DNA from: Pseudochrobactrum saccharolyticum
Lineage (GTDB): Bacteria; Pseudomonadota; Alphaproteobacteria; Rhizobiales; Rhizobiaceae
Assembly (NCBI RefSeq): GCF_008801715.1
Contig: NZ_VZPG01000002.1
Span: 124,001-188,000, forward strand
Direction: 5' to 3'
Length of the DNA stretch: 64,000 nucleotides
The first letter of the stretch is position 1. Every line of letters begins with the position of its first letter. The notes beneath the pieces were generated by a model. The model saw nothing but the letters and a program-made list of their open reading frames with translations, was not told where the DNA came from and made no database searches. Both the position numbers and the translations under genes were made by a program. This document shows, piece by piece, positions 1-64,000 of the stretch.

Positions 1-593
1 TAAACAGCATCATCACCGAATGCAGCAGCTGCTTCCGAGCGTGCAGTATTATAGGCAACCGAGATATCTTCTGCCGATTTGGCAACCTTCATCCCGCGGC
101 CGCCGCCACCGGAGGAAGCCTTGATGATGACCGGATAGCCGATTTCGGAAGCAATACGAATTGCATCCTGTTCACTGGCAACCCCGCCGTCAGACCCCGG
201 AACAACCGGAATGCCGAGGCGTTTTGCAGTCTTCTTGGCTTCGATCTTATCGCCCATGATGCGGATATGCGCAGCGGTCGGGCCAATAAAGGTAATATCG
301 TGAGCTTCAAGAATTTCAGCGAATTTGGCATTCTCGGAGAGGAAGCCGTAACCCGGATGGATTGCATCAGCACCGGTGATTTCGCAGGCGGCAACGATCT
401 GGTGAATATTCAGATAGCTGTCGCGCGATGATGGTGGTCCGATACATACGCTTTCATCTGCGAGACGCACATGCATGGCATCGGCATCGGCAGTGGAGTG
501 AACGGCAACAGTCTTGATGCCAAGCTCCTTACAGGCGCGCAGCACCCGCAGGGCAATTTCGCCGCGATTGGCTATGAGGATTTTTTGAAACAT
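1..593 (-). CDS. accC: Biotin carboxylase subunit of acetyl-CoA carboxylase, C-terminus outside window
   Basis: AccC carboxylates the biotin on BCCP using ATP and bicarbonate, the first half of the acetyl-CoA carboxylase reaction that makes malonyl-CoA in the cytoplasm. The visible N-terminal 197 codons start [18 protein letters not shown], the family's N-terminal biotin-carboxylase signature. They continue through [10 protein letters not shown] and the glycine-rich ATP-grasp loop [12 protein letters not shown] near residues 160-170. The frame is open to the left edge, so about 250 further residues lie outside. The start at 593 has the ribosome-binding sequence AGGAG just upstream. accB lies 104 bp upstream on the same strand, the usual accBC pairing, and the gap holds a strong hairpin (611-633). 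The assignment is secure; only completeness is unknown. Confidence 0.97.
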
Positions 594-610
594 CGGAGCT
601 CCTGCCTCAG

Positions 611-633
611 GCATAGTCTGAGGCAGACTATGC
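611..633 (-). promoter_or_regulatory. Perfect 10-bp hairpin in the accB-accC gap, next to the accC ribosome-binding site
   Basis: GCATAGTCTG at 611-620 and CAGACTATGC at 624-633 are exact reverse complements around a three-base loop. An alternative pairing, GCCTCAG with CTGAGGC at 604-624, would reach into the accC ribosome-binding region. There is no T-run, so it is not a classical terminator. It could be an mRNA-processing or stability element, or a translational switch for accC. Confidence 0.5.
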
Positions 634-697
634 ATTAATTCAAATTGGTCAGCGATGGCTGTATGTTTGAAAATACAGCCGTGATCTGTGAAAGATC

Positions 698-1171
698 TTA
701 TTCGATGACGATAAGAGGTTCGCCGAATTCAACTGGCTGGCTGTCGCTGACCAGAATAGCAGTCACTGTACCTGCACGCGGAGCAGCAATCTGGTTCATG
801 GTTTTCATCGCTTCGATGATGAGAACTGTCTGGCCTTCTTTAACGCTCTGGCCGACTTCTACGAACTGCTTGGCACCTGGTGCCGGTGCGAGATAGGCGG
901 TACCAACCATTGGCGAAGGCACGGCATTTTTGGATTTGTCAGCAGCTTTCGGTGCTTCTGCAGCCGGAGCAGGCGCAGCGGCAGCAACCGGTGCTGCGGC
1001 AGCAGGGGCAAAATATTGCTGAGGTGCTGCAGCCTGAACAGTGATATTGCGCGAAACGCGAATGCGCAGGTCGTCCTGTTCAACTTCAATTTCTGTCAGA
1101 TCGGTATCTTTGAGGATGTTCGCGAGATCGCGAATGATCGCCTGATCGATACCGGAGCTTTTGTTCGTCAT
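698..1171 (-). CDS. accB: Biotin carboxyl carrier protein of acetyl-CoA carboxylase
   Basis: AccB is the 157-residue carrier whose biotinyl-lysine moves carboxyl groups from AccC to the carboxyltransferase AccAD. The N-terminal part (about 1-45) is the usual helical region, followed by an Ala/Pro-rich flexible linker (about 46-82) and the biotinyl domain (about 83-157). The biotinylation site is IIEAMKTMN with Lys123. The common EAMKM motif is here EAMKTM, an extra-residue form I recall from relatives of Brucella. The protein has normal family length. It lies between aroQ and accC on the same strand, so co-transcription with accC is likely. Confidence 0.97.
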
Positions 1172-1214
1172 GGGTCTGGCCCCTTTACCGCTGATATATA
1201 TTGTTGTTTCTTCA

Positions 1215-1313
1215 GAGCCTATTCCGATCCGGTTAAGGCAGATCGGAATAGGCTCCCATTTTTATTTTCGCAGTTTTGAACGGAAAACCGGTTCCCGTTT
1301 TTGCCTTAACTGC
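1215..1313. repeat. Two-hairpin intergenic element, copy A
   Basis: A 15-bp perfect stem (1215-1229 with 1241-1255) is followed by a T-rich spacer and a second, interrupted hairpin from GCAGTT (1270-1275) to AACTGC (1308-1313). The second hairpin has the core AAAACCGGTTCCC. The same architecture and second-hairpin core recur at 14360-14458 and 16243-16340. This copy lies between aroQ and accB. The first stem differs in sequence from the other two copies while the second is conserved. Confidence 0.75.
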
Positions 1314-1389
1314 TTTTAGCATATGCCTGACGGTCAGGGTACATTATGCTGGTTAGGTATGCGTGGCATAATCCACTCTGAAAATCCGG

Positions 1390-1839
1390 TCAACTTTCGC
1401 GATTATGCTGATAACCGGCGAGAGCCCGCAGACCCATCAAATAACCTTCCGCACCGAAGCCGCACAGTACAGCTTTGGCAACCGGAGAAACGAAGGATTT
1501 GTGGCGGAACTCTTCACGGGCGTGAATATTTGAGAGGTGAACCTCAACCACTGTCACCTGAGCTGCGCGAATGGCATCAAGCAGCGCAATAGATGTGTGT
1601 GTATAGGCTGCAGGGTTAATCAGAACCTGCGCGCCTTTCTCACCGGCTTCCTGAATCCATGTGACCAGATCGCCTTCGTGATTAGACTGACGGAAGTCAA
1701 TTTCCACGCCCAGCTTTTCAGCTTCTTTGCGGCAGTTTACGTGAATATCATCAAGGGTCGTCGAGCCGTAAATTGCCGGTTCTCTTTTACCCAGCATATT
1801 CAGGTTCGGGCCGTTCAGAATGAAAATCACTTGTGCCAT
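1390..1839 (-). CDS. aroQ: 3-Dehydroquinate dehydratase, type II
   Basis: This 149-residue enzyme removes water from 3-dehydroquinate to give 3-dehydroshikimate in the shikimate pathway. It has the type II hallmarks: the N-terminal signature FILNGPNLNMLGKREPAIYG with the catalytic Arg19 and Tyr24, the segment INPAAYTHTS (Asn75, His81) and EVHLSN with His101. Length matches the dodecameric type II family. It sits between dsbA and accB on the minus strand, a neighbourhood known from Rhizobiales. No strong ribosome-binding site is visible before 1839. A hairpin at 1934-1968 separates it from dsbA. Confidence 0.97.
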   Translation of the reverse strand: MAQVIFILNGPNLNMLGKREPAIYGSTTLDDIHVNCRKEAEKLGVEIDFRQSNHEGDLVTWIQEAGEKGAQVLINPAAYTHTSIALLDAIRAAQVTVVEVHLSNIHAREEFRHKSFVSPVAKAVLCGFGAEGYLMGLRALAGYQHNRES

Positions 1840-1933
1840 CGGGTGTGGTGTCGCTTTACGATTCCGTTATTCGTATGAATTCAGCTTGTCTGAAGTCTTT
1901 AACTCTTCCCATATAATGGGGAATGCTTTGCGG

Positions 1934-1968
1934 TTAAAGCCTGTAAATTGTATCCGTACAGGCTTTAA
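1934..1968. repeat. Perfect 12-bp hairpin between dsbA and aroQ
   Basis: TTAAAGCCTGTA (1934-1945) and TACAGGCTTTAA (1957-1968) are exact reverse complements with an 11-base loop. It lies downstream of the dsbA stop on the minus strand and lacks a T-run, so a processing or stability hairpin fits better than a terminator. A related arm pair (TTAAGCCTG/CAGGCTTAA) occurs at the end of the PBP1A gene (14302-14339). Confidence 0.5.
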
Positions 1969-2017
1969 CTGCATTTTCCGGCACTAAATTCAAATTTTAT
2001 AGATAAAATTATGAATT

Positions 2018-2791
2018 TTATTTGTTGCCGGTGTTTGATTGACGCTGTTCAGCGATTTTTTCAGACAATGTTTCCAGACCGACAGCGCCCGGAACCAGCT
2101 CATTACCGATAATATAAGACGGTGTGCCGGAAATATTCAGCGCCTGAGCAACATTATAAGCGCTCTGGAAGGAGGTCACGACCTCTTTGCTTTTCATCAG
2201 TTCACGCAGTTTCGCTTCATCAGCGCCCAAAGAAGTAGCAATCTTCATTGCGCTCTCTTCGGTAGAGCTTTTCGGCTCTTTCATCAGCGCTTCGTGCAAT
2301 TCCATGTATTTTTCAGGCATCAGACGCTTGAATGCCTGTGCAACCAGATGGGTGCGCATGGAATCCGGTCCGAGAATCGGGAACTCTTTCAGGACAAAGC
2401 GAACATTCGGGTCGGCTTTGAGCAGCGCCTGCATATCCGGCATTGCGCGTTTGCAATAGCCGCAATTGTAATCGTAGAATTCAACGATGGTCACATCGCC
2501 TTTCGGATTGCCGTAAACGGCATCATTGGCATCGTTGAAAATCGAATCATGATTTTCTGCAATAATCTTGGACTGGCTGTCACGGGCTGATGCAGCCTGT
2601 TTTTCTTCCAGAGCGTCCTGCACTTCAAGCATCACTTCCGGATTGGCGATCAGATATTCGCGGACGATTTTCTCAACGGCAGCTTTATCGAGCGGCTTTG
2701 CTTCTTGTGCATGGGAAGCTGCAACGGCAGAAACCAGAGCAGCTGCGCCGAAAACAGTGGTAGCTAAACGGCGCTTGAAATGAATGGTCAT
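2018..2791 (-). CDS. DsbA-family periplasmic thiol-disulfide oxidoreductase
   Basis: This is a 257-residue exported thioredoxin-fold protein. An N-terminal signal peptide (about 1-28, ending ASHA) is followed by a helical segment and then the DsbA/Com1-like domain with active site Cys110-Gly-Tyr-Cys113 in FYDYNCGYCK. The cis-proline segment GTPSYIIG lies near the C-terminus. It probably forms, isomerises or reduces disulfides in periplasmic or outer-membrane proteins; DsbC/DsbG-like and DsbA-like roles cannot be separated by eye. It is upstream of aroQ on the same strand. The start at 2791 is followed directly by a classical basic n-region. Confidence 0.92.
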   Translation of the reverse strand: MTIHFKRRLATTVFGAAALVSAVAASHAQEAKPLDKAAVEKIVREYLIANPEVMLEVQDALEEKQAASARDSQSKIIAENHDSIFNDANDAVYGNPKGDVTIVEFYDYNCGYCKRAMPDMQALLKADPNVRFVLKEFPILGPDSMRTHLVAQAFKRLMPEKYMELHEALMKEPKSSTEESAMKIATSLGADEAKLRELMKSKEVVTSFQSAYNVAQALNISGTPSYIIGNELVPGAVGLETLSEKIAEQRQSNTGNK

Positions 2792-2899
2792 AGGATCACT
2801 CCGGATAAACCGGCCTTGTCGTTCGGGTTAATGGTGGTAGTCCGCCATACTGGCGAAATGTGAAGTTCTGTTCCGGAAAACCGATATTGGTACCGTGAT

Positions 2900-4336
2900 T
2901 TATTTCTTTTTGGTCTTGGTATTGATGATGTCCTGCGCCCGCAGCCAGTCCGGCGAACCGGATTTCAGGCGTGTCTGCGCACGGGTTGCGAAAATCTTGG
3001 CCTCATTGATACGGCCTGCATAATAATGCTGATCCGCAGTTGCGAGGTCCGAAAGCCCCATCTGTCCGGACTGGCCATAGGCCTGTGCCAGATAGCCGTA
3101 ACCTTCCGAAAATTCCGGATCACGTACCATACCTGCTTTCAGCTCACGGATAGCTGCTTCCATATTGGCTTTATTGCCGGTTAGCATCAAAGCGCGGCCA
3201 TAGCTCATACGGATCAGGCTGGATTTGCGCGGATCAAGCGCGGCAGCCTGTTTGAACTCGGCAGCAGCACCGGCCGGATTATTGGCTTTCAGCAGCATTT
3301 CGCCCTTTATTTCGCGGAAATAAGGGTTTTTTGGCTGTTCTTTGATTAATGCATCGATTTTTGGAATGGCATTACGGGGATTGCCATTGAGGAATGTGTA
3401 AATTGCATCACCGTAACGTGCGCCTACGCCACGCGGATTGTTGCGGAACATGCGTTGCAGAGAGCCGAGGCCGCCGGAATAGGCCGCGATTTTTGCCCGT
3501 GCCATATCATGACGAAGCTGCAGGGCTTCCGGGTCTTTTTTCTCAAAATACGGGCTTTGATGAGCCAGAGTCGTCAGATTGGCAATACGGTCACGCGGCA
3601 ACGGGTGGCTGATACGATAGGCATCAACCTGTGTGCCGCTGATCGACAAGGCGCTGGCAAAGCGCTCGAATGTTGTCAGCATGCCTTTGGCTGACTGGCC
3701 GGTTTTATTCAGATAATTGATTGCCGAGCGGTCAGCTGCTGCTTCTTCCGTGCGCTGATAGGACAGCAGGCTGCGCATGGCGATTTCACCGCCGCCCGCA
3801 GCAATACCGCCACCGGCACCGGCAATGGCGCTGTTACGGGTGGCTGCACCGGCAATCCCCGCACCAAGGCCGAGTAATGTGCCGATAACAGCCATGGTTT
3901 TGGCCTGTTTGAGCTGTTCGCGCAGACGATCCTGATGGCCGCCGGCAAGATGGCCGGTTTCGTGAGCGATAACACCGATAATCTCATTTGGGGTTTCAGA
4001 CTGCAGCAGGGTACCGGTATTGATAAAGATACGCCGTCCGTCGACAAAAGCGTTGAAGCTCGGGCTATTGACCAGAATTGTACCGATACGCTTTTTACCA
4101 AGACCTGCGGCATTGAGAATTGGGGTCGTGTAATCTGTGATGAGGGCTTCAATTTCTGCATCACGCACGACCGGTACTGAGCGCGACTGCGCCGAGGCAG
4201 TGACTGCGGAGCTGGCCAGAATAGCGGCGGAAATCATCAGGGAAAGAGGGCGGTGCAGCCTGTTGCTGACGGGAACCGGCGCCGGTGCTGCCGGTTGCGG
4301 CGCAGGGGCTGTATAAAGAGGTGCGGTTTCGGCCAT
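2900..4336 (-). CDS. M48-family metalloprotease with C-terminal TPRs (BepA/LoiP-like)
   Basis: The 478-residue protein has the zinc-protease motif HETGH near residues 125-129 (two His ligands and the catalytic Glu), a Gly/Ala-rich hydrophobic hairpin after it, and EEAAADRSAINYL, which supplies the third ligand region. Its C-terminal third has tetratricopeptide-like helices (NPYFREIKGEMLLK, NPAGAAAEFKQAAALDP). A Pro-rich head and a hydrophobic segment (about 30-50) suggest export. Family members work in the periplasm on assembly or clearance of outer-membrane proteins. The ATG at 4336 is preferred over a TTG one codon upstream because AGGA lies at a suitable distance. Confidence 0.92.
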   Translation of the reverse strand: MAETAPLYTAPAPQPAAPAPVPVSNRLHRPLSLMISAAILASSAVTASAQSRSVPVVRDAEIEALITDYTTPILNAAGLGKKRIGTILVNSPSFNAFVDGRRIFINTGTLLQSETPNEIIGVIAHETGHLAGGHQDRLREQLKQAKTMAVIGTLLGLGAGIAGAATRNSAIAGAGGGIAAGGGEIAMRSLLSYQRTEEAAADRSAINYLNKTGQSAKGMLTTFERFASALSISGTQVDAYRISHPLPRDRIANLTTLAHQSPYFEKKDPEALQLRHDMARAKIAAYSGGLGSLQRMFRNNPRGVGARYGDAIYTFLNGNPRNAIPKIDALIKEQPKNPYFREIKGEMLLKANNPAGAAAEFKQAAALDPRKSSLIRMSYGRALMLTGNKANMEAAIRELKAGMVRDPEFSEGYGYLAQAYGQSGQMGLSDLATADQHYYAGRINEAKIFATRAQTRLKSGSPDWLRAQDIINTKTKKK

Positions 4337-4784
4337 CAATAAAATCCTGTTTTAAAAACGATCAAGAGCGGTAGCACGGTATCGCATTCGCTCCGGACAC
4401 TTTCATTTACCGCATGATGTATCCAAACAGGTCAGTTTGGACAGGGACATGCATCAGGTGTGAATCAGCTGCACTATTTATAATGCTGTTCTAGCTTACA
4501 GGATGCGAAAAACAGAATGATATATTCCGTCAGGAATCCGCAGTTGTGAACCACAGTTTATTTCATGATATTTCAGGCCTTTTTTATGACCTGAACTGAA
4601 GTCAGGCTTAAGAAGTTTAAAGTTTCGGCTCGTTTTGCTGTTTTATAGCTAATATTTTGTGATTGTTATGCTGTTGTTGCACTGTGCAGTTCGGGCTATG
4701 GAACATCCGGTGTTTAAAGCTTAACCGGTTCTGCAGGCTGTTTTTCATAAAGCGGCAGGGCAGGTGTTTTTTGAGGGCAGAGAA
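4337..4784. other. Gene-free divergent promoter region
   Basis: About 450 bp separate the divergent M48 protease and aminotransferase genes. The stretch is AT-rich with several short T-runs. I see no convincing open frame, and a minus-strand frame through 4617-5033 mostly overlaps the aminotransferase. Both promoters should lie here, but I could not identify consensus elements. Confidence 0.5.
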
Positions 4785-5933
4785 GTGAGAGTTTTTTCCT
4801 ACCGGAGTGAAGTTGATCCGTTTCATGCCATGGATGTGCTCGCTGAAGCGAACCGGCGCCGCGCTAACGGCGCACCGATGATCTCCATGGCGGTTGGTCA
4901 GCCTGCTGATCCGGCACCGCTCCGTGTGCGTGAAGCTGCGCAAAAAGCCCTGATTGACGGCAAAATCGGTTATACGGATGCGCTTGGCCTGATCGGTCTG
5001 CGCGAGGCCATTGCTGCTCATTATGCTGAGCAATATGGCGTTGAAGTCAGCCCGCAGCGCATTGCCGTGACGACCGGCTCATCGGCCGCGTTCAATTTGG
5101 CCTTCCTGACCTATTTTGATGCCGGTGACCGTGTGGCGATTACCCGTCCGGGTTATCCGGCCTATCGCAATATTCTGAAAGCGCTTGGCGTTGAAGTTGT
5201 TGAAATCGGCACCGGTGACGGTGCAAGCGCCAATCTGACTGCTGAAAGCCTGATTGCTGCCCATGAGGAAAAGCCGCTGAAAGGTGTGCTTTTCGCCAGT
5301 CCTGCCAATCCGACCGGCGCAATCATTGAAGATGATGAGCTGAAAGCCATTCTGGAGGCAGCTCGCGAACGCAATATTCGTGTGATCTCCGATGAGATTT
5401 ATCATCGCCTGACCTATGACCGTCCTGACCAGACTGCGCTGGCCTTTGATGAGAGTGTGACGGTGATTAATTCTTTCTCCAAATATTATTGCATGACCGG
5501 CTGGCGTATCGGCTGGATGGTGCTGCCGGAAGAGGCAGTGCGCCCGAATGAGCGTATTGCGCAAAGCCTGTATATTTCTGCACCGGAACTGTCACAGATT
5601 GCGGCGATTGAGGCTTTTAAGGCAACGGATGAGCTGGATATTATCAAGCAGCGTTATGCGCTGAACCGTTCTATCCTCGGTGAACATCTGCCGAAAATGG
5701 GGCTGACACTGGCCGCACCGATGGATGGTGCATTCTATGCCTATTGTGATGTGTCCCGCTTTACCAATGACAGCATGGCATTTGCCCGCAAAATGATTGC
5801 CGAGATTAATGTGGCCGCTACACCGGGGCTGGATTTTGACCCGCTGGAAGGTCACCGTACAATGCGCTTCTCCTATGCGGGCACAGCTGATGAAATGCGT
5901 GAAGCAATGCGCCGGTTGGAAGGCTGGCTCTGA
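4785..5933 (+). CDS. Class I/II PLP-dependent aminotransferase
   Basis: The protein has about 382 residues and the aspartate-aminotransferase fold. It shows the substrate/PLP segment AVGQPADPAPLRVREAA, GYTDALGLIGLREAIA, the PLP-phosphate loop TTGSSAAFNL, ASPANPTGAI, and the Schiff-base lysine in NSFSKYYCMTGWRIGW (Lys233). It transfers amino groups between an amino acid and a 2-oxo acid; the exact substrate cannot be told. The start is uncertain: GTG at 4785 has GAGGGC upstream at about 8 bp, whereas GTG at 4764 would add seven residues. It is monocistronic and ends at a strong bidirectional terminator shared with rne. Confidence 0.9.
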   Translation: MRVFSYRSEVDPFHAMDVLAEANRRRANGAPMISMAVGQPADPAPLRVREAAQKALIDGKIGYTDALGLIGLREAIAAHYAEQYGVEVSPQRIAVTTGSSAAFNLAFLTYFDAGDRVAITRPGYPAYRNILKALGVEVVEIGTGDGASANLTAESLIAAHEEKPLKGVLFASPANPTGAIIEDDELKAILEAARERNIRVISDEIYHRLTYDRPDQTALAFDESVTVINSFSKYYCMTGWRIGWMVLPEEAVRPNERIAQSLYISAPELSQIAAIEAFKATDELDIIKQRYALNRSILGEHLPKMGLTLAAPMDGAFYAYCDVSRFTNDSMAFARKMIAEINVAATPGLDFDPLEGHRTMRFSYAGTADEMREAMRRLEGWL

Positions 5934-5989
5934 GGTCAGTCCTCTTTTTGTACAAATTTGAAATTTAGTATGTATACGAAATAAAAAAA

Positions 5990-6010
5990 GCCGCCGGAAA
6001 TTCCGGCGGC
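5990..6010. terminator. Bidirectional rho-independent terminator between the aminotransferase and rne
   Basis: GCCGCCGGAA (5990-5999) and TTCCGGCGGC (6001-6010) form a perfect 10-bp stem, with A-run upstream and T-run downstream, so it works on both strands between two convergent genes. Confidence 0.92.
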
Positions 6011-6041
6011 TTTTATATTCTATGGGTTTTATCGGCAGGGC

Positions 6042-9017
6042 TTAAAAGAAGCCTTTTTTCTGCCACCAACCGCCGCGTTTTGGCTGCTCTGCCGGTTCTT
6101 CCTGCTTTTCAGCCTGACTGATCTGCGAGGTCACAACCGGCTTGGATGCTTCCTGTGTGCTGCTGCGTTTACGGGCAGGCTTTTCTACTTGCTGTTCCGC
6201 AGCTGGTTCTGCCACTTCAGTCACAATAACGGCTTCAGCAACTTCAGCCTGTGTTTCTGCAACCGGTTCCGCTGCTTTTTTAGCGCGCGGCTTGCGGGCA
6301 GGCTTAGCAGGTTTTTCTGCAGCTTTTTTGCGTGTGGTTTTGGCCGGAGCCTCATCACTCACAGTTTCAGCTTCCGCAACCACTGCTTCTGCAACAACCG
6401 GTTCACCGGCAGGTTCTGTCACTTCAGTCACAGTTTCCGCAGCGGTTTCAGCCGTTGCTTTTGCACCGCGTGGCTTCGCAGGGCGTTTACGGGCAGGTTT
6501 TGCTGTCTTCTTCTCGGACTTTGCCTCAGTCTGCGGGGCTGCTTCAGTCTTGGCCGGAGCATCCTGTGTCAGGGCCGCAGCCGGAGCCGCTGATTTCACC
6601 TGTGGGTTAAAGCCCACGAATTCCGGTGAAGGCAGAGGAGCCGCAGCTTTTTTCACAGCCTGTTTATAGGCAGTCAGACGGGTGACAGCTTCATCGCGGC
6701 TGAAGCCGACAAATTCCACCGCAGGCATGCGGTTGTCATTGTCATATTCACCACGACGGTTTTTACGTCCGCCACGACGGCCACGACGACGCTTCTTGCG
6801 ACGGTCTTCTTCCGACTGGGAAGGTGCGTCATCTGCGTCTGCATCATCGCCTTCATCTTCATCCGAAGCGGCTTCGCCCTGTGTTTCCGAATTATCGCGT
6901 TCACGGGCACCGCGACGACGACGGCGGCGACGGCTGCGCTTGCGGTCGTCATTATTATCGTCGCGTGCGTTATCTTCATCGCCTGATGTTGCTTCAGTTT
7001 CCGCATCATCTTCCACATCGATGATTTCCGGATCATTTTCCTCATCATAAGGCATGAACTGGATTGTCTGCGGAACCGGATTAACAGGACCGGCAGCCGG
7101 TGTGCCCTTATCAATCGCCAGATGCTGATGACCAACGGTTTCATCAATCTGCAGTTCAATTGTCAGGCCGAAACGGCTTTCCATTTCTGCAAGCAGGTGG
7201 CGCTTGTGGTTCAGCACATAAAGTGCTGTGGCCTGCGGTGCGCGAACAGTAATATTGTTCTGCGAATTGCGCTGCAGGAATTCTTCAATCGAGCGGATGA
7301 CATAAAGCGCCATTGAGGAATCCGAGCGGATCAGACCTGTGCCTGCGCAATGCGGGCAAGGCTGCATGGTGCTTTCGAGAACCGATGCACGGATACGCTG
7401 ACGCGACATTTCCAGAAGACCGAAATGCGAAATACGGCCAACCTGAATACGGGCGCGATCATCTTTCAGGCAATCTTTCATGCGTTTTTCAACGGCACGA
7501 TTGTTGCGCTTTTCTTCCATATCAATGAAGTCAACCACAACCAGACCGGCAAGGTCGCGCAGACGCAGCTGGCGCGCAACTTCTTCTGCGGCTTCCAGAT
7601 TGGTCTGCAATGCAGTTTCTTCAATTGAATTTTCACGGGTTGAACGGCCGGAGTTGACGTCAACCGCTACCAGAGCTTCAGTCTGGTTGATGATGATATA
7701 GCCGCCGGATTTCAGCGTGACCTGCGGATGCAGCATCCGGTCAAGCTGGGCTTCAATACCGTTGCGAGCAAAAATCGGCGTGGTTTCACGGTAAGGCTGG
7801 ACGACGCGCGCATGGGTCGGCATCAGCATCCGCATGAAATCTTTGGCTTCGCGGTAACCGGCTTCACCGGCAACCAGAATATCCGTGATATCCTTGTTAT
7901 AAAGATCGCGGATCGAACGCTTGATGAGATTGCCTTCTTCATAGACGAGGGCAGGTGCCTGCGACTGCATGGTCAGCTGGCGGACATTATCCCACATGCG
8001 CATCAGATATTCATAGTCACGACGCACTTCTGCTTTGGTGCGGTTGGCACCGGCTGTACGCAGGATCACACCCATGCCCTGCGGCACTTCGAGTTCCTTG
8101 ACGATATCTTTCAGGCGCTTGCGATCCTGAATATTGGTGATTTTGCGTGAAATACCGCCACCGCGTGCAGTATTCGGCATCAGTACAGAATAACGGCCTG
8201 CCAGCGACAGATAGGTTGTGAGAGCTGCGCCTTTATTGCCGCGCTCTTCTTTAACCACCTGCACCAGAATAATCTGGCGGCGCTTGATAACTTCCTGAAT
8301 CTTGTAGTGCTTGCGATGCGCACGGTTGCTGCCCGGCAGTTCTTCCATTGCATCTTCAGCGCCGACCGATTCAACCTGATCATCTTCATCATCGTGATCG
8401 TCATCGTCGTCACTGTCTGATGCGTGCTGTTTGCGCGGAGCTTTTTCACGGATTACCGGCTGGTCGGAAGAAGCAGCCATGACGGATGCATTATCATCCG
8501 CATCGTCATTTGCCTGTTCCTGAGCGGCATTGAGCAATGCCTGTGCATAGGCTTCCTGCGCTTCAACGGCGAAATCACCGACAAATTCAGGTGCCGGTAC
8601 AGCCGGTGCCGCAGCATGATCTCTGCTGTTGTTATGTTGACGGTGACGACCGGAGCCGCGACGGTCATTGTGACCGCGGCGATTGCGGCGTGGTGCTTCT
8701 TCACGCTCTTCATCATCTTCATCACGTGCTGCACGGGCTTCTGCTTCCAGCAGCGCTTTACGGTCAGCTTCCGGAATCTGGTAATAGTCCGGATGAATTT
8801 CGGAAAAGGCGAGGAAGCCATGGCGGTTGCCGCCATATTCCACAAAAGCAGCCTGCAATGACGGCTCAACGCGGGTTACGCGTGCCAGATATACATTGCC
8901 TTTTAACTGCTTCTTATGCTCAGATTCAAAATCGAATTCTTCGATCTTGTTACCGCGCACCACTACGACGCGCGTTTCCTCCGGGTGGGAGGCATCGATA
9001 AGCATTTTGTTCGACAT
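6042..9017 (-). CDS. rne: Ribonuclease E/G family endoribonuclease
   Basis: This is the main RNA-decay and rRNA/tRNA-processing endonuclease, about 991 residues long. The N-terminal S1 RNA-binding domain (about 25-110 and 220-290) is split by a long acidic and basic insert, as in other alphaproteobacteria. The catalytic core follows, with the metal-binding DNase-I-like part (VDVNSGRSTRENSIEET, VVVDFIDMEE) and the zinc-link CPHCAGTG. The C-terminal third is low-complexity acidic/arginine-rich and Lys-Pro-Ala-rich, the usual degradosome scaffold, and ends in RGGWWQKKGFF. The motif EFVG recurs three times. The ATG at 9017 is chosen over 9053 because GGAAGGAAA precedes it and MSNKMLIDASH is the family N-terminus. 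Confidence 0.96.
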   Translation of the reverse strand: MSNKMLIDASHPEETRVVVVRGNKIEEFDFESEHKKQLKGNVYLARVTRVEPSLQAAFVEYGGNRHGFLAFSEIHPDYYQIPEADRKALLEAEARAARDEDDEEREEAPRRNRRGHNDRRGSGRHRQHNNSRDHAAAPAVPAPEFVGDFAVEAQEAYAQALLNAAQEQANDDADDNASVMAASSDQPVIREKAPRKQHASDSDDDDDHDDEDDQVESVGAEDAMEELPGSNRAHRKHYKIQEVIKRRQIILVQVVKEERGNKGAALTTYLSLAGRYSVLMPNTARGGGISRKITNIQDRKRLKDIVKELEVPQGMGVILRTAGANRTKAEVRRDYEYLMRMWDNVRQLTMQSQAPALVYEEGNLIKRSIRDLYNKDITDILVAGEAGYREAKDFMRMLMPTHARVVQPYRETTPIFARNGIEAQLDRMLHPQVTLKSGGYIIINQTEALVAVDVNSGRSTRENSIEETALQTNLEAAEEVARQLRLRDLAGLVVVDFIDMEEKRNNRAVEKRMKDCLKDDRARIQVGRISHFGLLEMSRQRIRASVLESTMQPCPHCAGTGLIRSDSSMALYVIRSIEEFLQRNSQNNITVRAPQATALYVLNHKRHLLAEMESRFGLTIELQIDETVGHQHLAIDKGTPAAGPVNPVPQTIQFMPYDEENDPEIIDVEDDAETEATSGDEDNARDDNNDDRKRSRRRRRRRGARERDNSETQGEAASDEDEGDDADADDAPSQSEEDRRKKRRRGRRGGRKNRRGEYDNDNRMPAVEFVGFSRDEAVTRLTAYKQAVKKAAAPLPSPEFVGFNPQVKSAAPAAALTQDAPAKTEAAPQTEAKSEKKTAKPARKRPAKPRGAKATAETAAETVTEVTEPAGEPVVAEAVVAEAETVSDEAPAKTTRKKAAEKPAKPARKPRAKKAAEPVAETQAEVAEAVIVTEVAEPAAEQQVEKPARKRSSTQEASKPVVTSQISQAEKQEEPAEQPKRGGWWQKKGFF

Positions 9018-9056
9018 AAGTGTTTTTCCTTCCGGCGGAAAAACGCAAATCAAGAG

Positions 9057-9086
9057 GAACCGGAGACGCTTCGGGAGCGCCGGTTC
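9057..9086 (-). promoter_or_regulatory. Hairpin in the rne 5' leader
   Basis: GAACCGG (9057-9063) pairs with CCGGTTC (9080-9086), and inside it CGCT (9067-9070) pairs with AGCG (9076-9079), with a three-base bulge. It begins about 40 bp upstream of the rne start codon. In Escherichia coli, structure in the rne leader mediates autoregulation; whether this hairpin does the same is inference. Confidence 0.45.
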
Positions 9087-10180
9087 GTATATATTCGCGG
9101 TTGCCGGATAAATTAAGGTTCGCCGGAACGCAGAGTACAGTCTTCACGCGCTGATGCCTTGCGGCAATCGCGATTTTCAGGCTGGCAATGGTCAAGTCTG
9201 CGTGACCCATAGCGGTTCCGATCGAAACGACCTCGAAAGACCTGATAAACAGGCCGATTATAGTGCCGCATAAATCCCAAAGGATAAAATATGCAGCAAT
9301 TCAAAAGTGTTACGGCATTGTAAACTGCGTTTCTTACAACGCGTGATGCCGCAGATAACAGATTGCCGATTATGATTTCTCACATAGTCCGCAGTCTTTA
9401 TGAGCAGTGGCCGGGGGAACCGTGCCAGTGCTGAATCCTTGTTCAGTTACGCTGAGCCGCCGGATAATCTTTCAAATGAGAGTTATCACAAACGGCCGTT
9501 CTGCAGTTTTCTGACGGTTGTAACGTCAGGTTCTGAGCTGATCTGCCACGATAAGAGCCTGTCCGCGGGTGTTAACCGGACGCTGGACAGAGAATGATTC
9601 CGATGGCGGATCTGTAACCTGATAATGCTTTTAGGACCTGATCGCCCCTCTGACAAGCAGAATATAATAATGCGTCACACTCCGTTCAAACTAATCAGGC
9701 ATGAATTTTATAATTTCGACATTTATCTCAATGTTTTAGAATGATTTTCTGATGTCGCTGACACGGGATTTAAGTGAAGATACGGCGGGCGGAATCTAAG
9801 CCGGCTTTATTTCATGCGTGATTTGTGCACGCAGCTTTGTCAGTTGCCGGTTGCGACGGGAAATGGCATTGAAATTTTGTAATCATGAATGCCGGATGCA
9901 GAGACAGATTTGATGAAACTTGCAAAGGCTTCATTAACGATAAAGCTCTAGCATATCTGTGTTACGGGCGGTTGCAGCATCCGGTAAGAGCGGGTGAGGC
10001 GGTGTGGTTTTTCTGAAACAGGAGAAATGAAACTGCTCAGACGTCACCGAACTGCCGCAAAGGCAATCATAATGCCCGAGCACGGGTGGGTGTTCGTAAA
10101 TGCTGATTTGCGGGCAGGGGATTGCAAACTATGTGCAGGATCTGAACGAATCTCAGCTTTGCAATAATTTGATCGAGACG
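9087..10180. other. Long gene-free stretch between rne and the amidase gene
   Basis: Nearly 1.1 kb holds the divergent promoters of rne and the amidase and no gene I can support. Frames at 9113-9304 (minus) and 9400-9597 (plus) lack ribosome-binding sites, domains or amino-acid composition typical of proteins. A long structured rne leader or a small RNA could account for the length; nothing in the sequence proves either. Confidence 0.45.
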
Positions 10181-11455
10181 ATGTTTTTACGAATTCTGAC
10201 AGCCAATCTTTTTTCTTTAAAACCGGCTTTTCGCAAGTTTTTGCGGCGGCAAGCGCTGCTTTCGGCTTTTGTGGCAATAATACCGATAAATTCTGCATTT
10301 GCAGCGCAGGGCGGTAAGTCTGAACTCTCTGCACTGACCTTCAAAATGGCCGGTGATGATCTGCGCAGCCGTATCGTGGTTATGTTTGACAATGAGCCGA
10401 ATGTAGAGACGCATCTTCTGGAGCGCCCGCATCGCCTTGTGATCGATCTGCCGGAAACCAGTTTCGGTTTTGACAAGGAATCACTGACGCCGCGCGGTCT
10501 GATTTCTGAAGTGCGCTACGGACTGATTGCGCAGACGCGGTCGCGATTGATTCTCAATGCCAAAGGGCCTTTCAAAGTTGAAAAGCTGGAAGTTGTAAAA
10601 AACGAATCTTCGTCCGGCTATCGTATGGTGGCCGATATTGTCGCCAGTTCTGACCGTGAATTTGCACAGGCTCTTGCCGATCAGAAAGTGACTACGGCCT
10701 CATTAAATGCGGACACTGGCGGGGCATCTCCTGCCATCAGCGATACGCTTGGTTCAAGCCACCAGTTTACTGTGATGATTGATCCCGGACATGGCGGCAT
10801 CGACAGCGGCGCGGAAAGTGTGAGCGGCACATTGGAAAAGAATGTGACGCTTGCTTTCGGGCGCGAGCTTCGTGATGAACTCATGAAGAACAAGAATATC
10901 AATGTTCTCATGACCCGTGAGGATGATACTTTCCTGCGGCTCGGAGAGCGGGTGCGTCTGGCGCGCCAGCATGAGGCGGATCTGTTTATCTCGCTTCATG
11001 CCGATACGATCCGTCATAAGGATATCCGTGGTGCAACGGTCTATACATTGTCTGACAAGGCATCGGATGATGTGGCCAGAGCTATGGCAGAGCGCGAGAA
11101 TAATTCTGATGCCAGTGCGGGTATTTACAGTGAAGAAGCGCCGGTCGTTCATGATATTCTCATGGAGCTGACCCAGCGTGAAACCCATTCTTTTTCGCTG
11201 AATTTTGCTGACGGGCTGGTTAAATCTCTGCAGGGCAAGGTTAATCTGATTAATAATCCTCATCGTTTTGCCGGATTTCAGGTGTTGCGTGCACCGGATG
11301 TTCCTTCGGTTCTCGTCGAAATAGGCTACTTGTCGAATAAAGACGATGAAAAACTGCTGAAAGATGCTTCATGGCGCAAACGTGCGGTGGAGCGGATTTC
11401 CCATGCAGTGGATAAATATTATACGTTGCGCAACAATGTTCAGGCGCAGCCGTAA
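10181..11455 (+). CDS. N-acetylmuramoyl-L-alanine amidase (AmiC-like, AMIN plus Amidase_3)
   Basis: This periplasmic zinc amidase cuts the amide between N-acetylmuramic acid and L-Ala in peptidoglycan, usually at the septum. A long signal region (MFLRILTAN to NSAFAAQ) is followed by an AMIN domain (LTFKMAGDDLRSRIVVMFD, RLVIDLPETSFGF). The catalytic domain starts at MIDPGHGGIDSGA with zinc ligand His204, and has LFISLHADT and PSVLVEIGYLSN, which carries the catalytic Glu. The ATG at 10181 gives a plausible signal peptide; an in-frame ATG at 10100 would add 27 residues. The order rne, amidase, PBP1A, prfB is known from related Rhizobiales. Confidence 0.93.
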   Translation: MFLRILTANLFSLKPAFRKFLRRQALLSAFVAIIPINSAFAAQGGKSELSALTFKMAGDDLRSRIVVMFDNEPNVETHLLERPHRLVIDLPETSFGFDKESLTPRGLISEVRYGLIAQTRSRLILNAKGPFKVEKLEVVKNESSSGYRMVADIVASSDREFAQALADQKVTTASLNADTGGASPAISDTLGSSHQFTVMIDPGHGGIDSGAESVSGTLEKNVTLAFGRELRDELMKNKNINVLMTREDDTFLRLGERVRLARQHEADLFISLHADTIRHKDIRGATVYTLSDKASDDVARAMAERENNSDASAGIYSEEAPVVHDILMELTQRETHSFSLNFADGLVKSLQGKVNLINNPHRFAGFQVLRAPDVPSVLVEIGYLSNKDDEKLLKDASWRKRAVERISHAVDKYYTLRNNVQAQP

Positions 11456-11836
11456 ATTCTGTGAGGGCTGCGTCAAAAGCGTCACAGAAATGAATAAAGA
11501 GTTAAAAACAGTAAATTCATCTTGTCTTTGACGTATTTGCTGTTCACTACCACGCTGTTGGTCTGGTTTAACACCGGATCAGGGTTCAGGTCAGGGCTCA
11601 GAGATGAATGGCTTGGAAGGGTTCATCAGGTTGAAAACAATTTTACGCTGCAAAGCCTGCTAAAATTGCCTGTGAATTTTTACCGGAGCGGATTACGTCC
11701 AAATTGGATCGCGGCATTCGTTCTGGATTCTTTAGTAGCCGCATTATCACGGTCGTCAAATTGATCCAATTTGACTGTGAAATGCTCTAAGTTAATGATA
11801 TGTAGCAGATAATCTGAAACGGACACCGGATAAAAT
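11456..11836. other. Gene-free region upstream of PBP1A, with an inverted repeat
   Basis: The 381-bp gap has no supported gene. It holds an 11-bp perfect inverted repeat, CAAATTGGATC (11700-11710) and GATCCAATTTG (11763-11773), 52 bp apart. The second arm runs into TTGACT at 11771-11776. That hexamer is a possible -35 element for PBP1A, with an AT-rich region 16-17 bp further on. Confidence 0.4.
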
Positions 11837-14305
11837 ATGGTACGGCTCATCGGATATTTTTTCGGCATCGGAACGGTGCTGATGCTGATCGTAGCGGGAG
11901 GCGTTGCCTTCTATGTCGGCAGCATAAGCAAGGACTTGCCGGATTATGAAGTGCTGGCCAAATATGAGCCGCCGGTAACAACGCGCGTGCATGCCGCAGA
12001 CGGTAGTCTGATGGCGGAATATTACAAAGAACGCCGCATGTTCTTGCCGATTCAGGCGGTTCCTGATCGCGTGAAAGCAGCCTTTGTTTCAGCGGAAGAC
12101 AAGAGTTTTTATCAGCATCACGGGCTGGATTATCTCGGCCTTACCCGTGCTGTGTCCACCAATATTGTCAACAAGCTGACCGGTAATGACCGCCGCCCTG
12201 TGGGCGCGTCGACCATCACGCAGCAGGTTGCTAAAAATATGCTGCTCACTTCCGAGCAGACTTATGACCGTAAAATCAAGGAAGCAATTGTTGCGCTGCG
12301 TATGGAGCGTACTTTCAGCAAAGACCAGATTCTTGAGCTTTATCTCAATGAAATGTTTTTCGGTATGGGCGCTTACGGTATTGCCGGTGCTGCGCTGACC
12401 TATTTCGACAAGTCGGTCAATGAACTGACCATCAGCGAATCTGCTTATCTTGCAGCACTCCTCAAAGGCCCTGCCAATTATCATCCGTATCGTTATGCCC
12501 AGCGCGCGATTGAACGCCGCAACTGGGTGATCGATCGTATGCAGGAGAACGGCTATATTTCTGTTGAGGATGCAAAAGAAGCCAAGGAAACACCGCTGGG
12601 TGTGAAGCCGCATAATGCGGATGGCCGTCTGTTTGCCAGTGAATATTTTGCTGAAGAAGTGCGTCGTCAGATTGTAACCCGATACGGCAATGCTTCGCTG
12701 CTTGAAGGCGGGCTTTCCGTGCGCACAACGCTTGATCCGCAATTGCAGGTCATGGCGCGTAAAACATTGCATAACGGTTTCATCCGTTATGATGAGGCGC
12801 AAGGCTATCGCGGCCCTGTCAAACATCTCAATCTGAGCACAGACTGGGGTCAGGAACTGGGTGAAGTTGCCGGTCTGACCGACGTGCCGGAATGGCATCT
12901 GGCTGTTGTGTTGGACGCCACACCGGATGCGCTGGAAATCGGATTGCAGCCGGCCCGTGATCCGTCCGGCAAGATCAGTGAAGAACGGGCGACCGGCCGC
13001 GTTGCCGCTGCGGATATGAAATGGGCGATGCGCATGAATATCGGCGGCAAGCGCTCGACAGCGAAATCACCGGCAGGTGTGCTTGAGGTCGGCGATGTGA
13101 TTTATGTGGAGAAAAAAGGCGAGGGCAGCGATGCTTACCGTCTGCGTCAAGTGCCGAAAATCTCCGGTGCGCTGGTTGCCATGGATCCGCATACCGGCCG
13201 CGTGCTGTCTATGGTTGGCGGCTTCTCCTATGCGCAGTCGGAGTTTAACCGCGCCACGCAGGCCTATCGCCAGCCGGGTTCGGCCTTCAAACCGTTTGTT
13301 TATGCGGCAGCGCTGGATAATGGCTATACACCGGCATCCGTGGTGCTTGACGGCCCGATCTCTGTCGATCAGGGCGGTTCGCTCGGCGTCTGGAGCCCGA
13401 AAAACTATTCCGGCAAATTCTCCGGCCCTTCAACCCTGCGCTATGGTATCGAACAGTCCCGTAACCTGATGACTGTGCGTCTGGCACAAGATATGGGCAT
13501 GAAGACCGTTGCGGAATATGCAGAGCGTTTCGGTGTTTATGACAAGATGATGCCGGTGCTTTCCATGTCGCTTGGTGCCGGTGAAACCACTGTGCTGCGC
13601 ATGGTCACCGGCTATTCGATCATGGCCAATGGCGGACGGTCGATCACACCTTCAATGATTGACCGCGTGCAGGATCGTTACGGCAAGACTATTTTCAAGC
13701 ATGATATGCGTCAGTGCCAGAATTGTAATGCGGAAGAGTGGAACAATCAGGAAGAGCCTGAGCTGGTTGACGAGCGCGATCAGGTGCTCGACCCGATGAC
13801 CGCCTATCAGATTACATCGATGATGGAAGGTGTTGTTCAGCGCGGTACTGCACGTATGCTGCTGAGCCTGAACCGTCCGATTGCCGGTAAAACCGGTACG
13901 ACAAATGACGAAAAAGATGCGTGGTTTGTCGGTTTCACGCCGGATATGGTTGTCGGTCTGTATCTTGGTATGGATCAGCCCGCACCGCTCGGCCGCGGCG
14001 GTACAGGTTCCGGCCTTGCTGTGCCGGTGTTCAAGGATTTCATGACCGTGGCAATGCAGGGAGCGCCGAAAGTGGACTTCCGTGTGCCTGAAGGCATGAC
14101 CATGATTGCAATCAACCGCCGCACCGGTATGCGTGCAACGCCGGGTGGCCCTGATGTGATTATGGAAGCCTTTAAACCGGGGACAGGCCCAGCCGACAGC
14201 TATTCTGTGATCGGTGCCGACAGCTTCCAGGAAGGCTCGCCGGTGCAGCCGCAATCGCCGCAGGCGAATAAGGCAATTAATTCCGGATCTGGCGGTCTTT
14301 ATTAA
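11837..14305 (+). CDS. mrcA: Penicillin-binding protein 1A, bifunctional transglycosylase/transpeptidase
   Basis: This 822-residue inner-membrane enzyme polymerises glycan strands and cross-links peptides. It has one N-terminal transmembrane anchor (about 1-27). The GT51 domain contains SAEDKSFYQHHGLD with catalytic Glu87, and GASTITQQVAKNM. An OB-like insert leads to the transpeptidase domain with QPGSAFKPF (Ser482, Lys485), the SxN-type motif QSRNL and AGKTGTTND. Length and domain order are normal for class A PBPs. A two-hairpin repeat (14360-14458) follows. The arms TTAAGCCTG and CAGGCTTAA (14302-14339) overlap the stop codon. Confidence 0.97.
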   Translation: MVRLIGYFFGIGTVLMLIVAGGVAFYVGSISKDLPDYEVLAKYEPPVTTRVHAADGSLMAEYYKERRMFLPIQAVPDRVKAAFVSAEDKSFYQHHGLDYLGLTRAVSTNIVNKLTGNDRRPVGASTITQQVAKNMLLTSEQTYDRKIKEAIVALRMERTFSKDQILELYLNEMFFGMGAYGIAGAALTYFDKSVNELTISESAYLAALLKGPANYHPYRYAQRAIERRNWVIDRMQENGYISVEDAKEAKETPLGVKPHNADGRLFASEYFAEEVRRQIVTRYGNASLLEGGLSVRTTLDPQLQVMARKTLHNGFIRYDEAQGYRGPVKHLNLSTDWGQELGEVAGLTDVPEWHLAVVLDATPDALEIGLQPARDPSGKISEERATGRVAAADMKWAMRMNIGGKRSTAKSPAGVLEVGDVIYVEKKGEGSDAYRLRQVPKISGALVAMDPHTGRVLSMVGGFSYAQSEFNRATQAYRQPGSAFKPFVYAAALDNGYTPASVVLDGPISVDQGGSLGVWSPKNYSGKFSGPSTLRYGIEQSRNLMTVRLAQDMGMKTVAEYAERFGVYDKMMPVLSMSLGAGETTVLRMVTGYSIMANGGRSITPSMIDRVQDRYGKTIFKHDMRQCQNCNAEEWNNQEEPELVDERDQVLDPMTAYQITSMMEGVVQRGTARMLLSLNRPIAGKTGTTNDEKDAWFVGFTPDMVVGLYLGMDQPAPLGRGGTGSGLAVPVFKDFMTVAMQGAPKVDFRVPEGMTMIAINRRTGMRATPGGPDVIMEAFKPGTGPADSYSVIGADSFQEGSPVQPQSPQANKAINSGSGGLY

Positions 14306-14359
14306 GCCTGCCCTGAGCCTGAAATATTGACAGGCTTAAACACAATCAGCATACAGGAC

Positions 14360-14458
14360 TATAGAGCGGTTATTTTTCCTAAGCAGGAAAACCGCTCTAT
14401 ATCTTTATATTAACGCAGTTTCGGACGAAAAACCGGTTTCCACTTTTTCTGAAACTGC
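14360..14458. repeat. Two-hairpin intergenic element, copy B
   Basis: A perfect 12-bp stem, TATAGAGCGGTT (14360-14371) with AACCGCTCTATA (14390-14401), is followed by ATCTTTATATT and a second hairpin GCAGTTTC (14415-14422) to GAAACTGC (14451-14458). The second hairpin's interior is ACGAAAAACCGGTTTCC. It lies between PBP1A and prfB and matches copies A and C in size and layout. Confidence 0.8.
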
Positions 14459-14537
14459 TTGTAGCGCCTGTATGCTTTTGTATTTAAAGCTCAGGTTTGA
14501 CTGCGAAATTATTAAGACTGACAAAGGAGCCGCAGCT

Positions 14538-15666
14538 ATGCGTGCCGAGATTGAGAACTTGGTTGACGAAATCAAGCAGGCCATAAGCCTGCTGAGGAGG
14601 CATCTTTGACTGGGATCAGTCACTGAAGAAACTCGAATATCTGAACAGCCGCGCTGAAGATCCGACCCTGTGGAATGATCCGCAGGAAGCACAGAAGCTG
14701 ATGCGTGAACGCCAGCAGCTGGATGACAGCATTAACAGTATTCTGGCGCTGACCCGTTCGCTCGATGACAATATCGAGCTGATCGCGATGGGTGAAGAAG
14801 AGGGCGATAAGTCCATCATCACCGATGCGGAAAACGGTATTCGCGAGATCAAGGCGGAACTCGACAAGCGTCAGATTGAAATGCTGCTCAGCGGTGAAGC
14901 TGACGGCAATGATGCTTATCTGGAAGTTCATGCCGGTGCCGGTGGTACGGAAAGTCAGGACTGGGCGTCCATTCTGCTGCGCATGTATTCGCGCTGGGGT
15001 GAGCGCGACGGCCGTAAGGTGGAAGTTCTGGAAGTTCAGGCAGGGGAAGAAGCGGGTATTAAATCCGCAACCATCCTCGTGAAAGGCCATAACAGCTACG
15101 GTATGTTGAAAACGGAATCAGGCGTGCATCGTCTGGTGCGTATTTCGCCGTTTGACTCCAATGCCCGCCGCCACACATCCTTTGCCAGTATCTGGGTCTA
15201 TCCGGTGATCGACGACAATATTGAAGTCGAAGTATCGGAATCCGATGTTCGTATTGATACTTACCGCGCCTCCGGTGCCGGTGGTCAGCACGTTAACACC
15301 ACAGATTCGGCGGTTCGTATTACGCATATTGCCACCGGTATTGTGGTGCAGTGTCAGACCCAGCGTTCACAGCATAAAAACCGTGAACAGGCCTGGTCGA
15401 TGCTCCGTGCACGTCTTTACGAAGAAGAGCTGAAGAAGCGTGAAGAAGCCGCCAATGAGGTGAATTCTTCCAAGACAGATATCGGCTGGGGACACCAGAT
15501 CCGCTCTTATGTCATGCAGCCTTATCAGCTGGTCAAAGACCTGCGCACCGGTGTTGAAAGCACAAGTCCGGACGATGTACTGGATGGTGATCTGGATGAG
15601 TTTATGGAAGCTGCTCTGGCGCAGCGCGTACACGGCAAGGATGCCGATGTACAGGATATTGACTGA
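14538..15666 (+). CDS. prfB: Peptide chain release factor 2 with programmed +1 frameshift
   Basis: RF2 releases peptides at UGA and UAA stops. The first frame starts at ATG 14538 behind AAAGGAG, reads 23 codons and meets TGA at 14607-14609. The sequence there is AGGAGG CAT CTT TGA C, the classical prfB slip site: an internal Shine-Dalgarno three bases before CTT-TGA-C. A +1 shift joins the main frame at 14608, giving about 375 residues. The main frame contains the SPF stop-recognition motif ([12 protein letters not shown]) and GGQ at about 248-250. Scarce RF2 favours the shift, so the protein autoregulates. A strong terminator follows. Confidence 0.96.
14595..14610 (+). promoter_or_regulatory. 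Programmed +1 ribosomal frameshift site of prfB
   Basis: AGGAGG at 14595-14600, CAT spacer, CTT at 14604-14606, TGA at 14607-14609 and C at 14610. Spacing and order match the well-studied Escherichia coli site. Confidence 0.95.
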
Positions 15667-15689
15667 TCTGAGTTGATTAAATGAAAAAA

Positions 15690-15718
15690 GCCGCCGGTGA
15701 GATGGTCTTACCGGCGGC
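15690..15718. terminator. Bidirectional terminator after prfB
   Basis: GCCGCCGGT (15690-15698) pairs with ACCGGCGGC (15710-15718), flanked by an A-run and a T-run. It serves both prfB and the convergent small gene at 15734-16093. Confidence 0.9.
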
Positions 15719-15733
15719 TTTTTTTATGATCGG

Positions 15734-16093
15734 TTATTTCGGAACCGGGCCGGTGATGAAGGGATCAATTCCGGCAAAACTGGCAGCGGTGTTCAGATCA
15801 ACAGCACCTTCGTGGAACCTGGCATCATAAATCTGATCCGGCAGTGGCGGCATCGGCTGAGCGGCGACACTCTTTTCAGATTTCAGCATGGTCAGGGATG
15901 TGTCAGGCAGCGGAGCCTGAGCCGGCAGAACAGACGCAGCCAAAGCACCGGCAACCAGCACACCTGCACTCACACCATAGCCGATGAGACCGGCAAGCAG
16001 AAAATTGCCTGCGCGGGACGGCAAACGCAGTCGCGCAACCGATGCGGAGAGTGGTGAGAGATAACGGGTCATGATCTTACCTGTGACTGACAT
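15734..16093 (-). CDS. Small single-pass membrane protein, function unknown
   Basis: I do not recognise this 119-residue protein. A basic N-terminal segment (about 1-28) precedes one hydrophobic stretch (about 30-57, NFLLAGLIGYGVSAGVLVAG). A short Pro-rich, probably periplasmic tail with DQIYDARFHEGAVDLNTAASF ends in GPVPK. Starts at 16093 and 16072 both have weak upstream purine stretches. It ends at the terminator shared with prfB. It is a plausible real gene from its terminator, membrane topology and codon use, but without a function. Confidence 0.6.
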   Translation of the reverse strand: MSVTGKIMTRYLSPLSASVARLRLPSRAGNFLLAGLIGYGVSAGVLVAGALAASVLPAQAPLPDTSLTMLKSEKSVAAQPMPPLPDQIYDARFHEGAVDLNTAASFAGIDPFITGPVPK

Positions 16094-16449
16094 AGTCTTA
16101 TCCCGTAAAGCCTGCTGTTCGTTCTGCTTTTCATCAAAGAAAAGCAGCTCTGTGATATTATCTCAGACAGATTTGCGGGTTTTGTATGGCAGAATAAGCT
16201 GCCTTTACTGCCTCGCAAGTACCGTCTGAGCAGATCACTTGCAGAGCGGTTCTAGTAAAGTTGAAGCGTAGAACCGCTCTGTCTTATCTTTATTTCGCAT
16301 TATCCAACGCAAAACCGGTTCCCACTTTTGCTGGAAATGCTGCAACTATAACAAACTGTGCGGACGGGTAAAACTATTCTGGACTGTTGCGCAGATCATA
16401 CACCGTAACAGAGTTAATAAAGGGTTTCCGTGCCGTATATTTTCGGTCT
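16094..16449. other. Gene-free region containing repeat copy C
   Basis: The 356-bp gap between the small membrane protein gene and bcp holds the two-hairpin element at 16243-16340 and otherwise no supported gene. Confidence 0.5.
16243..16340. repeat. Two-hairpin intergenic element, copy C
   Basis: A perfect 12-bp stem AGAGCGGTTCTA (16243-16254) with TAGAACCGCTCT (16269-16280) is followed by a T-rich spacer. A second hairpin runs from GCAT (16297) to ATGC (16340) around ACGCAAAACCGGTTCCC. Its first stem shares AGAGCGGTT with copy B. It lies downstream of bcp on the minus strand. Confidence 0.8.
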
Positions 16450-16947
16450 TCAACCGAGTTTACGGGCGGCTTCAAGCACAGCCTCGGCATGACCGGCAAC
16501 TTTTACCTTGCGCCAGACCTGTGCGATTTTTCCGTCTTTGCCGATCAGGAAGGTGGAGCGCTCAATGCCCATATATTTACGACCATACATGCTCTTTTCT
16601 ACCCAGACACCATAAGCATTGCTCAGAGCTTTTTCTTCATCAGCAAGAAGCTCAATGGTAAGATCATGTTTATCGATAAATTTGTCATGCTTGCGTACGC
16701 TGTCAGGGGATACGCCGATAATGCTGACATTGATGGCATTAAATTCCGGTTTCAATGCGCTGAAGTCAATTGCCTCGCGGGTGCAGCCGCTGGTGTCGTC
16801 TTTCGGATAAAAATACAGCACATAGGCTTTACCCTGAAGAGCAGCAGATGAGAGCATGTCATCACCGTTTTTAGGCAGGGAAAATGCCGGAGCCGGATCA
16901 CCTGCCTGCAAAGCAATTGCGGCAACATTATCTGTCGGGTTGGTCAT
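16450..16947 (-). CDS. bcp: Peroxiredoxin of the Bcp/PrxQ type
   Basis: This 165-residue thiol peroxidase reduces hydrogen peroxide and organic peroxides. The thioredoxin-like fold carries FYPKDDTSGCTREA with the peroxidatic Cys55, and the conserved Arg of the active site is in RSTFLIG. No other cysteine is present in the chain. It therefore lacks the resolving Cys five residues on that many Bcp proteins have, and should work as a 1-Cys enzyme. ATG at 16947 with AAAGG upstream is preferred over 16965. It is monocistronic. Confidence 0.93.
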   Translation of the reverse strand: MTNPTDNVAAIALQAGDPAPAFSLPKNGDDMLSSAALQGKAYVLYFYPKDDTSGCTREAIDFSALKPEFNAINVSIIGVSPDSVRKHDKFIDKHDLTIELLADEEKALSNAYGVWVEKSMYGRKYMGIERSTFLIGKDGKIAQVWRKVKVAGHAEAVLEAARKLG

Positions 16948-17329
16948 AAGTGCGCCTTTCTTCATCCTTATGGGAGCAAGGACTGAGCGTGTTACGTTTC
17001 ATCTGATCCGCGATACTGCTCTGCCTGTTATTCATGTGAATGGTTGAGGATGTGTTCTACAATGATTCTACACGAGGATTAATGTTGTGCCGGATAATAG
17101 AAAAACTCAAAGCATCCGGTGTCATTTTCCCGGGGGTAGGTGATTTGATTTATTTCCGCGACTTGTAATCATGTGTTGTTTCTGAAATTTTGTCAGTTAA
17201 TCAGGGCTTTGAAATAACGATTCATCAATGACAGCAATCTGATCTGTTTTATATTGATGAGAAATGACAGAATTTCTTTTGAAAATTATGCAGTTCAGGT
17301 GCAGCCAATCCGGATAGTGATTTAAGTTT
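16948..17329. other. Gene-free divergent region between bcp and the AsmA-like gene
   Basis: The 382-bp AT-rich gap should contain both promoters. I see no open frame of protein-like composition and no repeat. Confidence 0.4.
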
Positions 17330-20300
17330 TTGAAAGAAAAACCAAGAAAAATCCGCTTTAACAAGCGTGACATACAGCATCTTGATCAGTATCCGTCATC
17401 CGGTGCGGGGCCTGAGAATAAAGCTGTGCTGAAAGACTGCCCTGATTATAAGACCGGCTTACACAACAGAGCGGCCCGCAAGGCCGCGCGCAGAAAGCGC
17501 AAAGGCTTTATCGCGAAATGCTGGCGTGCTTTCATCTCTGTCAGTTTTGCATTGATTGTGCTGGCCGGTATCGGTTTTCTCGTACTGCGTACCGGTATCA
17601 GCAGCGATATGTTGCGCGATGAAGCACAGCAGAGATTGCAGGAAATCTTAGGGCCTGATGCCGGTGTGTCGATCAGCAAAGCGCAGGTTTCGCTGGACGG
17701 TAACAGACATCTGGCAATTGAAGCGCGTGATGTTGCTCTGAACAGCCGCATTCAGGATGTGTCCGTAGAAAAGCTGGGCGTTGTCAGGCTGGGGCTGGCA
17801 CCTTTGCCGCTGCTGGCCGGCTCTGTTCAGGTTGCCCAGATTGAAATCGGCGATGCTTTAATCCGCCTGCAAGAGGGTGAAACCAAGCCGAAACCTTTTA
17901 TCCGTTTGCCGTTTAATGACAGGGGACTGGTCGATTTTGATCAGCTGTCACGTGAAGTCTTTGCGGGTATCGATCAGACACTGGCGCTGCTGGATATGCG
18001 CGGTACAAAAGCAATTGCATTGCATGATGTGACATTTGCTTTTCGGGCGATGGAGAAGGATCAGGAAATCCTGATCCGTAATGCGCAGGTCAGGCAGAAC
18101 GGGCAGAAAGTCACGCTGGATGCCGAATTTGTCTGGCAGGGCAAAAGCACGGCATTGCAGGCGGAAATGATCCGTTCCGATGATCCCGCACATGCCTCTA
18201 ACTTCTCCCTGACACTGGATAATATTCCTGTCAGCCTTGGCTCGCCGGAAGAGGTCATGCCGCAAATGGGCAATGACCGGCCAAATCCGGCTTATTTCCA
18301 TGTGAACAGCACGGCATCACTGGCTTTAACCGGACAGGCCTCTACTAAGGTGCAAAAGGAAACCCTCTCCGGTAAGCTGACGCTTGATGATGCTGTCGTG
18401 GATATGGGGCGTGAGCGCGGCATCAAAGGTAATATGGCATTGTCTTTTGAGCATATCGCCGGCGGTGAAAAACTTGAGATTAAGGCGCTTGATCTCAATC
18501 TTGGCGGCTTATCCACGGTGCTTGAAGGTGCATTCGGGGTAGAGCCGGTTGCTGAAACGGAAAGTGCCGCGCAAAAAATCCGCGAACAGGCAGCGCGTAT
18601 TGCGAGTGGTGAAATGTCAGCTGCAGGGCAGCAGACAGACACTCTGCCTGTTTTGAAGAGTGCACGATCTGCGGTTGCGCAAACGGAAACCGATATTGCG
18701 GAGAAACCGGCTTACCGTTTTGAGCTTGTATCCAGAAAAGCCGTCAGTGCGCCGGAAAATTCTGCCGAAGCGCCTTTGCCATTCGGCGTGAAGGTTGCCG
18801 GTCGTCTGATGCAGAATGCCAGCCGCGTTGACTTCAATGATCTGAATGTCAAAACAGATTCCGGTGAACTTTACGGGCAGGGGCGCATGATCTTTGGTCA
18901 TGGCTCTCCGGCGATGATTTTTATGCTGCGCATACCGGGTATGCCGGTGGCACAGGCCAAGCAGCTCTGGCCGCTCAATGTGGCTGACGGCGCGCGCGAC
19001 TGGGTGCTGAAAAATCTGTTCGGCGGTCATATGACCGAAGGCCGGATTGATATTGCACTGCCTGCCGGTCACTTCAACGGACCGGGACTGCCGCCGGATT
19101 TGACGGAATCCGATATCAAGGCTGATTTCAGGGTTGAAGGCACACGTTTTGACGTGATCGGTGAGATACCGCCGGTGCGTGATGCAACAGGCACGATTGC
19201 GGTGCGCGGTGCGCATACAACCATCAAGCTTGAAAAAGGCACGGCCTTTACACCGGTTAATCGTCAGATCAATGTGGATGGCGGAACATTATTTGTGCCT
19301 TGGGGACGTCAGCGTCCGGTGATTGCGGATCTTGATCTGGATCTCAGCGGAGAGGCACCGGCGATCACAGAGCTTGTTGGTTATAAGCCGATCAATGCCT
19401 TGCGCAAACTGCCGTTCAGCGCTGAAGATCTCAGCGGCAATGTGAATGCGAAAGTAAAAGTTGCGTTTTCGGTTACCAAAGATGCACCGAAAGATAGTCT
19501 GAAATGGCAGGCTGATCTGGCTTTCAGCGATGTGACTTTGAAGAAACCGTTTAACGGTCAGAATGTGACGCAGGCCAAAGGCAATCTGAGCGTCAATGAT
19601 GATGTGGCCAAAATCGATGCGACTGCACGGCTGAATAATATTCCGGCCAGACTGGCGCTGGTTGAGCCTTTGGCGGATACAAATATCAAGCGTCAGCAAA
19701 ATATCCGGCTGGAGCTGGATGATAAAACGCGTGAGACTTATTATCCGGGGCTGAATGATATTTTTAAAGGCCCGCTGACGCTGGATCTGGGCGAGGAACA
19801 GGGCGAGATGCGCAAAATCTCCGCTGATCTCGGAAAAACACAGGTCAATCTGCCATGGCTCGGCTGGAAAAAAGGTACAGGCATTCCTGCGAAGCTGACA
19901 ATGGATATGAAGCTGCCGAAGGAAGGCAAAGGGCCGGTACTGGTTCGTAATTTTGTCTTTGACGGCACCGGTTTTCATGTCAGCGGTGATCTGACGCTTG
20001 AAAATAATGAATTGCAGAGTGCAAATATCCGCAAGCTCAATCTGACGCGTAATGATGATCTCAGCCTTGAAGTGCGCAAATCCGGTAATGGCTTCCGTGC
20101 GGATGTTCGTGGTACGGCTTTTGATGCGCGGGCGCTGATCCAGCAGGCGGTTTCAGGCAATACGGATGAAAAGAAAGCCGGTCAAAGCAAAAACGGGGTG
20201 ATGCCGCGCATTGTCGTCAATGCACAGATTGATGATGTGAAAGGTTTCTATGACGAGAGCCTGCGCAATGTCACCGTGTCTTATGAAACAGCAGGGGCGA

Positions 20301-20971
20301 AAGTCTCCGGCGTGTCGCTGAATGCGGTGACCGGAAACGGCGCACAGGTCAGTGCGACATCCAGCAATCAGAAAGGTGCGAGCTCTGTGGCGCTGAGCTC
20401 GGCTAATGCCGGAGCGGTGCTGCGCTTCTTTGATTTTTACGACAAGATGCGCGGCGGCAGAATTACCGTTAATCTGACCTCGCAGGGCACGGGGCCACTT
20501 TATGGTGCTATTGATGCCCGTGATTTCTCGGTCATTAATGAGCCGCGTCTGGATAAGCTGGTTTCTACCAGTTCCAATGGCGGCAAGAGCCTCAATCAGG
20601 CCGTGCGCGGTAATATTGATGTGACGCGGGTCGACTTTGAACGCGGCTATTCGCAGATTGAAAAGGGCTCCGGTTATCTGACGCTGAAGAACGGCGTTCT
20701 TCGCGGCCCGCTGATCGGTGCGACTTTTCAGGGCATTCTCTACGACCGCAACGGCAATATGGCCGTTACCGGCACATTCATGCCTGCCTATGGTCTGAAC
20801 CGTTTGTTTGGTGAGGTGCCGGTGCTGGGCGCAATTCTCGGCAATGGCCGCGACCGTGGTCTGATCGGGATTACCTATAAGCTGGCAGGCAATGCCAAGC
20901 AGCCGAATATTATCGTCAATCCGATTTCTGCGATTGCGCCGGGGATTTTCCGCTCGATCTTCGAATTCTAA
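17330..20971 (+). CDS. Very large AsmA/YhdP-like envelope protein with DUF3971
   Basis: The 1213-residue protein has a basic cytoplasmic head (about 1-60), one transmembrane helix (about 63-87, SVSFALIVLAGIGFLVL) and a very long beta-rich periplasmic part. The part resembles DUF3971 and the AsmA C-terminal region (LTLKNGVLRGPLIGATFQG, GLIGITYKLAGNAKQPNIIVNP). Related proteins such as YhdP form hydrophobic grooves that carry phospholipids between inner and outer membranes; that role here is by analogy. The start is TTG at 17330; no ATG lies nearby. It ends at a terminator shared with tyrS. Family assignment is good, function inferred. Confidence 0.85.
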   Translation: MKEKPRKIRFNKRDIQHLDQYPSSGAGPENKAVLKDCPDYKTGLHNRAARKAARRKRKGFIAKCWRAFISVSFALIVLAGIGFLVLRTGISSDMLRDEAQQRLQEILGPDAGVSISKAQVSLDGNRHLAIEARDVALNSRIQDVSVEKLGVVRLGLAPLPLLAGSVQVAQIEIGDALIRLQEGETKPKPFIRLPFNDRGLVDFDQLSREVFAGIDQTLALLDMRGTKAIALHDVTFAFRAMEKDQEILIRNAQVRQNGQKVTLDAEFVWQGKSTALQAEMIRSDDPAHASNFSLTLDNIPVSLGSPEEVMPQMGNDRPNPAYFHVNSTASLALTGQASTKVQKETLSGKLTLDDAVVDMGRERGIKGNMALSFEHIAGGEKLEIKALDLNLGGLSTVLEGAFGVEPVAETESAAQKIREQAARIASGEMSAAGQQTDTLPVLKSARSAVAQTETDIAEKPAYRFELVSRKAVSAPENSAEAPLPFGVKVAGRLMQNASRVDFNDLNVKTDSGELYGQGRMIFGHGSPAMIFMLRIPGMPVAQAKQLWPLNVADGARDWVLKNLFGGHMTEGRIDIALPAGHFNGPGLPPDLTESDIKADFRVEGTRFDVIGEIPPVRDATGTIAVRGAHTTIKLEKGTAFTPVNRQINVDGGTLFVPWGRQRPVIADLDLDLSGEAPAITELVGYKPINALRKLPFSAEDLSGNVNAKVKVAFSVTKDAPKDSLKWQADLAFSDVTLKKPFNGQNVTQAKGNLSVNDDVAKIDATARLNNIPARLALVEPLADTNIKRQQNIRLELDDKTRETYYPGLNDIFKGPLTLDLGEEQGEMRKISADLGKTQVNLPWLGWKKGTGIPAKLTMDMKLPKEGKGPVLVRNFVFDGTGFHVSGDLTLENNELQSANIRKLNLTRNDDLSLEVRKSGNGFRADVRGTAFDARALIQQAVSGNTDEKKAGQSKNGVMPRIVVNAQIDDVKGFYDESLRNVTVSYETAGAKVSGVSLNAVTGNGAQVSATSSNQKGASSVALSSANAGAVLRFFDFYDKMRGGRITVNLTSQGTGPLYGAIDARDFSVINEPRLDKLVSTSSNGGKSLNQAVRGNIDVTRVDFERGYSQIEKGSGYLTLKNGVLRGPLIGATFQGILYDRNGNMAVTGTFMPAYGLNRLFGEVPVLGAILGNGRDRGLIGITYKLAGNAKQPNIIVNPISAIAPGIFRSIFEF

Positions 20972-21000
20972 TCTGGTTTTGAAATTTGATAATAAAAAAA

Positions 21001-21018
21001 GCGCGGAGTAATCCGCGC
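21001..21018. terminator. Bidirectional terminator between the AsmA-like gene and tyrS
   Basis: GCGCGGA (21001-21007) pairs with TCCGCGC (21012-21018), with seven A before and six T after. Confidence 0.9.
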
Positions 21019-21046
21019 TTTTTTGATTTCTCGTGATGAGAACAGC

Positions 21047-22300
21047 TTATTCCGGACGTACCAGAATGTGCTTTTTCTTGCCCAGCGACAGTTTGATGAT
21101 ACCGTCTTCGGTTACGTCACCGGCAGTGATACCAGCGCGTTCGTCCTGAATGGCCACATCATTGATACGCACTGCACCGCCCTGAATGTGACGGCGGGCT
21201 TCACCATTGGAAGAGGCAAGGCCAGCTTTAACCAGCAGAGCCTGAATGCCGAGACCGGCAACCAGTTCGTCTTTGGCAATGCTCAGGCTTGGCAGATTGT
21301 CAGAAATTGCACCTTCTTCAAAAGTTTTACGTGCAGTTTCCGCAGCCTGTTCCGCAGCTTCACGGCCGTGGAGCATTGCAGTGATTTCGGTGGCCAGAAT
21401 CTTCTTGGTCTCGTTGATTTCCGAGCCGCCAAGTGCTGCCAGACGCGCAATCTCATCCATAGGCATGGTGGTGTAGAGCTTGAGGAAGCGTTCTACGTCG
21501 GCATCTTCAGTATTACGCCAGTACTGCCAGAAGTCATACGCGCTCAGCATGTCAGCATTGAGCCAGACAGCGCCATTGAGCGACTTACCCATTTTCGCAC
21601 CGGAAGAGGTGGTCAGCAGCGGCGAAGTCAGCGCGTAGAGCTGCGGTGTACCCATGCGGTGACCGAGATCAATACCATTAATGATATTGCCCCATTGGTC
21701 AGAGCCGCCCATCTGCAGGCGCATATCGTAGCGCTTGCTGAGCTCAACAAAGTCATAAGCCTGAAGGATCATGTAGTTGAATTCAAGGAAGGACAGTGAC
21801 TGTTCACGATCAAGGCGGGTTTTAACCGAGTCAAAGGACAGCATGCGGTTGACGGAGAAATGACGGCCGACATCACGCAGGAACTCGAGATAGTTGAGAC
21901 CTGCCAGCCAGTCGGCATTATTGACCATCAGCGCGTCGGTTTTGCCTTCGCCGAAAGTGAGGTAATTGGTGAAAACCTTTTTGATACCGGCAATATTGTC
22001 GGCAATGGTTTCAACCGTCATCAGTTTGCGGGCTTCTTCTTTAAATGACGGATCACCGACCATACCGGTGCCGCCGCCCATCAGCGCAACCGGACGGTGG
22101 CCGGTTTTCTGCATCCAGTGCAGCATCATGATCTGAATGAGGCCGCCCGCATGCAGACTGGATGCTGTCGGGTCGAAGCCAATATACGCAGTCACAGTTT
22201 CCTTGGTGAAGAGTTCATCCAGACCTGATTCATCGGAGACCTGATGAATAAAGCCACGTTCGGAAAGTGTGCGTAGAAAATCGGACTTAAAGCCGGACAT
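21047..22300 (-). CDS. tyrS: Tyrosyl-tRNA synthetase
   Basis: This 417-residue class I synthetase charges tRNA-Tyr. The Rossmann core has [18 protein letters not shown] (the HIGH-equivalent), [13 protein letters not shown], the tyrosine-binding [10 protein letters not shown] and the KMSKS-type loop SSGAKMGKS. The C-terminal S4-like RNA-binding domain is [22 protein letters not shown]. Normal length. A GGAAAAAT purine tract precedes the start. It is divergent from anmK with a 251-bp gap. Confidence 0.98.
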
Positions 22301-22551
22301 TGATTTTTCCTGTCTGACAAAGGATTGTGATATGGGAAGACCCCAGAGAGCAGGCCGTGAATATTATTCCGGTGACTGACACAATCCAGCGTTTAACATT
22401 ATTGCAGGGCAAATCACAATAAAGGTGTGACATCGTAAAAGGCGATTTTATCGCAAATTGCTGTCGTTTTGTGCCGTTTGTGTGGTTTATGTAACCTGCT
22501 TGTACCTGCCAACTGTGCAAAACCGGAAATATTGAAAACGGAAAGACAAAG

Positions 22552-23673
22552 ATGACTGCACTCTATCGCGCACTCGGATTGATGAGCGGCACCTCCATGG
22601 ACGGTATTGATCTGGCGCTGATCAAAACAGACGGTGAGCAGGTGGTTGAGCGCATTGCTGCGGGTAGCATGAATTATTCCGATGCGTTTCGTGCCCGTCT
22701 GAAACAAGGACTTGTCGATGCCCGAAGCATCACGCAGCGTGATGAGCGTATTGGTATTCTTGAAAAACTTGAGCATGATCTGACATTGTTGCATGCGGTG
22801 GCGGTACAGGACTTTCTGTTTGCGCAAGGTCTAAGCGCAGATGATGTTGATGTCATCGGTTTTCACGGGCAGACGGTGCTGCATCGCCCTGATGATGCGC
22901 TGACCGTGCAGATCGGTGACGGTGCACTACTGGCACAGGAAACCGGCATTGATGTGGTTTATGATATGCGCGCTGAGGATATGCGCCATTGCGGGCAGGG
23001 CGCGCCGCTGATCCCTGCTTACCATGCGGCTTTGGCACATAATCTGGAACAGCAGCCGGATATGCCTGTTGTCTTCGTCAATATTGGCGGAATTTCCAAT
23101 CTGACCTATGTCGATGAAACAGGGCGGCTGGCAGCTTTTGACAGTGGCCCCGGCAATATGCTGATCGACCAGTGGATGGAACTCCACGGGCAGGGCAGTT
23201 TTGATGCCGGTGGTGCACTGGCGCTGAGCGGTAAGACAGATGCGGCACTGGCCGCACATTATCTGGGAAATGCCTTCTTTACCGGTAATCAGCGCCGCTC
23301 GCTGGATCGTGGTGATTTTGCTGTGCCTTCAATCGGTGTTGTATCGGTTGAGGATGGCGCACGCACGCTGGCCTATGTGGCAGCGGCTTCGATCCTGCAA
23401 TCAGCGTCCCATCTGCCGCAGAAGCCTCGCAGTTATGTTGTGAGTGGTGGCGGGCGCAAGAATGCAGCGATAATGTCTGAACTCTCTGCCTTGGCGAAAG
23501 CTGAAGGTGTCGTGGTGATTGATGCGGATTCAGCCGGGCTGGATGGTGATTCCATGGAAGCCGAGGCTTGGGGCTATCTGGCTGTGCGTAGTTTGAAAGG
23601 CTTGCCGCTGACTTATCCGTCTACAACCGGCTGCGATACGCCGGTGAGTGGTGGCGTGCTGGTAAAGGCATAA
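22552..23673 (+). CDS. anmK: Anhydro-N-acetylmuramic acid kinase
   Basis: AnmK phosphorylates 1,6-anhydro-MurNAc, released by lytic transglycosylases, to MurNAc-6-phosphate in peptidoglycan recycling. The 373-residue protein shows the sugar-kinase/Hsp70-like ATPase fold: [15 protein letters not shown] at the N-terminus, [37 protein letters not shown] and VSGGGRKN. Normal length. It is divergent from tyrS and followed by a clear terminator. It fits with the cell-wall genes nearby (amidase, PBP1A), although not in their operon. Confidence 0.97.
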
Positions 23674-23680
23674 CAAAAAA

Positions 23681-23699
23681 GACCGGCGATTAGCCGGTC
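23681..23699. terminator. Terminator between anmK and the hydrolase gene
   Basis: GACCGGC (23681-23687) pairs with GCCGGTC (23693-23699), preceded by six A and followed by TTTTGCTTTT; convergent genes on both sides. Confidence 0.88.
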
Positions 23700-23714
23700 T
23701 TTTGCTTTTGTCGA

Positions 23715-24389
23715 TTAGCGCAGGCGCTTCTGGCGAACTTCTGTCAGCTCGCCCATCAGGCGGCGATCTAGATATTCTGAACATTCCGCAATCAGCTCAT
23801 CACCCATGCCGGAGAAGAAGTGATTGGCACCGGCCATGGTGTTCTGCGTGATGGTGATACCCTTCTGGGTTTTCAGCTTATCAACCAGAACTTGCACATC
23901 CTTCGGCGGTGCAACCTTATCCTGATCACCATGAATGATCAGACCCGATGAAGGGCACGGTGCGAGGAACGAGAAATCATAAGTGTTCGGCTGCGGTGCA
24001 ATCGACATGAAGCCTTCGATTTCAGGACGACGCATCAGCAACTGCATACCAATCCACGCACCGAAAGAATAACCGGCAACCCAGCAAGTTTTGGAATCAG
24101 GATGCAGCGACTGCACCCAGTCCAGTGCGCTTGCCGCATCGGACAATTCACCCGCGCCGTGATCAAATTCACCCTGACTGCGTCCGATTCCGCGGAAGTT
24201 AAACCGCAGAGTCGTGAAATTGCGGCTCTGGAACATGTAAAACAGATCATAAACGATCTTGTTGTTCATGGTGCCGCCGAATTGCGGATGCGGGTGCAGG
24301 ATGATGGCGATTGGTGCATTCTTCTCGCTTGAAGGCTGATAACGCCCTTCAAGGCGACCCGCAGGACCATTAAAGATGACTTCTGGCAT
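23715..24389 (-). CDS. Alpha/beta hydrolase, small serine-hydrolase type
   Basis: The protein has about 224 residues. It shows the oxyanion-region ILHPHPQFGGTMNNK, the nucleophile elbow GYSFGAWIG, an acid in IHGDQDKVAPP and a C-terminal His in GANHFFSG, a complete Ser-Asp-His triad. Related proteins are annotated as hydrolases or dienelactone-hydrolase-like proteins without known substrate. The ATG at 24389, with GGAG upstream, is preferred to the longer frame start at 24443. It diverges from the suf cluster across a 288-bp gap. A catalytic hydrolase is near certain; the substrate is unknown. Confidence 0.88.
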   Translation of the reverse strand: MPEVIFNGPAGRLEGRYQPSSEKNAPIAIILHPHPQFGGTMNNKIVYDLFYMFQSRNFTTLRFNFRGIGRSQGEFDHGAGELSDAASALDWVQSLHPDSKTCWVAGYSFGAWIGMQLLMRRPEIEGFMSIAPQPNTYDFSFLAPCPSSGLIIHGDQDKVAPPKDVQVLVDKLKTQKGITITQNTMAGANHFFSGMGDELIAECSEYLDRRLMGELTEVRQKRLR

Positions 24390-24517
24390 ATGTACTCCGC
24401 TATAACCGCCGGGTTGCGTGACCAAATGGCCGGTTCGCAACACAAGTGTCGTATTTGTTATTTATAAGCCTGATTGTTACCAATCATGACTTTACGGCTT
24501 AAATTCTGAGCAAATCC

Positions 24518-24546
24518 TTGACTGTTTCGCTCATAAATCTTACAAC
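24518..24546 (+). promoter_or_regulatory. Promoter of the suf cluster
   Basis: TTGACT at 24518-24523 and TACAAC at 24541-24546 are separated by exactly 17 bp. The -35 matches five of six consensus bases and the -10 four. Transcription should start near 24553, about 125 bp ahead of the iscS-like gene. Confidence 0.6.
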
Positions 24547-24550
24547 CGAC

Positions 24551-24567
24551 TTTAGAATCTTTCAAAA
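24551..24567 (+). promoter_or_regulatory. Irr-like (ICE) palindrome at the suf promoter
   Basis: TTTAGAA-TCT-TTCAAAA is a near-perfect inverted repeat, one mismatch away from TTTAGAA-N3-TTCTAAA. It resembles the iron-control element bound by Irr in Rhizobiales. It overlaps the predicted transcription start, a repressing position. Control of suf by Irr and RirA is known in Agrobacterium; Irr binding here is inferred. Confidence 0.55.
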
Positions 24568-24677
24568 CTGGAGGGTGTAAAAAAAACACTCATGCAGCTT
24601 AATAGTCTGCTCTGGTTTGAAATTTCAAGATAATTGCGCGTTTAACGCAAATATGGTGCTTCGCGAAAGAGTCTGCA

Positions 24678-25892
24678 ATGCCAAAGCCGCGTATCTATTT
24701 TGATTATAATGCCAGTGCGCCGCTGAGTGAAGCCGCGCGCGAGGCTGTGGTCGCGGCATTGAATGTAACAGGCAATCCGTCTTCTGTGCATCAGGAAGGC
24801 CGTGCAGCGCGTGCGCTGGTTGAATCAGCACGACGTGACGTGGCCGCCCTTTGCGGTGCGAAGCCGGATCATGTGTTTTTCACCTCCGGTGCAACCGAAG
24901 CAGCAAACACATTGCTGACTCCGCTTTATAAGATGGGGCGCTCGGAACTGCGCCTGTCGCATCTTTATGTTTCGGCGACTGAGCATCCGTGTATGTTGTC
25001 CGGCGGGCGTTTTGCTGCGGAGAATATGACTGTGCTGCCGGTCGATCATCAGGGCATTGTTGATCTTGATGTGCTGGAACAGGCGTTAAAAGCCCATGAT
25101 AAAGCCAAAGGCCTGCCGCTGGTTGCAGTCCAGTGGGCGAATAATGAGACCGGCGTCATACAGCCGGTGGAAAAAATCGGTGCGCTGGTAAAAGCTGCGG
25201 GCGGTTTCTTCATTGTCGATGCCGTGCAGGCTGCAGGGCGCATCGCGCTTGATATTGCTGCTGCTTCTGCCGATTATCTCATTCTCTCTTCTCACAAAAT
25301 CGGCGGCCCAAAGGGCGTTGGTGCTGTGGTAGCTATCTCTGATCTGGTTATGCCGTCTGCGCTGGTGCGCGGTGGCGGACAGGAGAAGGGACACCGTGCC
25401 GGTACTGAAGCACTGCCATTGATCGCAGGATTTGGTGCCGCAGCGCGCGAGGCTCTGGCGGCACAGCAAGAAGGCAGCAATCTGCCGCGCTGGTCGGATA
25501 CAATTCGCACAACAATTGAGAATGGTGTGCGCAGGTTGGCAGATGATGTGCTGGTGCATGGAGATGCCGTGCCGCGCCTGCCGAATACAAGTTTTATTTC
25601 TTTGCCCGGTATGAAGGCCGAGACCATGCAGATCGCCTTTGATCTGGGCGGTATTGCACTTTCTGCCGGTTCGGCCTGTTCTTCCGGCAAGGTTGGCGCA
25701 AGCCATGTGCTTGCGGCGATGGGCTATGAGGATGAATGCGGTGCATTGCGCGTATCGACAGAAAAGTCGGCGACAATGCAGGACGCAGAAGCATTTCTGA
25801 CGATTTTCGAAAGACTGGTAGCCAGACGGGATCAGACACGCAGTCAGGTTCAGGCGCAGTTTTCGGGCGAATCGGAAAATAATGCCGCCTGA
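24678..25892 (+). CDS. Cysteine desulfurase, IscS/NifS-like (group I)
   Basis: This PLP enzyme takes sulfur from cysteine as a persulfide for Fe-S clusters. It has 404 residues: IYFDYNASAPLSEAAR at the N-terminus, TSGATEAANT, QWANNETGVIQP, the PLP lysine Lys207 in SSHKIGGPKGVGA, and the catalytic Cys334 in SAGSACSSGKV. The longer loop around this Cys marks group I, unlike SufS further down. It is the first gene of the suf cluster. Having both an IscS-like and a SufS enzyme in one suf locus is usual in Rhizobiales. The start follows GAAAGAG. Confidence 0.93.
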   Translation: MPKPRIYFDYNASAPLSEAAREAVVAALNVTGNPSSVHQEGRAARALVESARRDVAALCGAKPDHVFFTSGATEAANTLLTPLYKMGRSELRLSHLYVSATEHPCMLSGGRFAAENMTVLPVDHQGIVDLDVLEQALKAHDKAKGLPLVAVQWANNETGVIQPVEKIGALVKAAGGFFIVDAVQAAGRIALDIAAASADYLILSSHKIGGPKGVGAVVAISDLVMPSALVRGGGQEKGHRAGTEALPLIAGFGAAAREALAAQQEGSNLPRWSDTIRTTIENGVRRLADDVLVHGDAVPRLPNTSFISLPGMKAETMQIAFDLGGIALSAGSACSSGKVGASHVLAAMGYEDECGALRVSTEKSATMQDAEAFLTIFERLVARRDQTRSQVQAQFSGESENNAA

Positions 25893-26113
25893 GAGGGCAG
25901 GTATTTCTGAATGGCCATTGTGGTTTTGCGCACAGTAATGTGATGCGAAACCGGCCGGAGTTCAAAGTCTGAGGCGGTGCTCTTTAAAACATCGCCAGCT
26001 GACAGGCTTTTACAGCGCATCAATGCGCACTATATGTTTATGACAGCAAAATCTTTGCTGCCATAGCGTTTTTAACTGTCGGGCCTTGACCCTGACAAGG
26101 ATGGAGAACGGCG

Positions 26114-27637
26114 ATGCCTGCAGTGCAGGAAACGATCGATCAGGTCGCCACGCTTGACGTGGACCAGTACAAATATGGTTTTGAAACAACCATCGAAATG
26201 GATAAGGCTCCTAAGGGGCTGAACGAAGATATTATCCGTTTCATTTCTGCTAAAAAAGAAGAGCCGGAATGGATGCTGGAATGGCGTCTGGATGCTTACC
26301 GCCGCTGGCTCACTATGGAAGAGCCGAAATGGGCGCGTGTTGATTATCCGGAAATTGATTTTCAGGATATCCGCTATTATGCGGCACCTAAAAATCAGAC
26401 CGGCCCTAAGTCTCTGGATGAAGTTGATCCGGAACTGCTGCGTACCTATGAAAAGCTCGGAATTCCGCTGCGTGAGCAGGAAATTCTGGCCGGTGTACGC
26501 AAACAGGGTGAACCGAGCGAGATTGACGGTAATCCGGCAGACAATGTTTACGCATCAGGCCGCGTGGCTGTTGATGCGGTGTTTGACAGTGTTTCCGTTG
26601 TCACCACTTTTAAGGCTGAGCTTGCCAAAGCCGGTGTGATTTTTTGCTCGATTTCGGAAGCAATCCGCGAATATCCGGATCTGGTGAAGAAATATCTGGC
26701 TTCTGTTGTGCCGGTTTCGGACAATTATTACGCCACACTCAACTCCGCTGTCTTTACGGACGGATCATTCGTCTATGTACCAAAAGGCGTTCGCTGCCCG
26801 ATGGAACTGTCGACCTATTTCCGTATCAATGAAAAAGACACCGGCCAGTTCGAGCGTACGCTGATTATTGCCGAAGAGGGCGCTTACGTGTCCTATCTGG
26901 AAGGCTGTACAGCACCGCAGCGTGATGAAAACCAGCTCCATGCAGCTGTTGTTGAGCTGATCGCACTTGATGATGCCGAAATCAAATATTCCACAGTCCA
27001 GAACTGGTATCCGGGCGACAAGGAAGGCAAAGGCGGTATCTATAACTTCGTGACCAAGCGCGGCGATTGCCGTGGCGACCGTTCGAAGATTTCATGGACA
27101 CAGGTCGAAACCGGCTCTGCGGTCACATGGAAATACCCGTCCTGCATTCTGCGTGGTGATGATTCACGCGGTGAGTTCTACTCGATTGCAGTATCCAACG
27201 GTTATCAGCAGATCGACAGCGGTACCAAGATGATCCATCTCGGTAAGAACACATCGAGCCGCATCATCTCGAAAGGTATTTCGGCGGGTAATTCCAACAA
27301 TACCTATCGCGGTCAGGTTTCTGCCCATCGTAAAGCGACCAATGCCCGTAACTTCACTCAGTGTGACAGCTTGCTGATCGGCAATGATTGCGGTGCGCAT
27401 ACTGTGCCTTACATCGAAGCGAAAAACTCGACTGCGCAGTTCGAGCATGAAGCAACAACCTCGAAAATTTCTGAAGACCAGCTGTTCTATGTGATGCAGC
27501 GCGGTATTCCGGAAGAAGAGGCGATTGCTCTGATCGTGAACGGCTTCGTTAAGGAAGTTATTCAGGAACTGCCGATGGAGTTTGCCGTGGAAGCTCAGAA
27601 GCTTATCGGTATCTCGCTCGAAGGTTCGGTTGGTTAA
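26114..27637 (+). CDS. sufB: Fe-S cluster assembly scaffold SufB
   Basis: SufB (507 residues) is the scaffold subunit of the SufBCD complex, on which Fe-S clusters form. It has the N-terminal helical region found in SufB but not SufD, and the beta-helix core ([45 protein letters not shown]). The C-terminal SufBD region is [21 protein letters not shown]. The start at 26114 follows GGAG by 7 bp. The 221-bp gap from the iscS-like gene contains a hairpin GACAGCAAAATCTTTGCTGCC, so a secondary promoter is possible. Normal length. Confidence 0.97.
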
Positions 27638-27645
27638 ACAGGGAA

Positions 27646-27665
27646 GGCGGAGTGCGAATTCCGCC
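27646..27665 (+). promoter_or_regulatory. Hairpin in the sufB-sufC gap
   Basis: GGCGGA (27646-27651) pairs with TCCGCC (27660-27665), followed by CCTTT. The stem is short and the T-stretch weak, so partial attenuation or mRNA stabilisation is more likely than termination. Confidence 0.35.
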
Positions 27666-27727
27666 CCTTTAATCAGCTCATTGATATTTTTCGGATCCTG
27701 AGAGATCCGGTATAAAAGGTTACACTC

Positions 27728-28483
27728 ATGTTAGAGATCATTAATCTGCACGCCAAAATCGCTGACACGGATACAGAGATCATCCGTGGTCTGAACCTCA
27801 CCGTTAAAGCCGGTGAAGTGGCTGCGATCATGGGCCCGAACGGTTCGGGTAAATCCACCCTGTCTTACATTCTGGCCGGTCGTTCAGACTACGAAGTGAC
27901 ATCCGGTGACATTCTGTATAACGGCGAAAGCATTCTGGAACTGGATCCTGCGGAACGTGCAGCCAAGGGCATCTTCCTTGCATTCCAGTATCCGCTGGAA
28001 ATTCCAGGCGTTGCCACAATGGAATTCCTGAAAGTTGCGATGAATGCGCAGCGTAAGGCACGCGGTGAAGAAGAGCTGAAAATTCCTGAACTGCTGCGTC
28101 GCGTTAAGGAAGCTGCCGGCGGCCTGAACATGGATATGGCTATGCTGAAGCGTCCGCTCAATGTCGGTTTCTCCGGCGGTGAGAAGAAACGTGCGGAAAT
28201 TCTGCAGATGCAGCTTCTGGAACCATCACTCTGCGTTCTCGACGAAACCGACTCCGGTCTGGACATTGATGCGCTGAAGATCGTTTCCGATGGTGTGAAT
28301 GCTCTGCGTTCGCCTGACCGTGCTGTGATCGTGATCACCCACTATCAGCGTCTGCTTGAATATATTGTACCGGACAGTGTGCATGTTCTTTACAAAGGAC
28401 AGGTTATCAAATCCGGCGATAAGAGCCTCGCTCTGCATCTGGAAGAAAACGGATACGCTGAAATCATCGGCGCAGCTGCTTAA
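27728..28483 (+). CDS. sufC: SufC ATPase of the SufBCD complex
   Basis: SufC is a 251-residue ABC-type ATPase that drives shape changes in SufBD during cluster assembly; it is cytoplasmic and not a transporter. It has Walker A GPNGSGKST, the Q-loop region LAFQYPLEIPG, the signature FSGGEKKRAE and Walker B CVLDETDSGLDIDA, typical for SufC in having Asp-Glu followed by Thr-Asp-Ser-Gly. It follows sufB by 90 bp and precedes sufD by a few bases. Confidence 0.98.
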   Translation: MLEIINLHAKIADTDTEIIRGLNLTVKAGEVAAIMGPNGSGKSTLSYILAGRSDYEVTSGDILYNGESILELDPAERAAKGIFLAFQYPLEIPGVATMEFLKVAMNAQRKARGEEELKIPELLRRVKEAAGGLNMDMAMLKRPLNVGFSGGEKKRAEILQMQLLEPSLCVLDETDSGLDIDALKIVSDGVNALRSPDRAVIVITHYQRLLEYIVPDSVHVLYKGQVIKSGDKSLALHLEENGYAEIIGAAA

Positions 28484-28491
28484 AGAGAGGG

Positions 28492-29769
28492 ATGAATATG
28501 AACGTCCATCTTCAGAAGGTCAGAACGCCGGCTGAGAGTGCATTGATTGATGCATTCGCTGTCCGCGTCGGTGATCTGCCGGGTGATACGGAAGTCGTAA
28601 GCGCCCGCGATAACGCACTGGAAGCTTTGAAAATCAACGGTCTGCCTGGCCGTCGTATTGAAAGCTGGCACTATACAGATCTGCGCACATTGCTGCGCTC
28701 GGTTGCGCCGTTCGATGCGAATGTGAGCCATAAATCTGTTGCGCCGCTGCTCGACGGTTCTGCCGTGCTGACCGTTGCCAATGGTGTTGCGCAGAAGCCT
28801 GTGCAGATCGAAGGCGTACGCGTTGAAGCGATCCGCGATATTCTGGGACAGGGCATTGCTGCCCATACCCTGAAAACCCGTGGTGACGATGATGCGATCG
28901 GCCAGATCAACGCAGCCTATGCCAGCGATGGCTGGGGTCTGTCTGTTGCTGACGGTACCGAGCTGGAACAGGCTGTTGAGCTGCAGAATTTGCAGCCTTC
29001 CGGCCAGTCCCATGTGCGTTTTCCGGTCAAGATCGGCTCAAATGTCAAAGCGACATTTATCGAGCGCCAGATCGGCGGTGAGGCAGAGACTTTCGCAACC
29101 AGTATCGGCCATGTGACGATTGCTGATAATTCAGAAATCGTCTGGGTTATCGTGCGTGAGCATACGGATCTTTCCACGCAACTGTCGCAGATCAATGTGA
29201 CAATCGGTGAGAATTCCAAGCTGATCCTGTTCGTGATGAATGCCGGCGGCAAACTGGTGCGTCAGGAAATCAATGTGGATGTAAAGGGCGAAGGCTCTGA
29301 CTTCCAGCTTCGTACGCTCAACCTGCTTGGCGGCGAAACAGTGACTGACGTGACCATGAATGTTGGTCATCTCGTTGAAAACACCACCTCGACCGAGGTT
29401 GTGCGCAATGTGGTGACAGACAAAGCGCGCGGTATTTTTCAGGGCATGATCCGCGTTGCGCAGATCGCTCAGAAAACTGACGCGAAAATGGCCTGTAACA
29501 CATTGCTGTTGTCAGATGATGCGGAATTTGCGGCCAAACCTGAGCTGGAAATCTTTGCTGATGACGTGGCCTGCGGTCACGGTGCGACTGTGCGTGAGAT
29601 TGAAAAGGATCACCTTTTCTATCTGATGGCGCGCGGTGTGCCTGAAAATGCAGCCCGTGGCCTGCTGGTCAAAGCCTTTATCGCAGAAGTGATTGAAGAG
29701 CTGGAAAACGAAACCCTCGTTGAAAAGCTTGAAGATATTTTGCAGAGCTGGCTCGAAAAGCACGCTTGA
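28492..29769 (+). CDS. sufD: Fe-S cluster assembly protein SufD
   Basis: SufD (425 residues, or 423 from ATG 28498) pairs with SufB and is needed for iron entry into the complex. It has the N-terminal region GLPGRRIESWHYTDLR, the beta-helix core with many Gly/Asn turns, and the C-terminal SufBD motif VACGHGATVREIEKDHLFYLMARGVPENAAR. The start directly follows sufC behind AGAGAGG, so translation is coupled. The 130-bp gap after it holds four palindromes that separate sufBCD from sufS. Confidence 0.97.
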   Translation: MNMNVHLQKVRTPAESALIDAFAVRVGDLPGDTEVVSARDNALEALKINGLPGRRIESWHYTDLRTLLRSVAPFDANVSHKSVAPLLDGSAVLTVANGVAQKPVQIEGVRVEAIRDILGQGIAAHTLKTRGDDDAIGQINAAYASDGWGLSVADGTELEQAVELQNLQPSGQSHVRFPVKIGSNVKATFIERQIGGEAETFATSIGHVTIADNSEIVWVIVREHTDLSTQLSQINVTIGENSKLILFVMNAGGKLVRQEINVDVKGEGSDFQLRTLNLLGGETVTDVTMNVGHLVENTTSTEVVRNVVTDKARGIFQGMIRVAQIAQKTDAKMACNTLLLSDDAEFAAKPELEIFADDVACGHGATVREIEKDHLFYLMARGVPENAARGLLVKAFIAEVIEELENETLVEKLEDILQSWLEKHA

Positions 29770-29780
29770 TGATGCAAAAA

Positions 29781-29800
29781 GAGCGGGAAATTTCCCGCTC
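29781..29800 (+). terminator. Perfect 20-bp palindrome after sufD, possible attenuator
   Basis: GAGCGGGAAATTTCCCGCTC is fully self-complementary, preceded by five A and followed by TTCTTCCC. Its position inside the suf cluster, with a weak T-stretch, suggests partial termination that would lower sufS and sufT relative to sufBCD. Confidence 0.55.
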
Positions 29801-29815
29801 TTCTTCCCTGATATA

Positions 29816-29887
29816 GAGCACATGGTGCCTTATTGATTTTTGTGAGCACCCAGTGCTCTTGCCTGCTTTTTTGAGCACAAAGTGCTC
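29816..29887 (+). promoter_or_regulatory. Three phased GAGCAC-N3-GTGCTC palindromes upstream of sufS
   Basis: Palindromes begin at 29816 (GAGCACATGGTGCC, imperfect), 29844 (GAGCACCCAGTGCTC) and 29873 (GAGCACAAAGTGCTC), spaced 28 and 29 bp apart. The last ends right at the AGGAG of sufS. They could be DNA operators or small RNA hairpins controlling access to the ribosome-binding site. I do not know a regulator with this site. Confidence 0.6.
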
Positions 29888-29899
29888 AGGAGTACGATT

Positions 29900-31144
29900 A
29901 TGAATCAATTATCGTCTGTACTGCAAAATTATGATGTTGAAGCAATCCGTCGTGATTTCCCGATCCTGTCGCGTGAAGTCTATGGCAAGCCGCTGATCTA
30001 TCTCGATAATGGTGCCTCGGCACAGAAGCCGCAGGCGGTTATTGATGCGATAACGCATGCTTATTCCAACGAATATGCCAATGTGCATCGCGGCCTGCAT
30101 TACCTCTCTAATGCGACGACCGATGCCTATGAGCGTGCGCGTGAAAAAGTGCGCAACTTTCTCAATGCCGGTTCTGTAGACGAGATCGTCTTTACCAAAT
30201 CGGCGACTGAGGCGATCAACACGGTTGCCTATGGTTATGGTATGCCGAAGATAGGTGAGGGTGATGAAATCCTGCTCACCATTCTTGAGCATCATTCTAA
30301 CATCGTGCCTTGGCATTTCATCCGCGAGCGTCAGGGTGCCAAGCTGGTTTTTGCGCCGGTGGATGATGAAGGTGTGTTCCACCTTGATGAATTCGAGAAA
30401 TGCATTACGCCGAAAACCAAGCTGATTGCGCTGACCCATATGTCCAATGTGACGGGTACGGTTCTGCCGATTAAAAAGATCGTCGAACTTGCTCATGCGC
30501 GCGGCATTCCGGTGCTGGTGGATGGTTCGCAGGCTGCTGTGCATATGCCGGTGGATGTGCGTGATCTCGGTTGTGACTGGTATATTATGACCGGCCACAA
30601 GCTTTATGGCCCGTCGGGTATCGGCGTGCTGTATGGCCGTATGGAAATGCTGGAACAGATGCGCCCGTTTATGGGTGGTGGTGAAATGATTGAAGAGGTA
30701 ACCATTGATAATGTTACCTATAATCATCCGCCGCATCGTTTTGAGGCCGGAACCCCGCCGATTGTGCAGGCTATTGGATTGGGCGCAGCGCTTGACTATA
30801 TAGAGAGCATAGGTCGTGAGGCTATTGCTGCCCATGAGGCTGATCTGCGTCTCTATGCGCATGAGTCTCTGGCGAAAATTAACTCACTGCGTATTGTCGG
30901 CAATGCACCGGATAAAGGCGCGATCATTGCGTTTGAGATGCAGGGTATTCATGCCCATGACGTTTCAACTCTGATTGACCGTGCAGGAATTGCAGTGCGG
31001 GCAGGCACCCATTGTGCTCAGCCATTGCTGCAGCGCTTTGGAGTAACATCGACCTGCCGTGCTTCCTTCGCTATGTATAATACCCGCGCGGAAGTGGATG
31101 CTCTGGTTGCAGCGCTTGAAAAAGCAAGACAGTTTTTTGGATGA
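29900..31144 (+). CDS. sufS: Cysteine desulfurase SufS (group II)
   Basis: SufS (414 residues) releases sulfur from cysteine for the SufBCD scaffold. It shows YLDNGASAQKP, NVHRGLHYLSNATTDAYE, TKSATEAINTV, the PLP lysine Lys234 in TGHKLYGPSGIG, and Cys372 in RAGTHCAQPLL, the short-loop group II arrangement. ATG 29900 is preferred over GTG 29882 because AGGAG lies 7-8 bp upstream, and because 29882 would lie inside the third palindrome. Its stop overlaps the sufT start (ATGATGA). No sufE is visible in the window. Confidence 0.97.
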   Translation: MNQLSSVLQNYDVEAIRRDFPILSREVYGKPLIYLDNGASAQKPQAVIDAITHAYSNEYANVHRGLHYLSNATTDAYERAREKVRNFLNAGSVDEIVFTKSATEAINTVAYGYGMPKIGEGDEILLTILEHHSNIVPWHFIRERQGAKLVFAPVDDEGVFHLDEFEKCITPKTKLIALTHMSNVTGTVLPIKKIVELAHARGIPVLVDGSQAAVHMPVDVRDLGCDWYIMTGHKLYGPSGIGVLYGRMEMLEQMRPFMGGGEMIEEVTIDNVTYNHPPHRFEAGTPPIVQAIGLGAALDYIESIGREAIAAHEADLRLYAHESLAKINSLRIVGNAPDKGAIIAFEMQGIHAHDVSTLIDRAGIAVRAGTHCAQPLLQRFGVTSTCRASFAMYNTRAEVDALVAALEKARQFFG

Positions 31145-31557
31145 TGAATATGGATACTAAACAGCAAGTGCCGGTCGCAGATGTGATCGCAGCAGATGAA
31201 GAAAACAGTGCTTCAAAAGTGTTTTCCGCTTCCGCAATTCCGGAAGAAGAATTGCTGCGCCTGACCGATGATATTATCGGCGCGCTGAAAACTGTCTATG
31301 ATCCGGAAATTCCGGCAGATATTTATGAGCTCGGCCTGATCTACAAGGTTGATATTGAAGATGACCGCACGGTCAAAATCGATATGACACTGACTGCCCC
31401 GGGTTGCCCTGTAGCCGGTGAAATGCCGGGCTGGGTGGAAAATGCTGTTGGTGCGGTTGAGGGCGTTTCCCATGTGGAAGTGACCATGACCTTTGATCCG
31501 CCATGGACACCGGACCGTATGTCCGAAGAAGCTCAGGTTGCTGTGGGCTGGTACTGA
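31141..31557 (+). CDS. sufT: SufT-like DUF59 (MIP18) Fe-S assembly protein
   Basis: The protein has 138 residues with an N-terminal extension of about 45 residues and a DUF59 domain: ALKTVYDPEIPADIYELGLIYKV, TLTAPGCPVAGEMPGWV with the conserved Cys, and VEVTMTFDPPWTPDRMSEEAQ. Members of this family help Fe-S cluster maturation or transfer. The start overlaps the sufS stop, so the two are translationally coupled. It ends the first part of the suf cluster with a strong bidirectional terminator. Confidence 0.93.
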   Translation: MMNMDTKQQVPVADVIAADEENSASKVFSASAIPEEELLRLTDDIIGALKTVYDPEIPADIYELGLIYKVDIEDDRTVKIDMTLTAPGCPVAGEMPGWVENAVGAVEGVSHVEVTMTFDPPWTPDRMSEEAQVAVGWY

Positions 31558-31564
31558 TTTTAAA

Positions 31565-31586
31565 AACGCTGCGGAAACGCAGCGTT
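31565..31586. terminator. Bidirectional terminator between sufT and the Rrf2 gene
   Basis: AACGCTGCG (31565-31573), GAAA loop, CGCAGCGTT (31578-31586), with A-run before and T-run after. Confidence 0.92.
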
Positions 31587-31592
31587 TTTTAT

Positions 31593-32087
31593 TTAGCGTG
31601 CATGTAAGCTAAGATAATCGGATACGAGTAGCTTGCTGGAAGGGCTGATCTGCTGCTCGCCGTCCTGCATGAGATCGGCAACAGTCTGGCTGCGTAAAGC
31701 ATTGCGCCAGAGCTGTTCTGCGGCCAGCATCCGCGATTTGATGAAACAATCTCTCTTATAGTTGCAGGGATCCTGTGATTTTCCAGGTGCGCGGCGGCGA
31801 ATTTCCCTGCAAATAAAGGCCGGTTCTTTGCCGTCAATCGCTTCCACAATATCGAGCAATGTAATCTGTTGCGGAATATGTGCGAGCCGGTAGCCGCCAC
31901 GCGGCCCCGGAATAGCTATAATCACATCAGCAGCGGTGAGGGCACGCAGGTGCTTCAGCAGATAGCTCTCAGATACGCCGTGCAGCTCCGCCAGATGTTT
32001 CCCCGCCAGAACCTTATCCTCCGGCAGCCCTGACAGCACGAGTGCGCAATGCAATGCCGCCTCAACACCGTCGCTCATTTTGCGCAT
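31593..32087 (-). CDS. Rrf2-family transcriptional regulator with three spaced cysteines
   Basis: The 164-residue protein has the Rrf2 winged helix (AGKHLAELHGVSESYLLKHLRAL, GPRGGYRLAH) and a dimer helix. After the wing come Cys93, Cys108 and Cys114, spaced C-X14-C-X5-C. Fe-S sensing relatives such as IscR, NsrR and RirA have the same CX5C pair but a shorter first gap. A Fe-S or thiol-based redox sensor is therefore likely but not certain. It is divergent from the AhpD-like gene with a 25-bp palindrome in between. AAGG lies 7 bp before the start. The C-terminal tail is longer than in NsrR. Confidence 0.88.
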   Translation of the reverse strand: MRKMSDGVEAALHCALVLSGLPEDKVLAGKHLAELHGVSESYLLKHLRALTAADVIIAIPGPRGGYRLAHIPQQITLLDIVEAIDGKEPAFICREIRRRAPGKSQDPCNYKRDCFIKSRMLAAEQLWRNALRSQTVADLMQDGEQQISPSSKLLVSDYLSLHAR

Positions 32088-32116
32088 ATCACAACCTTGA
32101 GATTTGTTAATTTCAT

Positions 32117-32141
32117 ATCATGGATATATTATATCGATGAT
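32117..32141. promoter_or_regulatory. 25-bp near-perfect palindrome, likely operator of the Rrf2 regulator
   Basis: The left half ATCATGGATATA (32117-32128) and right half TATATCGATGAT (32130-32141) are reverse complements except for one position, around a single central base. It lies in the 86-bp gap between the divergent Rrf2 and AhpD-like genes. Rrf2 proteins bind palindromes of this size, so it is a good candidate for autoregulation and control of the partner gene. Confidence 0.7.
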
Positions 32142-32173
32142 TCTAGGGCAAACTTTTATTTCGGACAAAACTT

Positions 32174-32620
32174 ATGCAAAGCAGAATAAATATCGCGAAA
32201 ATTACACCAGAGCTTTATCAATCAATACAGGCATTGGACGCAGCCGTTGATGCAGCGGGGCTGGATAAGCGTCTGCTGCATCTGGTGAAAATCCGCGCTT
32301 CACAGATTAACGGATGTTCCTATTGTACAGATATTCATATCCGTGATGCTCATAAAGACGGTATGGATATGCAGACTTTATATATGACAAGCGCATGGCG
32401 TGAATCGCCGTGTTTTGATGCGCGTGACCGTGCTGTGCTGGAATGGACCGAACATCTCACGCGGGTTGCAGAACTCGGCGTGCCGGATACTCTTTATGAA
32501 AGTGTCAAAGCGCTGTTCTCCGAAGAAGAAATTGCCAAGCTGATTGTGGCAGTCGGCATGATCAATTTGTGGAACCGGATTGGTGTCAGCACGCAGCTCA
32601 TTCATCCGCGTAAGCCGTAA
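32174..32620 (+). CDS. AhpD-like/carboxymuconolactone decarboxylase family protein
   Basis: The 148-residue protein belongs to the AhpD-like fold. It has RASQINGCSYCTDIH with Cys48, Cys51 and His55, the arrangement of an alkylhydroperoxidase D active site, and IAKLIVAVGMINLWNRIGVSTQ near the end. Such proteins are usually thiol peroxidases or reductases. The divergent Rrf2 regulator and shared palindrome suggest a redox or nitrosative stress response. It carries its own terminator. Direct carboxymuconolactone decarboxylase activity is unlikely given the CxxC motif. Confidence 0.9.
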   Translation: MQSRINIAKITPELYQSIQALDAAVDAAGLDKRLLHLVKIRASQINGCSYCTDIHIRDAHKDGMDMQTLYMTSAWRESPCFDARDRAVLEWTEHLTRVAELGVPDTLYESVKALFSEEEIAKLIVAVGMINLWNRIGVSTQLIHPRKP

Positions 32621-32623
32621 AAC

Positions 32624-32653
32624 AAAAAGCCTGTCAGTGATGACAGGCTTTTT
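32624..32653. terminator. Terminator after the AhpD-like gene
   Basis: AAAAAGCCTGTCA (32624-32636) pairs with TGACAGGCTTTTT (32641-32653) around GTGA; it serves both converging genes. Confidence 0.9.
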
Positions 32654-32672
32654 AAAGAGCTGAATACAGAAA

Positions 32673-33527
32673 TTAAGGTGCACCGCATTCTTCCGGCACG
32701 CTTTTTTCAAGCGGCAACGGCGATTTTGACAGCGTGCCTGCCATGATTGCCATTGGCTTGAATGGCGGCACTGCCTGCATGGCAGGGTTGCTCATGCTGA
32801 TCGTGTAGCAACCGGTATAAACCTGCGACTTACCTTCAGCGAGTTTGGATTCGATAGCAATCGGCACAGACCAATAGATCTGACCGGCACCCGGATCAGG
32901 TTCGCTGCTGCCGAGTTTAATGCTGACAGATTCTGTACCGGCATAGCCCTTGGCATATTTCTCAAAATCATCGCCCTGCTGGCCTTCAGCATAATAGCTG
33001 TAGGCACGCACATATTCTTTGCGGTTAATGGCGTTGTAATAGGATTCCAGCAATTTCTGCGGTGTGCTGCGGTCATCCACATAATCGGGCAGAACCAAGC
33101 CTTCAGCCACTTCTTTTGTGGCTTCAGGGGCCGGAGCTTCGGGCTTGTCTGTGGCTTCTGTGGATTTTTTAGCGTCCGGCTTATCCGCAGGCACAGCATC
33201 TTCTTTCGGCTTTTCAGCTTCAGTTTTCTCCGCTTTCGCTTTTTCGACCTTGGCTTTTTCTTCCTCAGAATCTTTAGCTGCTGCTTCACCGGCCTTTTTT
33301 AAGGCATCTGGCTTTACCTTTTGCTGTGCTGCAGGCTTGTCTTTGGTTTCAGCTGTACCCGCCGCCTTGGCATAAATCGCACTGCCGGTCAGCAAAGCTG
33401 CACCGATAATCGTGGTTCCAAGCAATCGCATAATTGTAAGGCGTTGTTGCCGAGCGCGATCCTGTGTGATGGCCAATGCAACGGGACGATGTGATGCGGG
33501 GTTATGACGGCTTTGCTGAATACCCAT
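32673..33527 (-). CDS. Exported or membrane-anchored protein with charged linker, function unknown
   Basis: I cannot name this 284-residue protein. A hydrophobic segment (about 33-56, MRLLGTTIIGAALLTGSAIYAKA) follows a 32-residue basic head. A Lys/Glu/Ala/Pro-rich low-complexity region (about 57-155) leads to a folded C-terminal domain with STPQKLLESYYNAINRKEYVRAYSYY, a pattern resembling NTF2/SnoaL-like helices. The start at 33527 has GGAG at a good distance; the internal ATG at 33431 would give a neat signal peptide but has no ribosome-binding site. It separates sufA from the rest of suf and is divergent from it. The Cys pair near the end (YTGCYT, PEECGAP) may form a disulfide. Confidence 0.75.
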   Translation of the reverse strand: MGIQQSRHNPASHRPVALAITQDRARQQRLTIMRLLGTTIIGAALLTGSAIYAKAAGTAETKDKPAAQQKVKPDALKKAGEAAAKDSEEEKAKVEKAKAEKTEAEKPKEDAVPADKPDAKKSTEATDKPEAPAPEATKEVAEGLVLPDYVDDRSTPQKLLESYYNAINRKEYVRAYSYYAEGQQGDDFEKYAKGYAGTESVSIKLGSSEPDPGAGQIYWSVPIAIESKLAEGKSQVYTGCYTISMSNPAMQAVPPFKPMAIMAGTLSKSPLPLEKSVPEECGAP

Positions 33528-33838
33528 TAAAATCTCCGCTTAGCTGAGGCAAAGAACCTGAGATGCTCTTTTATTCGCAAAAGACTGCAAACAGATCATG
33601 GCAATTTTACGCGTTTTGCGAATTATTCATTTTATTCTTATGCGCTGTAAAGAACAGAAAATCTTGCGTTAAATGCAGGATCAGAGCGTTGCTTTACTTG
33701 CAGTCAGGACTGTGTGAGACTAGATAGAGTATCAGAGGTAAACCGGACAATCGGGGCTTAGTGCAGGATTTCAGGTTGGCCTCGCAAGTTGAAACTACAT
33801 GGCCTTGAACCATGTAACAGATACAAGTGAGAAATTTT
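33528..33838. other. Divergent gene-free region upstream of sufA, with leader hairpin
   Basis: The 311-bp gap should carry the promoters of sufA and the secreted-protein gene. TACATGG (33796-33802) and CCATGTA (33810-33816) form a 7-bp hairpin about 22 bp ahead of the sufA start codon. No other feature is clear. Confidence 0.4.
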
Positions 33839-34219
33839 ATGGGACGTTTTTCCATCATGACCCTGACCGACGCAGCAGCGGAACGCGTGCGCGAAATTCA
33901 GGCCTCTCATGAGGATGCTCTGGGTATCCGCGTGGGAGTGAAAAAGGGCGGCTGCGCCGGTATGGAATATACGATTGCGTTGGCTGAAGAAGCCAAAGCC
34001 GGTGATGACCTCATCGAGCATGAAGGTGCAAAAGTCTATGTGGCACCGGAAGCTGCATTGTTTCTGCTTGGCACACAGATGGATTTTGAAGTGACAACTC
34101 TGCGCACAGGTTTTGTTTTCAATAACCCGAACCAGACATCGGCCTGCGGTTGTGGTGAATCCGTTGAGCTGGCACCGGTTACTCAGGAAGCACTGGATGC
34201 TGCGCATCGCGCTGCCTGA
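33839..34219 (+). CDS. sufA: A-type Fe-S carrier SufA/IscA family
   Basis: This 126-residue carrier accepts clusters from SufBCD and passes them to apoproteins. The three ligand cysteines are Cys39 in KKGGCAGMEY and Cys103/Cys105 in SACGCGES, the canonical C-X63-C-X-C arrangement. ATG 33839 is chosen; GTG 33827 and ATG 33857 are alternatives. It is set apart from sufBCDST by four unrelated-strand genes and a 311-bp promoter gap, so it needs its own promoter. In many relatives it follows sufT directly. Confidence 0.94.
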   Translation: MGRFSIMTLTDAAAERVREIQASHEDALGIRVGVKKGGCAGMEYTIALAEEAKAGDDLIEHEGAKVYVAPEAALFLLGTQMDFEVTTLRTGFVFNNPNQTSACGCGESVELAPVTQEALDAAHRAA

Positions 34220-34246
34220 TTATCCCGTTAAATACAGATAATAAAA

Positions 34247-34266
34247 AACCCGCCATTCGGCGGGTT
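34247..34266. terminator. Bidirectional terminator between sufA and the helicase gene
   Basis: AACCCGCC (34247-34254) pairs with GGCGGGTT (34259-34266), preceded by an A-run and followed by a T-run. Confidence 0.92.
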
Positions 34267-34274
34267 TTTCTTTT

Positions 34275-35810
34275 TTAAATATTGATCGGTATCAGCATGA
34301 AGGCCGGAATATCATCGCCGAAGCCCAGCGGTGACGGTTCATCGTCAAAATCACGACGATGACGTTTATTCTGCTGGCCATTCTGGTTGTGGTTCTGGCG
34401 GCGATCTTCATGGCCGTTTTTGTGCGGAGCAGGGCGAACCGGTTCCGCTGTAACGGCAGTGCCGATGGAGACATTATCCGGCAGAACAGGCTGCGGCGCA
34501 TTGAGCGCGGAAATGTCAGCCACGGCCTGAGGTGCTTCAGCAGTTTTTTCTTCTGCAACACGTGGCTGTGCCTGTTTTTCCTTGTGATCTTTATCACGGG
34601 ATTTCTTGCCGTTTTTACCACGGTTGTTACGACCGCGGCGACCGGTCTCTTCGGTCTCTTCCTGTGCAGGCAGAGTGGAGAGATCACCGTCCAGCCATTC
34701 AATCTTTTCGCCGATCATTTTCTCGATGGCATCAAGATATTTGGTATCTGCACCGGTGATGATCGAGAATGCCTTGCCCGAGCGGCCTGCACGACCGGTA
34801 CGGCCGATGCGGTGGACATAATCTTCCGCATGGATCGGAATGTCATAGTTGAACACATGGCTGACATCCGGAATATCCAGACCACGGGCAGCCACATCGG
34901 AAGCCACCAAAAGCTGAAGATTGCCGTCTTTAAAATTGCTCAGCATGGTCATGCGCGCGCGCTGATCCATATCGCCATGGAGCGCACCGGCATTGAAGCC
35001 GTGCTTTACCAGCGAGCGGAACAGTTCTGACACATCCATTTTGCGGTTGCAGAAAATGATCGCATTTTTCAGATCATCGCCTTCGGCCTGAATAAGATCA
35101 CGCAGCACTGCGCGTTTATCCCATGGCTTCTTAGCCGATTTAACCAGGCGCTGCGTCACAGTCTTCGCGGTTGTCGATGCTTTGGCAACCTCAACGCGCG
35201 CTGGCGAATGCAGGAACTGCTCAGTCAGCTTGGTGATTTCCGCAGGCATGGTTGCCGAGAAGAACAAGGTCTGACGGGTGAAAGGGATCAGCTTGCAGAT
35301 ACGCTCGATATCCGGAATGAACCCCATATCCAGCATACGGTCTGCTTCGTCGATAACCAGAATTTCAACACCGGTCAGCAGCAGTTTTCCCCGCTCAAAA
35401 TGATCGAGCAGACGACCAGGAGTAGCGATCAGCACATCAGCACCGCGTTCCAGCTTGCGCTCCTGTTCATCAAAGGAGACGCCGCCGATCAGCAGAGCAA
35501 CGTTAATACGGTGATTAACGCCGTATTTTACAAAATTCTCTTCAACCTGCGCTGCGAGTTCGCGGGTTGGTTCAAGAATGAGTGTGCGCGGCATACGTGC
35601 GCGTGCACGACCTTTTTCAAGCAGATGCAGCATCGGCAATACAAAGGATGCTGTTTTACCGGTACCGGTCTGGGCAATGCCGAGAACGTCTTTACGTTCC
35701 AAGGCCTGAGGAATGGCGCCAGCCTGAATAGGAGTAGGGGTGGTGTAACCGGCGGCTTCTACCGCTGCCAGTATTTTCGGTGACAGACCGAGTTCTGCAA
35801 ATGTCGTCAA
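34275..35810 (-). CDS. rhlE: DEAD-box RNA helicase, RhlE type
   Basis: The 511-residue ATP-dependent RNA helicase is likely involved in RNA decay or ribosome assembly. It has the Q motif TPTPIQAGAIPQ, Walker A AQTGTGKT, PTRELA, the DEAD box LVIDEADRMLDMGFIPD, FFSATMP, ARGLDIP and HRIGRTGRAGR. After about residue 375 a low-complexity basic tail rich in Arg, Lys, Asn and Gln follows, typical of RhlE. The only plausible start is TTG at 35810 (TTGACGACATTTGCAG); no ATG or strong ribosome-binding site lies upstream. Monocistronic. Confidence 0.92.
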   Translation of the reverse strand: MTTFAELGLSPKILAAVEAAGYTTPTPIQAGAIPQALERKDVLGIAQTGTGKTASFVLPMLHLLEKGRARARMPRTLILEPTRELAAQVEENFVKYGVNHRINVALLIGGVSFDEQERKLERGADVLIATPGRLLDHFERGKLLLTGVEILVIDEADRMLDMGFIPDIERICKLIPFTRQTLFFSATMPAEITKLTEQFLHSPARVEVAKASTTAKTVTQRLVKSAKKPWDKRAVLRDLIQAEGDDLKNAIIFCNRKMDVSELFRSLVKHGFNAGALHGDMDQRARMTMLSNFKDGNLQLLVASDVAARGLDIPDVSHVFNYDIPIHAEDYVHRIGRTGRAGRSGKAFSIITGADTKYLDAIEKMIGEKIEWLDGDLSTLPAQEETEETGRRGRNNRGKNGKKSRDKDHKEKQAQPRVAEEKTAEAPQAVADISALNAPQPVLPDNVSIGTAVTAEPVRPAPHKNGHEDRRQNHNQNGQQNKRHRRDFDDEPSPLGFGDDIPAFMLIPINI

Positions 35811-36181
35811 TGGAGGCGTAGCTCTCTTTTTGGAAGAAGCGCACTGGACCCGACCGGTAATGTCCGCATGACAACAGGACAGGAAAAGCGCTTATGTTTG
35901 CGCATTGCGTTAAAATTAATAAAGCCGTTACGGGGAACAGGCCAAAAAGTCAACAAAAATGCCGTTTTTGCTTCGATTTAGGTTGATATAATTGATATTC
36001 CGGCAGCCCACAACTATACGATCTGCCAATAGAAGCATCGCATTGTTATAAAGCGATGCTGTTTATCTCTGTTTTATCAGTGGTTTTGCAGATCCGTGTA
36101 TGACTAACTATGCGGTTTCGGCCGGATTTTTCTTGGCTTTCTGACTAGTACGAGTTTTGTGCGCCAATAGGCGCACGGCGC
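35811..36181. other. Gene-free region with two hairpins between nadK and rhlE
   Basis: The 371-bp stretch has the hairpins AGCATCGC (36034-36041)/GCGATGCT (36053-36060) and GTGCGCC (36159-36165)/GGCGCAC (36170-36176). The second starts just past the nadK stop codon and may end its transcript, although it lacks a T-run. The rhlE promoter should lie nearer 35850. No gene seen. Confidence 0.45.
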
Positions 36182-36955
36182 TTAATAACGGAACTGCTCA
36201 TTGAGGATGCGCTCATCCCATGTATGCTCTTCATCAAAAAGCAGCGTGACACGGTTTTGCGTATCTTCGCGCACAGTTACGGAGGTGACGGATTTCACTT
36301 CTGTATGATCCGCAACAGCATTGACCGGTCGCTTGTCGACTTCAAGTATATCCATCCGCACAGTCACTGACTTCGGCAGCAATGCACCGCGCCAACGACG
36401 CGGGCGGAAAGGGCTGACGGGTGTCAGAGCCAGCAGCGGGGAGTCGAGCGGCAGGATTGGTCCCTGAGCAGACAGATTATAGGCAGTGGAGCCGGCAGGG
36501 GTGGCCACCATCAGTCCGTCGCAGATCAGTTCTTCCAACCGCACCTTGTCATCAATGCTGATACGGATTTTCGCCGCCTGATAAGATTGGCGCAAAACGG
36601 ACACTTCATTAATGGCCAGTGCTTTGACGGTGCCGCTCTCACGCGATTCAGTAATCATTTCAAGAGGGCGGATGGTTTCTGCATGAGCGGCTGCAATACG
36701 CTTGGGTAAGTCTTCCTCGTGATACTCATTCATAAGGAAGCCGACCGAGCCGCGATTCATGCCGTAAATCGGGCGCTCGTGATTCATATGATCGTGCAAA
36801 GCCTGTAACATGACCCCGTCACCGCCAAGCACGATGAGAGCATCTGCTTCATCTGCAGGTGATTCACCATAGCGATTGCGTAATGATTCCGCGGCCGAGA
36901 CCGATTCCGGAGTGCCTGAAGTGATATAAAAGAATTTTTTATACGGGTATTTCAT
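36182..36955 (-). CDS. nadK: NAD kinase
   Basis: NadK phosphorylates NAD to NADP. The protein has 257 residues. It shows LIVLGGDGVMLQALHDH with the GGDG motif at about 44-47, GMNRGSVGFLMNEY, the Asn-Glu pair in AINEVSVLR, and the C-terminal nucleotide-binding part CDGLMVATPAGSTAYNLSAQGPILPL. Length is typical of the alphaproteobacterial form. It is transcribed away from tRNA-Thr. Confident. Confidence 0.96.
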   Translation of the reverse strand: MKYPYKKFFYITSGTPESVSAAESLRNRYGESPADEADALIVLGGDGVMLQALHDHMNHERPIYGMNRGSVGFLMNEYHEEDLPKRIAAAHAETIRPLEMITESRESGTVKALAINEVSVLRQSYQAAKIRISIDDKVRLEELICDGLMVATPAGSTAYNLSAQGPILPLDSPLLALTPVSPFRPRRWRGALLPKSVTVRMDILEVDKRPVNAVADHTEVKSVTSVTVREDTQNRVTLLFDEEHTWDERILNEQFRY

Positions 36956-37096
36956 CAGTTTCTGCCGAAAAGCTGCATGATTAGATGAGGATTTGTAGCC
37001 TAAATGTGGATAAGAGGCAAAACATTGTTATTTTTTCTGCGTCTAAGCGATTTTCCGTTTTACAAACAAAAAGAATATGCTATCTAGCCGTCAGTT

Positions 37097-37172
<76 letters not shown>

Positions 37173-37173
37173 C

Positions 37174-37193
37174 TTACAATCTTTTCATTGTAA
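37174..37193 (+). terminator. AT-rich hairpin downstream of tRNA-Thr
   Basis: TTACAAT (37174-37180) pairs with ATTGTAA (37187-37193), followed within 20 bases by CTTTTTC. The stem is weak, so termination is only plausible. Confidence 0.4.
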
Positions 37194-37435
37194 TTGTTGT
37201 GCTTTTTCAACTAATCTCAGAATTGAGATTTGATACTGAGAAGCGTTTTATAATCTTTTCCCACACATATTATCGCTTAATGCAAAGGCTATTCCTGCCA
37301 TCTCTTTGGTAGCATGTTTGATGCTGTGTAATCATTGACTGACCGAAGGTTGATTCTCCGCTGTCAGGATTCGGCTTCCTGTTCGCTATTGTCAGAGCGC
37401 TGGGGAGATTAAAATTATAGTTTTGAAAAGGCGGC

Positions 37436-37747
37436 TTAATGGCTGCTTTTTTTATGGACGAGCCAGAGATGTAATATCTGTAAGCCAATCATCACAATGC
37501 CCAGAAAAATAAGGGATTGAGTTGTTGACTGCTGATGCTCTGAAATACTGGTCAGAATTAGCGCAGAGCTGATCACCGCAAAAATGGCAGGAAATGAAGC
37601 CAGTGCTATAACTCTCGGAGCTGACCAGTTAACCTGTCCGGAAAGACTCCATTGCATCGGAAGTCTGTGCAGATGATGAAGTTTATTATTTGCTGCTATG
37701 GCAATTAAACTCATTAACAACAGAACGATAAACCCAGCAGCATACAT
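37436..37747 (-). CDS. Small three-helix membrane protein, DUF1648/SdpI-like
   Basis: The protein has 103 residues with three hydrophobic segments (about 2-19, 47-66, 77-95). The segment LPMQWSLSGQVNWSAPR between helix 1 and 2 matches the DUF1648 pattern, in which a proline, a basic or aromatic pair and Gly-x-x-x-Trp recur. Family members include SdpI-type immunity or signal-receptor proteins, but most are uncharacterised. GAGG precedes the start. It is the first gene of the accessory-looking stretch after the tRNA. Confidence 0.65.
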   Translation of the reverse strand: MYAAGFIVLLLMSLIAIAANNKLHHLHRLPMQWSLSGQVNWSAPRVIALASFPAIFAVISSALILTSISEHQQSTTQSLIFLGIVMIGLQILHLWLVHKKSSH

Positions 37748-38032
37748 TATCGACCTCGGATGTCGGGGAATTCATTTATTCACTTTGATCATCGCTGCAA
37801 TGTGTGAAGTTTTGGTGCGGATAGTGCCTGCTACCAATTAACATGTCGGCTGAGAGGCTGAATTGCGTCTGACGGTTATAATGATCCGTTTACTGCTTAA
37901 GCCACCAGTTTAGGACGTGTGTCAGTGTTCTAGCCATCACTTATTGCGGGGCTTTAATTGTGGCCTCAGAACTGGGATTTATTTCGTGCCAAACTACAAT
38001 ATTATTAATTTTGTATATTGGAGGGTGGATAT

Positions 38033-38254
38033 ATGAAGAAATCTATTATTGTCGTATTTTTAATAGCTTCAATGGCTACCGGATCAAGTCTCGGGGTCGC
38101 AAATGCTGGCCCGTGGTGTGATGCTGCCCGAGAACAACAAATTAAGCCGCCATCGGGAAATCCTGCAGTTGGAAACCCGTACAAGAGTGGGGAAGCCGGT
38201 GCAAATTGGGGCAGTTTTTTTGCTCAAGTGATTTTTTGCGCTTTTGATTTGTAG
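38033..38254 (+). CDS. Small secreted peptide precursor with two cysteines, unknown
   Basis: The 73-residue precursor has a signal peptide (MKKSIIVVFLIASMATGS to VANA, about 1-27) and a mature part of about 46 residues, GPWCDAAREQQIKPPSG and onward, ending NWGSFFAQVIFCAFDL. The two cysteines near the ends of the mature chain could form one disulfide. A strong ribosome-binding site, GGAGGGTGG, lies 5 bp before the ATG at 38033, and a tetraloop terminator follows, so this is an expressed unit. I do not recognise the family. Confidence 0.7.
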   Translation: MKKSIIVVFLIASMATGSSLGVANAGPWCDAAREQQIKPPSGNPAVGNPYKSGEAGANWGSFFAQVIFCAFDL

Positions 38255-38298
38255 AATTAAAGAGACGTGCTGTTTAGTACATGAGCTTGCGAGACTTT

Positions 38299-38316
38299 AC
38301 CCCGCTTCGGCGGGGT
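38299..38316 (+). terminator. UUCG-tetraloop terminator after the small secreted peptide
   Basis: ACCCCGC (38299-38305), TTCG loop, GCGGGGT (38310-38316), then a T-run. A textbook rho-independent terminator. Confidence 0.93.
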
Positions 38317-38396
38317 TTTTTATAGTGTCGCTGGCATTTGTTGTGGCTGATTTGTCCGGTGTTGAGCGGACTCCTGAATTATTGCATCATCGCATA

Positions 38397-38567
38397 TTAT
38401 GGCTGCGTTGCCGGCTCAGTCGGGTTTGAGCACGGCTCTTGTCCTTTGAGGTTTTTGGACATGCAGGCGTAACGGTCAAAGCTTTTTCCTGAGTCCATTG
38501 CAGCTTTGCCCGCGCCGCAGGCCGTTAATGCGAGGGAGGCAATGAGCAGAGGAATAGCTCTTTTCAT
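38397..38567 (-). CDS. Small lipoprotein, unknown
   Basis: The 56-residue precursor starts MKRAIPLLIASLALTACGAG: a lipoprotein signal peptide with lipobox LTAC, so Cys17 would be lipidated. The mature part is short with two further cysteines (YACMSKN, QEPCSNP) and ends in a Thr/Pro-rich tail. No strong ribosome-binding site is visible; an in-frame ATG at 38597 is an alternative. It faces the small secreted peptide gene convergently. Function unknown. Confidence 0.6.
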   Translation of the reverse strand: MKRAIPLLIASLALTACGAGKAAMDSGKSFDRYACMSKNLKGQEPCSNPTEPATQP

Positions 38568-38686
38568 TTCAAAACAAGCTCTTATCAAAATTTTCATTCC
38601 TGTGCGGCGTGTTGCAATGTTCAGATAAGGAAATACATGGTGCGATTTTGGCAATTATACGTCGGCTGATTGATCGATACCTATAT

Positions 38687-39607
38687 TTACCGTGCCTTTT
38701 TATTACGCATAGTGAGTGCGAGACCTGCCAATATAAGTGAGACACCGAGCAAAAATTGTAAGCCAATATTGTCACCGAACAGGATGGCTGAAGCAATGAT
38801 CCCAAATACTGGCTGAAGATATTGAATGCTGGCTGCGACCGGTGCCGGTACATTCTTTAAAATACTGATCCATAAGAATAATCCGGCTACACTCACGATT
38901 AATCCAAGATATGCAGCCGCACCGAGTGAAACGGCTGTGAGTGTAAAGGGAGCCTGATAAGTTTCCCAGGCAGCAAGCGGGATCATTGCCAGCAGCCCGA
39001 AGAATGTGCTCCATGTTACGACCACGACTGTTCCATATTTAAGTGTCAGTTCAACACTCCAGACATAATAGAACGCAACCGCAATGGCCGAAATCTGTAT
39101 CCAGACAGGCCCTGAAAACGTGGTGGTTATGTCAGAGGATGTGTTCTCAAATGCAACAACGACAATGCCAATAAACGCTGTCGCAACACCGCATATCTGA
39201 ATAATCGTGATCGGCTGCTTTAACCGGTATGTTGCAAAGCTCACAATAAACAAGGGAATGGTTGCGGAGAGAATGGTTCCTACTGATGCCGATGTACCAT
39301 TTACACCTATTGTCTGCGCGACCTGTCCCAAACCAATGCCGATGATGCCAAGCATAGCCACGGTGGGGACTGCTTTCCACGGTAAAGGCTTTTTCCCGAT
39401 TAACAGCAACAGCATAAACGGTACGGCGACTGCATAACGCAATGCGGTGAGTGTCAATGGTGGTGTTGAGTTTAGACCCAGCTTGGTTGCTGGTATGGAG
39501 AGCCCCCACATGAGCGCCAGAAGCAACATTGCACCAAAGCTGACAAGCGTGACCGGCTTGTGAGAAATTGCCATATATGCAGTTTTGTTGCTTAAGGTTT
39601 GACTCAT
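38687..39607 (-). CDS. EamA/DMT-superfamily transporter
   Basis: The 306-residue inner-membrane protein has ten hydrophobic segments in two EamA repeats (LALMWGLSIPATKLGLNSTPP in the first; WSTFFGLLAMIPLAAW and PVAASIQYLQPVFGIIASAI in the second). DMT carriers export amino acids, nucleosides, metabolites or drugs; substrate unknown. AGGA precedes the start. It is divergent from a LysR-type regulator with a 117-bp gap, so that regulator probably controls it. Confidence 0.9.
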   Translation of the reverse strand: MSQTLSNKTAYMAISHKPVTLVSFGAMLLLALMWGLSIPATKLGLNSTPPLTLTALRYAVAVPFMLLLLIGKKPLPWKAVPTVAMLGIIGIGLGQVAQTIGVNGTSASVGTILSATIPLFIVSFATYRLKQPITIIQICGVATAFIGIVVVAFENTSSDITTTFSGPVWIQISAIAVAFYYVWSVELTLKYGTVVVVTWSTFFGLLAMIPLAAWETYQAPFTLTAVSLGAAAYLGLIVSVAGLFLWISILKNVPAPVAASIQYLQPVFGIIASAILFGDNIGLQFLLGVSLILAGLALTMRNKKAR

Positions 39608-39724
39608 TGAGAAATCCTCAAAATAGCGCGAGCTTTTCTTAAGATTTACCGCTCTCTGCCTCTTGCAGACAAACCATTTATAATCACACTATGCGTGAGA
39701 TTTTGTCATGTATGGGTGTAAAAT

Positions 39725-40627
39725 ATGGCAGGCCATCTTCCTCCGTTACAAACGCTTCGTGCTTTTGAGGCTGCGGGCAGGCGATTGAGTATGACGCTTG
39801 CTGCAGAAGAGCTGTGTGTCACGCACGGAGCCGTCAGCAGGCAGATCAAAGCTTTGGAAGATGATCTTGGTTGCAGGCTGTTTAAACGCTTGACGCGGAA
39901 AATTGAGTTTACGGATGACGGGGCAAATTACTTTGCCGCAGTTACTCACTTGCTGTCGGAACTGGCGCGGGAGACTGAAAATATCCGGACTAGAAATACT
40001 GATGCAAAACTGGTCATCAATTGCAGTATTTCATTTGCGAGCAAATGGTTAGCGCAGCGTTTGCACCGCTTGATGAGTTGTTACCCCGATTACGATATCC
40101 ATCTAGAGGTGAATGAAAATGCTGTCGATTTTAATGTTTCCTCCGCGCATGTCGTTTTACGTTACGGGAATGGCATATATCCCAATGCGGATAGTGAGCG
40201 CATCATGGACGAAACTGTAAGTCCGGTTTGTTCACCTGCTTATCGTGAGAAAACGGGAGGTATAGCCACTGCCTCAGATTTGCTTTCCTGTAAATTGATA
40301 CATGAAAACGGAATGAAAACAGACTGGCATCGTTGGTTTGAGTTCTTCGGGATAAAAGGCAGTAATATACGCGGTGCCGGTTACAGTCATGGAAGTATGT
40401 CCATAGAGGCGGCAATCAGAGGTGAGGGCGTGGCACTGGGGCGCAGCGTGCTTGTCGCCGAGGATCTGGCCTCAGGCCGGCTGGTGGAGCTGTTTCCGGC
40501 ATTCCGTCTGAATGTTGAGCATGGCTATGATCTTATTTATGCAAAAGGCAGTCGTGATCACCCGAAAGTTTGTGCATTCAGAGATTGGATGAATGAGGAA
40601 ATCCGCCGGTTTAATATGCCTGAATAG
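39725..40627 (+). CDS. LysR-type transcriptional regulator, GcvA-like
   Basis: The 300-residue regulator has an N-terminal winged helix (LPPLQTLRAFEAAGRRLSMTLAAEEL, VTHGAVSRQIKALEDDLGCRLFKR) and a PBP2-like effector domain (about 90-295) of the GcvA type, with PVCSPAYRE and GEGVALGRSVLVAEDLASGRLVELF. It likely regulates the divergent EamA transporter. The effector is unknown. Monocistronic; followed by the porin terminator on the other strand. Confidence 0.9.
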   Translation: MAGHLPPLQTLRAFEAAGRRLSMTLAAEELCVTHGAVSRQIKALEDDLGCRLFKRLTRKIEFTDDGANYFAAVTHLLSELARETENIRTRNTDAKLVINCSISFASKWLAQRLHRLMSCYPDYDIHLEVNENAVDFNVSSAHVVLRYGNGIYPNADSERIMDETVSPVCSPAYREKTGGIATASDLLSCKLIHENGMKTDWHRWFEFFGIKGSNIRGAGYSHGSMSIEAAIRGEGVALGRSVLVAEDLASGRLVELFPAFRLNVEHGYDLIYAKGSRDHPKVCAFRDWMNEEIRRFNMPE

Positions 40628-40743
40628 CACTCTTATCCTCGGATAAGTGCTTGGCGTGTTTATCGTTTTAAATGAGAAGGATAATGCCGAAGGGCGGTTT
40701 GTAAAAAGAGGCTGGAATATCTTATTGTGTTTAGAAAATAAAA

Positions 40744-40774
40744 ACACGGCGAGATGTTTGATTTCCCGCCGTGT
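40744..40774 (-). terminator. Rho-independent terminator of the porin gene
   Basis: ACACGGCG (40744-40751) pairs with CGCCGTGT (40767-40774). Read on the minus strand the stem is followed by TTTTTATTTTC. It lies about 110 bp past the porin stop and may also stop the LysR transcript. Confidence 0.8.
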
Positions 40775-40882
40775 CCCGTGAGCGTAGCTGAATGGAAAGT
40801 ATTTTGATGACTGGAGGTCATAACCAAGTCTAGACTACGCTCTTAGGGAGATGCGTTATATTCATCCCCCTAGTAAATTTTA

Positions 40883-41950
40883 TTAGAACGAACGCTGGAA
40901 GCGGATCATACCACCGAATGCGCCTTCGCCACGAACGGCTGGAGCGTATTTGTCGGTGTCTTTCCACTTGGTGTAGGAAACTTCAGGAGTAATTGTGAAG
41001 CCTGGAACCAGCTGGTAAGCTACGTTTGCAGTGTAAGCCTGTTTGCCGAAATCTTCGTAAGCAGCCTGCAGGTTGAAAGTAGCTTTGTCGGTTGCCTTGT
41101 ACTTCAGACCACCCCAGACAGCCCAATCGCCGCCCCAGTTGCCGTACATGCCAACAGCTTCTTCATAAGAAGCGTAACCGCCCTGTACCCATACGGAGAA
41201 TACGTCAGTTACGTTTACATCGAGGCGAACTTTACCAGCCCACTCTTCGATTTCAGAGTCGTAAGCTGCAACACCAGCGATCGAACCCCAAGCCTGTTCG
41301 AACTTCAGACCACCAACAACGTGTGGCATGTAATCGTCGATTACGCCGTTGTAGGTTTTAACGCCATCGGTGAATGCTGTAACCTGTTCGCCCTGTTCAG
41401 CGGAGATAACTGCCGAGAAGCCGTTGCCGCCCTTGAAGGTGTAGCTGATGATGTTTGTGTTGTATGCGCCTGGCGATACAACGTCATCGTTGATTACGTC
41501 GCCGAGGTAACCTGTGAGGGTGTGGAATGCTGAATCGGTTTTACCGATGAGCAGGCCGCCCAGCTGAATGTAAGCGTGCTTCAGAGTGTGGCTGCCCTGT
41601 GCGCCGTCACCGAAGTTGAAACGGTTTTCGGTGAAGGTCTTCAGTGTGCCGAGTTCGGTTTCCGAAGCTGTGTGTGTGCGCAGTGTGAAGCGGGTGTTGG
41701 TTGACCAAGTTTCGCGGTCATGACCTTTGTAAACGTCATCGCCAGCTTTAAAGTCAGCGCGAACATAACCGGAAAGACGCAGGCAGGTTTCTGTGCCTGG
41801 AATGTAGAAGTAGCCAGCGCCGTAAGCGTCGCAAACGCGCACATATTCTACTGCTTCTGGTTCTGGTGCAACGATGGCGTCGGCAGCCTGAGCGCCGGTT
41901 GCTGCAACGAGTGCTGCAGCGGAGCCGAAAAGAAGGCTCTTAATGGTCAT
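40883..41950 (-). CDS. omp2b: Outer-membrane porin of the Brucella Omp2 type
   Basis: This 355-residue trimeric beta-barrel porin lets small solutes cross the outer membrane. The signal peptide [19 protein letters not shown] is followed by [20 protein letters not shown] and [18 protein letters not shown], the hallmark start of Omp2a/Omp2b with its conserved Cys pair. Strands alternate through the barrel and the chain ends in RFQRSF with terminal Phe for BAM recognition. ATG 41950 gives the signal peptide; the frame is open to 42013 only by chance. Brucella usually has two inverted copies; only one is here. Confidence 0.95.
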
Positions 41951-42639
41951 TGTGTATTCTCCCGCGTAAGCGATTGATTGTTGAGACTTTCCAATTTTGA
42001 GATTCGGAAACATCTTGCGCTGCGGTTGATATGGAAGGCGGGAGGGTATGGAAATATGAAAAATTACTGAAATATGAGATGGAAATGACCCTGTATCTTT
42101 TTGGTCACAATTTAGTGAGTGGTAAAATTGTTGTGAGATTAGCGTGGAAAAATACCTGATCGAATGAGACCTTTTTAAAGAGGTGCCTTACCTTAAAATT
42201 AGTGTCATGAATATGGAGAGTCGTAAAATTGCTAAATAAAATCAATTACTTGTATTGATGTTGCTCGAGATGATTATCGTTGGTTTTTATGATATTTGTG
42301 ACGTGTTTATTACAGCGCTATTTTCAATGACTGGCAGCACTTTTTTTCACTCACAATAAGTTGAAAACAGTGTTTTTCATCATGCGTCAGCTTTCCTGAA
42401 CTTTTCCGGAATATCGCCGTCTGTAAAATAATTGGCGGACAGGCATGTCGCATTTTGACTTGAAATGCGCATTGAATATTCATGATTCTTTCAATCCATT
42501 CCTTCGTGCAAAAGGTGAACGCGCCCTGTTTATAATATGAAGACATAGTTCCTAAATCTGCTGAACCGAATGCAAATGCTTGCTTTATACGGTGATGTGA
42601 TTATTTAGGCGGAATATTTTACGGCTATGGTGATGTTAT
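41951..42639. other. Long AT-rich gene-free region upstream of the porin
   Basis: The 689-bp stretch between the divergent porin and glycosyltransferase genes contains no supported gene; a frame at 42310-42546 on the minus strand has no ribosome-binding site or recognisable composition. It must hold the porin promoter and possibly a regulatory RNA. The AT content rises here and continues into the two glycosyltransferase genes. Confidence 0.5.
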
Positions 42640-43392
42640 ATGACTACAGTAAATACGGTTTGGATCGGCAAAAAGCTTGGTTTAGTTCATGCCGCCTGTT
42701 TGCGCTCTTTGATACGCCATGGGCATGATGTTGTTTTACACGCATACGGCAAACCTGAAGATACTCCGGATGGTGTTCGGCTGTTTGATGCAAGCAAATT
42801 GATGGATGAGAAAGAGATCTTCGCCCATAAGACAACCGGAAGTCTGGCCATTGCTTCGGATATGTATAGGTACCGAATTCAGAGGGAGGGGTTAGGTCTG
42901 TATGTCGATTGCGATGTATATTGTCTTAAGCCATTTCCTGATGCTGATTATGTTCTCTCATGGGAGAGCAATACGTTATTAAATCCTGCAATTTTAAAGG
43001 TTCCTTATAATAGTAATTTATTGAATTCTTTATTGGAGGCATCTGAGGACCCGTATTTTATTCCACCATGGCTGCCTAAAAAAAAGCAATTGTCTCGGAG
43101 TTTTAAAAAAATTATTGGACGTGGCAAGCACGTTTCAGAGCAGGAATGGGGAGTTATTGGGCCTCAGCTTTTGACATATCATGTTAAAAAGCTGCAGTTA
43201 GAGTCATATGCCTATGCAATTGATGCTTTTTCGCCAATGTATGGAGCTGTATCTAATATGCTTTTCGAGGAGGGCTTAACTGTTAGTGATCTGGTTACGT
43301 CAAGGACAGTGGGCTTACATCTTTATAACTCTGGTCTGAAGGGTAAGGAAATAATACCCAATACACCAATATATGAGATTATTAATTCGTAA
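42640..43392 (+). CDS. Glycosyltransferase with DXD motif (GT32-like)
   Basis: The 250-residue protein has the DXD sugar-nucleotide site in GLGLYVDCDVYCLKPFP (Asp90, Asp92), preceded by KTTGSLAIASDMYRYRIQ, the layout of the DXD-sugar-binding/GT32 family. Such enzymes add single sugars to lipopolysaccharide or capsule cores. Codon use and base content are more AT-rich than in the flanking genes, a sign of possible transfer. It has a weak ribosome-binding site and is followed 58 bp later by a GT25 gene, probably in one operon. Confidence 0.85.
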   Translation: MTTVNTVWIGKKLGLVHAACLRSLIRHGHDVVLHAYGKPEDTPDGVRLFDASKLMDEKEIFAHKTTGSLAIASDMYRYRIQREGLGLYVDCDVYCLKPFPDADYVLSWESNTLLNPAILKVPYNSNLLNSLLEASEDPYFIPPWLPKKKQLSRSFKKIIGRGKHVSEQEWGVIGPQLLTYHVKKLQLESYAYAIDAFSPMYGAVSNMLFEEGLTVSDLVTSRTVGLHLYNSGLKGKEIIPNTPIYEIINS

Positions 43393-43453
43393 GACTGTTT
43401 CAGTTTTACTTATCAAGTTTTTATTTTTTTATCTCTGTTTGTAGTGGGGCGTG

Positions 43454-44236
43454 ATGGAGGTATATCTTATCAATCTGGACAGGCGAGGAGACCGCCTGCA
43501 AGCAATGCAAAAAACATTTGATAGAATAGGATTGTCGTTTATACGGATTGCTGCTGTTGATGGGATGTTAATGTCTCAGGATGAGCGTGACTGGGTTTAT
43601 AGTCTAACCCCAGGTGAAATCGGATGTTATCTAAGTCATAAAAAATGTATTGAGCTTATTGCAGCGTCTCAAAATGAATATGGTGTCGTTTTAGAGGATG
43701 ATGTACAGTTTTCTGATGGTGTTGAAAGATATCTGACTGATATGAATTGGATACCAAAGGGTGCCGACATTGTTAAGCTCGATACCTGTGGACATCTTGT
43801 TCATATAAAACATCTTGTCGAATTACCGGATGCTCGCATTCGGTTGGGACGGTTGTTGTCACCCCATGTTGGTGCTGCAGCTTATATCATATCGCGAGAG
43901 GCAGCGAAGAAGTTATTATCTCTTCTTGATGATATGAACATTCCTATTGATCGTTTGTTATTTACACATGATCGCGGAGTGTTAAATAACATGACCGTTT
44001 GCCAGGTTATTCCTGCATTATGTCAGCAAAGCGGATCACCTAGTACCATTAATCTCGACAGAGATATCTGGATGCAGAAGCAGGTGAAATCCGCCAGGCC
44101 AAAACTCATGCAGCGAATATTACGTGAAGTCAAAAGGCCGTTTAAGGCTGCGCTCTATAATACAATCTCTGGTTCCTCAAGATTGTACAGACGAGTTCGT
44201 ATGGGGAAGCACTGGATAAGAGTCCCTTTCGGCTGA
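43454..44236 (+). CDS. Glycosyltransferase family 25 (LPS biosynthesis type)
   Basis: The protein has about 260 residues. It begins MEVYLINLDRRGDRLQAMQK and shows TPGEIGCYLSHKKCIELI, the acidic VVLEDDVQF and GAAAYIISREAAKKLL, the GT25 (LOS/LPS transferase) pattern. It probably adds a hexose to a lipopolysaccharide core or another surface glycan. The C-terminal 40 residues are basic and may bind membrane. The base composition is AT-rich like the preceding glycosyltransferase. Both lie next to the porin gene but are not coupled to it. Confidence 0.88.
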   Translation: MEVYLINLDRRGDRLQAMQKTFDRIGLSFIRIAAVDGMLMSQDERDWVYSLTPGEIGCYLSHKKCIELIAASQNEYGVVLEDDVQFSDGVERYLTDMNWIPKGADIVKLDTCGHLVHIKHLVELPDARIRLGRLLSPHVGAAAYIISREAAKKLLSLLDDMNIPIDRLLFTHDRGVLNNMTVCQVIPALCQQSGSPSTINLDRDIWMQKQVKSARPKLMQRILREVKRPFKAALYNTISGSSRLYRRVRMGKHWIRVPFG

Positions 44237-44278
44237 GTTTCGTAGAATGCTTCAGGCTTTTGTTGAGGCAAAGCAAAG

Positions 44279-44304
44279 CCCTGCCGCATATGGCTGCGGC
44301 AGGG
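44279..44304. terminator. Bidirectional terminator after the glycosyltransferase pair
   Basis: CCCTGCCGCA (44279-44288) pairs with TGCGGCAGGG (44295-44304), followed by TTGTTATTT on the plus strand and CTTTGCTTTG on the minus strand. Confidence 0.85.
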
Positions 44305-44318
44305 TTGTTATTTAAATC

Positions 44319-44813
44319 TTATTCGTCGTCTTTATCCGGCTGAACCAGATAAATCAGAACCAGAATGATGGTCACGAAGAAGCGGAATGCGTCAGGCACG
44401 CCATTCCACTGTTTGGACATCCACATTCCGAACCATTCACCACCCACCGACATAAAGGCGACCTGCCATGTCAGAAAGCCGAGGGTGAGACCTGCAACTG
44501 CAAGGTTTTTGCTTTTATTGAAAACTTTGGCAGGTTCATTGCGTGCTGCAAGCAGTTTGAAACCTGCAACCCAGCAGATAATGGCCGTCAGTGTTTCGAG
44601 GGTTATAATGCCAATATAACCTACGTGATGAAGCCATTCAGATTCAATGGCTCTGTACTTGATTGTTGCATCAGGAAAGATTGTATCCATGAGGAATACG
44701 TGATGCACAAATGCAAAATTTGAGCCGTAATCTGTGATGTTGCCAAATGCTACCAAGGATGCAAATAGGGCAATTGCCATCACCATAAAGATTTTTGATA
44801 GACGTATGATCAT
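44319..44813 (-). CDS. DUF2165 integral membrane protein
   Basis: The 164-residue protein has four hydrophobic segments, with loop NITDYGSNFAFVHHVFLMDTIFP and GGEWFGMWMSKQWNG before the last, features of the DUF2165 family. Nothing is established about its role. ATG 44813 follows a GAAAG tract; the frame is open to 44849. It is preceded by a 292-bp gap toward a divergent small gene. No link to a known pathway in the neighbourhood. Confidence 0.8.
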   Translation of the reverse strand: MIIRLSKIFMVMAIALFASLVAFGNITDYGSNFAFVHHVFLMDTIFPDATIKYRAIESEWLHHVGYIGIITLETLTAIICWVAGFKLLAARNEPAKVFNKSKNLAVAGLTLGFLTWQVAFMSVGGEWFGMWMSKQWNGVPDAFRFFVTIILVLIYLVQPDKDDE

Positions 44814-45105
44814 ATTGTAACTTTCTTTATTTATCAGGCGCGTAAGCACTCGGATATAATAAGCGCTTATCTGCGGGAGTGCTTAGGTTGGTTTTATAAT
44901 TAAAACAATAATTTTAAGCTGATATATTTTTTATAAACAAAATACTCGCATTCAGATGCAGGATTTTCTGCGAGGATATGCCGGTATTATATTCTTTTTT
45001 GGTGCTTAATGATTGTCAAAAGTAACTCAGACGAACTGATAGCTTGAAAACTTCTTGTTGATGAATTTACTGCACAACTATTGTTTAAATCATGGAAGAT
45101 CGCAG

Positions 45106-45393
45106 ATGAATATTCGAACTCGCCTGATAGCTGCAGTCGTCGTGGCACTCATCGTCGGTTTCGGTTTTATGGCCTATGATAAATATACGGATGCAGAGTG
45201 GGTTGTTTCACCGCAGACAATTGAACGGGTGCGCAATGATGGCCAAACGGGCGTAGAAACGCGTCCCGGTACTGTAGCCGTTCGTGCTATACGCAGCGAA
45301 ATCGCTGATCTGTTGCCTTATAAATGGGCTGCCTATGGTTTTGCAGCAGGGCTTTTGGTGTTCTTTTCTACCCGTCAGCGCAAAACGGCCTGA
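45106..45393 (+). CDS. Small two-helix membrane protein, unknown
   Basis: The 95-residue protein has a hydrophobic segment at each end (about 7-24, LIAAVVVALIVGFGFMAY; and 73-87, YGFAAGLLVFFS), with a charged loop between. ATG 45106 with GGAAG upstream is preferred over 45055. It ends at a clear bidirectional terminator shared with the next lipoprotein gene. I do not recognise a family. Confidence 0.65.
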   Translation: MNIRTRLIAAVVVALIVGFGFMAYDKYTDAEWVVSPQTIERVRNDGQTGVETRPGTVAVRAIRSEIADLLPYKWAAYGFAAGLLVFFSTRQRKTA

Positions 45394-45454
45394 TATCAGC
45401 TCAGATCAAGCCTCACGCTGCAGGGCTTATCTATATAGCTGTATTTCAAGAAAG

Positions 45455-45481
45455 CGGGCTCCTTAGAGGATAAGGAGCCCG
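45455..45481. terminator. Bidirectional terminator
   Basis: CGGGCTCCTTA (45455-45465) pairs with TAAGGAGCCCG (45471-45481); TTGTATTTT follows on the plus strand and a CTTTCTTG tract on the minus. Confidence 0.85.
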
Positions 45482-45488
45482 TTGTATT

Positions 45489-45752
45489 TTAGCCTTTTAT
45501 GGCAGACAGTAAATCATCATATGCCTTACATGCCTGAGAATCATCCGCGCCATTGTATTTAGTGGCAAGTTCCTGAACTTTTGCCGACAATTCCTGCACT
45601 TTAGTCGGGTCTTTCATGATCGACTCTTGTAAGGCAGCATTCAGTTCCTGCGCTTTCTTGGCAATTATTTCCGGTGTGCATGCTGGCTCTTTCGAGCAGC
45701 CAGCTATTGTTGTTGCAGCAACAATAAGAGCAATACCTAAAATGCTTTTCAT
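45489..45752 (-). CDS. Small helical lipoprotein, unknown
   Basis: The 87-residue precursor has the lipobox IAGC in MKSILGIALIVAATTIAGCSKEP, so the mature protein starts at Cys19. The rest is helical and rich in Gln, Ala and Lys, with a near-repeat VQELSAKVQELATKY, and ends CKAYDDLLSAIKG. Three cysteines in the mature chain. A ribosome-binding site, AGAGAGATA, precedes the start. Its size and helix pattern suggest a small envelope protein; function unknown. Confidence 0.72.
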   Translation of the reverse strand: MKSILGIALIVAATTIAGCSKEPACTPEIIAKKAQELNAALQESIMKDPTKVQELSAKVQELATKYNGADDSQACKAYDDLLSAIKG

Positions 45753-45972
45753 CGGTGTATCTCTCTGATCTGTGAATGAGATTTATTAACTGCCTGATCC
45801 TGATAAAGAGCAGGTGTCTCTTTCAGTATGAATTTTGCTTGGGAATCGGCAGTAATACCGGTTCAGGCTAAAGATTATCTTGGAAACTGATGCATTCTAA
45901 ATCACTACTTGCGATATTCTGATGCAATATGTGTATTGTCTTTAAATGCGGGTGTGATTTTAAAATAACTGT

Positions 45973-46659
45973 TTAAGTGAGTGTGCGAATTATCATGGTG
46001 CCAAAGATAAAGCACAGCAATCCTGTCAGAACATAGGTGACGGAGAAGGCGAAGAGCCAGCATTCGTTTAGGTTATAACGAAGCATATCCGCCTCTGTAA
46101 CTGCTCTTGTTGCCAGATATTTCTTATATTGTGTTGATGCAAAAGCGATCAGCAATAAGAAACCGAAAATCAAAAAATAGGCTACGATCTGTAAGAACGG
46201 AAAGAAATTCCGGTGAATGCCCGGAACGCTCATTGTTGTGCGAAACAGGGCTTTCTGATGGGATAAGGGCGCAAAGATCAGCAATAATGAAATGATTGCG
46301 AACAGATACAGAGCGATGCGAAGCAGATGAATGCTTGCCGGATTTTTTACATAAGGAACCGGCGGAACCGCTGTGCCCCAAGGCGGAATTTTTGAGTTTG
46401 GATTATTCTGCACATACCAGAAATACCGGTGCATGCCGCGTTGCATAAGCGGCATTGTCAGCAGAATTGTGATGCCGACGGTGACGTAATTCATCATATC
46501 TTCTAAGGTAATCGTCGAATCCGGATAATATTTATTGATGAAAATCAATGTGCCAATCACGGCAAACATAACCACTGCCGTCATGGGCATGGTAATGAAC
46601 ATGACTTTCAGAATTTCAATAACGGTTCTGCCTGGTGTTTTGGGTGCAAAAGATGACAT
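45973..46659 (-). CDS. Polytopic membrane protein, unknown
   Basis: The 228-residue protein has five to six hydrophobic segments (for example VMFITMPMTAVVMFAVIGTLIFI, TVGITILLTMPLM and FLIFGFLLLIAFA). One loop carries the Pro-rich PPWGTAVPPVPYVKNPASIHL. I do not recognise a family. ATG 46659 is chosen because the upstream 72 codons of the open frame lack hydrophobic or protein-like composition, but no good ribosome-binding site is seen. Preceded on the same strand by the glycine-zipper lipoprotein, with a terminator in between. Confidence 0.62.
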   Translation of the reverse strand: MSSFAPKTPGRTVIEILKVMFITMPMTAVVMFAVIGTLIFINKYYPDSTITLEDMMNYVTVGITILLTMPLMQRGMHRYFWYVQNNPNSKIPPWGTAVPPVPYVKNPASIHLLRIALYLFAIISLLLIFAPLSHQKALFRTTMSVPGIHRNFFPFLQIVAYFLIFGFLLLIAFASTQYKKYLATRAVTEADMLRYNLNECWLFAFSVTYVLTGLLCFIFGTMIIRTLT

Positions 46660-46804
46660 TGAGAGCCGTTCATTGATTTTATAGTGCGGGACTTCTGTTC
46701 CCGTATTTTGAAGTCCTGAAATTAAAGCACAGACCATTCGTTGTGAAGTGCAGGGCAGACAGATATCTGTGCGGGTGTACCTCACTTTCAGGAGGCGACA
46801 GCAA

Positions 46805-46845
46805 AGATAAAAGCGGCCGTCTGGGTTGCAGAGGCCGCTTTCAGG
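46805..46845 (-). terminator. Terminator of the glycine-zipper lipoprotein gene
   Basis: AAAGCGGCC and GGCCGCTTT arms flank GTCTGGGTTGCAGA. On the minus strand it lies about 45 bp past the lipoprotein stop and is followed by TATCTTTGC. Reasonable but with a weak T-stretch. Confidence 0.6.
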
Positions 46846-46887
46846 TCGTGCATACCGGCCAGTTCTGGCCGGCACTATGTTGCGCTG

Positions 46888-47133
46888 TTATTTGCAGCGT
46901 GCGGTATAAATCTGGCCGCGGCTGTTACGGTATTCACAATAACCGTTACGCAGATTGCGAACCAGAAGACCACCGAGAGCGCCTGCACCTGCGCCGATCA
47001 ATGCGCCTCTGCCGCCGCCGGCAATGCCGCCGATGACTGCGCCTGCCGCTGTACCAACGCTGAGATCTTTTTCTGTCGTTGTGCAGCCGGAAAGTGCAAC
47101 AATGGCGGCCACAGCAATTATAAACATACGCAT
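46888..47133 (-). CDS. Small glycine-zipper lipoprotein
   Basis: The 81-residue precursor has lipobox LSGC in MRMFIIAVAAIVALSGC, followed by TTTEKDLSVG and a glycine zipper, AAGAVIGGIAGGGRGALIG, spanning about residues 29-58. It ends YCEYRNSRGQIYTARCK. It resembles the outer-membrane 17-kDa-antigen/Rcs-like and YMGG-type lipoproteins. AAGG precedes the start. Role in the outer membrane is plausible but unknown. Confidence 0.75.
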   Translation of the reverse strand: MRMFIIAVAAIVALSGCTTTEKDLSVGTAAGAVIGGIAGGGRGALIGAGAGALGGLLVRNLRNGYCEYRNSRGQIYTARCK

Positions 47134-47172
47134 GGTAAGACCCTTATTGTTTGAGACCCTGACCTGTACCTA

Positions 47173-47409
47173 TCAAAAACTTCCGGTTTTGTGGTTTCTG
47201 TTCTGCCAGTACCGGTTTCGCATGCGCGGTGCCATGAACCAGGCGATAAATGGTGTAATCAGAAAACTGCAGCCAATAACCAGAGGAATAAGATATTTGG
47301 CGTTTTGTGCCAGATCAGGGATTGTGAGAACGATGATCATCCCAATTCCGAAAAGAACTGCGTTAATCATCAGGCTGAGTAAAACGGCAATCTGAAAACG
47401 AGTGGACAT
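47173..47409 (-). CDS. Small two-helix membrane protein, paralogue 1
   Basis: The 78-residue protein has two hydrophobic segments, IAVLLSLMINAVLFGIGMII and YLIPLVIGCSFLITPFIAWF, joined by VLTIPDLAQN. GGGAGG lies 8 bp before ATG 47409. The chain is clearly related to the 65-residue protein encoded at 47626-47823: both start MST, share IVLT(I/V)P(D/S)LAQ and (F/L)LITP(F/V)I(A/G)W. Function unknown. Confidence 0.7.
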   Translation of the reverse strand: MSTRFQIAVLLSLMINAVLFGIGMIIVLTIPDLAQNAKYLIPLVIGCSFLITPFIAWFMAPRMRNRYWQNRNHKTGSF

Positions 47410-47625
47410 TTCATTGCCTCCCTTATGCTCTGTCATATCAACGTAACCACAAAGAAATGGTTCCGCTGACATGGTTCTCAGGGCAAGATCTGAGGAGCAA
47501 TGTCAGGATAAATCAAGTATTTCAGGCAAGCGGAAATTTAGCAAGTGATTGCTGATATGCTCTCACATTCTTGATGCATATTCTGCAGATGCGATATTTA
47601 TGCTTCACCTGCAGAATACAGGGTC

Positions 47626-47823
47626 TTACCGTTGTATACGGGTTGCAACATACCACCCGATAACCGGTGTGATGAGCAGAGCCGCACCGACAACCGCCAG
47701 CATCGGATAAATAGGTTTTTGTGCCAGAGAAGGCACTGTCAGAACGACAATGAATCCTGAGCCGACCAGAACAATAAATGCGATTGAGCCGATCATTGAT
47801 GCCAGATGGAAATTAGTCGACAT
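47626..47823 (-). CDS. Small two-helix membrane protein, paralogue 2
   Basis: The 65-residue protein has segments SMIGSIAFIVLVGSGFIVVL and YPMLAVVGAALLITPVIGW joined by TVPSLAQK, and is a paralogue of the protein encoded at 47173-47409. GGAGGG lies 5 bp before the start. A perfect FNR/FixK box is about 200 bp upstream (48016-48029), so anaerobic control is possible. The tandem, same-strand layout points to duplication in place. Confidence 0.72.
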   Translation of the reverse strand: MSTNFHLASMIGSIAFIVLVGSGFIVVLTVPSLAQKPIYPMLAVVGAALLITPVIGWYVATRIQR

Positions 47824-48015
47824 TTGTCCCTCCGAGAGTGGTTCTCAATATGAACCAGAAGCTCTGTGCCTTTGTCTCTGGCCGGTTTCGTGAAAAGCTG
47901 CAGGCAGATGTGAGTTGCATTCGCAAGCTGTTCTCTGCGCAAACGGCAATTTCCGAAGCGGTCAGTTCTTTCAAAGATTACAGGGAGGTTTTATCGCGCA
48001 AGTGATGGTGGTGCA

Positions 48016-48029
48016 TTGATTAGGATCAA
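48016..48029 (-). promoter_or_regulatory. FNR/FixK-type box upstream of the small membrane protein gene
   Basis: TTGAT-TAGG-ATCAA is a perfect match to the TTGAT-N4-ATCAA consensus of FNR, FnrN and FixK. On the minus strand a class II position would put the transcription start near 47981, leaving a leader of about 160 nt ahead of the 47823 start. The direction is inferred because no plus-strand gene follows nearby. Confidence 0.55.
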
Positions 48030-48051
48030 GCAAAGCAGGTTTCAGGCAGGT

Positions 48052-48276
48052 TCAGGAGCGGAGATTTTCAATGCGGGCGATCAATCCGGCGATTTCCTTC
48101 GGGTCTTTTATTCCGCTTTCATAAATACGGATGACGGTGCGCGCTAACTGATCTTTATTCTCGTCCGTTGTCGGGCAATAACCGAGAATCTCGCAGACCT
48201 CATTATAGGCGGTCTGAAGCGTCTTTATTTGTTCAGGTTTGTAAATTCCAAGATAATCAGTCTTTTGAAAAGGCAT
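48052..48276 (-). CDS. Small conserved-looking soluble protein, unknown
   Basis: The 74-residue protein MPFQKTDYLGIYKPEQIKTL is mostly helical and acidic/basic mixed, with no membrane segment. The phrase LQTAYNEVCEILGYC and ARTVIRIYESGIKDPKEIAGLI suggests a compact helical fold of the kind often found in rhizobial hypothetical proteins. ATG 48276 follows AGGAGAGAT. The frame is open to 48342 but the upstream part is hydrophobic and lacks a ribosome-binding site. Function unknown. Confidence 0.72.
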   Translation of the reverse strand: MPFQKTDYLGIYKPEQIKTLQTAYNEVCEILGYCPTTDENKDQLARTVIRIYESGIKDPKEIAGLIARIENLRS

Positions 48277-48382
48277 GATATCTCTCCTATTTCTATAATT
48301 TGGTACTAAAATAAAAAGAAAATCAATGACTAAAAATTTCACTTTTTGATGAGCGGGACGGGTTTTTGCTGAGAAAAAAGAA

Positions 48383-48403
48383 AGCCCGGCATTAAGCCGG
48401 GCT
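48383..48403 (-). terminator. Terminator of the EF-hand protein gene
   Basis: AGCCCGGC (48383-48390) pairs with GCCGGGCT (48396-48403); on the minus strand TTTCTTTTTTC follows. Confidence 0.9.
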
Positions 48404-48410
48404 GTTGGTT

Positions 48411-48872
48411 TTATGGCTTCGGATGTTCACCTTGACCATGTCTGCCATGGTGTCCGTCTTTGCCATGGCGCTTACCGGCTTTTAACTCGCTCCGATCCAG
48501 TTTGCCGTCTTTGTTTTTATCCAGTTCGGCAAAGCGTTCCGCGCGCTTTTTCTCAACGGCTTCAAGCGAGATTTTTCCGTCGCCATTCACATCAAGGCGG
48601 CGCTCCATGCGGTCTGCCGAGCGTTTCACCATCATTTTGAGAGCATGGGCTTCAATTTCTTCGCGGGAGAGGATGCCGTCCTTATCGGTGTCGGCCGCTT
48701 TTAACTCATCCATGCGGGAGAATTTTGCGAGATCAATCGGCTCACGCTCAGGCTTTTTGGAGGTCTGTTCAACAGTTTTTTCAGTATTCGTTTTCGATGC
48801 ATCCTGTGCAAGAACAGGTGATGCGAGTACAGATGAAGCAACGAGTGCAAGAATTAAAGTTTTTGTATTCAT
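48411..48872 (-). CDS. Exported EF-hand calcium-binding protein
   Basis: The 153-residue precursor has a signal peptide (MNTKTLILALVASSVLA, to about 22) and three EF-hand loops: DTDKDGILSREE, DVNGDGKISLEA and DKNKDGKLDRSE. The first two are full loops; the second ends in Ala at the position that usually holds Glu, which may weaken binding. The C-terminal tail GKRHGKDGHHGRHGQGEH is His/Gly-rich and may bind a metal such as zinc or nickel. Probably a periplasmic calcium sensor or buffer; partner unknown. Confidence 0.85.
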   Translation of the reverse strand: MNTKTLILALVASSVLASPVLAQDASKTNTEKTVEQTSKKPEREPIDLAKFSRMDELKAADTDKDGILSREEIEAHALKMMVKRSADRMERRLDVNGDGKISLEAVEKKRAERFAELDKNKDGKLDRSELKAGKRHGKDGHHGRHGQGEHPKP

Positions 48873-49065
48873 GGTAATTATAACTCCGTCACAAATTAAC
48901 TTGAGCCTTTAATTGGCATAGGAGTAATATCTAGCTGTAAATGTGTACTGAATATGAACAAGCCAATTACAAATTTGTAATGTTCTGCAGTATGAATTTC
49001 AGGCTGTCATATTTTCAATCCAGCCTGTAATTTGCCATGACCAGATAATGCCCGATAATAAATGA

Positions 49066-50013
49066 ATGTTGGTACTGATGCGTATTTTGAATAAGACGTC
49101 TGAACTACTTTATCTCATTGCATTTCTTGGCAGTTTTTTAGCGATGCAGCTTTATGGAATGGCCAATGTGATGGCGGCAGAGCAGGGCGATCCGGTGACT
49201 TCAGTTTTTGATATGCGTGCAAACGGAATTGAATACCGGATTTTTGTTGCTGCGCCAAAAACTGCGGAAAATGACAAGCCCATGCCGGTCATCTATATGA
49301 TTGACGGCAATTCGACCTTTCCGATGGCCGTGGATGTGGTGAAAAAAAGGCCGCAATTGCGTGCACTGATTGTCGGTATCGGCTATCCGACACAATCGCG
49401 CGAAGATATTGTGCGCTCCAGATATTATGATCTGACACCGGAAACACCTGCGGAACTGATCCCTTCACGCGGAAATGATGCTGATCTGCCGCGCACCGGA
49501 GGCAATGCCGCATTCCTGAATTTCATTGAACAGCAAGTGAAGCCGGAAATAGAGCGGCGCTTTGCCGTTGATAAAAACAATCAGACCCTGTTCGGCCACT
49601 CCCTCGGGGGCTTATTCACGCTGCATGCGCTTTTTAGTGAGAAAGGTAGCTTTCAGACTTATAGCGCCGCTGATCCGTCTGTCTGGTGGAATAACCGCTC
49701 AATTCTGAAAGAGAAGGATCGTTTCATTGAGCAGGCAACGGAGACGGGTAAGCCGGTCAAAGTGCTGATTGAGACAGCAGGCAAGTCAGTGATGCGTGAG
49801 GGCGTTGACAAGGATCGTGCAGCGCAGCTGAAGGCATTGCGTGGCGGGCCGAATGGCAGGGATATTTATCAGGAGCTGGTTGCGTTGCCTGGCGTTTCAG
49901 CAAGCTTCCATCAGTTTGCCGGTGAAAGTCACGGCTCAATGCTTCCTTATGCCGTTGAAGATATGCTGCGTTTTGTACTGGAAGATGTGAAGCCGGTTCA
50001 GCCGCCGGAGTAA
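49066..50013 (+). CDS. Exported esterase, alpha/beta hydrolase (ferric-siderophore esterase-like)
   Basis: The 315-residue protein has an N-terminal hydrophobic segment (about 10-38, to NVMAAEQ) and the nucleophile elbow GHSLGGLFT. Other family regions are PVIYMIDGNSTFP, VGIGYP and SAADPSVWWNN, followed by a C-terminal His in GESHGSMLP. This is the pattern of IroE/BesA-type esterases, which cleave ferric siderophores, and of esterase D-like proteins. Iron uptake is only a hint because no siderophore genes are nearby. The start could be ATG 49066 or ATG 49078; neither has a strong ribosome-binding site. Confidence 0.82.
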   Translation: MLVLMRILNKTSELLYLIAFLGSFLAMQLYGMANVMAAEQGDPVTSVFDMRANGIEYRIFVAAPKTAENDKPMPVIYMIDGNSTFPMAVDVVKKRPQLRALIVGIGYPTQSREDIVRSRYYDLTPETPAELIPSRGNDADLPRTGGNAAFLNFIEQQVKPEIERRFAVDKNNQTLFGHSLGGLFTLHALFSEKGSFQTYSAADPSVWWNNRSILKEKDRFIEQATETGKPVKVLIETAGKSVMREGVDKDRAAQLKALRGGPNGRDIYQELVALPGVSASFHQFAGESHGSMLPYAVEDMLRFVLEDVKPVQPPE

Positions 50014-50038
50014 GTGGCGGCTGAAGGTCTCTGATATT

Positions 50039-50788
50039 TTAATGGGACGGATGCAGCGCATCATTCAGATACATGCAAGTGAGCATGGTGAAGACATAGG
50101 CCTGAATCACTGCCATCAGAAATTCGAGAGCGGTGATGCCGACTGTCATTGCCAGTGGCAGAATGGCGGTGATAACGCCCAATGTGCCAAGGCCTGTCAG
50201 CGAGACAACAAAGCCTGCGAAAACTTTCAGCGTAATATGTCCTGCGAGCATCACAGCGAAGAGACGAACCGAATGGCTGACCGGTCTTGAGAGAAAAGAC
50301 ATAATCTCAATCGGCACAATAATCGGTGCCAGAATTAGCGGTACGCCTGACGGCATGAAAAGGCGGAAAAATTTGGTTCCGTTACGTATAAAGCCATAGA
50401 TTGTCACGGTCAGGAAGACGGTCATGGCAAGGCCGAATGTTACAATAATATGCGCTGTTACAGTGAAGGCATAAGGGAACATTCCGAGCAGATTGGCCGT
50501 GAGAATGAACATGAAGAGGGAAAAGACCAGCGGAAAGAAACGTCTGCCTTCTTCACCGGTATTGTCCCGCAGTGTCGTGGACACAAATTCATATAAAATT
50601 TCGGACGAGGATTGCCAGCGGTCAGGGATAAGGGTTCTGCCGCGTGCCGATAAAAACAGATAGGCACCGGCGCCGATTGTGGCAATCAGCATGAACAGGG
50701 CTGAATTGGTAAAGGCGATCTGAAAGCCGCCGACCTCACCAAATTCTGCCAGTGGTTTGATTTGAAATTGTTCAATTGGTCCGGCCAT
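50039..50788 (-). CDS. atpB: ATP synthase F0 subunit a, isolated and divergent copy
   Basis: The 249-residue protein is clearly subunit a of the F0 proton channel: [39 protein letters not shown] and [27 protein letters not shown]. The essential Arg is Arg175. The near-invariant Asn four residues later (RLFAN) is Val179 here; His184 follows AG as in mitochondrial and alphaproteobacterial forms. No atpI, atpE or atpF gene is beside it, although those normally form one operon in Rhizobiales. A GGGAG lies 8 bp before the start. Likely a second copy; it might also be the only one if the operon was split. Confidence 0.9.
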
Positions 50789-50931
50789 ATGATGTACTCC
50801 CTGGCAGGCGGGGTCGTCCCCGTTGGGTTACACCGGCGCAAGTCGTCCTGCGCTATGTGCTTGCGGCAGAGTAGAGCGATTCGGACAGGGCACGCTATCA
50901 ATTGTAGAAAATAATTGGCCGGTCAAAAAAA

Positions 50932-50964
50932 GAGCATTTTCAATGGTTGAGATTGAAAATGCTC
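50932..50964 (-). terminator. Terminator of the ydcH gene
   Basis: GAGCATTTTCAAT (50932-50944) pairs with ATTGAAAATGCTC (50952-50964). Read on the minus strand the stem is followed by TTTTTTTGACC. It separates ydcH from the isolated atpB. Confidence 0.88.
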
Positions 50965-50998
50965 CTGAGGACTGTGTTTTCAGTCGCTATGCGAGATA

Positions 50999-51241
50999 TC
51001 AGGCCTGCTGGCTGAGTGCCTGTTCAATCTCGTCTTTCAATGCAAGACGACGCTTGCGCAGAGCTGTTTCATTGTCCTGACTGGTCGGTTCAATCTTTGT
51101 CTCTGCGCGGTGAATCTGATCATTCACGTCGTCATATTCCTCAAGCACTTTGGCAAAGCGCGGATCAGCGGCTTTCAGGGCATGAATCTCATCCAGTTTG
51201 CCCGGAAATTCTTCGCCAAGTGTATGCGGTGTGTTGGACAT
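50999..51241 (-). CDS. ydcH: YdcH-family (DUF465) small protein
   Basis: The 80-residue protein is all helical and highly charged: LDEIHALKAADPRFAKVLEEYDDVNDQIHRAE and LRKRRLALKDEIEQAL, the DUF465 pattern, which forms antiparallel coiled coils. No enzyme role is known. GGAAGGAAA precedes the start. A perfect FNR box (51304-51317) lies about 60 bp upstream. It is ended by a strong terminator, so readthrough into atpB should be limited. Confidence 0.9.
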   Translation of the reverse strand: MSNTPHTLGEEFPGKLDEIHALKAADPRFAKVLEEYDDVNDQIHRAETKIEPTSQDNETALRKRRLALKDEIEQALSQQA

Positions 51242-51303
51242 GCTGTTTCCTTCCTTGATTTATTTTGTTGAAGGATTCTTCGCATGAGTCTGCGCTCTTT
51301 ACA

Positions 51304-51317
51304 TTGATCAGGATCAA
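51304..51317 (-). promoter_or_regulatory. FNR/FixK-type box upstream of ydcH
   Basis: TTGAT-CAGG-ATCAA is a perfect match to TTGAT-N4-ATCAA. Its centre lies near 51310.5, so a class II promoter would start transcription near 51269, 28 bp before the ydcH start codon. It touches the stop codon of the Hsp70-like gene on its left side. Confidence 0.72.
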
Positions 51318-52637
51318 TCAGAATTTGACTGACCAGCGTTCAATATCATTGCTCTGACCGATCAGTGCGAGACCGGTGGCGATGGAGTCGAACTGGTTGC
51401 TGCTGGAAACATCCGCATGTTCAAATTGCTGCGAGAACAGGGTTTTAATTGCCGGAACAAAGGATGTGCCGCCGGTGAGGAAGACGCGGTCAATATCTTT
51501 ATCCTGCAAACCGGCATTCCGTACTGCGCTGTCAACGGAGGCGGAGATTGCCTGCATATCTTCGGCAATCCATTTTTCAAAATCCGAACGCTGAATTTGG
51601 GCTTCGATTTTAAAATTCTCGGCTTTGAAATGCAGATCGGATGTCTGGGAGGAGGACAGGCCTGCTTTGACATCTGATACGACGCGGTAAAGCTCAAAGC
51701 CGTAATCGCCTTCAATCATTTCAATGAAGTGGTTGAGGGCTTGCGGATGCTCTGCCTGCGATGCGAGTTCATGAAGCTCCCGAAGTGTGGACGGGGAGTT
51801 CATCAGAAACAGGGTATTCCAGCGGGCAAAATTCGCAAAATAATGGTTCGGAACCTGCAGCACCTTGCCAAAGGACTTGTAATTGCTCTTCTTGCCGAGC
51901 TTCGGAGAGACCACATTATCAATGATACGGTAGTCAAATGTATCACCGGCAATGCCCAGACCAACCTGACTGAGCGGTGTTGAAGTCAAACCACTTGCGC
52001 CGACCTCAAAATTTACGATCGAAAAGTCGCTCGTTCCGCCGCCAAAGTCGGCAACCAGTACTGTCGATGTATCTGTCAGCTTTTGTGCATAGAAATATGC
52101 CGCTGCAACCGGCTCATAAACATAATGAATATCCGTGAAGCCGAAGGCGCGCAGTGCTTTCTCATAGCGCGCCATTGCCAGAGCTTCATCAGGATTATGG
52201 CCTGCAAAAGTAACCGGACGACCGACGATGACTTTGTTACCGCGGGAGGGCAGTCTGTCACCGAGGCGTTCGGCCAGTGTTTCCAGAAAAGTTTGCAGCA
52301 GATCTTCGAACTTAAAGCGCTTGCCGTAGACCGGCGTATCGGTGAAGGATTTGCTTGCGGCGAAAGATTTGAAGGATTGCAGAAAACGGCAATTATGCGG
52401 ATCAGCAATGAAGCGATCCATCGCCCACGGTCCGCTCTCAACATTGCGATGGCCTTTATTACCATCCTGCCAGAAGCACAGCACGGAACGATAGGCTGAA
52501 ACGATAGCATCATCTTTCGGGAAGCTCATAACTTCGGCAATGCCATTACCGTCTGCTACGGCAATAACAGTGTTGGTTGTGCCGAAATCGAGGCCGAGGG
52601 TTATCTTCTCCGAGGGTGAATGATTTCCCGCAGTCAT
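51318..52637 (-). CDS. Hsp70-family protein (YegD-like)
   Basis: The 439-residue protein has the actin-like ATPase fold: LGLDFGTTNTVIAV, YVYEPVAAAYFYAQKL, VLVADFGGGTSDFSIV and VFLTGGTSFVPAIK. It lacks the substrate-binding and lid domains of DnaK, and matches the short Hsp70 relatives such as YegD. It may be a stress-linked chaperone or ATPase of unknown partner. It is adjacent to and same-strand with ydcH, but a promoter with an FNR box separates them. Confidence 0.9.
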   Translation of the reverse strand: MTAGNHSPSEKITLGLDFGTTNTVIAVADGNGIAEVMSFPKDDAIVSAYRSVLCFWQDGNKGHRNVESGPWAMDRFIADPHNCRFLQSFKSFAASKSFTDTPVYGKRFKFEDLLQTFLETLAERLGDRLPSRGNKVIVGRPVTFAGHNPDEALAMARYEKALRAFGFTDIHYVYEPVAAAYFYAQKLTDTSTVLVADFGGGTSDFSIVNFEVGASGLTSTPLSQVGLGIAGDTFDYRIIDNVVSPKLGKKSNYKSFGKVLQVPNHYFANFARWNTLFLMNSPSTLRELHELASQAEHPQALNHFIEMIEGDYGFELYRVVSDVKAGLSSSQTSDLHFKAENFKIEAQIQRSDFEKWIAEDMQAISASVDSAVRNAGLQDKDIDRVFLTGGTSFVPAIKTLFSQQFEHADVSSSNQFDSIATGLALIGQSNDIERWSVKF

Positions 52638-52763
52638 TGTTCAAATCCTTGCATCTGTGCCCGAGAGAGATATTGGGGAGGCATCTTTGAGAAAGCCGCC
52701 TTTATAGCCGTTTGGAACGCAGGGTCAATTGAACAGAGAGCAGGATTTCAAGAGTGAAGAGAC

Positions 52764-53936
52764 TTATTCCACGCCTTGTGTGCTTAGCCAGTTTTGCATG
52801 CGGCGGATGGCCAGATCCGGCCTGTCGAGCACATTGGCCTGATCTGCCAGCCGGAAAATATCGGTGTAATGCAACAGGCCGCGTGCCGATTGCATACCAG
52901 CAGGCATGGTGAAATGATTTTGATGGCCGTTGAGCCATGCCAGAAACACCACGCCTGCCTTGTAATATTGTGTCGGTGCCTCAAAAATTTTGCGTGATAA
53001 AGGCACGGTCGGCTCGATCACCGAACGAAATGTTGCATTGTCACCGGCGGCAAGCGCACTCAACGCATAGGAGGCGGAAGGGGCGACCGCATCGAAAATG
53101 CCGAGCAGGGCATGACTGTAGCGATTGCCGTCTCCCTCAATGAGTTCTGCATAATTAAAATCATCGCCGGTGAAGCACAGTACATTCTCAGGCAGGCGAT
53201 TGCGCAGTGCAATCTCGCAGGCACTGTCGAGCAATGAGATTTTAATGCCTTCAACACGGGAGCGGTTATCATTGATAATCGCCAGAACATTTGTGAGTGC
53301 ATCTTCAAAGGGACTGTCTGCCTGACCCGTCCAGTAGCTGCCAAGTTGCGGGTCAAACATTTCACCCAGCCAGTGCAGGACGACTTTGTTCTGCGCCTGA
53401 GAGAGAATCCGACCATAGACAAGCGCATAATCATCGGGGCTGCGGGCGATATGTGCCAGAGCGCGACTGGCCATCATAATGGCGCGGCCGCCATGTTTCT
53501 CCACAAATTCCAGCTGGGTTTCATAGGCTCTGATCACATCATCAAGAGATCTGGCGTCAGCTAGTACAAGTTGGTCGGTTCCAATCCCGCAAGCGAGATC
53601 TGCACCTTTGACAGTACGGGCGGTTTCCAGTGAGCGGCGGATGAGTTGCTGCGCGCCGTTCCAGTCCAGCCCCATACCGCGTTGCGATGTATCCATGGCT
53701 TCGGCGATTTTGAAGCCGAGGCTCCAGAGATGATGACGAAACGCCATGGTCGCGTCCCAGTCGATGGCGGGGCGGTTCCACGGATCAGTTTCACGCAGCG
53801 GATCGGAGACGATATGGGCGGCAGCATAGGCTATGCGATTGAACTGCGGCAGTGTTTGCGGACGAGGCACGACAGTGCCTGTCAGATGATAGTCTGTGAT
53901 TGTGCCGTCTGCATTCGGAAGCCGCAACATTGCCAT
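52764..53936 (-). CDS. DUF993 protein, dihydrodipicolinate-synthase-like TIM barrel
   Basis: The 390-residue protein matches DUF993. It begins MAMLRLPNADGTI and shows NRIAYAAAHIVSDPLRETDP, WNRPAIDWDATMAFRHHLWSLGF, EAMDTSQRGMGLDW, DLACGIGTDQ and HLG-type phrases of a TIM barrel. By family it should be a class I aldolase or lyase of unknown substrate. ATG 53936 is preferred over the longer frame to 54002 because GGAG lies upstream and the operator/promoter at 53963-53990 would otherwise be coding. It is divergent from lacI and the CoA-pathway genes, under a twin operator. Confidence 0.85.
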   Translation of the reverse strand: MAMLRLPNADGTITDYHLTGTVVPRPQTLPQFNRIAYAAAHIVSDPLRETDPWNRPAIDWDATMAFRHHLWSLGFKIAEAMDTSQRGMGLDWNGAQQLIRRSLETARTVKGADLACGIGTDQLVLADARSLDDVIRAYETQLEFVEKHGGRAIMMASRALAHIARSPDDYALVYGRILSQAQNKVVLHWLGEMFDPQLGSYWTGQADSPFEDALTNVLAIINDNRSRVEGIKISLLDSACEIALRNRLPENVLCFTGDDFNYAELIEGDGNRYSHALLGIFDAVAPSASYALSALAAGDNATFRSVIEPTVPLSRKIFEAPTQYYKAGVVFLAWLNGHQNHFTMPAGMQSARGLLHYTDIFRLADQANVLDRPDLAIRRMQNWLSTQGVE

Positions 53937-53962
53937 GGTGCTGTAATCTCCGGAAAAGCGAA

Positions 53963-54084
53963 AATAATTTAGATCGTTCCAATTTTTGAAAGAGTAATTC
54001 AATTTTTTGCAGATGCAACAGGCAATTTATATCGATTTTTCGGATTAATCTTCACTTGACAAATTTGGAACGATCTAATTTTAT
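53963..54084. promoter_or_regulatory. Divergent promoters with paired LacI-type operators
   Basis: The 14-bp imperfect palindrome TTGGAACGATCTAA occurs twice in opposite orientation, at 53969-53982 (as TTAGATCGTTCCAA) and 54065-54078. The plus promoter is TTGACA (54056-54061), 17 bp, TTTTAT (54079-54084). The minus promoter has TTCAAA then ATTATT (53968-53963) with about 16 bp between. In both, the operator fills the spacer between -35 and -10, so bound LacI protein would block both promoters. Confidence 0.8.
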
Positions 54085-54106
54085 GAGGGGAGACAGGGAG
54101 AATACC

Positions 54107-56163
<2,057 letters not shown>

Positions 56164-56167
56164 TAAT

Positions 56168-57793
56168 ATGAGCAAGCATATTACTCCCGCACAGGCCGCG
56201 GCTCTGATCCCCGATCATGCTGTGGTTACCGTTTCCTCATCAAGCGGACTTGGTTGCCCTGATCTGATGCTCAGAGCTATCGGTGAGCACTTTGAGGCAA
56301 CAGGCCATCCGCGCAATCTCACGACGCTGCATCCGATTGCGGCGGGGGATATGAGCGGTATTAAAGGTATTGATCATATTGCCAAAAAAGGTCTGCTGGC
56401 GAAAATTATCGGCGGGTCTTATCCGTCAGGCCCGTCATCGGCAGAATCGCCGCTGATCTGGCAGATGATCGGCGCGAATGAAATTCCTGCCTATAATGTG
56501 CCTTCCGGCATTCTGTTTGATATGCATCGTGAGGCTGCTGCCAAACGACCTGGCGTGATAACTAAAATCGGACTGGATACTTTTGTCGATCCTGATCGGC
56601 AGGGCTGCGCCATGAACGAGGCAGCACAGCGGGAGCCGGTTGTGCGCAAGATTGAATTTGCGGGTGAAGAATGGCTCTATTTTCCCAATATCATACCGCA
56701 GGTCGCCATCATTCGCGCAACAACGGCTGATGAACACGGCAATCTCACTTATGAGCATGAGGGAGCCACTCTCGGCGGGCTGGATCAGGCATTGGCCGCC
56801 CGTAACAATGGCGGCATTGTTATCGCGCAGGTGAAGCGCATTACCAAGCAGGGCTCGCTGAAACCGCATGATGTGCGTGTTCCGGGTATGTTGGTCGATT
56901 ATATTATTGTGGATCCGGAGCAGAAACAGACAACGCAGACAGTTTATGATCCGGCGATTTCCGGTGAGATTTTCAGACCATTGGAGAGTTTCCGCGTGCC
57001 GGAATTCAATGTGCAGAAGGTCATTGCACGCCGTGTTGCGCAGGAGCTTGAAGCGGGAAGCTGCGTTAATATCGGTTTTGGTATTTCAGCCAATGTGCCG
57101 CGTATTCTGATGGAAGAGGGGCTACACGGCTCTGTCACGTGGGTGATCGAGCAGGGCGCTGTCGGCGGTGTACCGCTATTGGATTTTGCATTCGGTTGCG
57201 CCTCCAATGCTGATGCCTATATGCCTTCGCCTTATCAGTTTACCTATTTTCAGGGCGGCGGCTTTGATGCCTCGCTGCTGTCTTTTCTTGAGATCGGGCG
57301 TGACGGCTCCGTCAATGTATCGCGGTTGTCTTTCCGCCCGCATGTGACGGCGGGAGCCGGTGGCTTTGTGGATATTACTGCGCGGGCAAAGAAGATTGTC
57401 TTTTCCGGCATGTTCAATGCAGGTGCAAAGCTCGGCATTGAGGGCGGAAGACTGGTTATTGAAAAAGAAGGCAAGCTGAAGAAGCTGGTCAATGAAACGG
57501 AGCATGTCACATTTTCCGGCAGCCGCGCCGTCGCGCAGGGACAGGATATTACCTATGTGACTGAACGCTGCGTGATGAAGCTGACATCACAAGGCATTAT
57601 GCTCACAGAAATTGCACCGGGTGTGGATTTGCAGGCGCATATTCTGGAGCAGTCGGAATTTCCGCTCATCATTTCGCCGGAACTGAAACTAATGGATGCC
57701 GCTTTATTCAGGGATGAGCCTCTTGGCCTGACTTTGCCGGAAAAACCGCAACGTATCTTACAAGAGCAGATCGAGGGGGGAGATCATGGCTGA
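56168..57793 (+). CDS. Acyl-CoA:acetate/3-ketoacid CoA-transferase (fused family I)
   Basis: The 541-residue protein carries both alpha and beta parts of a family I CoA transferase. The N-terminal half has VTVSSSSGLGCPDLMLRAIGEH and GGSYPSGPSSAESPLIW, the second half CVNIGFGISANVPRILMEEG. The catalytic Glu is in VIEQGAVGGVPLLDF. It would attach CoA from acetyl-CoA or a similar donor to a carboxylic acid. ATG 56168 is preferred over 56129 because GGGAGAG lies upstream and the gfo stop is only 4 bp before. The substrate acid is unknown. Confidence 0.88.
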   Translation: MSKHITPAQAAALIPDHAVVTVSSSSGLGCPDLMLRAIGEHFEATGHPRNLTTLHPIAAGDMSGIKGIDHIAKKGLLAKIIGGSYPSGPSSAESPLIWQMIGANEIPAYNVPSGILFDMHREAAAKRPGVITKIGLDTFVDPDRQGCAMNEAAQREPVVRKIEFAGEEWLYFPNIIPQVAIIRATTADEHGNLTYEHEGATLGGLDQALAARNNGGIVIAQVKRITKQGSLKPHDVRVPGMLVDYIIVDPEQKQTTQTVYDPAISGEIFRPLESFRVPEFNVQKVIARRVAQELEAGSCVNIGFGISANVPRILMEEGLHGSVTWVIEQGAVGGVPLLDFAFGCASNADAYMPSPYQFTYFQGGGFDASLLSFLEIGRDGSVNVSRLSFRPHVTAGAGGFVDITARAKKIVFSGMFNAGAKLGIEGGRLVIEKEGKLKKLVNETEHVTFSGSRAVAQGQDITYVTERCVMKLTSQGIMLTEIAPGVDLQAHILEQSEFPLIISPELKLMDAALFRDEPLGLTLPEKPQRILQEQIEGGDHG

Positions 57794-58565
57794 GCCGCGT
57801 ATCATAACTTCCCGTGACGGCGCCATTGCCACGATCACTGTCACACGGCCGGATAAGCTCAATGCATTTGATATTGAAATGCTGAAGGAATTATCAGCGG
57901 CCTGTGATGCGGTTGAGGCGGATAGTGCCGTGCGGATTGTTATTCTCACCGGCGCGGGCAAAGCTTTTTCCGCCGGCGGTGATATCAAAGCATGGGGCGC
58001 GATGCAGGCCAATGAATTCGGCCATCAATGGGTGCGTTTCGGTCATCGGGTTTTTGACCGGCTGGCAACATTGCGGATGCCGCTGATCGCCGCGATAAAC
58101 GGTCATGCTCTTGGCGGCGGGCTGGAACTTGCCGGAGCTGCGGATATCCGCATTGCCGAAAAGCATGTTACAATCGGCCTGCCTGAAACATCACTCGGTA
58201 TGGTTCCCGGCTGGTCCGGCACACAGCGTCTGGTGCAGCGTTTTGGTGCGCAGATTATCCGGCGTATGGTGCTGGGCGGCGAGATGTTCACTGCTGAAGA
58301 AGCCTGCAAATTGGGGCTGGTGGATCAGGTTGTTGAAAGCGGCTCAGCTTTGGAGGCTGCCAAGGCCTATGCAGCGCGTATTGTGACGCGCGGACCTGCG
58401 GCGCTTGAAATATCCAAGCTGATGATCGGTGTTGCCAATGGCGAGGATAATGGCGCAGCGGTTGAAACACTTGGTTCCATGCTGGCCGCCAAGACCGGTG
58501 ATCTCAAAGAAGGAGTTGCGGCTTTCAGCGGCAAACGTCCGGCAAATTTTAAAGGAGAATGGTAA
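57786..58565 (+). CDS. Enoyl-CoA hydratase/isomerase (crotonase) family protein
   Basis: The 259-residue crotonase has the CoA-binding phrase AFSAGGDIKAWG and both glutamates of true hydratases, one in HALGGGLELAGAADIRIAE and one in GLPETSLGMVPGWSGTQR. It may hydrate an enoyl-CoA or split a 3-hydroxyacyl-CoA by retro-aldol cleavage as in the feruloyl-CoA type. The start overlaps the CoA-transferase stop by eight bases. The following aldehyde dehydrogenase would fit the second reaction. Confidence 0.92.
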   Translation: MAEPRIITSRDGAIATITVTRPDKLNAFDIEMLKELSAACDAVEADSAVRIVILTGAGKAFSAGGDIKAWGAMQANEFGHQWVRFGHRVFDRLATLRMPLIAAINGHALGGGLELAGAADIRIAEKHVTIGLPETSLGMVPGWSGTQRLVQRFGAQIIRRMVLGGEMFTAEEACKLGLVDQVVESGSALEAAKAYAARIVTRGPAALEISKLMIGVANGEDNGAAVETLGSMLAAKTGDLKEGVAAFSGKRPANFKGEW

Positions 58566-60091
58566 TGGCCGTTCTGATTGCGCCCAAGCCTCCGGCAGAT
58601 ATCGCTGTTCGTGATTTTAAAATGCTGATTGATGGCGAATGGGTGGCCGCAGCATCGGGCAGGATGCTGGAACGCATTGCACCGGGGCATGGAGTGCCGG
58701 TGAGCCGTTATCCTGAAGGCAGTCATATTGATGCAGAGCACGCGATTGCAGCTGCAAAACAGAGCTTTGATACAGGAATATGGAACAGTAAAACCGGTGC
58801 CGAGCGCTCCAATATCTTGCTGAAAATCGCGGATATGATTGAGAAACGTGCAGAAGAACTGAGCTTCTGGGATGCCGTCGAGGCCGGAAAGCCGATCAGT
58901 CAGGTGCGGGGCGAGATTGCCGGTGCTGTTGATATCTGGCGCTATGCGGCTGCACTTGCCCGTGATTTGCATGGTGAGAGTTATAATACACTCGGTGACG
59001 GCACGCTGGGCGTTGTGTTGCGCGAGGCAATCGGCGTTGTGTCGATGATTACGCCGTGGAATTTTCCGTTTCTGATTATCAGCCAGAAGCTGCCTTTTGC
59101 TCTTGCTGCCGGATGTTCCTGTGTGGTCAAACCTTCGGAAATGACATCAGCTTCCACACTGATCCTCGGTGAAATTCTGACCGAAGCGGGTGTTCCTGCC
59201 GGTGTTGTGAATATTATCACCGGTACAGGTGCCGGTGCGGGTGCACTGCTGAGCACACATGCTGATGTGGATATGGTGTCTTTCACCGGTTCAACCGGTG
59301 TCGGTCGTCTGATTATGGCGAATGCAGCGCAGACACTGAAAAAAGTGTCGCTGGAGCTCGGCGGTAAGAACCCGCAAATCGTCTTTCCTGATGCGGATCT
59401 GGATGCATTTATTGATGCTGCGGTGTTTGGCGCCTATTTCAATGCCGGTGAGTGCTGCAATGCGGGTTCACGTCTGATTCTGCATAAAGACATCGCGGAT
59501 GATGTGATCTCCCGCATTATTGATCTTACCAAAAAGGTGAGACTGGGTGATCCGCTTGATCCGCAAACGCAGGTCGGTGCAATTATCAGTCAGCAGCATC
59601 TGGAGAAAATCAAAACCTATATATCCGGTGCTAAAGCGGATGGTGCTGCACTGAGTGCCGGCGGCGGAACCGTGGATTTTGACAGCGGTCAATATATGGA
59701 GCTGACTTTGCTATCGGGCGTCACGCCGGATATGGCCGTGGCGCGTGAGGAAGTGTTCGGCCCTGTCTTGTCTGTGCTGACATTTGAAACTGCGGAAGAG
59801 GCAATTCATATTGCAAATTCCATAGATTACGGCCTGTCAGCCAGTGTCTGGAGCCGTGATTTCGATACATGCCTGACTGTGGGGCGCAAGGTGCGTTCCG
59901 GTACAATCTGGATGAACACTTTCATGGATGGCGCATCGGAATTGCCGTTTGGCGGCTATAAACAATCCGGGCAGGGCAGAGAGCTTGGCCGTCATGCTGT
60001 TGAAGATTACACGGAAACAAAAACTCTGAATATGCATATCGGCTCACGAAAAACGCTTTGGGTGCGTGGCGGGAGCGCGGCTGAAGAATAA
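58565..60091 (+). CDS. NAD(P)-dependent aldehyde dehydrogenase
   Basis: The 508-residue enzyme oxidises an aldehyde to an acid. It shows TPWNFPFLI, the cofactor loop FTGSTGVGRL, LELGGKNPQIV with the general-base Glu, the catalytic Cys298 in GECCNAGSR, and EEVFGPVLSVL near the end. ATG 58565 overlaps the crotonase stop as TAATG, with AGGAG 7 bp upstream; ATG 58559 would be too close to it. Its substrate probably comes from the crotonase or from DUF993 cleavage. Confidence 0.94.
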   Translation: MAVLIAPKPPADIAVRDFKMLIDGEWVAAASGRMLERIAPGHGVPVSRYPEGSHIDAEHAIAAAKQSFDTGIWNSKTGAERSNILLKIADMIEKRAEELSFWDAVEAGKPISQVRGEIAGAVDIWRYAAALARDLHGESYNTLGDGTLGVVLREAIGVVSMITPWNFPFLIISQKLPFALAAGCSCVVKPSEMTSASTLILGEILTEAGVPAGVVNIITGTGAGAGALLSTHADVDMVSFTGSTGVGRLIMANAAQTLKKVSLELGGKNPQIVFPDADLDAFIDAAVFGAYFNAGECCNAGSRLILHKDIADDVISRIIDLTKKVRLGDPLDPQTQVGAIISQQHLEKIKTYISGAKADGAALSAGGGTVDFDSGQYMELTLLSGVTPDMAVAREEVFGPVLSVLTFETAEEAIHIANSIDYGLSASVWSRDFDTCLTVGRKVRSGTIWMNTFMDGASELPFGGYKQSGQGRELGRHAVEDYTETKTLNMHIGSRKTLWVRGGSAAEE

Positions 60092-60290
60092 TATTTTAAT
60101 CGATTTGAATTTTTCAGAACACTGCTTGACGAACGGAGAATTGTAACGTCCTATTTCGCCTGACGGTTGATCGTAAAAGAATAGCCCGATCAATCTTGCG
60201 AGCCGAAAATTTATGCTGTTCGGGAGGACAGCACGTAATGACCAAGCGGGAGGATTCCGCTGCTGACAACTTGCAAACGGGAGGAATACG

Positions 60291-61532
60291 ATGCGCAAGT
60301 TTATGACAACAACAGCAATGGCTTTAGGTTTTATGGCAGGTGCGGCTCAGGCTGCGGAGAATGTAGAGGTGCTGCACTGGTGGACAGCCGGCGGCGAAGC
60401 GGCAGCTCTGGATGTATTGAAGAAAGATCTCGAAGGTAAAGGGATCGGCTGGACGGATATGCCGGTTGCCGGTGGCGGCGGCACAGAAGCAATGACCGTT
60501 CTGCGTGCCCGCGTTACCGCGGGAAATCCGCCGACCGCCGTGCAGATGCTCGGTTTTGATATTCGTGACTGGGCAAAAGAAGGTGCGCTCGGTAATCTGG
60601 ATGAAGTTGCGGGTAAAGAAGGCTGGGAAAAGGTTATTCCCGCACCGTTGCAGGAATTTGCCAAATATGACGGTCACTGGATTGCCGCTCCGGTGAATGT
60701 TCACACCACCAACTGGATGTGGATTAACAAAGCAGCACTCGACAAGGCAGGCGGTAAAGAACCGGCCAATTGGGATGAGCTGATTGCACTGCTGGACAAG
60801 TTCAAGGAACAGGGCATTACCCCTGTGGCTCATGGTGGCCAGCCATGGCAGGACGGCACGATTTTTGATGCCGTGGTGCTGTCATTCGGCACGGATTTCT
60901 ACAAAAAAGCCTTTATTGATCTCGATCCGGAAGCACTGGGCAGTGATACGATGAAACAGGCTTTCGATCGTATGACCAAGCTGCGTTCCTATGTGGACGA
61001 TAATTTCTCCGGTCGTGACTGGAATCTGGCATCAGCGATGGTGATTGAGGGGAAGGCCGGTCTGCAATTTATGGGTGACTGGGCAAAGGGCGAATTTGTC
61101 AAAGCCGGTAAGAAACCGGGCGAGGATTTCGTCTGTATGCGTTATCCGGGAACACAGGGCGCTGTAACTTTCAACTCCGATATGTTTGCGATGTTTAAGG
61201 TTGCGGAAGACAAAGTTCCGGCGCAGCTGCAAATGGCTTCCGCGATTGAAAGCCCGACATTCCAGTCCGCTTTCAATGTCGTTAAAGGTTCGGCACCGGC
61301 ACGTACCGATGTACCGGATACCGCCTTTGATGCCTGCGGTAAAAAGGCAATCGCCGATGTGAAGGAAGCCAGTGAGAAGGGCACAATGCTCGGTTCCATG
61401 GCGCATGGCTATGCCAATCCTGCCGCTGTTAAAAATGCGATTTACGATGTTGTAACCCGTGAATTTAACGGTGAACTGACTTCGGAAGAAGCTGTGAAAG
61501 AGCTTGTGGCAGCCGTTGCCGCCGCTCAGTAA
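60291..61532 (+). CDS. CUT1-type sugar ABC transporter, periplasmic binding protein
   Basis: The 413-residue precursor has a signal peptide ([21 protein letters not shown]) and an MBP-like fold with [56 protein letters not shown] and [19 protein letters not shown]. The set of tryptophans is close to glucose/mannose-type binding proteins, but ligand choice cannot be read from sequence alone. GGGAGG lies 7 bp before the start. A 200-bp gap separates it from the ALDH gene, so it probably has its own promoter. Confidence 0.93.
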
Positions 61533-61548
61533 ACTGATTGCAAAACCG

Positions 61549-61570
61549 GAGGCTGCCTTTGCGCAGCCTC
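61549..61570 (+). promoter_or_regulatory. Stable hairpin between the binding-protein and permease genes
   Basis: GAGGCTGC (61549-61556) pairs with GCAGCCTC (61563-61570), with further CCGG pairing outside. There is no T-run. Such hairpins after binding-protein genes commonly protect the upstream mRNA and set a high ratio of binding protein to permease. Confidence 0.6.
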
Positions 61571-61683
61571 TGTGATCCGGCACCGATTGTGACCGGTCAT
61601 TTATTGACAGCATTTGAAATTGAATTTTTTTAAGCGCCTGTCCGGTTGTCTAGCCGGATATGTGCCAAGTGTGGTGATTGACC

Positions 61684-62562
61684 ATGAATAGCCGCAGCTG
61701 GTTGCAGGAGCTGTTGCCAAAACTTGTCTTGGCTCCGAGCTTTTTTATTATCCTGATTTTTGTGTATGGCTTCATTGCCTATACGGGGCTTCTGTCACTG
61801 ACAGACAGTAAGATGCTGCCATCCTATAATTTCGTAGGATTGGAGAATTATTCCAAGCTCTGGGCGCTGCCGCATTGGTGGCGGGCAATTTCCAATCTGG
61901 CGATTTTTGCGTCGCTTTATATCATTATCTGCTCGGTAATCGGGCTGTTTCTGGCGATTATGCTGGATCAGAAGATACGCGGTGAAGGTTTTCTGCGCCC
62001 GATCTATCTTTATCCGATGGCGCTGTCTTTCATTGTAACCGGCACGGCATGGAAGTGGTTTCTCGATCCGGGTATCGGGCTTGAACATACAATGCAGGTA
62101 TGGGGCTGGGAGAGCTTTCACTTCAACTGGATTAAAGATCGTAATTACGCGATTTACTGTGTGGTGATTGCAGCTGTCTGGCAGTCATCCGGTTTTATTA
62201 TGGCGATGTTTCTGGCTGGTTTGCGCGGCGTGGATAATGAAATCATCAAGGCCGCGCAGATAGACGGCGCATCGACATTTACGACCTATCGCCGGATTAT
62301 CATTCCGATGATGCGGCCGGTCTTCCTGTCGGCTTTTGTGGTGCTCGCGCATCTGGCGATCAAGGCCTATGACCTTGTTGTTGCTTTGACCGGCGGCGGC
62401 CCCGGACAGGCAACCGAAGTGCCTGCAACCTTTATGTATTCCTATACATTTACCCGCAATCAGATGGGGATCGGTGCTTCTTCGGCGATTATCATGCTGG
62501 CGATGATTTTCTCGATCATCATCCCGTATCTTTATGCGGAAATTCGCGGAGGGAAGCGCTGA
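61684..62562 (+). CDS. CUT1-type sugar ABC transporter, inner-membrane permease 1
   Basis: The 292-residue permease has six hydrophobic segments and the EAA loop EIIKAAQIDGASTFTTYRRIIIPMM, which contacts the ATPase. It resembles the MalF/UgpA-type subunit and starts MNSRSWLQELLPKLVLAPSFFI. The region before the start lacks a clear ribosome-binding site; TTG 61678 is an alternative. Its stop overlaps the start of permease 2 (TGATG), so the two are coupled. Confidence 0.93.
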   Translation: MNSRSWLQELLPKLVLAPSFFIILIFVYGFIAYTGLLSLTDSKMLPSYNFVGLENYSKLWALPHWWRAISNLAIFASLYIIICSVIGLFLAIMLDQKIRGEGFLRPIYLYPMALSFIVTGTAWKWFLDPGIGLEHTMQVWGWESFHFNWIKDRNYAIYCVVIAAVWQSSGFIMAMFLAGLRGVDNEIIKAAQIDGASTFTTYRRIIIPMMRPVFLSAFVVLAHLAIKAYDLVVALTGGGPGQATEVPATFMYSYTFTRNQMGIGASSAIIMLAMIFSIIIPYLYAEIRGGKR

Positions 62563-63446
62563 TGAGTGGTTCTGACAATCCGCAAAATGCAATCTCGCAT
62601 AAAAGGCTGACACGGGCGCTGATCTATACGCTGCTGCTGATCTTCGCCGTTTATTATCTGTTGCCGCTTTATGTGATGGTGGTCAATTCTTTCAAGCCGC
62701 TGGAGGAGATCCGGCAGGGCGGTATGCTCAATCTGCCGCAAAGCTGGACCATCGAGCCGTGGCTGTCTGCATGGTCTACAGCGCAGATCGGTGTGCAGCC
62801 AACCGGTGTGAAACCGTTCTTCATCAATTCCATTCTGATGGTGGTGCCTGCTGTTGCGATTTCCACCATTGTCGGTGCGCTCAACGGCTATGTGCTGACC
62901 AAATGGAGTTTTCGCGGTTCGAATATTTTCTTCGGATTACTGCTGCTGTCCTGCTTCATTCCGTTTCAGATTGTGCTGATCCCGATGGCGCGTATTCTCG
63001 GAATGCTGGGGCTCTCCGGTTCAATCTGGGGGCTTATCATGGTGCATGTCATCTATGGTCTTGGCTTCACAACTCTGTATTTCCGGAATTATTACGAGGC
63101 ATTTCCGACAGAACTGGTACGTGCCGCCCAGATCGACGGGGCAAGTTTCATGCAGATTTTCCGGCGCATTCTGCTGCCGTCTTCGGGGCCGATTATCGTG
63201 GTTTCAGTCATCTGGCAGTTCACGAATATCTGGAATGACTTTCTGTTCGGTGCGTCATTTTCCGGTGCGTCATCCACGCCGATGACGGTGGCGCTGAATA
63301 ATCTCGTCTCATCCTCAACGGGGGTGAAGGAATATAATGTTCATTTTGCAGCGGCGATCCTCGCCGCGCTGCCAACGCTGATCGTTTACATCGTTTCCGG
63401 TCGCTATTTTGTACGCGGTCTGATGTCCGGTGCTGTGAAGGGATAA
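62562..63446 (+). CDS. CUT1-type sugar ABC transporter, inner-membrane permease 2
   Basis: The 294-residue permease is the MalG/UgpE-type partner, with six membrane segments, the loop MVVNSFKPLEEIRQGG after helix 1 and the EAA loop ELVRAAQIDGASFMQIFRRILLP. The ATG overlaps the stop of permease 1 by one base. It precedes the ATPase gene by three bases. Substrate as for the binding protein. Confidence 0.94.
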   Translation: MSGSDNPQNAISHKRLTRALIYTLLLIFAVYYLLPLYVMVVNSFKPLEEIRQGGMLNLPQSWTIEPWLSAWSTAQIGVQPTGVKPFFINSILMVVPAVAISTIVGALNGYVLTKWSFRGSNIFFGLLLLSCFIPFQIVLIPMARILGMLGLSGSIWGLIMVHVIYGLGFTTLYFRNYYEAFPTELVRAAQIDGASFMQIFRRILLPSSGPIIVVSVIWQFTNIWNDFLFGASFSGASSTPMTVALNNLVSSSTGVKEYNVHFAAAILAALPTLIVYIVSGRYFVRGLMSGAVKG

Positions 63447-63449
63447 TTC

Positions 63450-64000
63450 ATGTCATTTCTTAAAATCACAAACCTTCGCAAGTCATACGGCGCTGTAGAA
63501 ATTCTCAAGGATATCAGCCTTGAGGTTGAGGAGGGCGGTTTTCTGGTGCTTGTCGGGCCGTCCGGCTGCGGAAAATCCACTTTGCTCAACACGATTGCCG
63601 GACTGGAGCCGATCAGCGCGGGTGATATTGCTATTAATGGTCAAGCGGTCGCTGATCTGCCGCCGTCCAAACGTGATATTGCCATGGTGTTTCAGTCCTA
63701 TGCGCTTTATCCGAATATGACGGTTGCCGGAAATATCGCATTCGGCATGGAAGTGCGCGGCGTTCCGAAAGACGAACGTGAAAAAGCCATCCGCGACGTA
63801 TCGGAAATGTTGCAGATCGGGCATTTGCTGGATCGCAAACCCAGCCAGCTTTCCGGCGGTCAGCGCCAGCGTGTGGCAATGGGGCGGGCGCTGGTGCGCA
63901 ATCCGCAGGTCTTTCTGTTTGATGAGCCATTATCCAATCTTGATGCCAAGCTGCGTGTGGATATGCGCACCGAGATCAAACGTCTGCATCAGCGTATGAA
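63450..64000 (+). CDS. CUT1-type sugar ABC transporter ATPase (MalK/UgpC-like), C-terminus outside window
   Basis: The visible 184 codons include Walker [10 protein letters not shown], the Q-loop [13 protein letters not shown], the ABC signature [15 protein letters not shown] and Walker [17 protein letters not shown]. It energises the two permeases. The C-terminal regulatory OB domain typical of MalK should follow beyond the right edge, with about 150-180 more residues. The start follows the permease 2 stop by three bases. Open at the right end of the window. Confidence 0.95.

Follow-up and report, generated by a model that had tools for sequence, protein, structure and literature searches.

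Several described systems share parts with the locus analyzed here. The non-phosphorylative Entner-Doudoroff pathway ends with a KDG aldolase and a glycerate kinase, and the feruloyl-CoA module consists of a CoA ligase, an HCHL-type crotonase and a vanillin-type aldehyde dehydrogenase (ALDH). Catabolism of 1,5-anhydro-D-fructose in Sinorhizobium morelense was reportedly studied by Kuhn, Yu and Giffhorn in 2006, and its 1,5-anhydro-D-fructose reductase (AFR) is said to be the protein of structure 2glx. Excerpts of a 2025 review (PMC12441222) that retell this work have 1,5-anhydromannitol hydroxylated at C1 to mannose by a P450-like hydroxylase as the next step, and state that the enzyme following AFR in Rhizobiaceae is unidentified. 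The same excerpts describe an anaerobic breakdown of 1,5-anhydroglucitol by the oxygen-sensitive YbiW/PflD system, which relies on a phosphotransferase and a glycyl radical. Finally, sugar acid breakdown via CoA esters was proposed earlier for the oxidative catabolism of deoxyribose and deoxyribonate (excerpts of PMC6365646), which runs counter to the premise of the initial annotation that sugars are normally broken down without CoA esters.

The window, a stretch of 64,000 nucleotides from Pseudochrobactrum saccharolyticum, carries at its right end the genes listed in Table 1, for which domains were assigned using Pfam and NCBIfam profiles. All genes named initially, from that of DUF993 through the CUT1 importer, were found intact and in place. 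Overlaps of 4 to 8 bases link LacI to AFR, the CoA-transferase (CoAT) to the crotonase (ECH), and ECH to ALDH, and 199 bases separate ALDH from the sugar-binding protein (SBP). As had been anticipated, the cluster extends past the right edge, with the rest of the ATPase followed by GMC1, SDR, GMC2 and a Dabb protein.

TABLE 1 Features of the cluster; positions prefixed L009 are converted to window coordinates by adding 51499
Feature	Position	Strand	Remarks
DUF993 protein	52764..53936	-	DHDPS-superfamily fold; probable C-C lyase; likely start ATG 53936
LacI-type operator, copy 1	53969..53982	-	TTGGAACGATCTAA on minus strand
LacI-type operator, copy 2	54065..54078	+	TTGGAACGATCTAA
LacI-family regulator	54110..55156	+	PF00356, PF13377; listed start TTG 54056, likely GTG 54110
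AFR, 1,5-anhydro-D-fructose reductase orthologue (Gfo/Idh/MocA)	55153..56163	+	Matches 2glx and 4koa
CoAT, fused CoA-transferase (YdiF/FadX type)	56171..57793	+	PF01144; 2ahu YdiF
ECH, crotonase with both hydratase glutamates	57786..58565	+	PF00378 4e-52 (ECH_1)
ALDH, aldehyde dehydrogenase	58559..60091	+	PF00171 2.6e-165
SBP, CUT1 sugar-binding protein	60291..61532	+	PF01547
CUT1 permease 1	61678..62562	+	PF00528
CUT1 permease 2	62562..63446	+	PF00528
CUT1 ATPase	63450..64000, cut by window edge	+	Whole gene L009:11951-13066
GMC1, beyond window edge	L009:13076-14611	+	GMC flavoprotein dehydrogenase
SDR, beyond window edge	L009:14608-15384	+	
GMC2, beyond window edge	L009:15424-17079	+	GMC flavoprotein dehydrogenase
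Dabb protein, beyond window edge	L009:17088-17408	+	

The Gfo/Idh/MocA protein had been taken for a dehydrogenase that oxidizes a sugar to an acid. It matched 2glx with an E-value of 2.3e-167, with 253 of 331 residues identical (76%) and no gaps, and 4koa with an E-value of 6.5e-165. Given this identity to a solved 1,5-anhydro-D-fructose reductase, the operon enzyme is most likely a ketone reductase and not the source of the acid, and the role of acid-forming sugar dehydrogenase was rejected for a protein so close to AFR. Its residues K95, D177 and H181, which we take to correspond to the catalytic Lys, Asp and His numbered K94, D176 and H180 in the family, are conserved in at least 95% of 89 aligned sequences. 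GMC2 and ALDH are better candidates for making the acid. Both score under the cut-offs of the betA and BADH models, and a BetA/BetB-like function of the two in carnitine or choline breakdown was discarded, since it would leave AFR, the sugar importer and glycerate kinase unexplained.

CoAT is a fused family-I CoA-transferase of 540 amino acids that resembles Staphylococcus aureus FadX (NF052271; 352 bits, under the cut-off of 750 bits) and Escherichia coli YdiF (2ahu; E-value of 1.7e-110). E327, presumably the catalytic Glu of this family, is present in 103 of 103 sequences. In ECH, E114, E134 and W143 occur in 100 of 100 sequences, and we assume that the motifs of E114 and E134 hold the two catalytic glutamates of a crotonase of the enoyl-CoA hydratase type. 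C300 of ALDH was found in 80 of 80 sequences, and SDR exceeds the cut-off of a 3-ketoacyl-ACP reductase model. For residue conservation, sets were cut at identities of 40% (ECH), 55% (CoAT), 50% (AFR) and 50% (ALDH); sequences with a stop, an unknown residue or a match covering less than 80% of the query were left out of the DUF993, AFR, CoAT, ECH, SDR, GMC and ALDH sets. The cluster had been likened to the module converting feruloyl-CoA to vanillin, with which it shares a crotonase and an ALDH beside a CoA-activating enzyme. Unlike that module, it has a CoA-transferase and not a ligase, a crotonase with both hydratase glutamates, a sugar importer and AFR. With both glutamates kept and no CoA ligase revealed by the scan of the operon proteins, the analogy is weak, and a retro-aldol crotonase of the HCHL type was rejected on account of the two glutamates.

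The DUF993 protein matches PF06187 over the entire profile (positions 1-382 of 382; 8.9e-178, 591.5 bits, cut-off 24). A Foldseek search with its AF2 model (mean pLDDT of 86.9) placed 4dnh, which is SMc04132, at the top, followed by structures of DHDPS and KD(P)G aldolases; ranks 2-50 all belong to the DHDPS/NAL/KDG aldolase superfamily, with E-values of 3e-8 to 6e-7 and TM scores normalized by target of 0.60-0.82. The modelled structure thus has the (beta/alpha)8 fold of this superfamily, which agrees with the initial proposal of a lyase-type protein, and DUF993 is a probable C-C lyase. The lysine of its GIK motif, K254 (numbered from the TTG start), is invariant in 105 of 105 sequences and lies on or beside the GVK lysine of DHDPS in a profile alignment that is non-significant; L082 was left out of the structure alignment. 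The fold and the glycerate kinase partner recall the ending of the non-phosphorylative Entner-Doudoroff pathway, from which the locus differs in that DUF993 forms a separate family and in the CoA activation proposed to precede it. An anti-phage role was rejected, no PADLOC match having been obtained, and the literature search found no publication under the name DUF993.

The divergent DUF993 gene and the operon had been placed under the same operators, and two TTGGAACGATCTAA copies in opposite orientation were indeed found, at 53969 and 54065. They are the only sites in the genome within one mismatch of the degenerate pattern; the reversed pattern, used as a whole-genome control, gave one forward and one reverse match. 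All 78 loci tested have an operator near TTGGAACGTTCCAA between DUF993 and LacI, compared with 2 of 78 shuffled controls at up to three mismatches. These loci were drawn from 115 mapped, leaving out non-divergent or oversized DUF993/LacI pairs. A second copy lies within three mismatches in 77 of the 78 (four in L087); the shuffled control applies to the first copy only. In rearranged clusters the operator also stands ahead of AFR, GMC1, CoAT and PAAT genes, and directly upstream of AFR in six of them (L182-L185, L187 and L188). At up to two mismatches, it was not found at five of the six CoAT loci lacking AFR, nor at L189, and some relatives have a second LacI ahead of the importer. Its constant place between DUF993 and LacI and its recurrence before the rearranged pieces make the cluster genes look like one regulon. 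The initial idea of one co-regulated operon in which a sugar importer and CoA chemistry are combined is supported. The second copy falls within the listed LacI frame, so that the start codons given as likely in Table 1 are most likely those used by LacI and DUF993.

Widely conserved among soil bacteria, the gene run recurs throughout Rhizobiales and also occurs in other Alphaproteobacteria and, outside this class, in a single genome. Among the best 80 of at least 590 relatives, 65 DUF993 loci have CoAT, ECH and AFR together; most loci behind such counts belong to related Rhizobiales, and the counts are not independent. Genes of relatives were called roughly, by codon-position GC, and key ones were checked with Pfam. 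Five distant genomes have AFR-CoAT-ECH-ALDH-SBP-P1-P2-ATP-GMC1-SDR-GMC2-DUF993 as one run, at 43-76% identity. S. meliloti Ak57 has the gene order of the window followed by a glycerate kinase gene. Of the 115 mapped loci, 8 have such a kinase near DUF993. Judged by gene order, SMc04396 is probably the SBP orthologue of S. meliloti, and dextrin reportedly induces it (excerpts of PMC4960864). ALDH is present in 64 of 64 mapped CUT1 clusters; L187, an extra CUT1 cluster outside these, has none in view. Four PAAT clusters keep CoAT, ECH, SDR, DUF993 and LacI and lack AFR, ALDH and GMC (the Polaromonas importer was checked with Pfam, and those of Bosea were assigned by similarity to it). One TRAP cluster keeps CoAT, ECH and SDR and lacks an AFR orthologue, GMC and ALDH. 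Ten loci show GMC1 with CoAT and no CUT1 binding protein in view. As CoAT and ECH are retained without ALDH, the latter probably acts before CoA activation, and not, as first assumed, on an aldehyde released by cleavage at the CoA stage. These comparisons suggest the order sugar, acid, acyl-CoA, dehydration/oxidation, C-C cleavage and C3 acid, in two stages, from sugar to acid and then from acid via CoA. The initial interpretation was correct in outline; support is lacking for its analogy to feruloyl-CoA breakdown and for the roles in which it cast the dehydrogenase and ALDH.

Our tentative reading, to which we give slightly less than an even chance, is that of one LacI-controlled, aerobic and undescribed catabolic operon for 1,5-anhydro sugars, namely 1,5-anhydro-D-fructose, 1,5-anhydromannitol and perhaps 1,5-anhydroglucitol; from the substrate to the chemistry of every step after AFR, we infer the following. 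The CUT1 importer would bring in a neutral sugar, and AFR would reduce 1,5-anhydrofructose to 1,5-anhydromannitol, as reported for the S. morelense enzyme; GMC1 could feed AFR by oxidizing C2 of 1,5-anhydroglucitol. GMC2 and ALDH would oxidize the primary alcohol at C6, giving a carboxylate from which CoAT would form the CoA ester. The crotonase may then remove the beta-hydroxyl at C4, giving a 4,5-unsaturated enol-ether acyl-CoA, and SDR may oxidize a ring hydroxyl, upon which the ring would open to a 3-deoxy-2-keto or 2,4-diketo hexonate. DUF993 is predicted to split this hexonate into pyruvate and a C3 unit ending as glycerate, to be taken up by glycerate 2-kinase. Ring opening through water addition at C5 is outside standard crotonase chemistry and counts against the proposal. 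A stronger claim would make it the missing pathway by which 1,5-anhydro-hexitols, 1,5-anhydroglucitol among them, can be used in the presence of oxygen, with a new chemistry of cyclic-ether acid, CoA activation, crotonase-fold ring opening and DUF993 cut; we regard this as less likely than not. No description of the operon as a pathway was found among the titles and abstracts listed in the literature searches, whose coverage excludes most subscription journals.

AFR connects the locus to S. morelense, likewise an aerobic member of the Rhizobiaceae; unlike in the route as retold in PMC12441222, AFR here shares an operon with GMC, ALDH, CoA-transferase, crotonase and DUF993. The proposed C6 oxidation conflicts with the published conversion of 1,5-anhydromannitol to mannose in those excerpts. 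If that route applied, an enzyme encoded elsewhere would oxygenate C1, and the CoA genes would serve another acid and be merely co-regulated. A P450-family protein is encoded in 13 of 14 genomes tested, including that of the window, whereas none of the operon proteins scanned is a P450-like C1 hydroxylase and one genome with the full cluster (G262) has no P450 match. One operator type also precedes AFR, CoAT, GMC1, DUF993 and LacI, even after rearrangement, and we consider this explanation improbable. Still less probable is a route like that of deoxyribonate, in which a 3-keto acyl-CoA would yield acetyl-CoA and glyceryl-CoA, CoAT would pass CoA from the latter to the next substrate, and glycerate kinase would take the glycerate. 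The Klebsiella michiganensis deoxyribonate cluster described in the excerpts of PMC6365646 does contain a CoA-transferase, a beta-hydroxyacyl-CoA dehydrogenase and a glycerate kinase, and the match of SDR would fit. However, that pathway employs a thiolase or a beta-keto acid cleavage enzyme, and the scan of the operon proteins revealed neither a thiolase nor a DUF849 enzyme; AFR, the GMC enzymes, the crotonase and DUF993 have no part in it as excerpted.

A real possibility, though well short of an even chance, is that the substrate broken down is not an anhydro-hexitol but some other sugar or polyol acid, with AFR as a side entry or reducing a different 2-keto sugar; the logic of sugar, acid, CoA and DUF993 would still hold. 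AFR is separable from the CoA module, which counts against the anhydro-sugar proposal: in 385 genomes of the class, AFR is found in 5 (E-value of at most 1e-90), CoAT in 8 (at most 1e-170) and both in 2. At L193, an AFR-like protein (49%) has an ALDH, a GMC protein and a genuine member of the DHDPS family as neighbours, which speaks for the anhydro-sugar proposal; the lack of the CoA genes there speaks against it. L143, L186 and L196 have CUT1 with no AFR next to it. Importers of the CUT1, PAAT, TRAP and CUT2-like types occur across clusters, and this lack of a universal CUT1 also counts against anhydro sugars, as do the second LacI ahead of the importer in some relatives and the loci at which no operator was found. 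On the other hand, AFR is present in 62 of 64 CUT1 clusters with CoAT in view, one of the two exceptions (L079) ending before the place of AFR, and in six rearranged clusters the operator lies directly upstream of AFR.

If the anhydro-sugar reading is right, the operon shares its substrate class with the YbiW/PflD system of the PMC12441222 excerpts; the operon proteins scanned include no phosphotransferase or glycyl radical enzyme. According to the same excerpts, the neutropenia of GSDIb and G6PC3 deficiency goes back to 1,5-anhydroglucitol as the harmful precursor, and a probiotic lowering its intestinal level is unlikely to work unless an aerobically acting enzyme is found. The operon may be the oxygen-using bacterial route for consuming anhydro-sugars, and it provides named candidate genes for aerobic 1,5-anhydro-sugar use in S. 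meliloti, a bacterium commonly used in the laboratory. Its design appears modular, the sugar-to-acid front end being absent where the importer is of the PAAT or TRAP type. The operon also places the DUF993 family, of which 4dnh is a solved and uncharacterized member, in the context of a pathway and predicts a class of reaction for it, which, if true, would be the first function assigned to this family.

Clear agreement emerged between the initial annotation, which described a LacI gene, a Gfo/Idh/MocA protein (AFR), a fused CoA-transferase (CoAT), a crotonase (ECH) and an ALDH in one operon with a divergent DUF993 gene and a CUT1 importer, and the results of gene reading and profile searches, by which these genes were found to exist at the reported positions. 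That observation as a whole was borne out and extended past the window edge, where the genome sequence shows the operon running on through the importer ATPase (ATP), GMC1 (a GMC flavoprotein, kin of FAD glucose/fructose dehydrogenases), an SDR that passes the threshold set for a 3-ketoacyl-ACP reductase model, GMC2 (a second GMC protein, of the choline-dehydrogenase type) and a Dabb-domain protein. Dabb-like proteins adjoin ECH or a glycerate kinase in L150, L194, L151, L152, L149, L155 and L079 (L-numbers denote fetched loci), which makes the Dabb protein a likely further pathway member. Downstream of the operon come a 268-aa protein that matches no Pfam family and then a choloylglycine-hydrolase-like gene (PF02275); both look unrelated to it. 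Because one operator copy falls inside the LacI frame as listed, the LacI and DUF993 starts are, from the sequence, most likely the codons in the table.

Positions of features in the operon and in loci compared with it (L009 position + 51499 = window coordinate)
Feature	Position	Remark
Operon within the window	52764-64000	continues past the edge
DUF993 start	ATG 53936	most likely
Operator TTGGAACGTTCCAA, first copy	53969	between DUF993 and LacI
Operator TTGGAACGTTCCAA, second copy	54065	inside LacI frame as listed
LacI start	GTG 54110	most likely
Crotonase (ECH)	57786-58565	
Dabb-domain protein	L009:17088-17408	just outside window edge, after GMC2
Choloylglycine-hydrolase-like protein	L009:18335-19486	downstream of operon
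4HBT thioesterase	L150:226-714	adjoins DUF993
CoA-free gene set	L193:6227-12000	

The Gfo protein is identical at 253/331 positions to 2glx, a 1,5-anhydro-D-fructose reductase. The catalytic glutamate of CoAT is kept in 103/103 cases, both hydratase glutamates and W143 of ECH in 100/100, and the cysteine of ALDH in 80/80. The invariant W143 sits in PGWSGTQRL, where hydratases typically read PGAGGTQRL, and could be a marker of the pocket in which this crotonase subfamily holds its substrate.

DUF993 was found in 36 of 398 genomes drawn evenly across the phylum. With the window's own excluded, CoAT and ECH were in view in 9 of 35 DUF993 neighbourhoods; a different Gfo protein and an AP_endonuc_2 TIM-barrel protein took their place in 17, and in 6 DUF993 stood with importer, SDR and GMC genes, AFR and CoAT being present in all six genomes. 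Five of these six, fetched again (L182-L185, L188), carry AFR and CoAT in a single run with the rest. DUF993 is alone in L146 and L147, the CoA cluster lying on another contig of those genomes (L187, L186), and L154 has an SDR and a TIM protein with a distant CoAT. The gene order in distant runs is AFR-CoAT-ECH-ALDH-SBP-P1-P2-ATP-GMC1-SDR-GMC2-DUF993 (SBP, P1 and P2 being the importer binding protein and permeases) at 43-76% identity, and one such run (L184, genome G196) belongs to another class of the phylum. Among the named DUF993 loci, the best 80 of 590 relatives, CoAT was in view in 71, CoAT and ECH in 70, and AFR as well in 65. S. meliloti Ak57, whose deposited annotation already names AFR, has the order DUF993/LacI-AFR-CoAT-ECH-ALDH-importer-GMC-SDR-GMC-glycerate kinase.

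Sites like TTGGAACGTTCCAA, with at most three mismatches to the window's site, were found between DUF993 and LacI in 78/78 loci tested (2/78 in letter-shuffled controls) and a second such copy in 77 of them, counts that are not independent, given the kinship among the loci and the derivation of the motif from the window. In the window's genome, the degenerate pattern at ≤1 mismatch matched only the two sites of the operon, and the reversed-pattern control gave one forward and one reverse match. In rearranged clusters the operator (≤2 mismatches) precedes AFR (L182-L185, L187, L188) and GMC1 (L149, L151, L152, L155, L182, L183, L188), and in Polaromonas L085 it precedes the PAAT importer genes and also CoAT. 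At ≤2 mismatches it was not found in L189; among the six CoAT loci without AFR it was found in L196 and not in the other five (L194, L195, L197-L199). The sites that travelled with the genes are hard to account for other than by one regulon. Control of the transporter and the CoA genes may be partly separate, given that GMC1 and CoAT occur with no CUT1 binding protein in view in 10 loci, mostly from Brucella, Ochrobactrum and their relatives, and that a second LacI gene precedes the importer in some relatives, including three of L182-L185 and L188. Judged by gene order, the operon's LacI is probably SMc04401, a Sinorhizobium regulator covered by a study of regulons from 2015 (PMC4560400; mean regulon, 4.04 genes); SMc04390-SMc04392 are placed in a PhaR-dependent set (PMC12542648).

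The gene content that goes with each importer type argues for a sugar-to-acid front end followed by CoA-based breakdown. CoAT is in view in 80 mapped loci. A CUT1 binding protein accompanies it in 64 of them, and these have ALDH in 64/64 and AFR in 62/64. PAAT importers, whose usual cargo is polar amino acids and the like, occur in 4/80; all four clusters are without AFR, ALDH and GMC and retain CoAT, ECH, SDR, DUF993 and LacI. Neither importer is in view in 12/80. In one further case, with a TRAP importer, DctP, DctQ and DctM follow CoAT-ECH, there is no ALDH or GMC, the Gfo protein is distant (29%), and neither DUF993 nor the operator was seen at the locus. AFR, GMC2 and ALDH would thus convert a neutral sugar to an acid, which CoAT, ECH, SDR and DUF993 would break down. 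A C3 acid as product is pointed to by the glycerate kinase found near DUF993 in 8/115 mapped loci (L075, L079, L083, L149-L152, L155), in L195 and in the S. meliloti cluster; the sole glycerate kinase family member of the window's genome is on another contig.

AFR and CoAT are separable: among 385 genomes of the class, AFR occurs in 5, CoAT in 8 and both in 2, and the CoA module was not seen in the AFR-only neighbourhoods L190 and L193 (L192 is short). L193 holds a DHDPS-family protein, ALDH, an AFR-like reductase (49%) and a GMC protein with no CoA genes, and may represent the pathway in a form that does without CoA; its gene set agrees with a terminal DHDPS-type lyase in such a pathway, of which CoA would not be a necessary part. 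The published AFR route, as retold in PMC12441222, leads to mannose via a P450-like enzyme, which counts against the anhydro-sugar/CoA reading.

A lyase role for DUF993 is consistent with its fold. In a Foldseek search with a model built from 24 sequences (mean pLDDT 86.9), 4dnh (SMc04132) came first among the 50 matches listed, followed by DHDPS structures and KDG aldolases. K254, in the EGIKIS motif, is invariant (105/105); its GIK motif and the GVK of the DHDPS encoded by the same genome fall together in a profile alignment that is not significant. A second context comprises 21 loci (including L122-L131, L134, L135, L138, L139, L148, L077, L078, L082 and L088) with a different Gfo/Idh/MocA protein, DUF993, an AP_endonuc_2 TIM-barrel protein and often other ABC importers; no orthologous CoA-transferase was in view and operator copies were found in 0/21, and it is probably another pathway ending in the same lyase. 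In Raoultella (L080, L084), DUF993 adjoins an acyl-CoA dehydrogenase, ETF-like proteins, ETF-QO, a choline-dehydrogenase-like GMC protein and ALDH, and an acyl-CoA dehydrogenase likewise comes after DUF993 in Bosea loci. The thioesterase of L150, whose cluster also holds CoAT, ECH, SDR, Dabb, glycerate kinase and a CUT2-like importer, may remove CoA before DUF993 acts.

The initial interpretation, in which an imported sugar becomes an acid and then a CoA ester, is cleaved by the crotonase and passed to ALDH, with DUF993 as a second lyase, holds in outline (importer, acid, CoA, lyase); key roles it assigned were unsupported, and the detailed chemistry put forward here is a proposal. The likeliest reading of the operon is a not yet described aerobic route for 1,5-anhydro sugars, the putative substrate, composed of members of known enzyme families and with DUF993 as its putative lyase.
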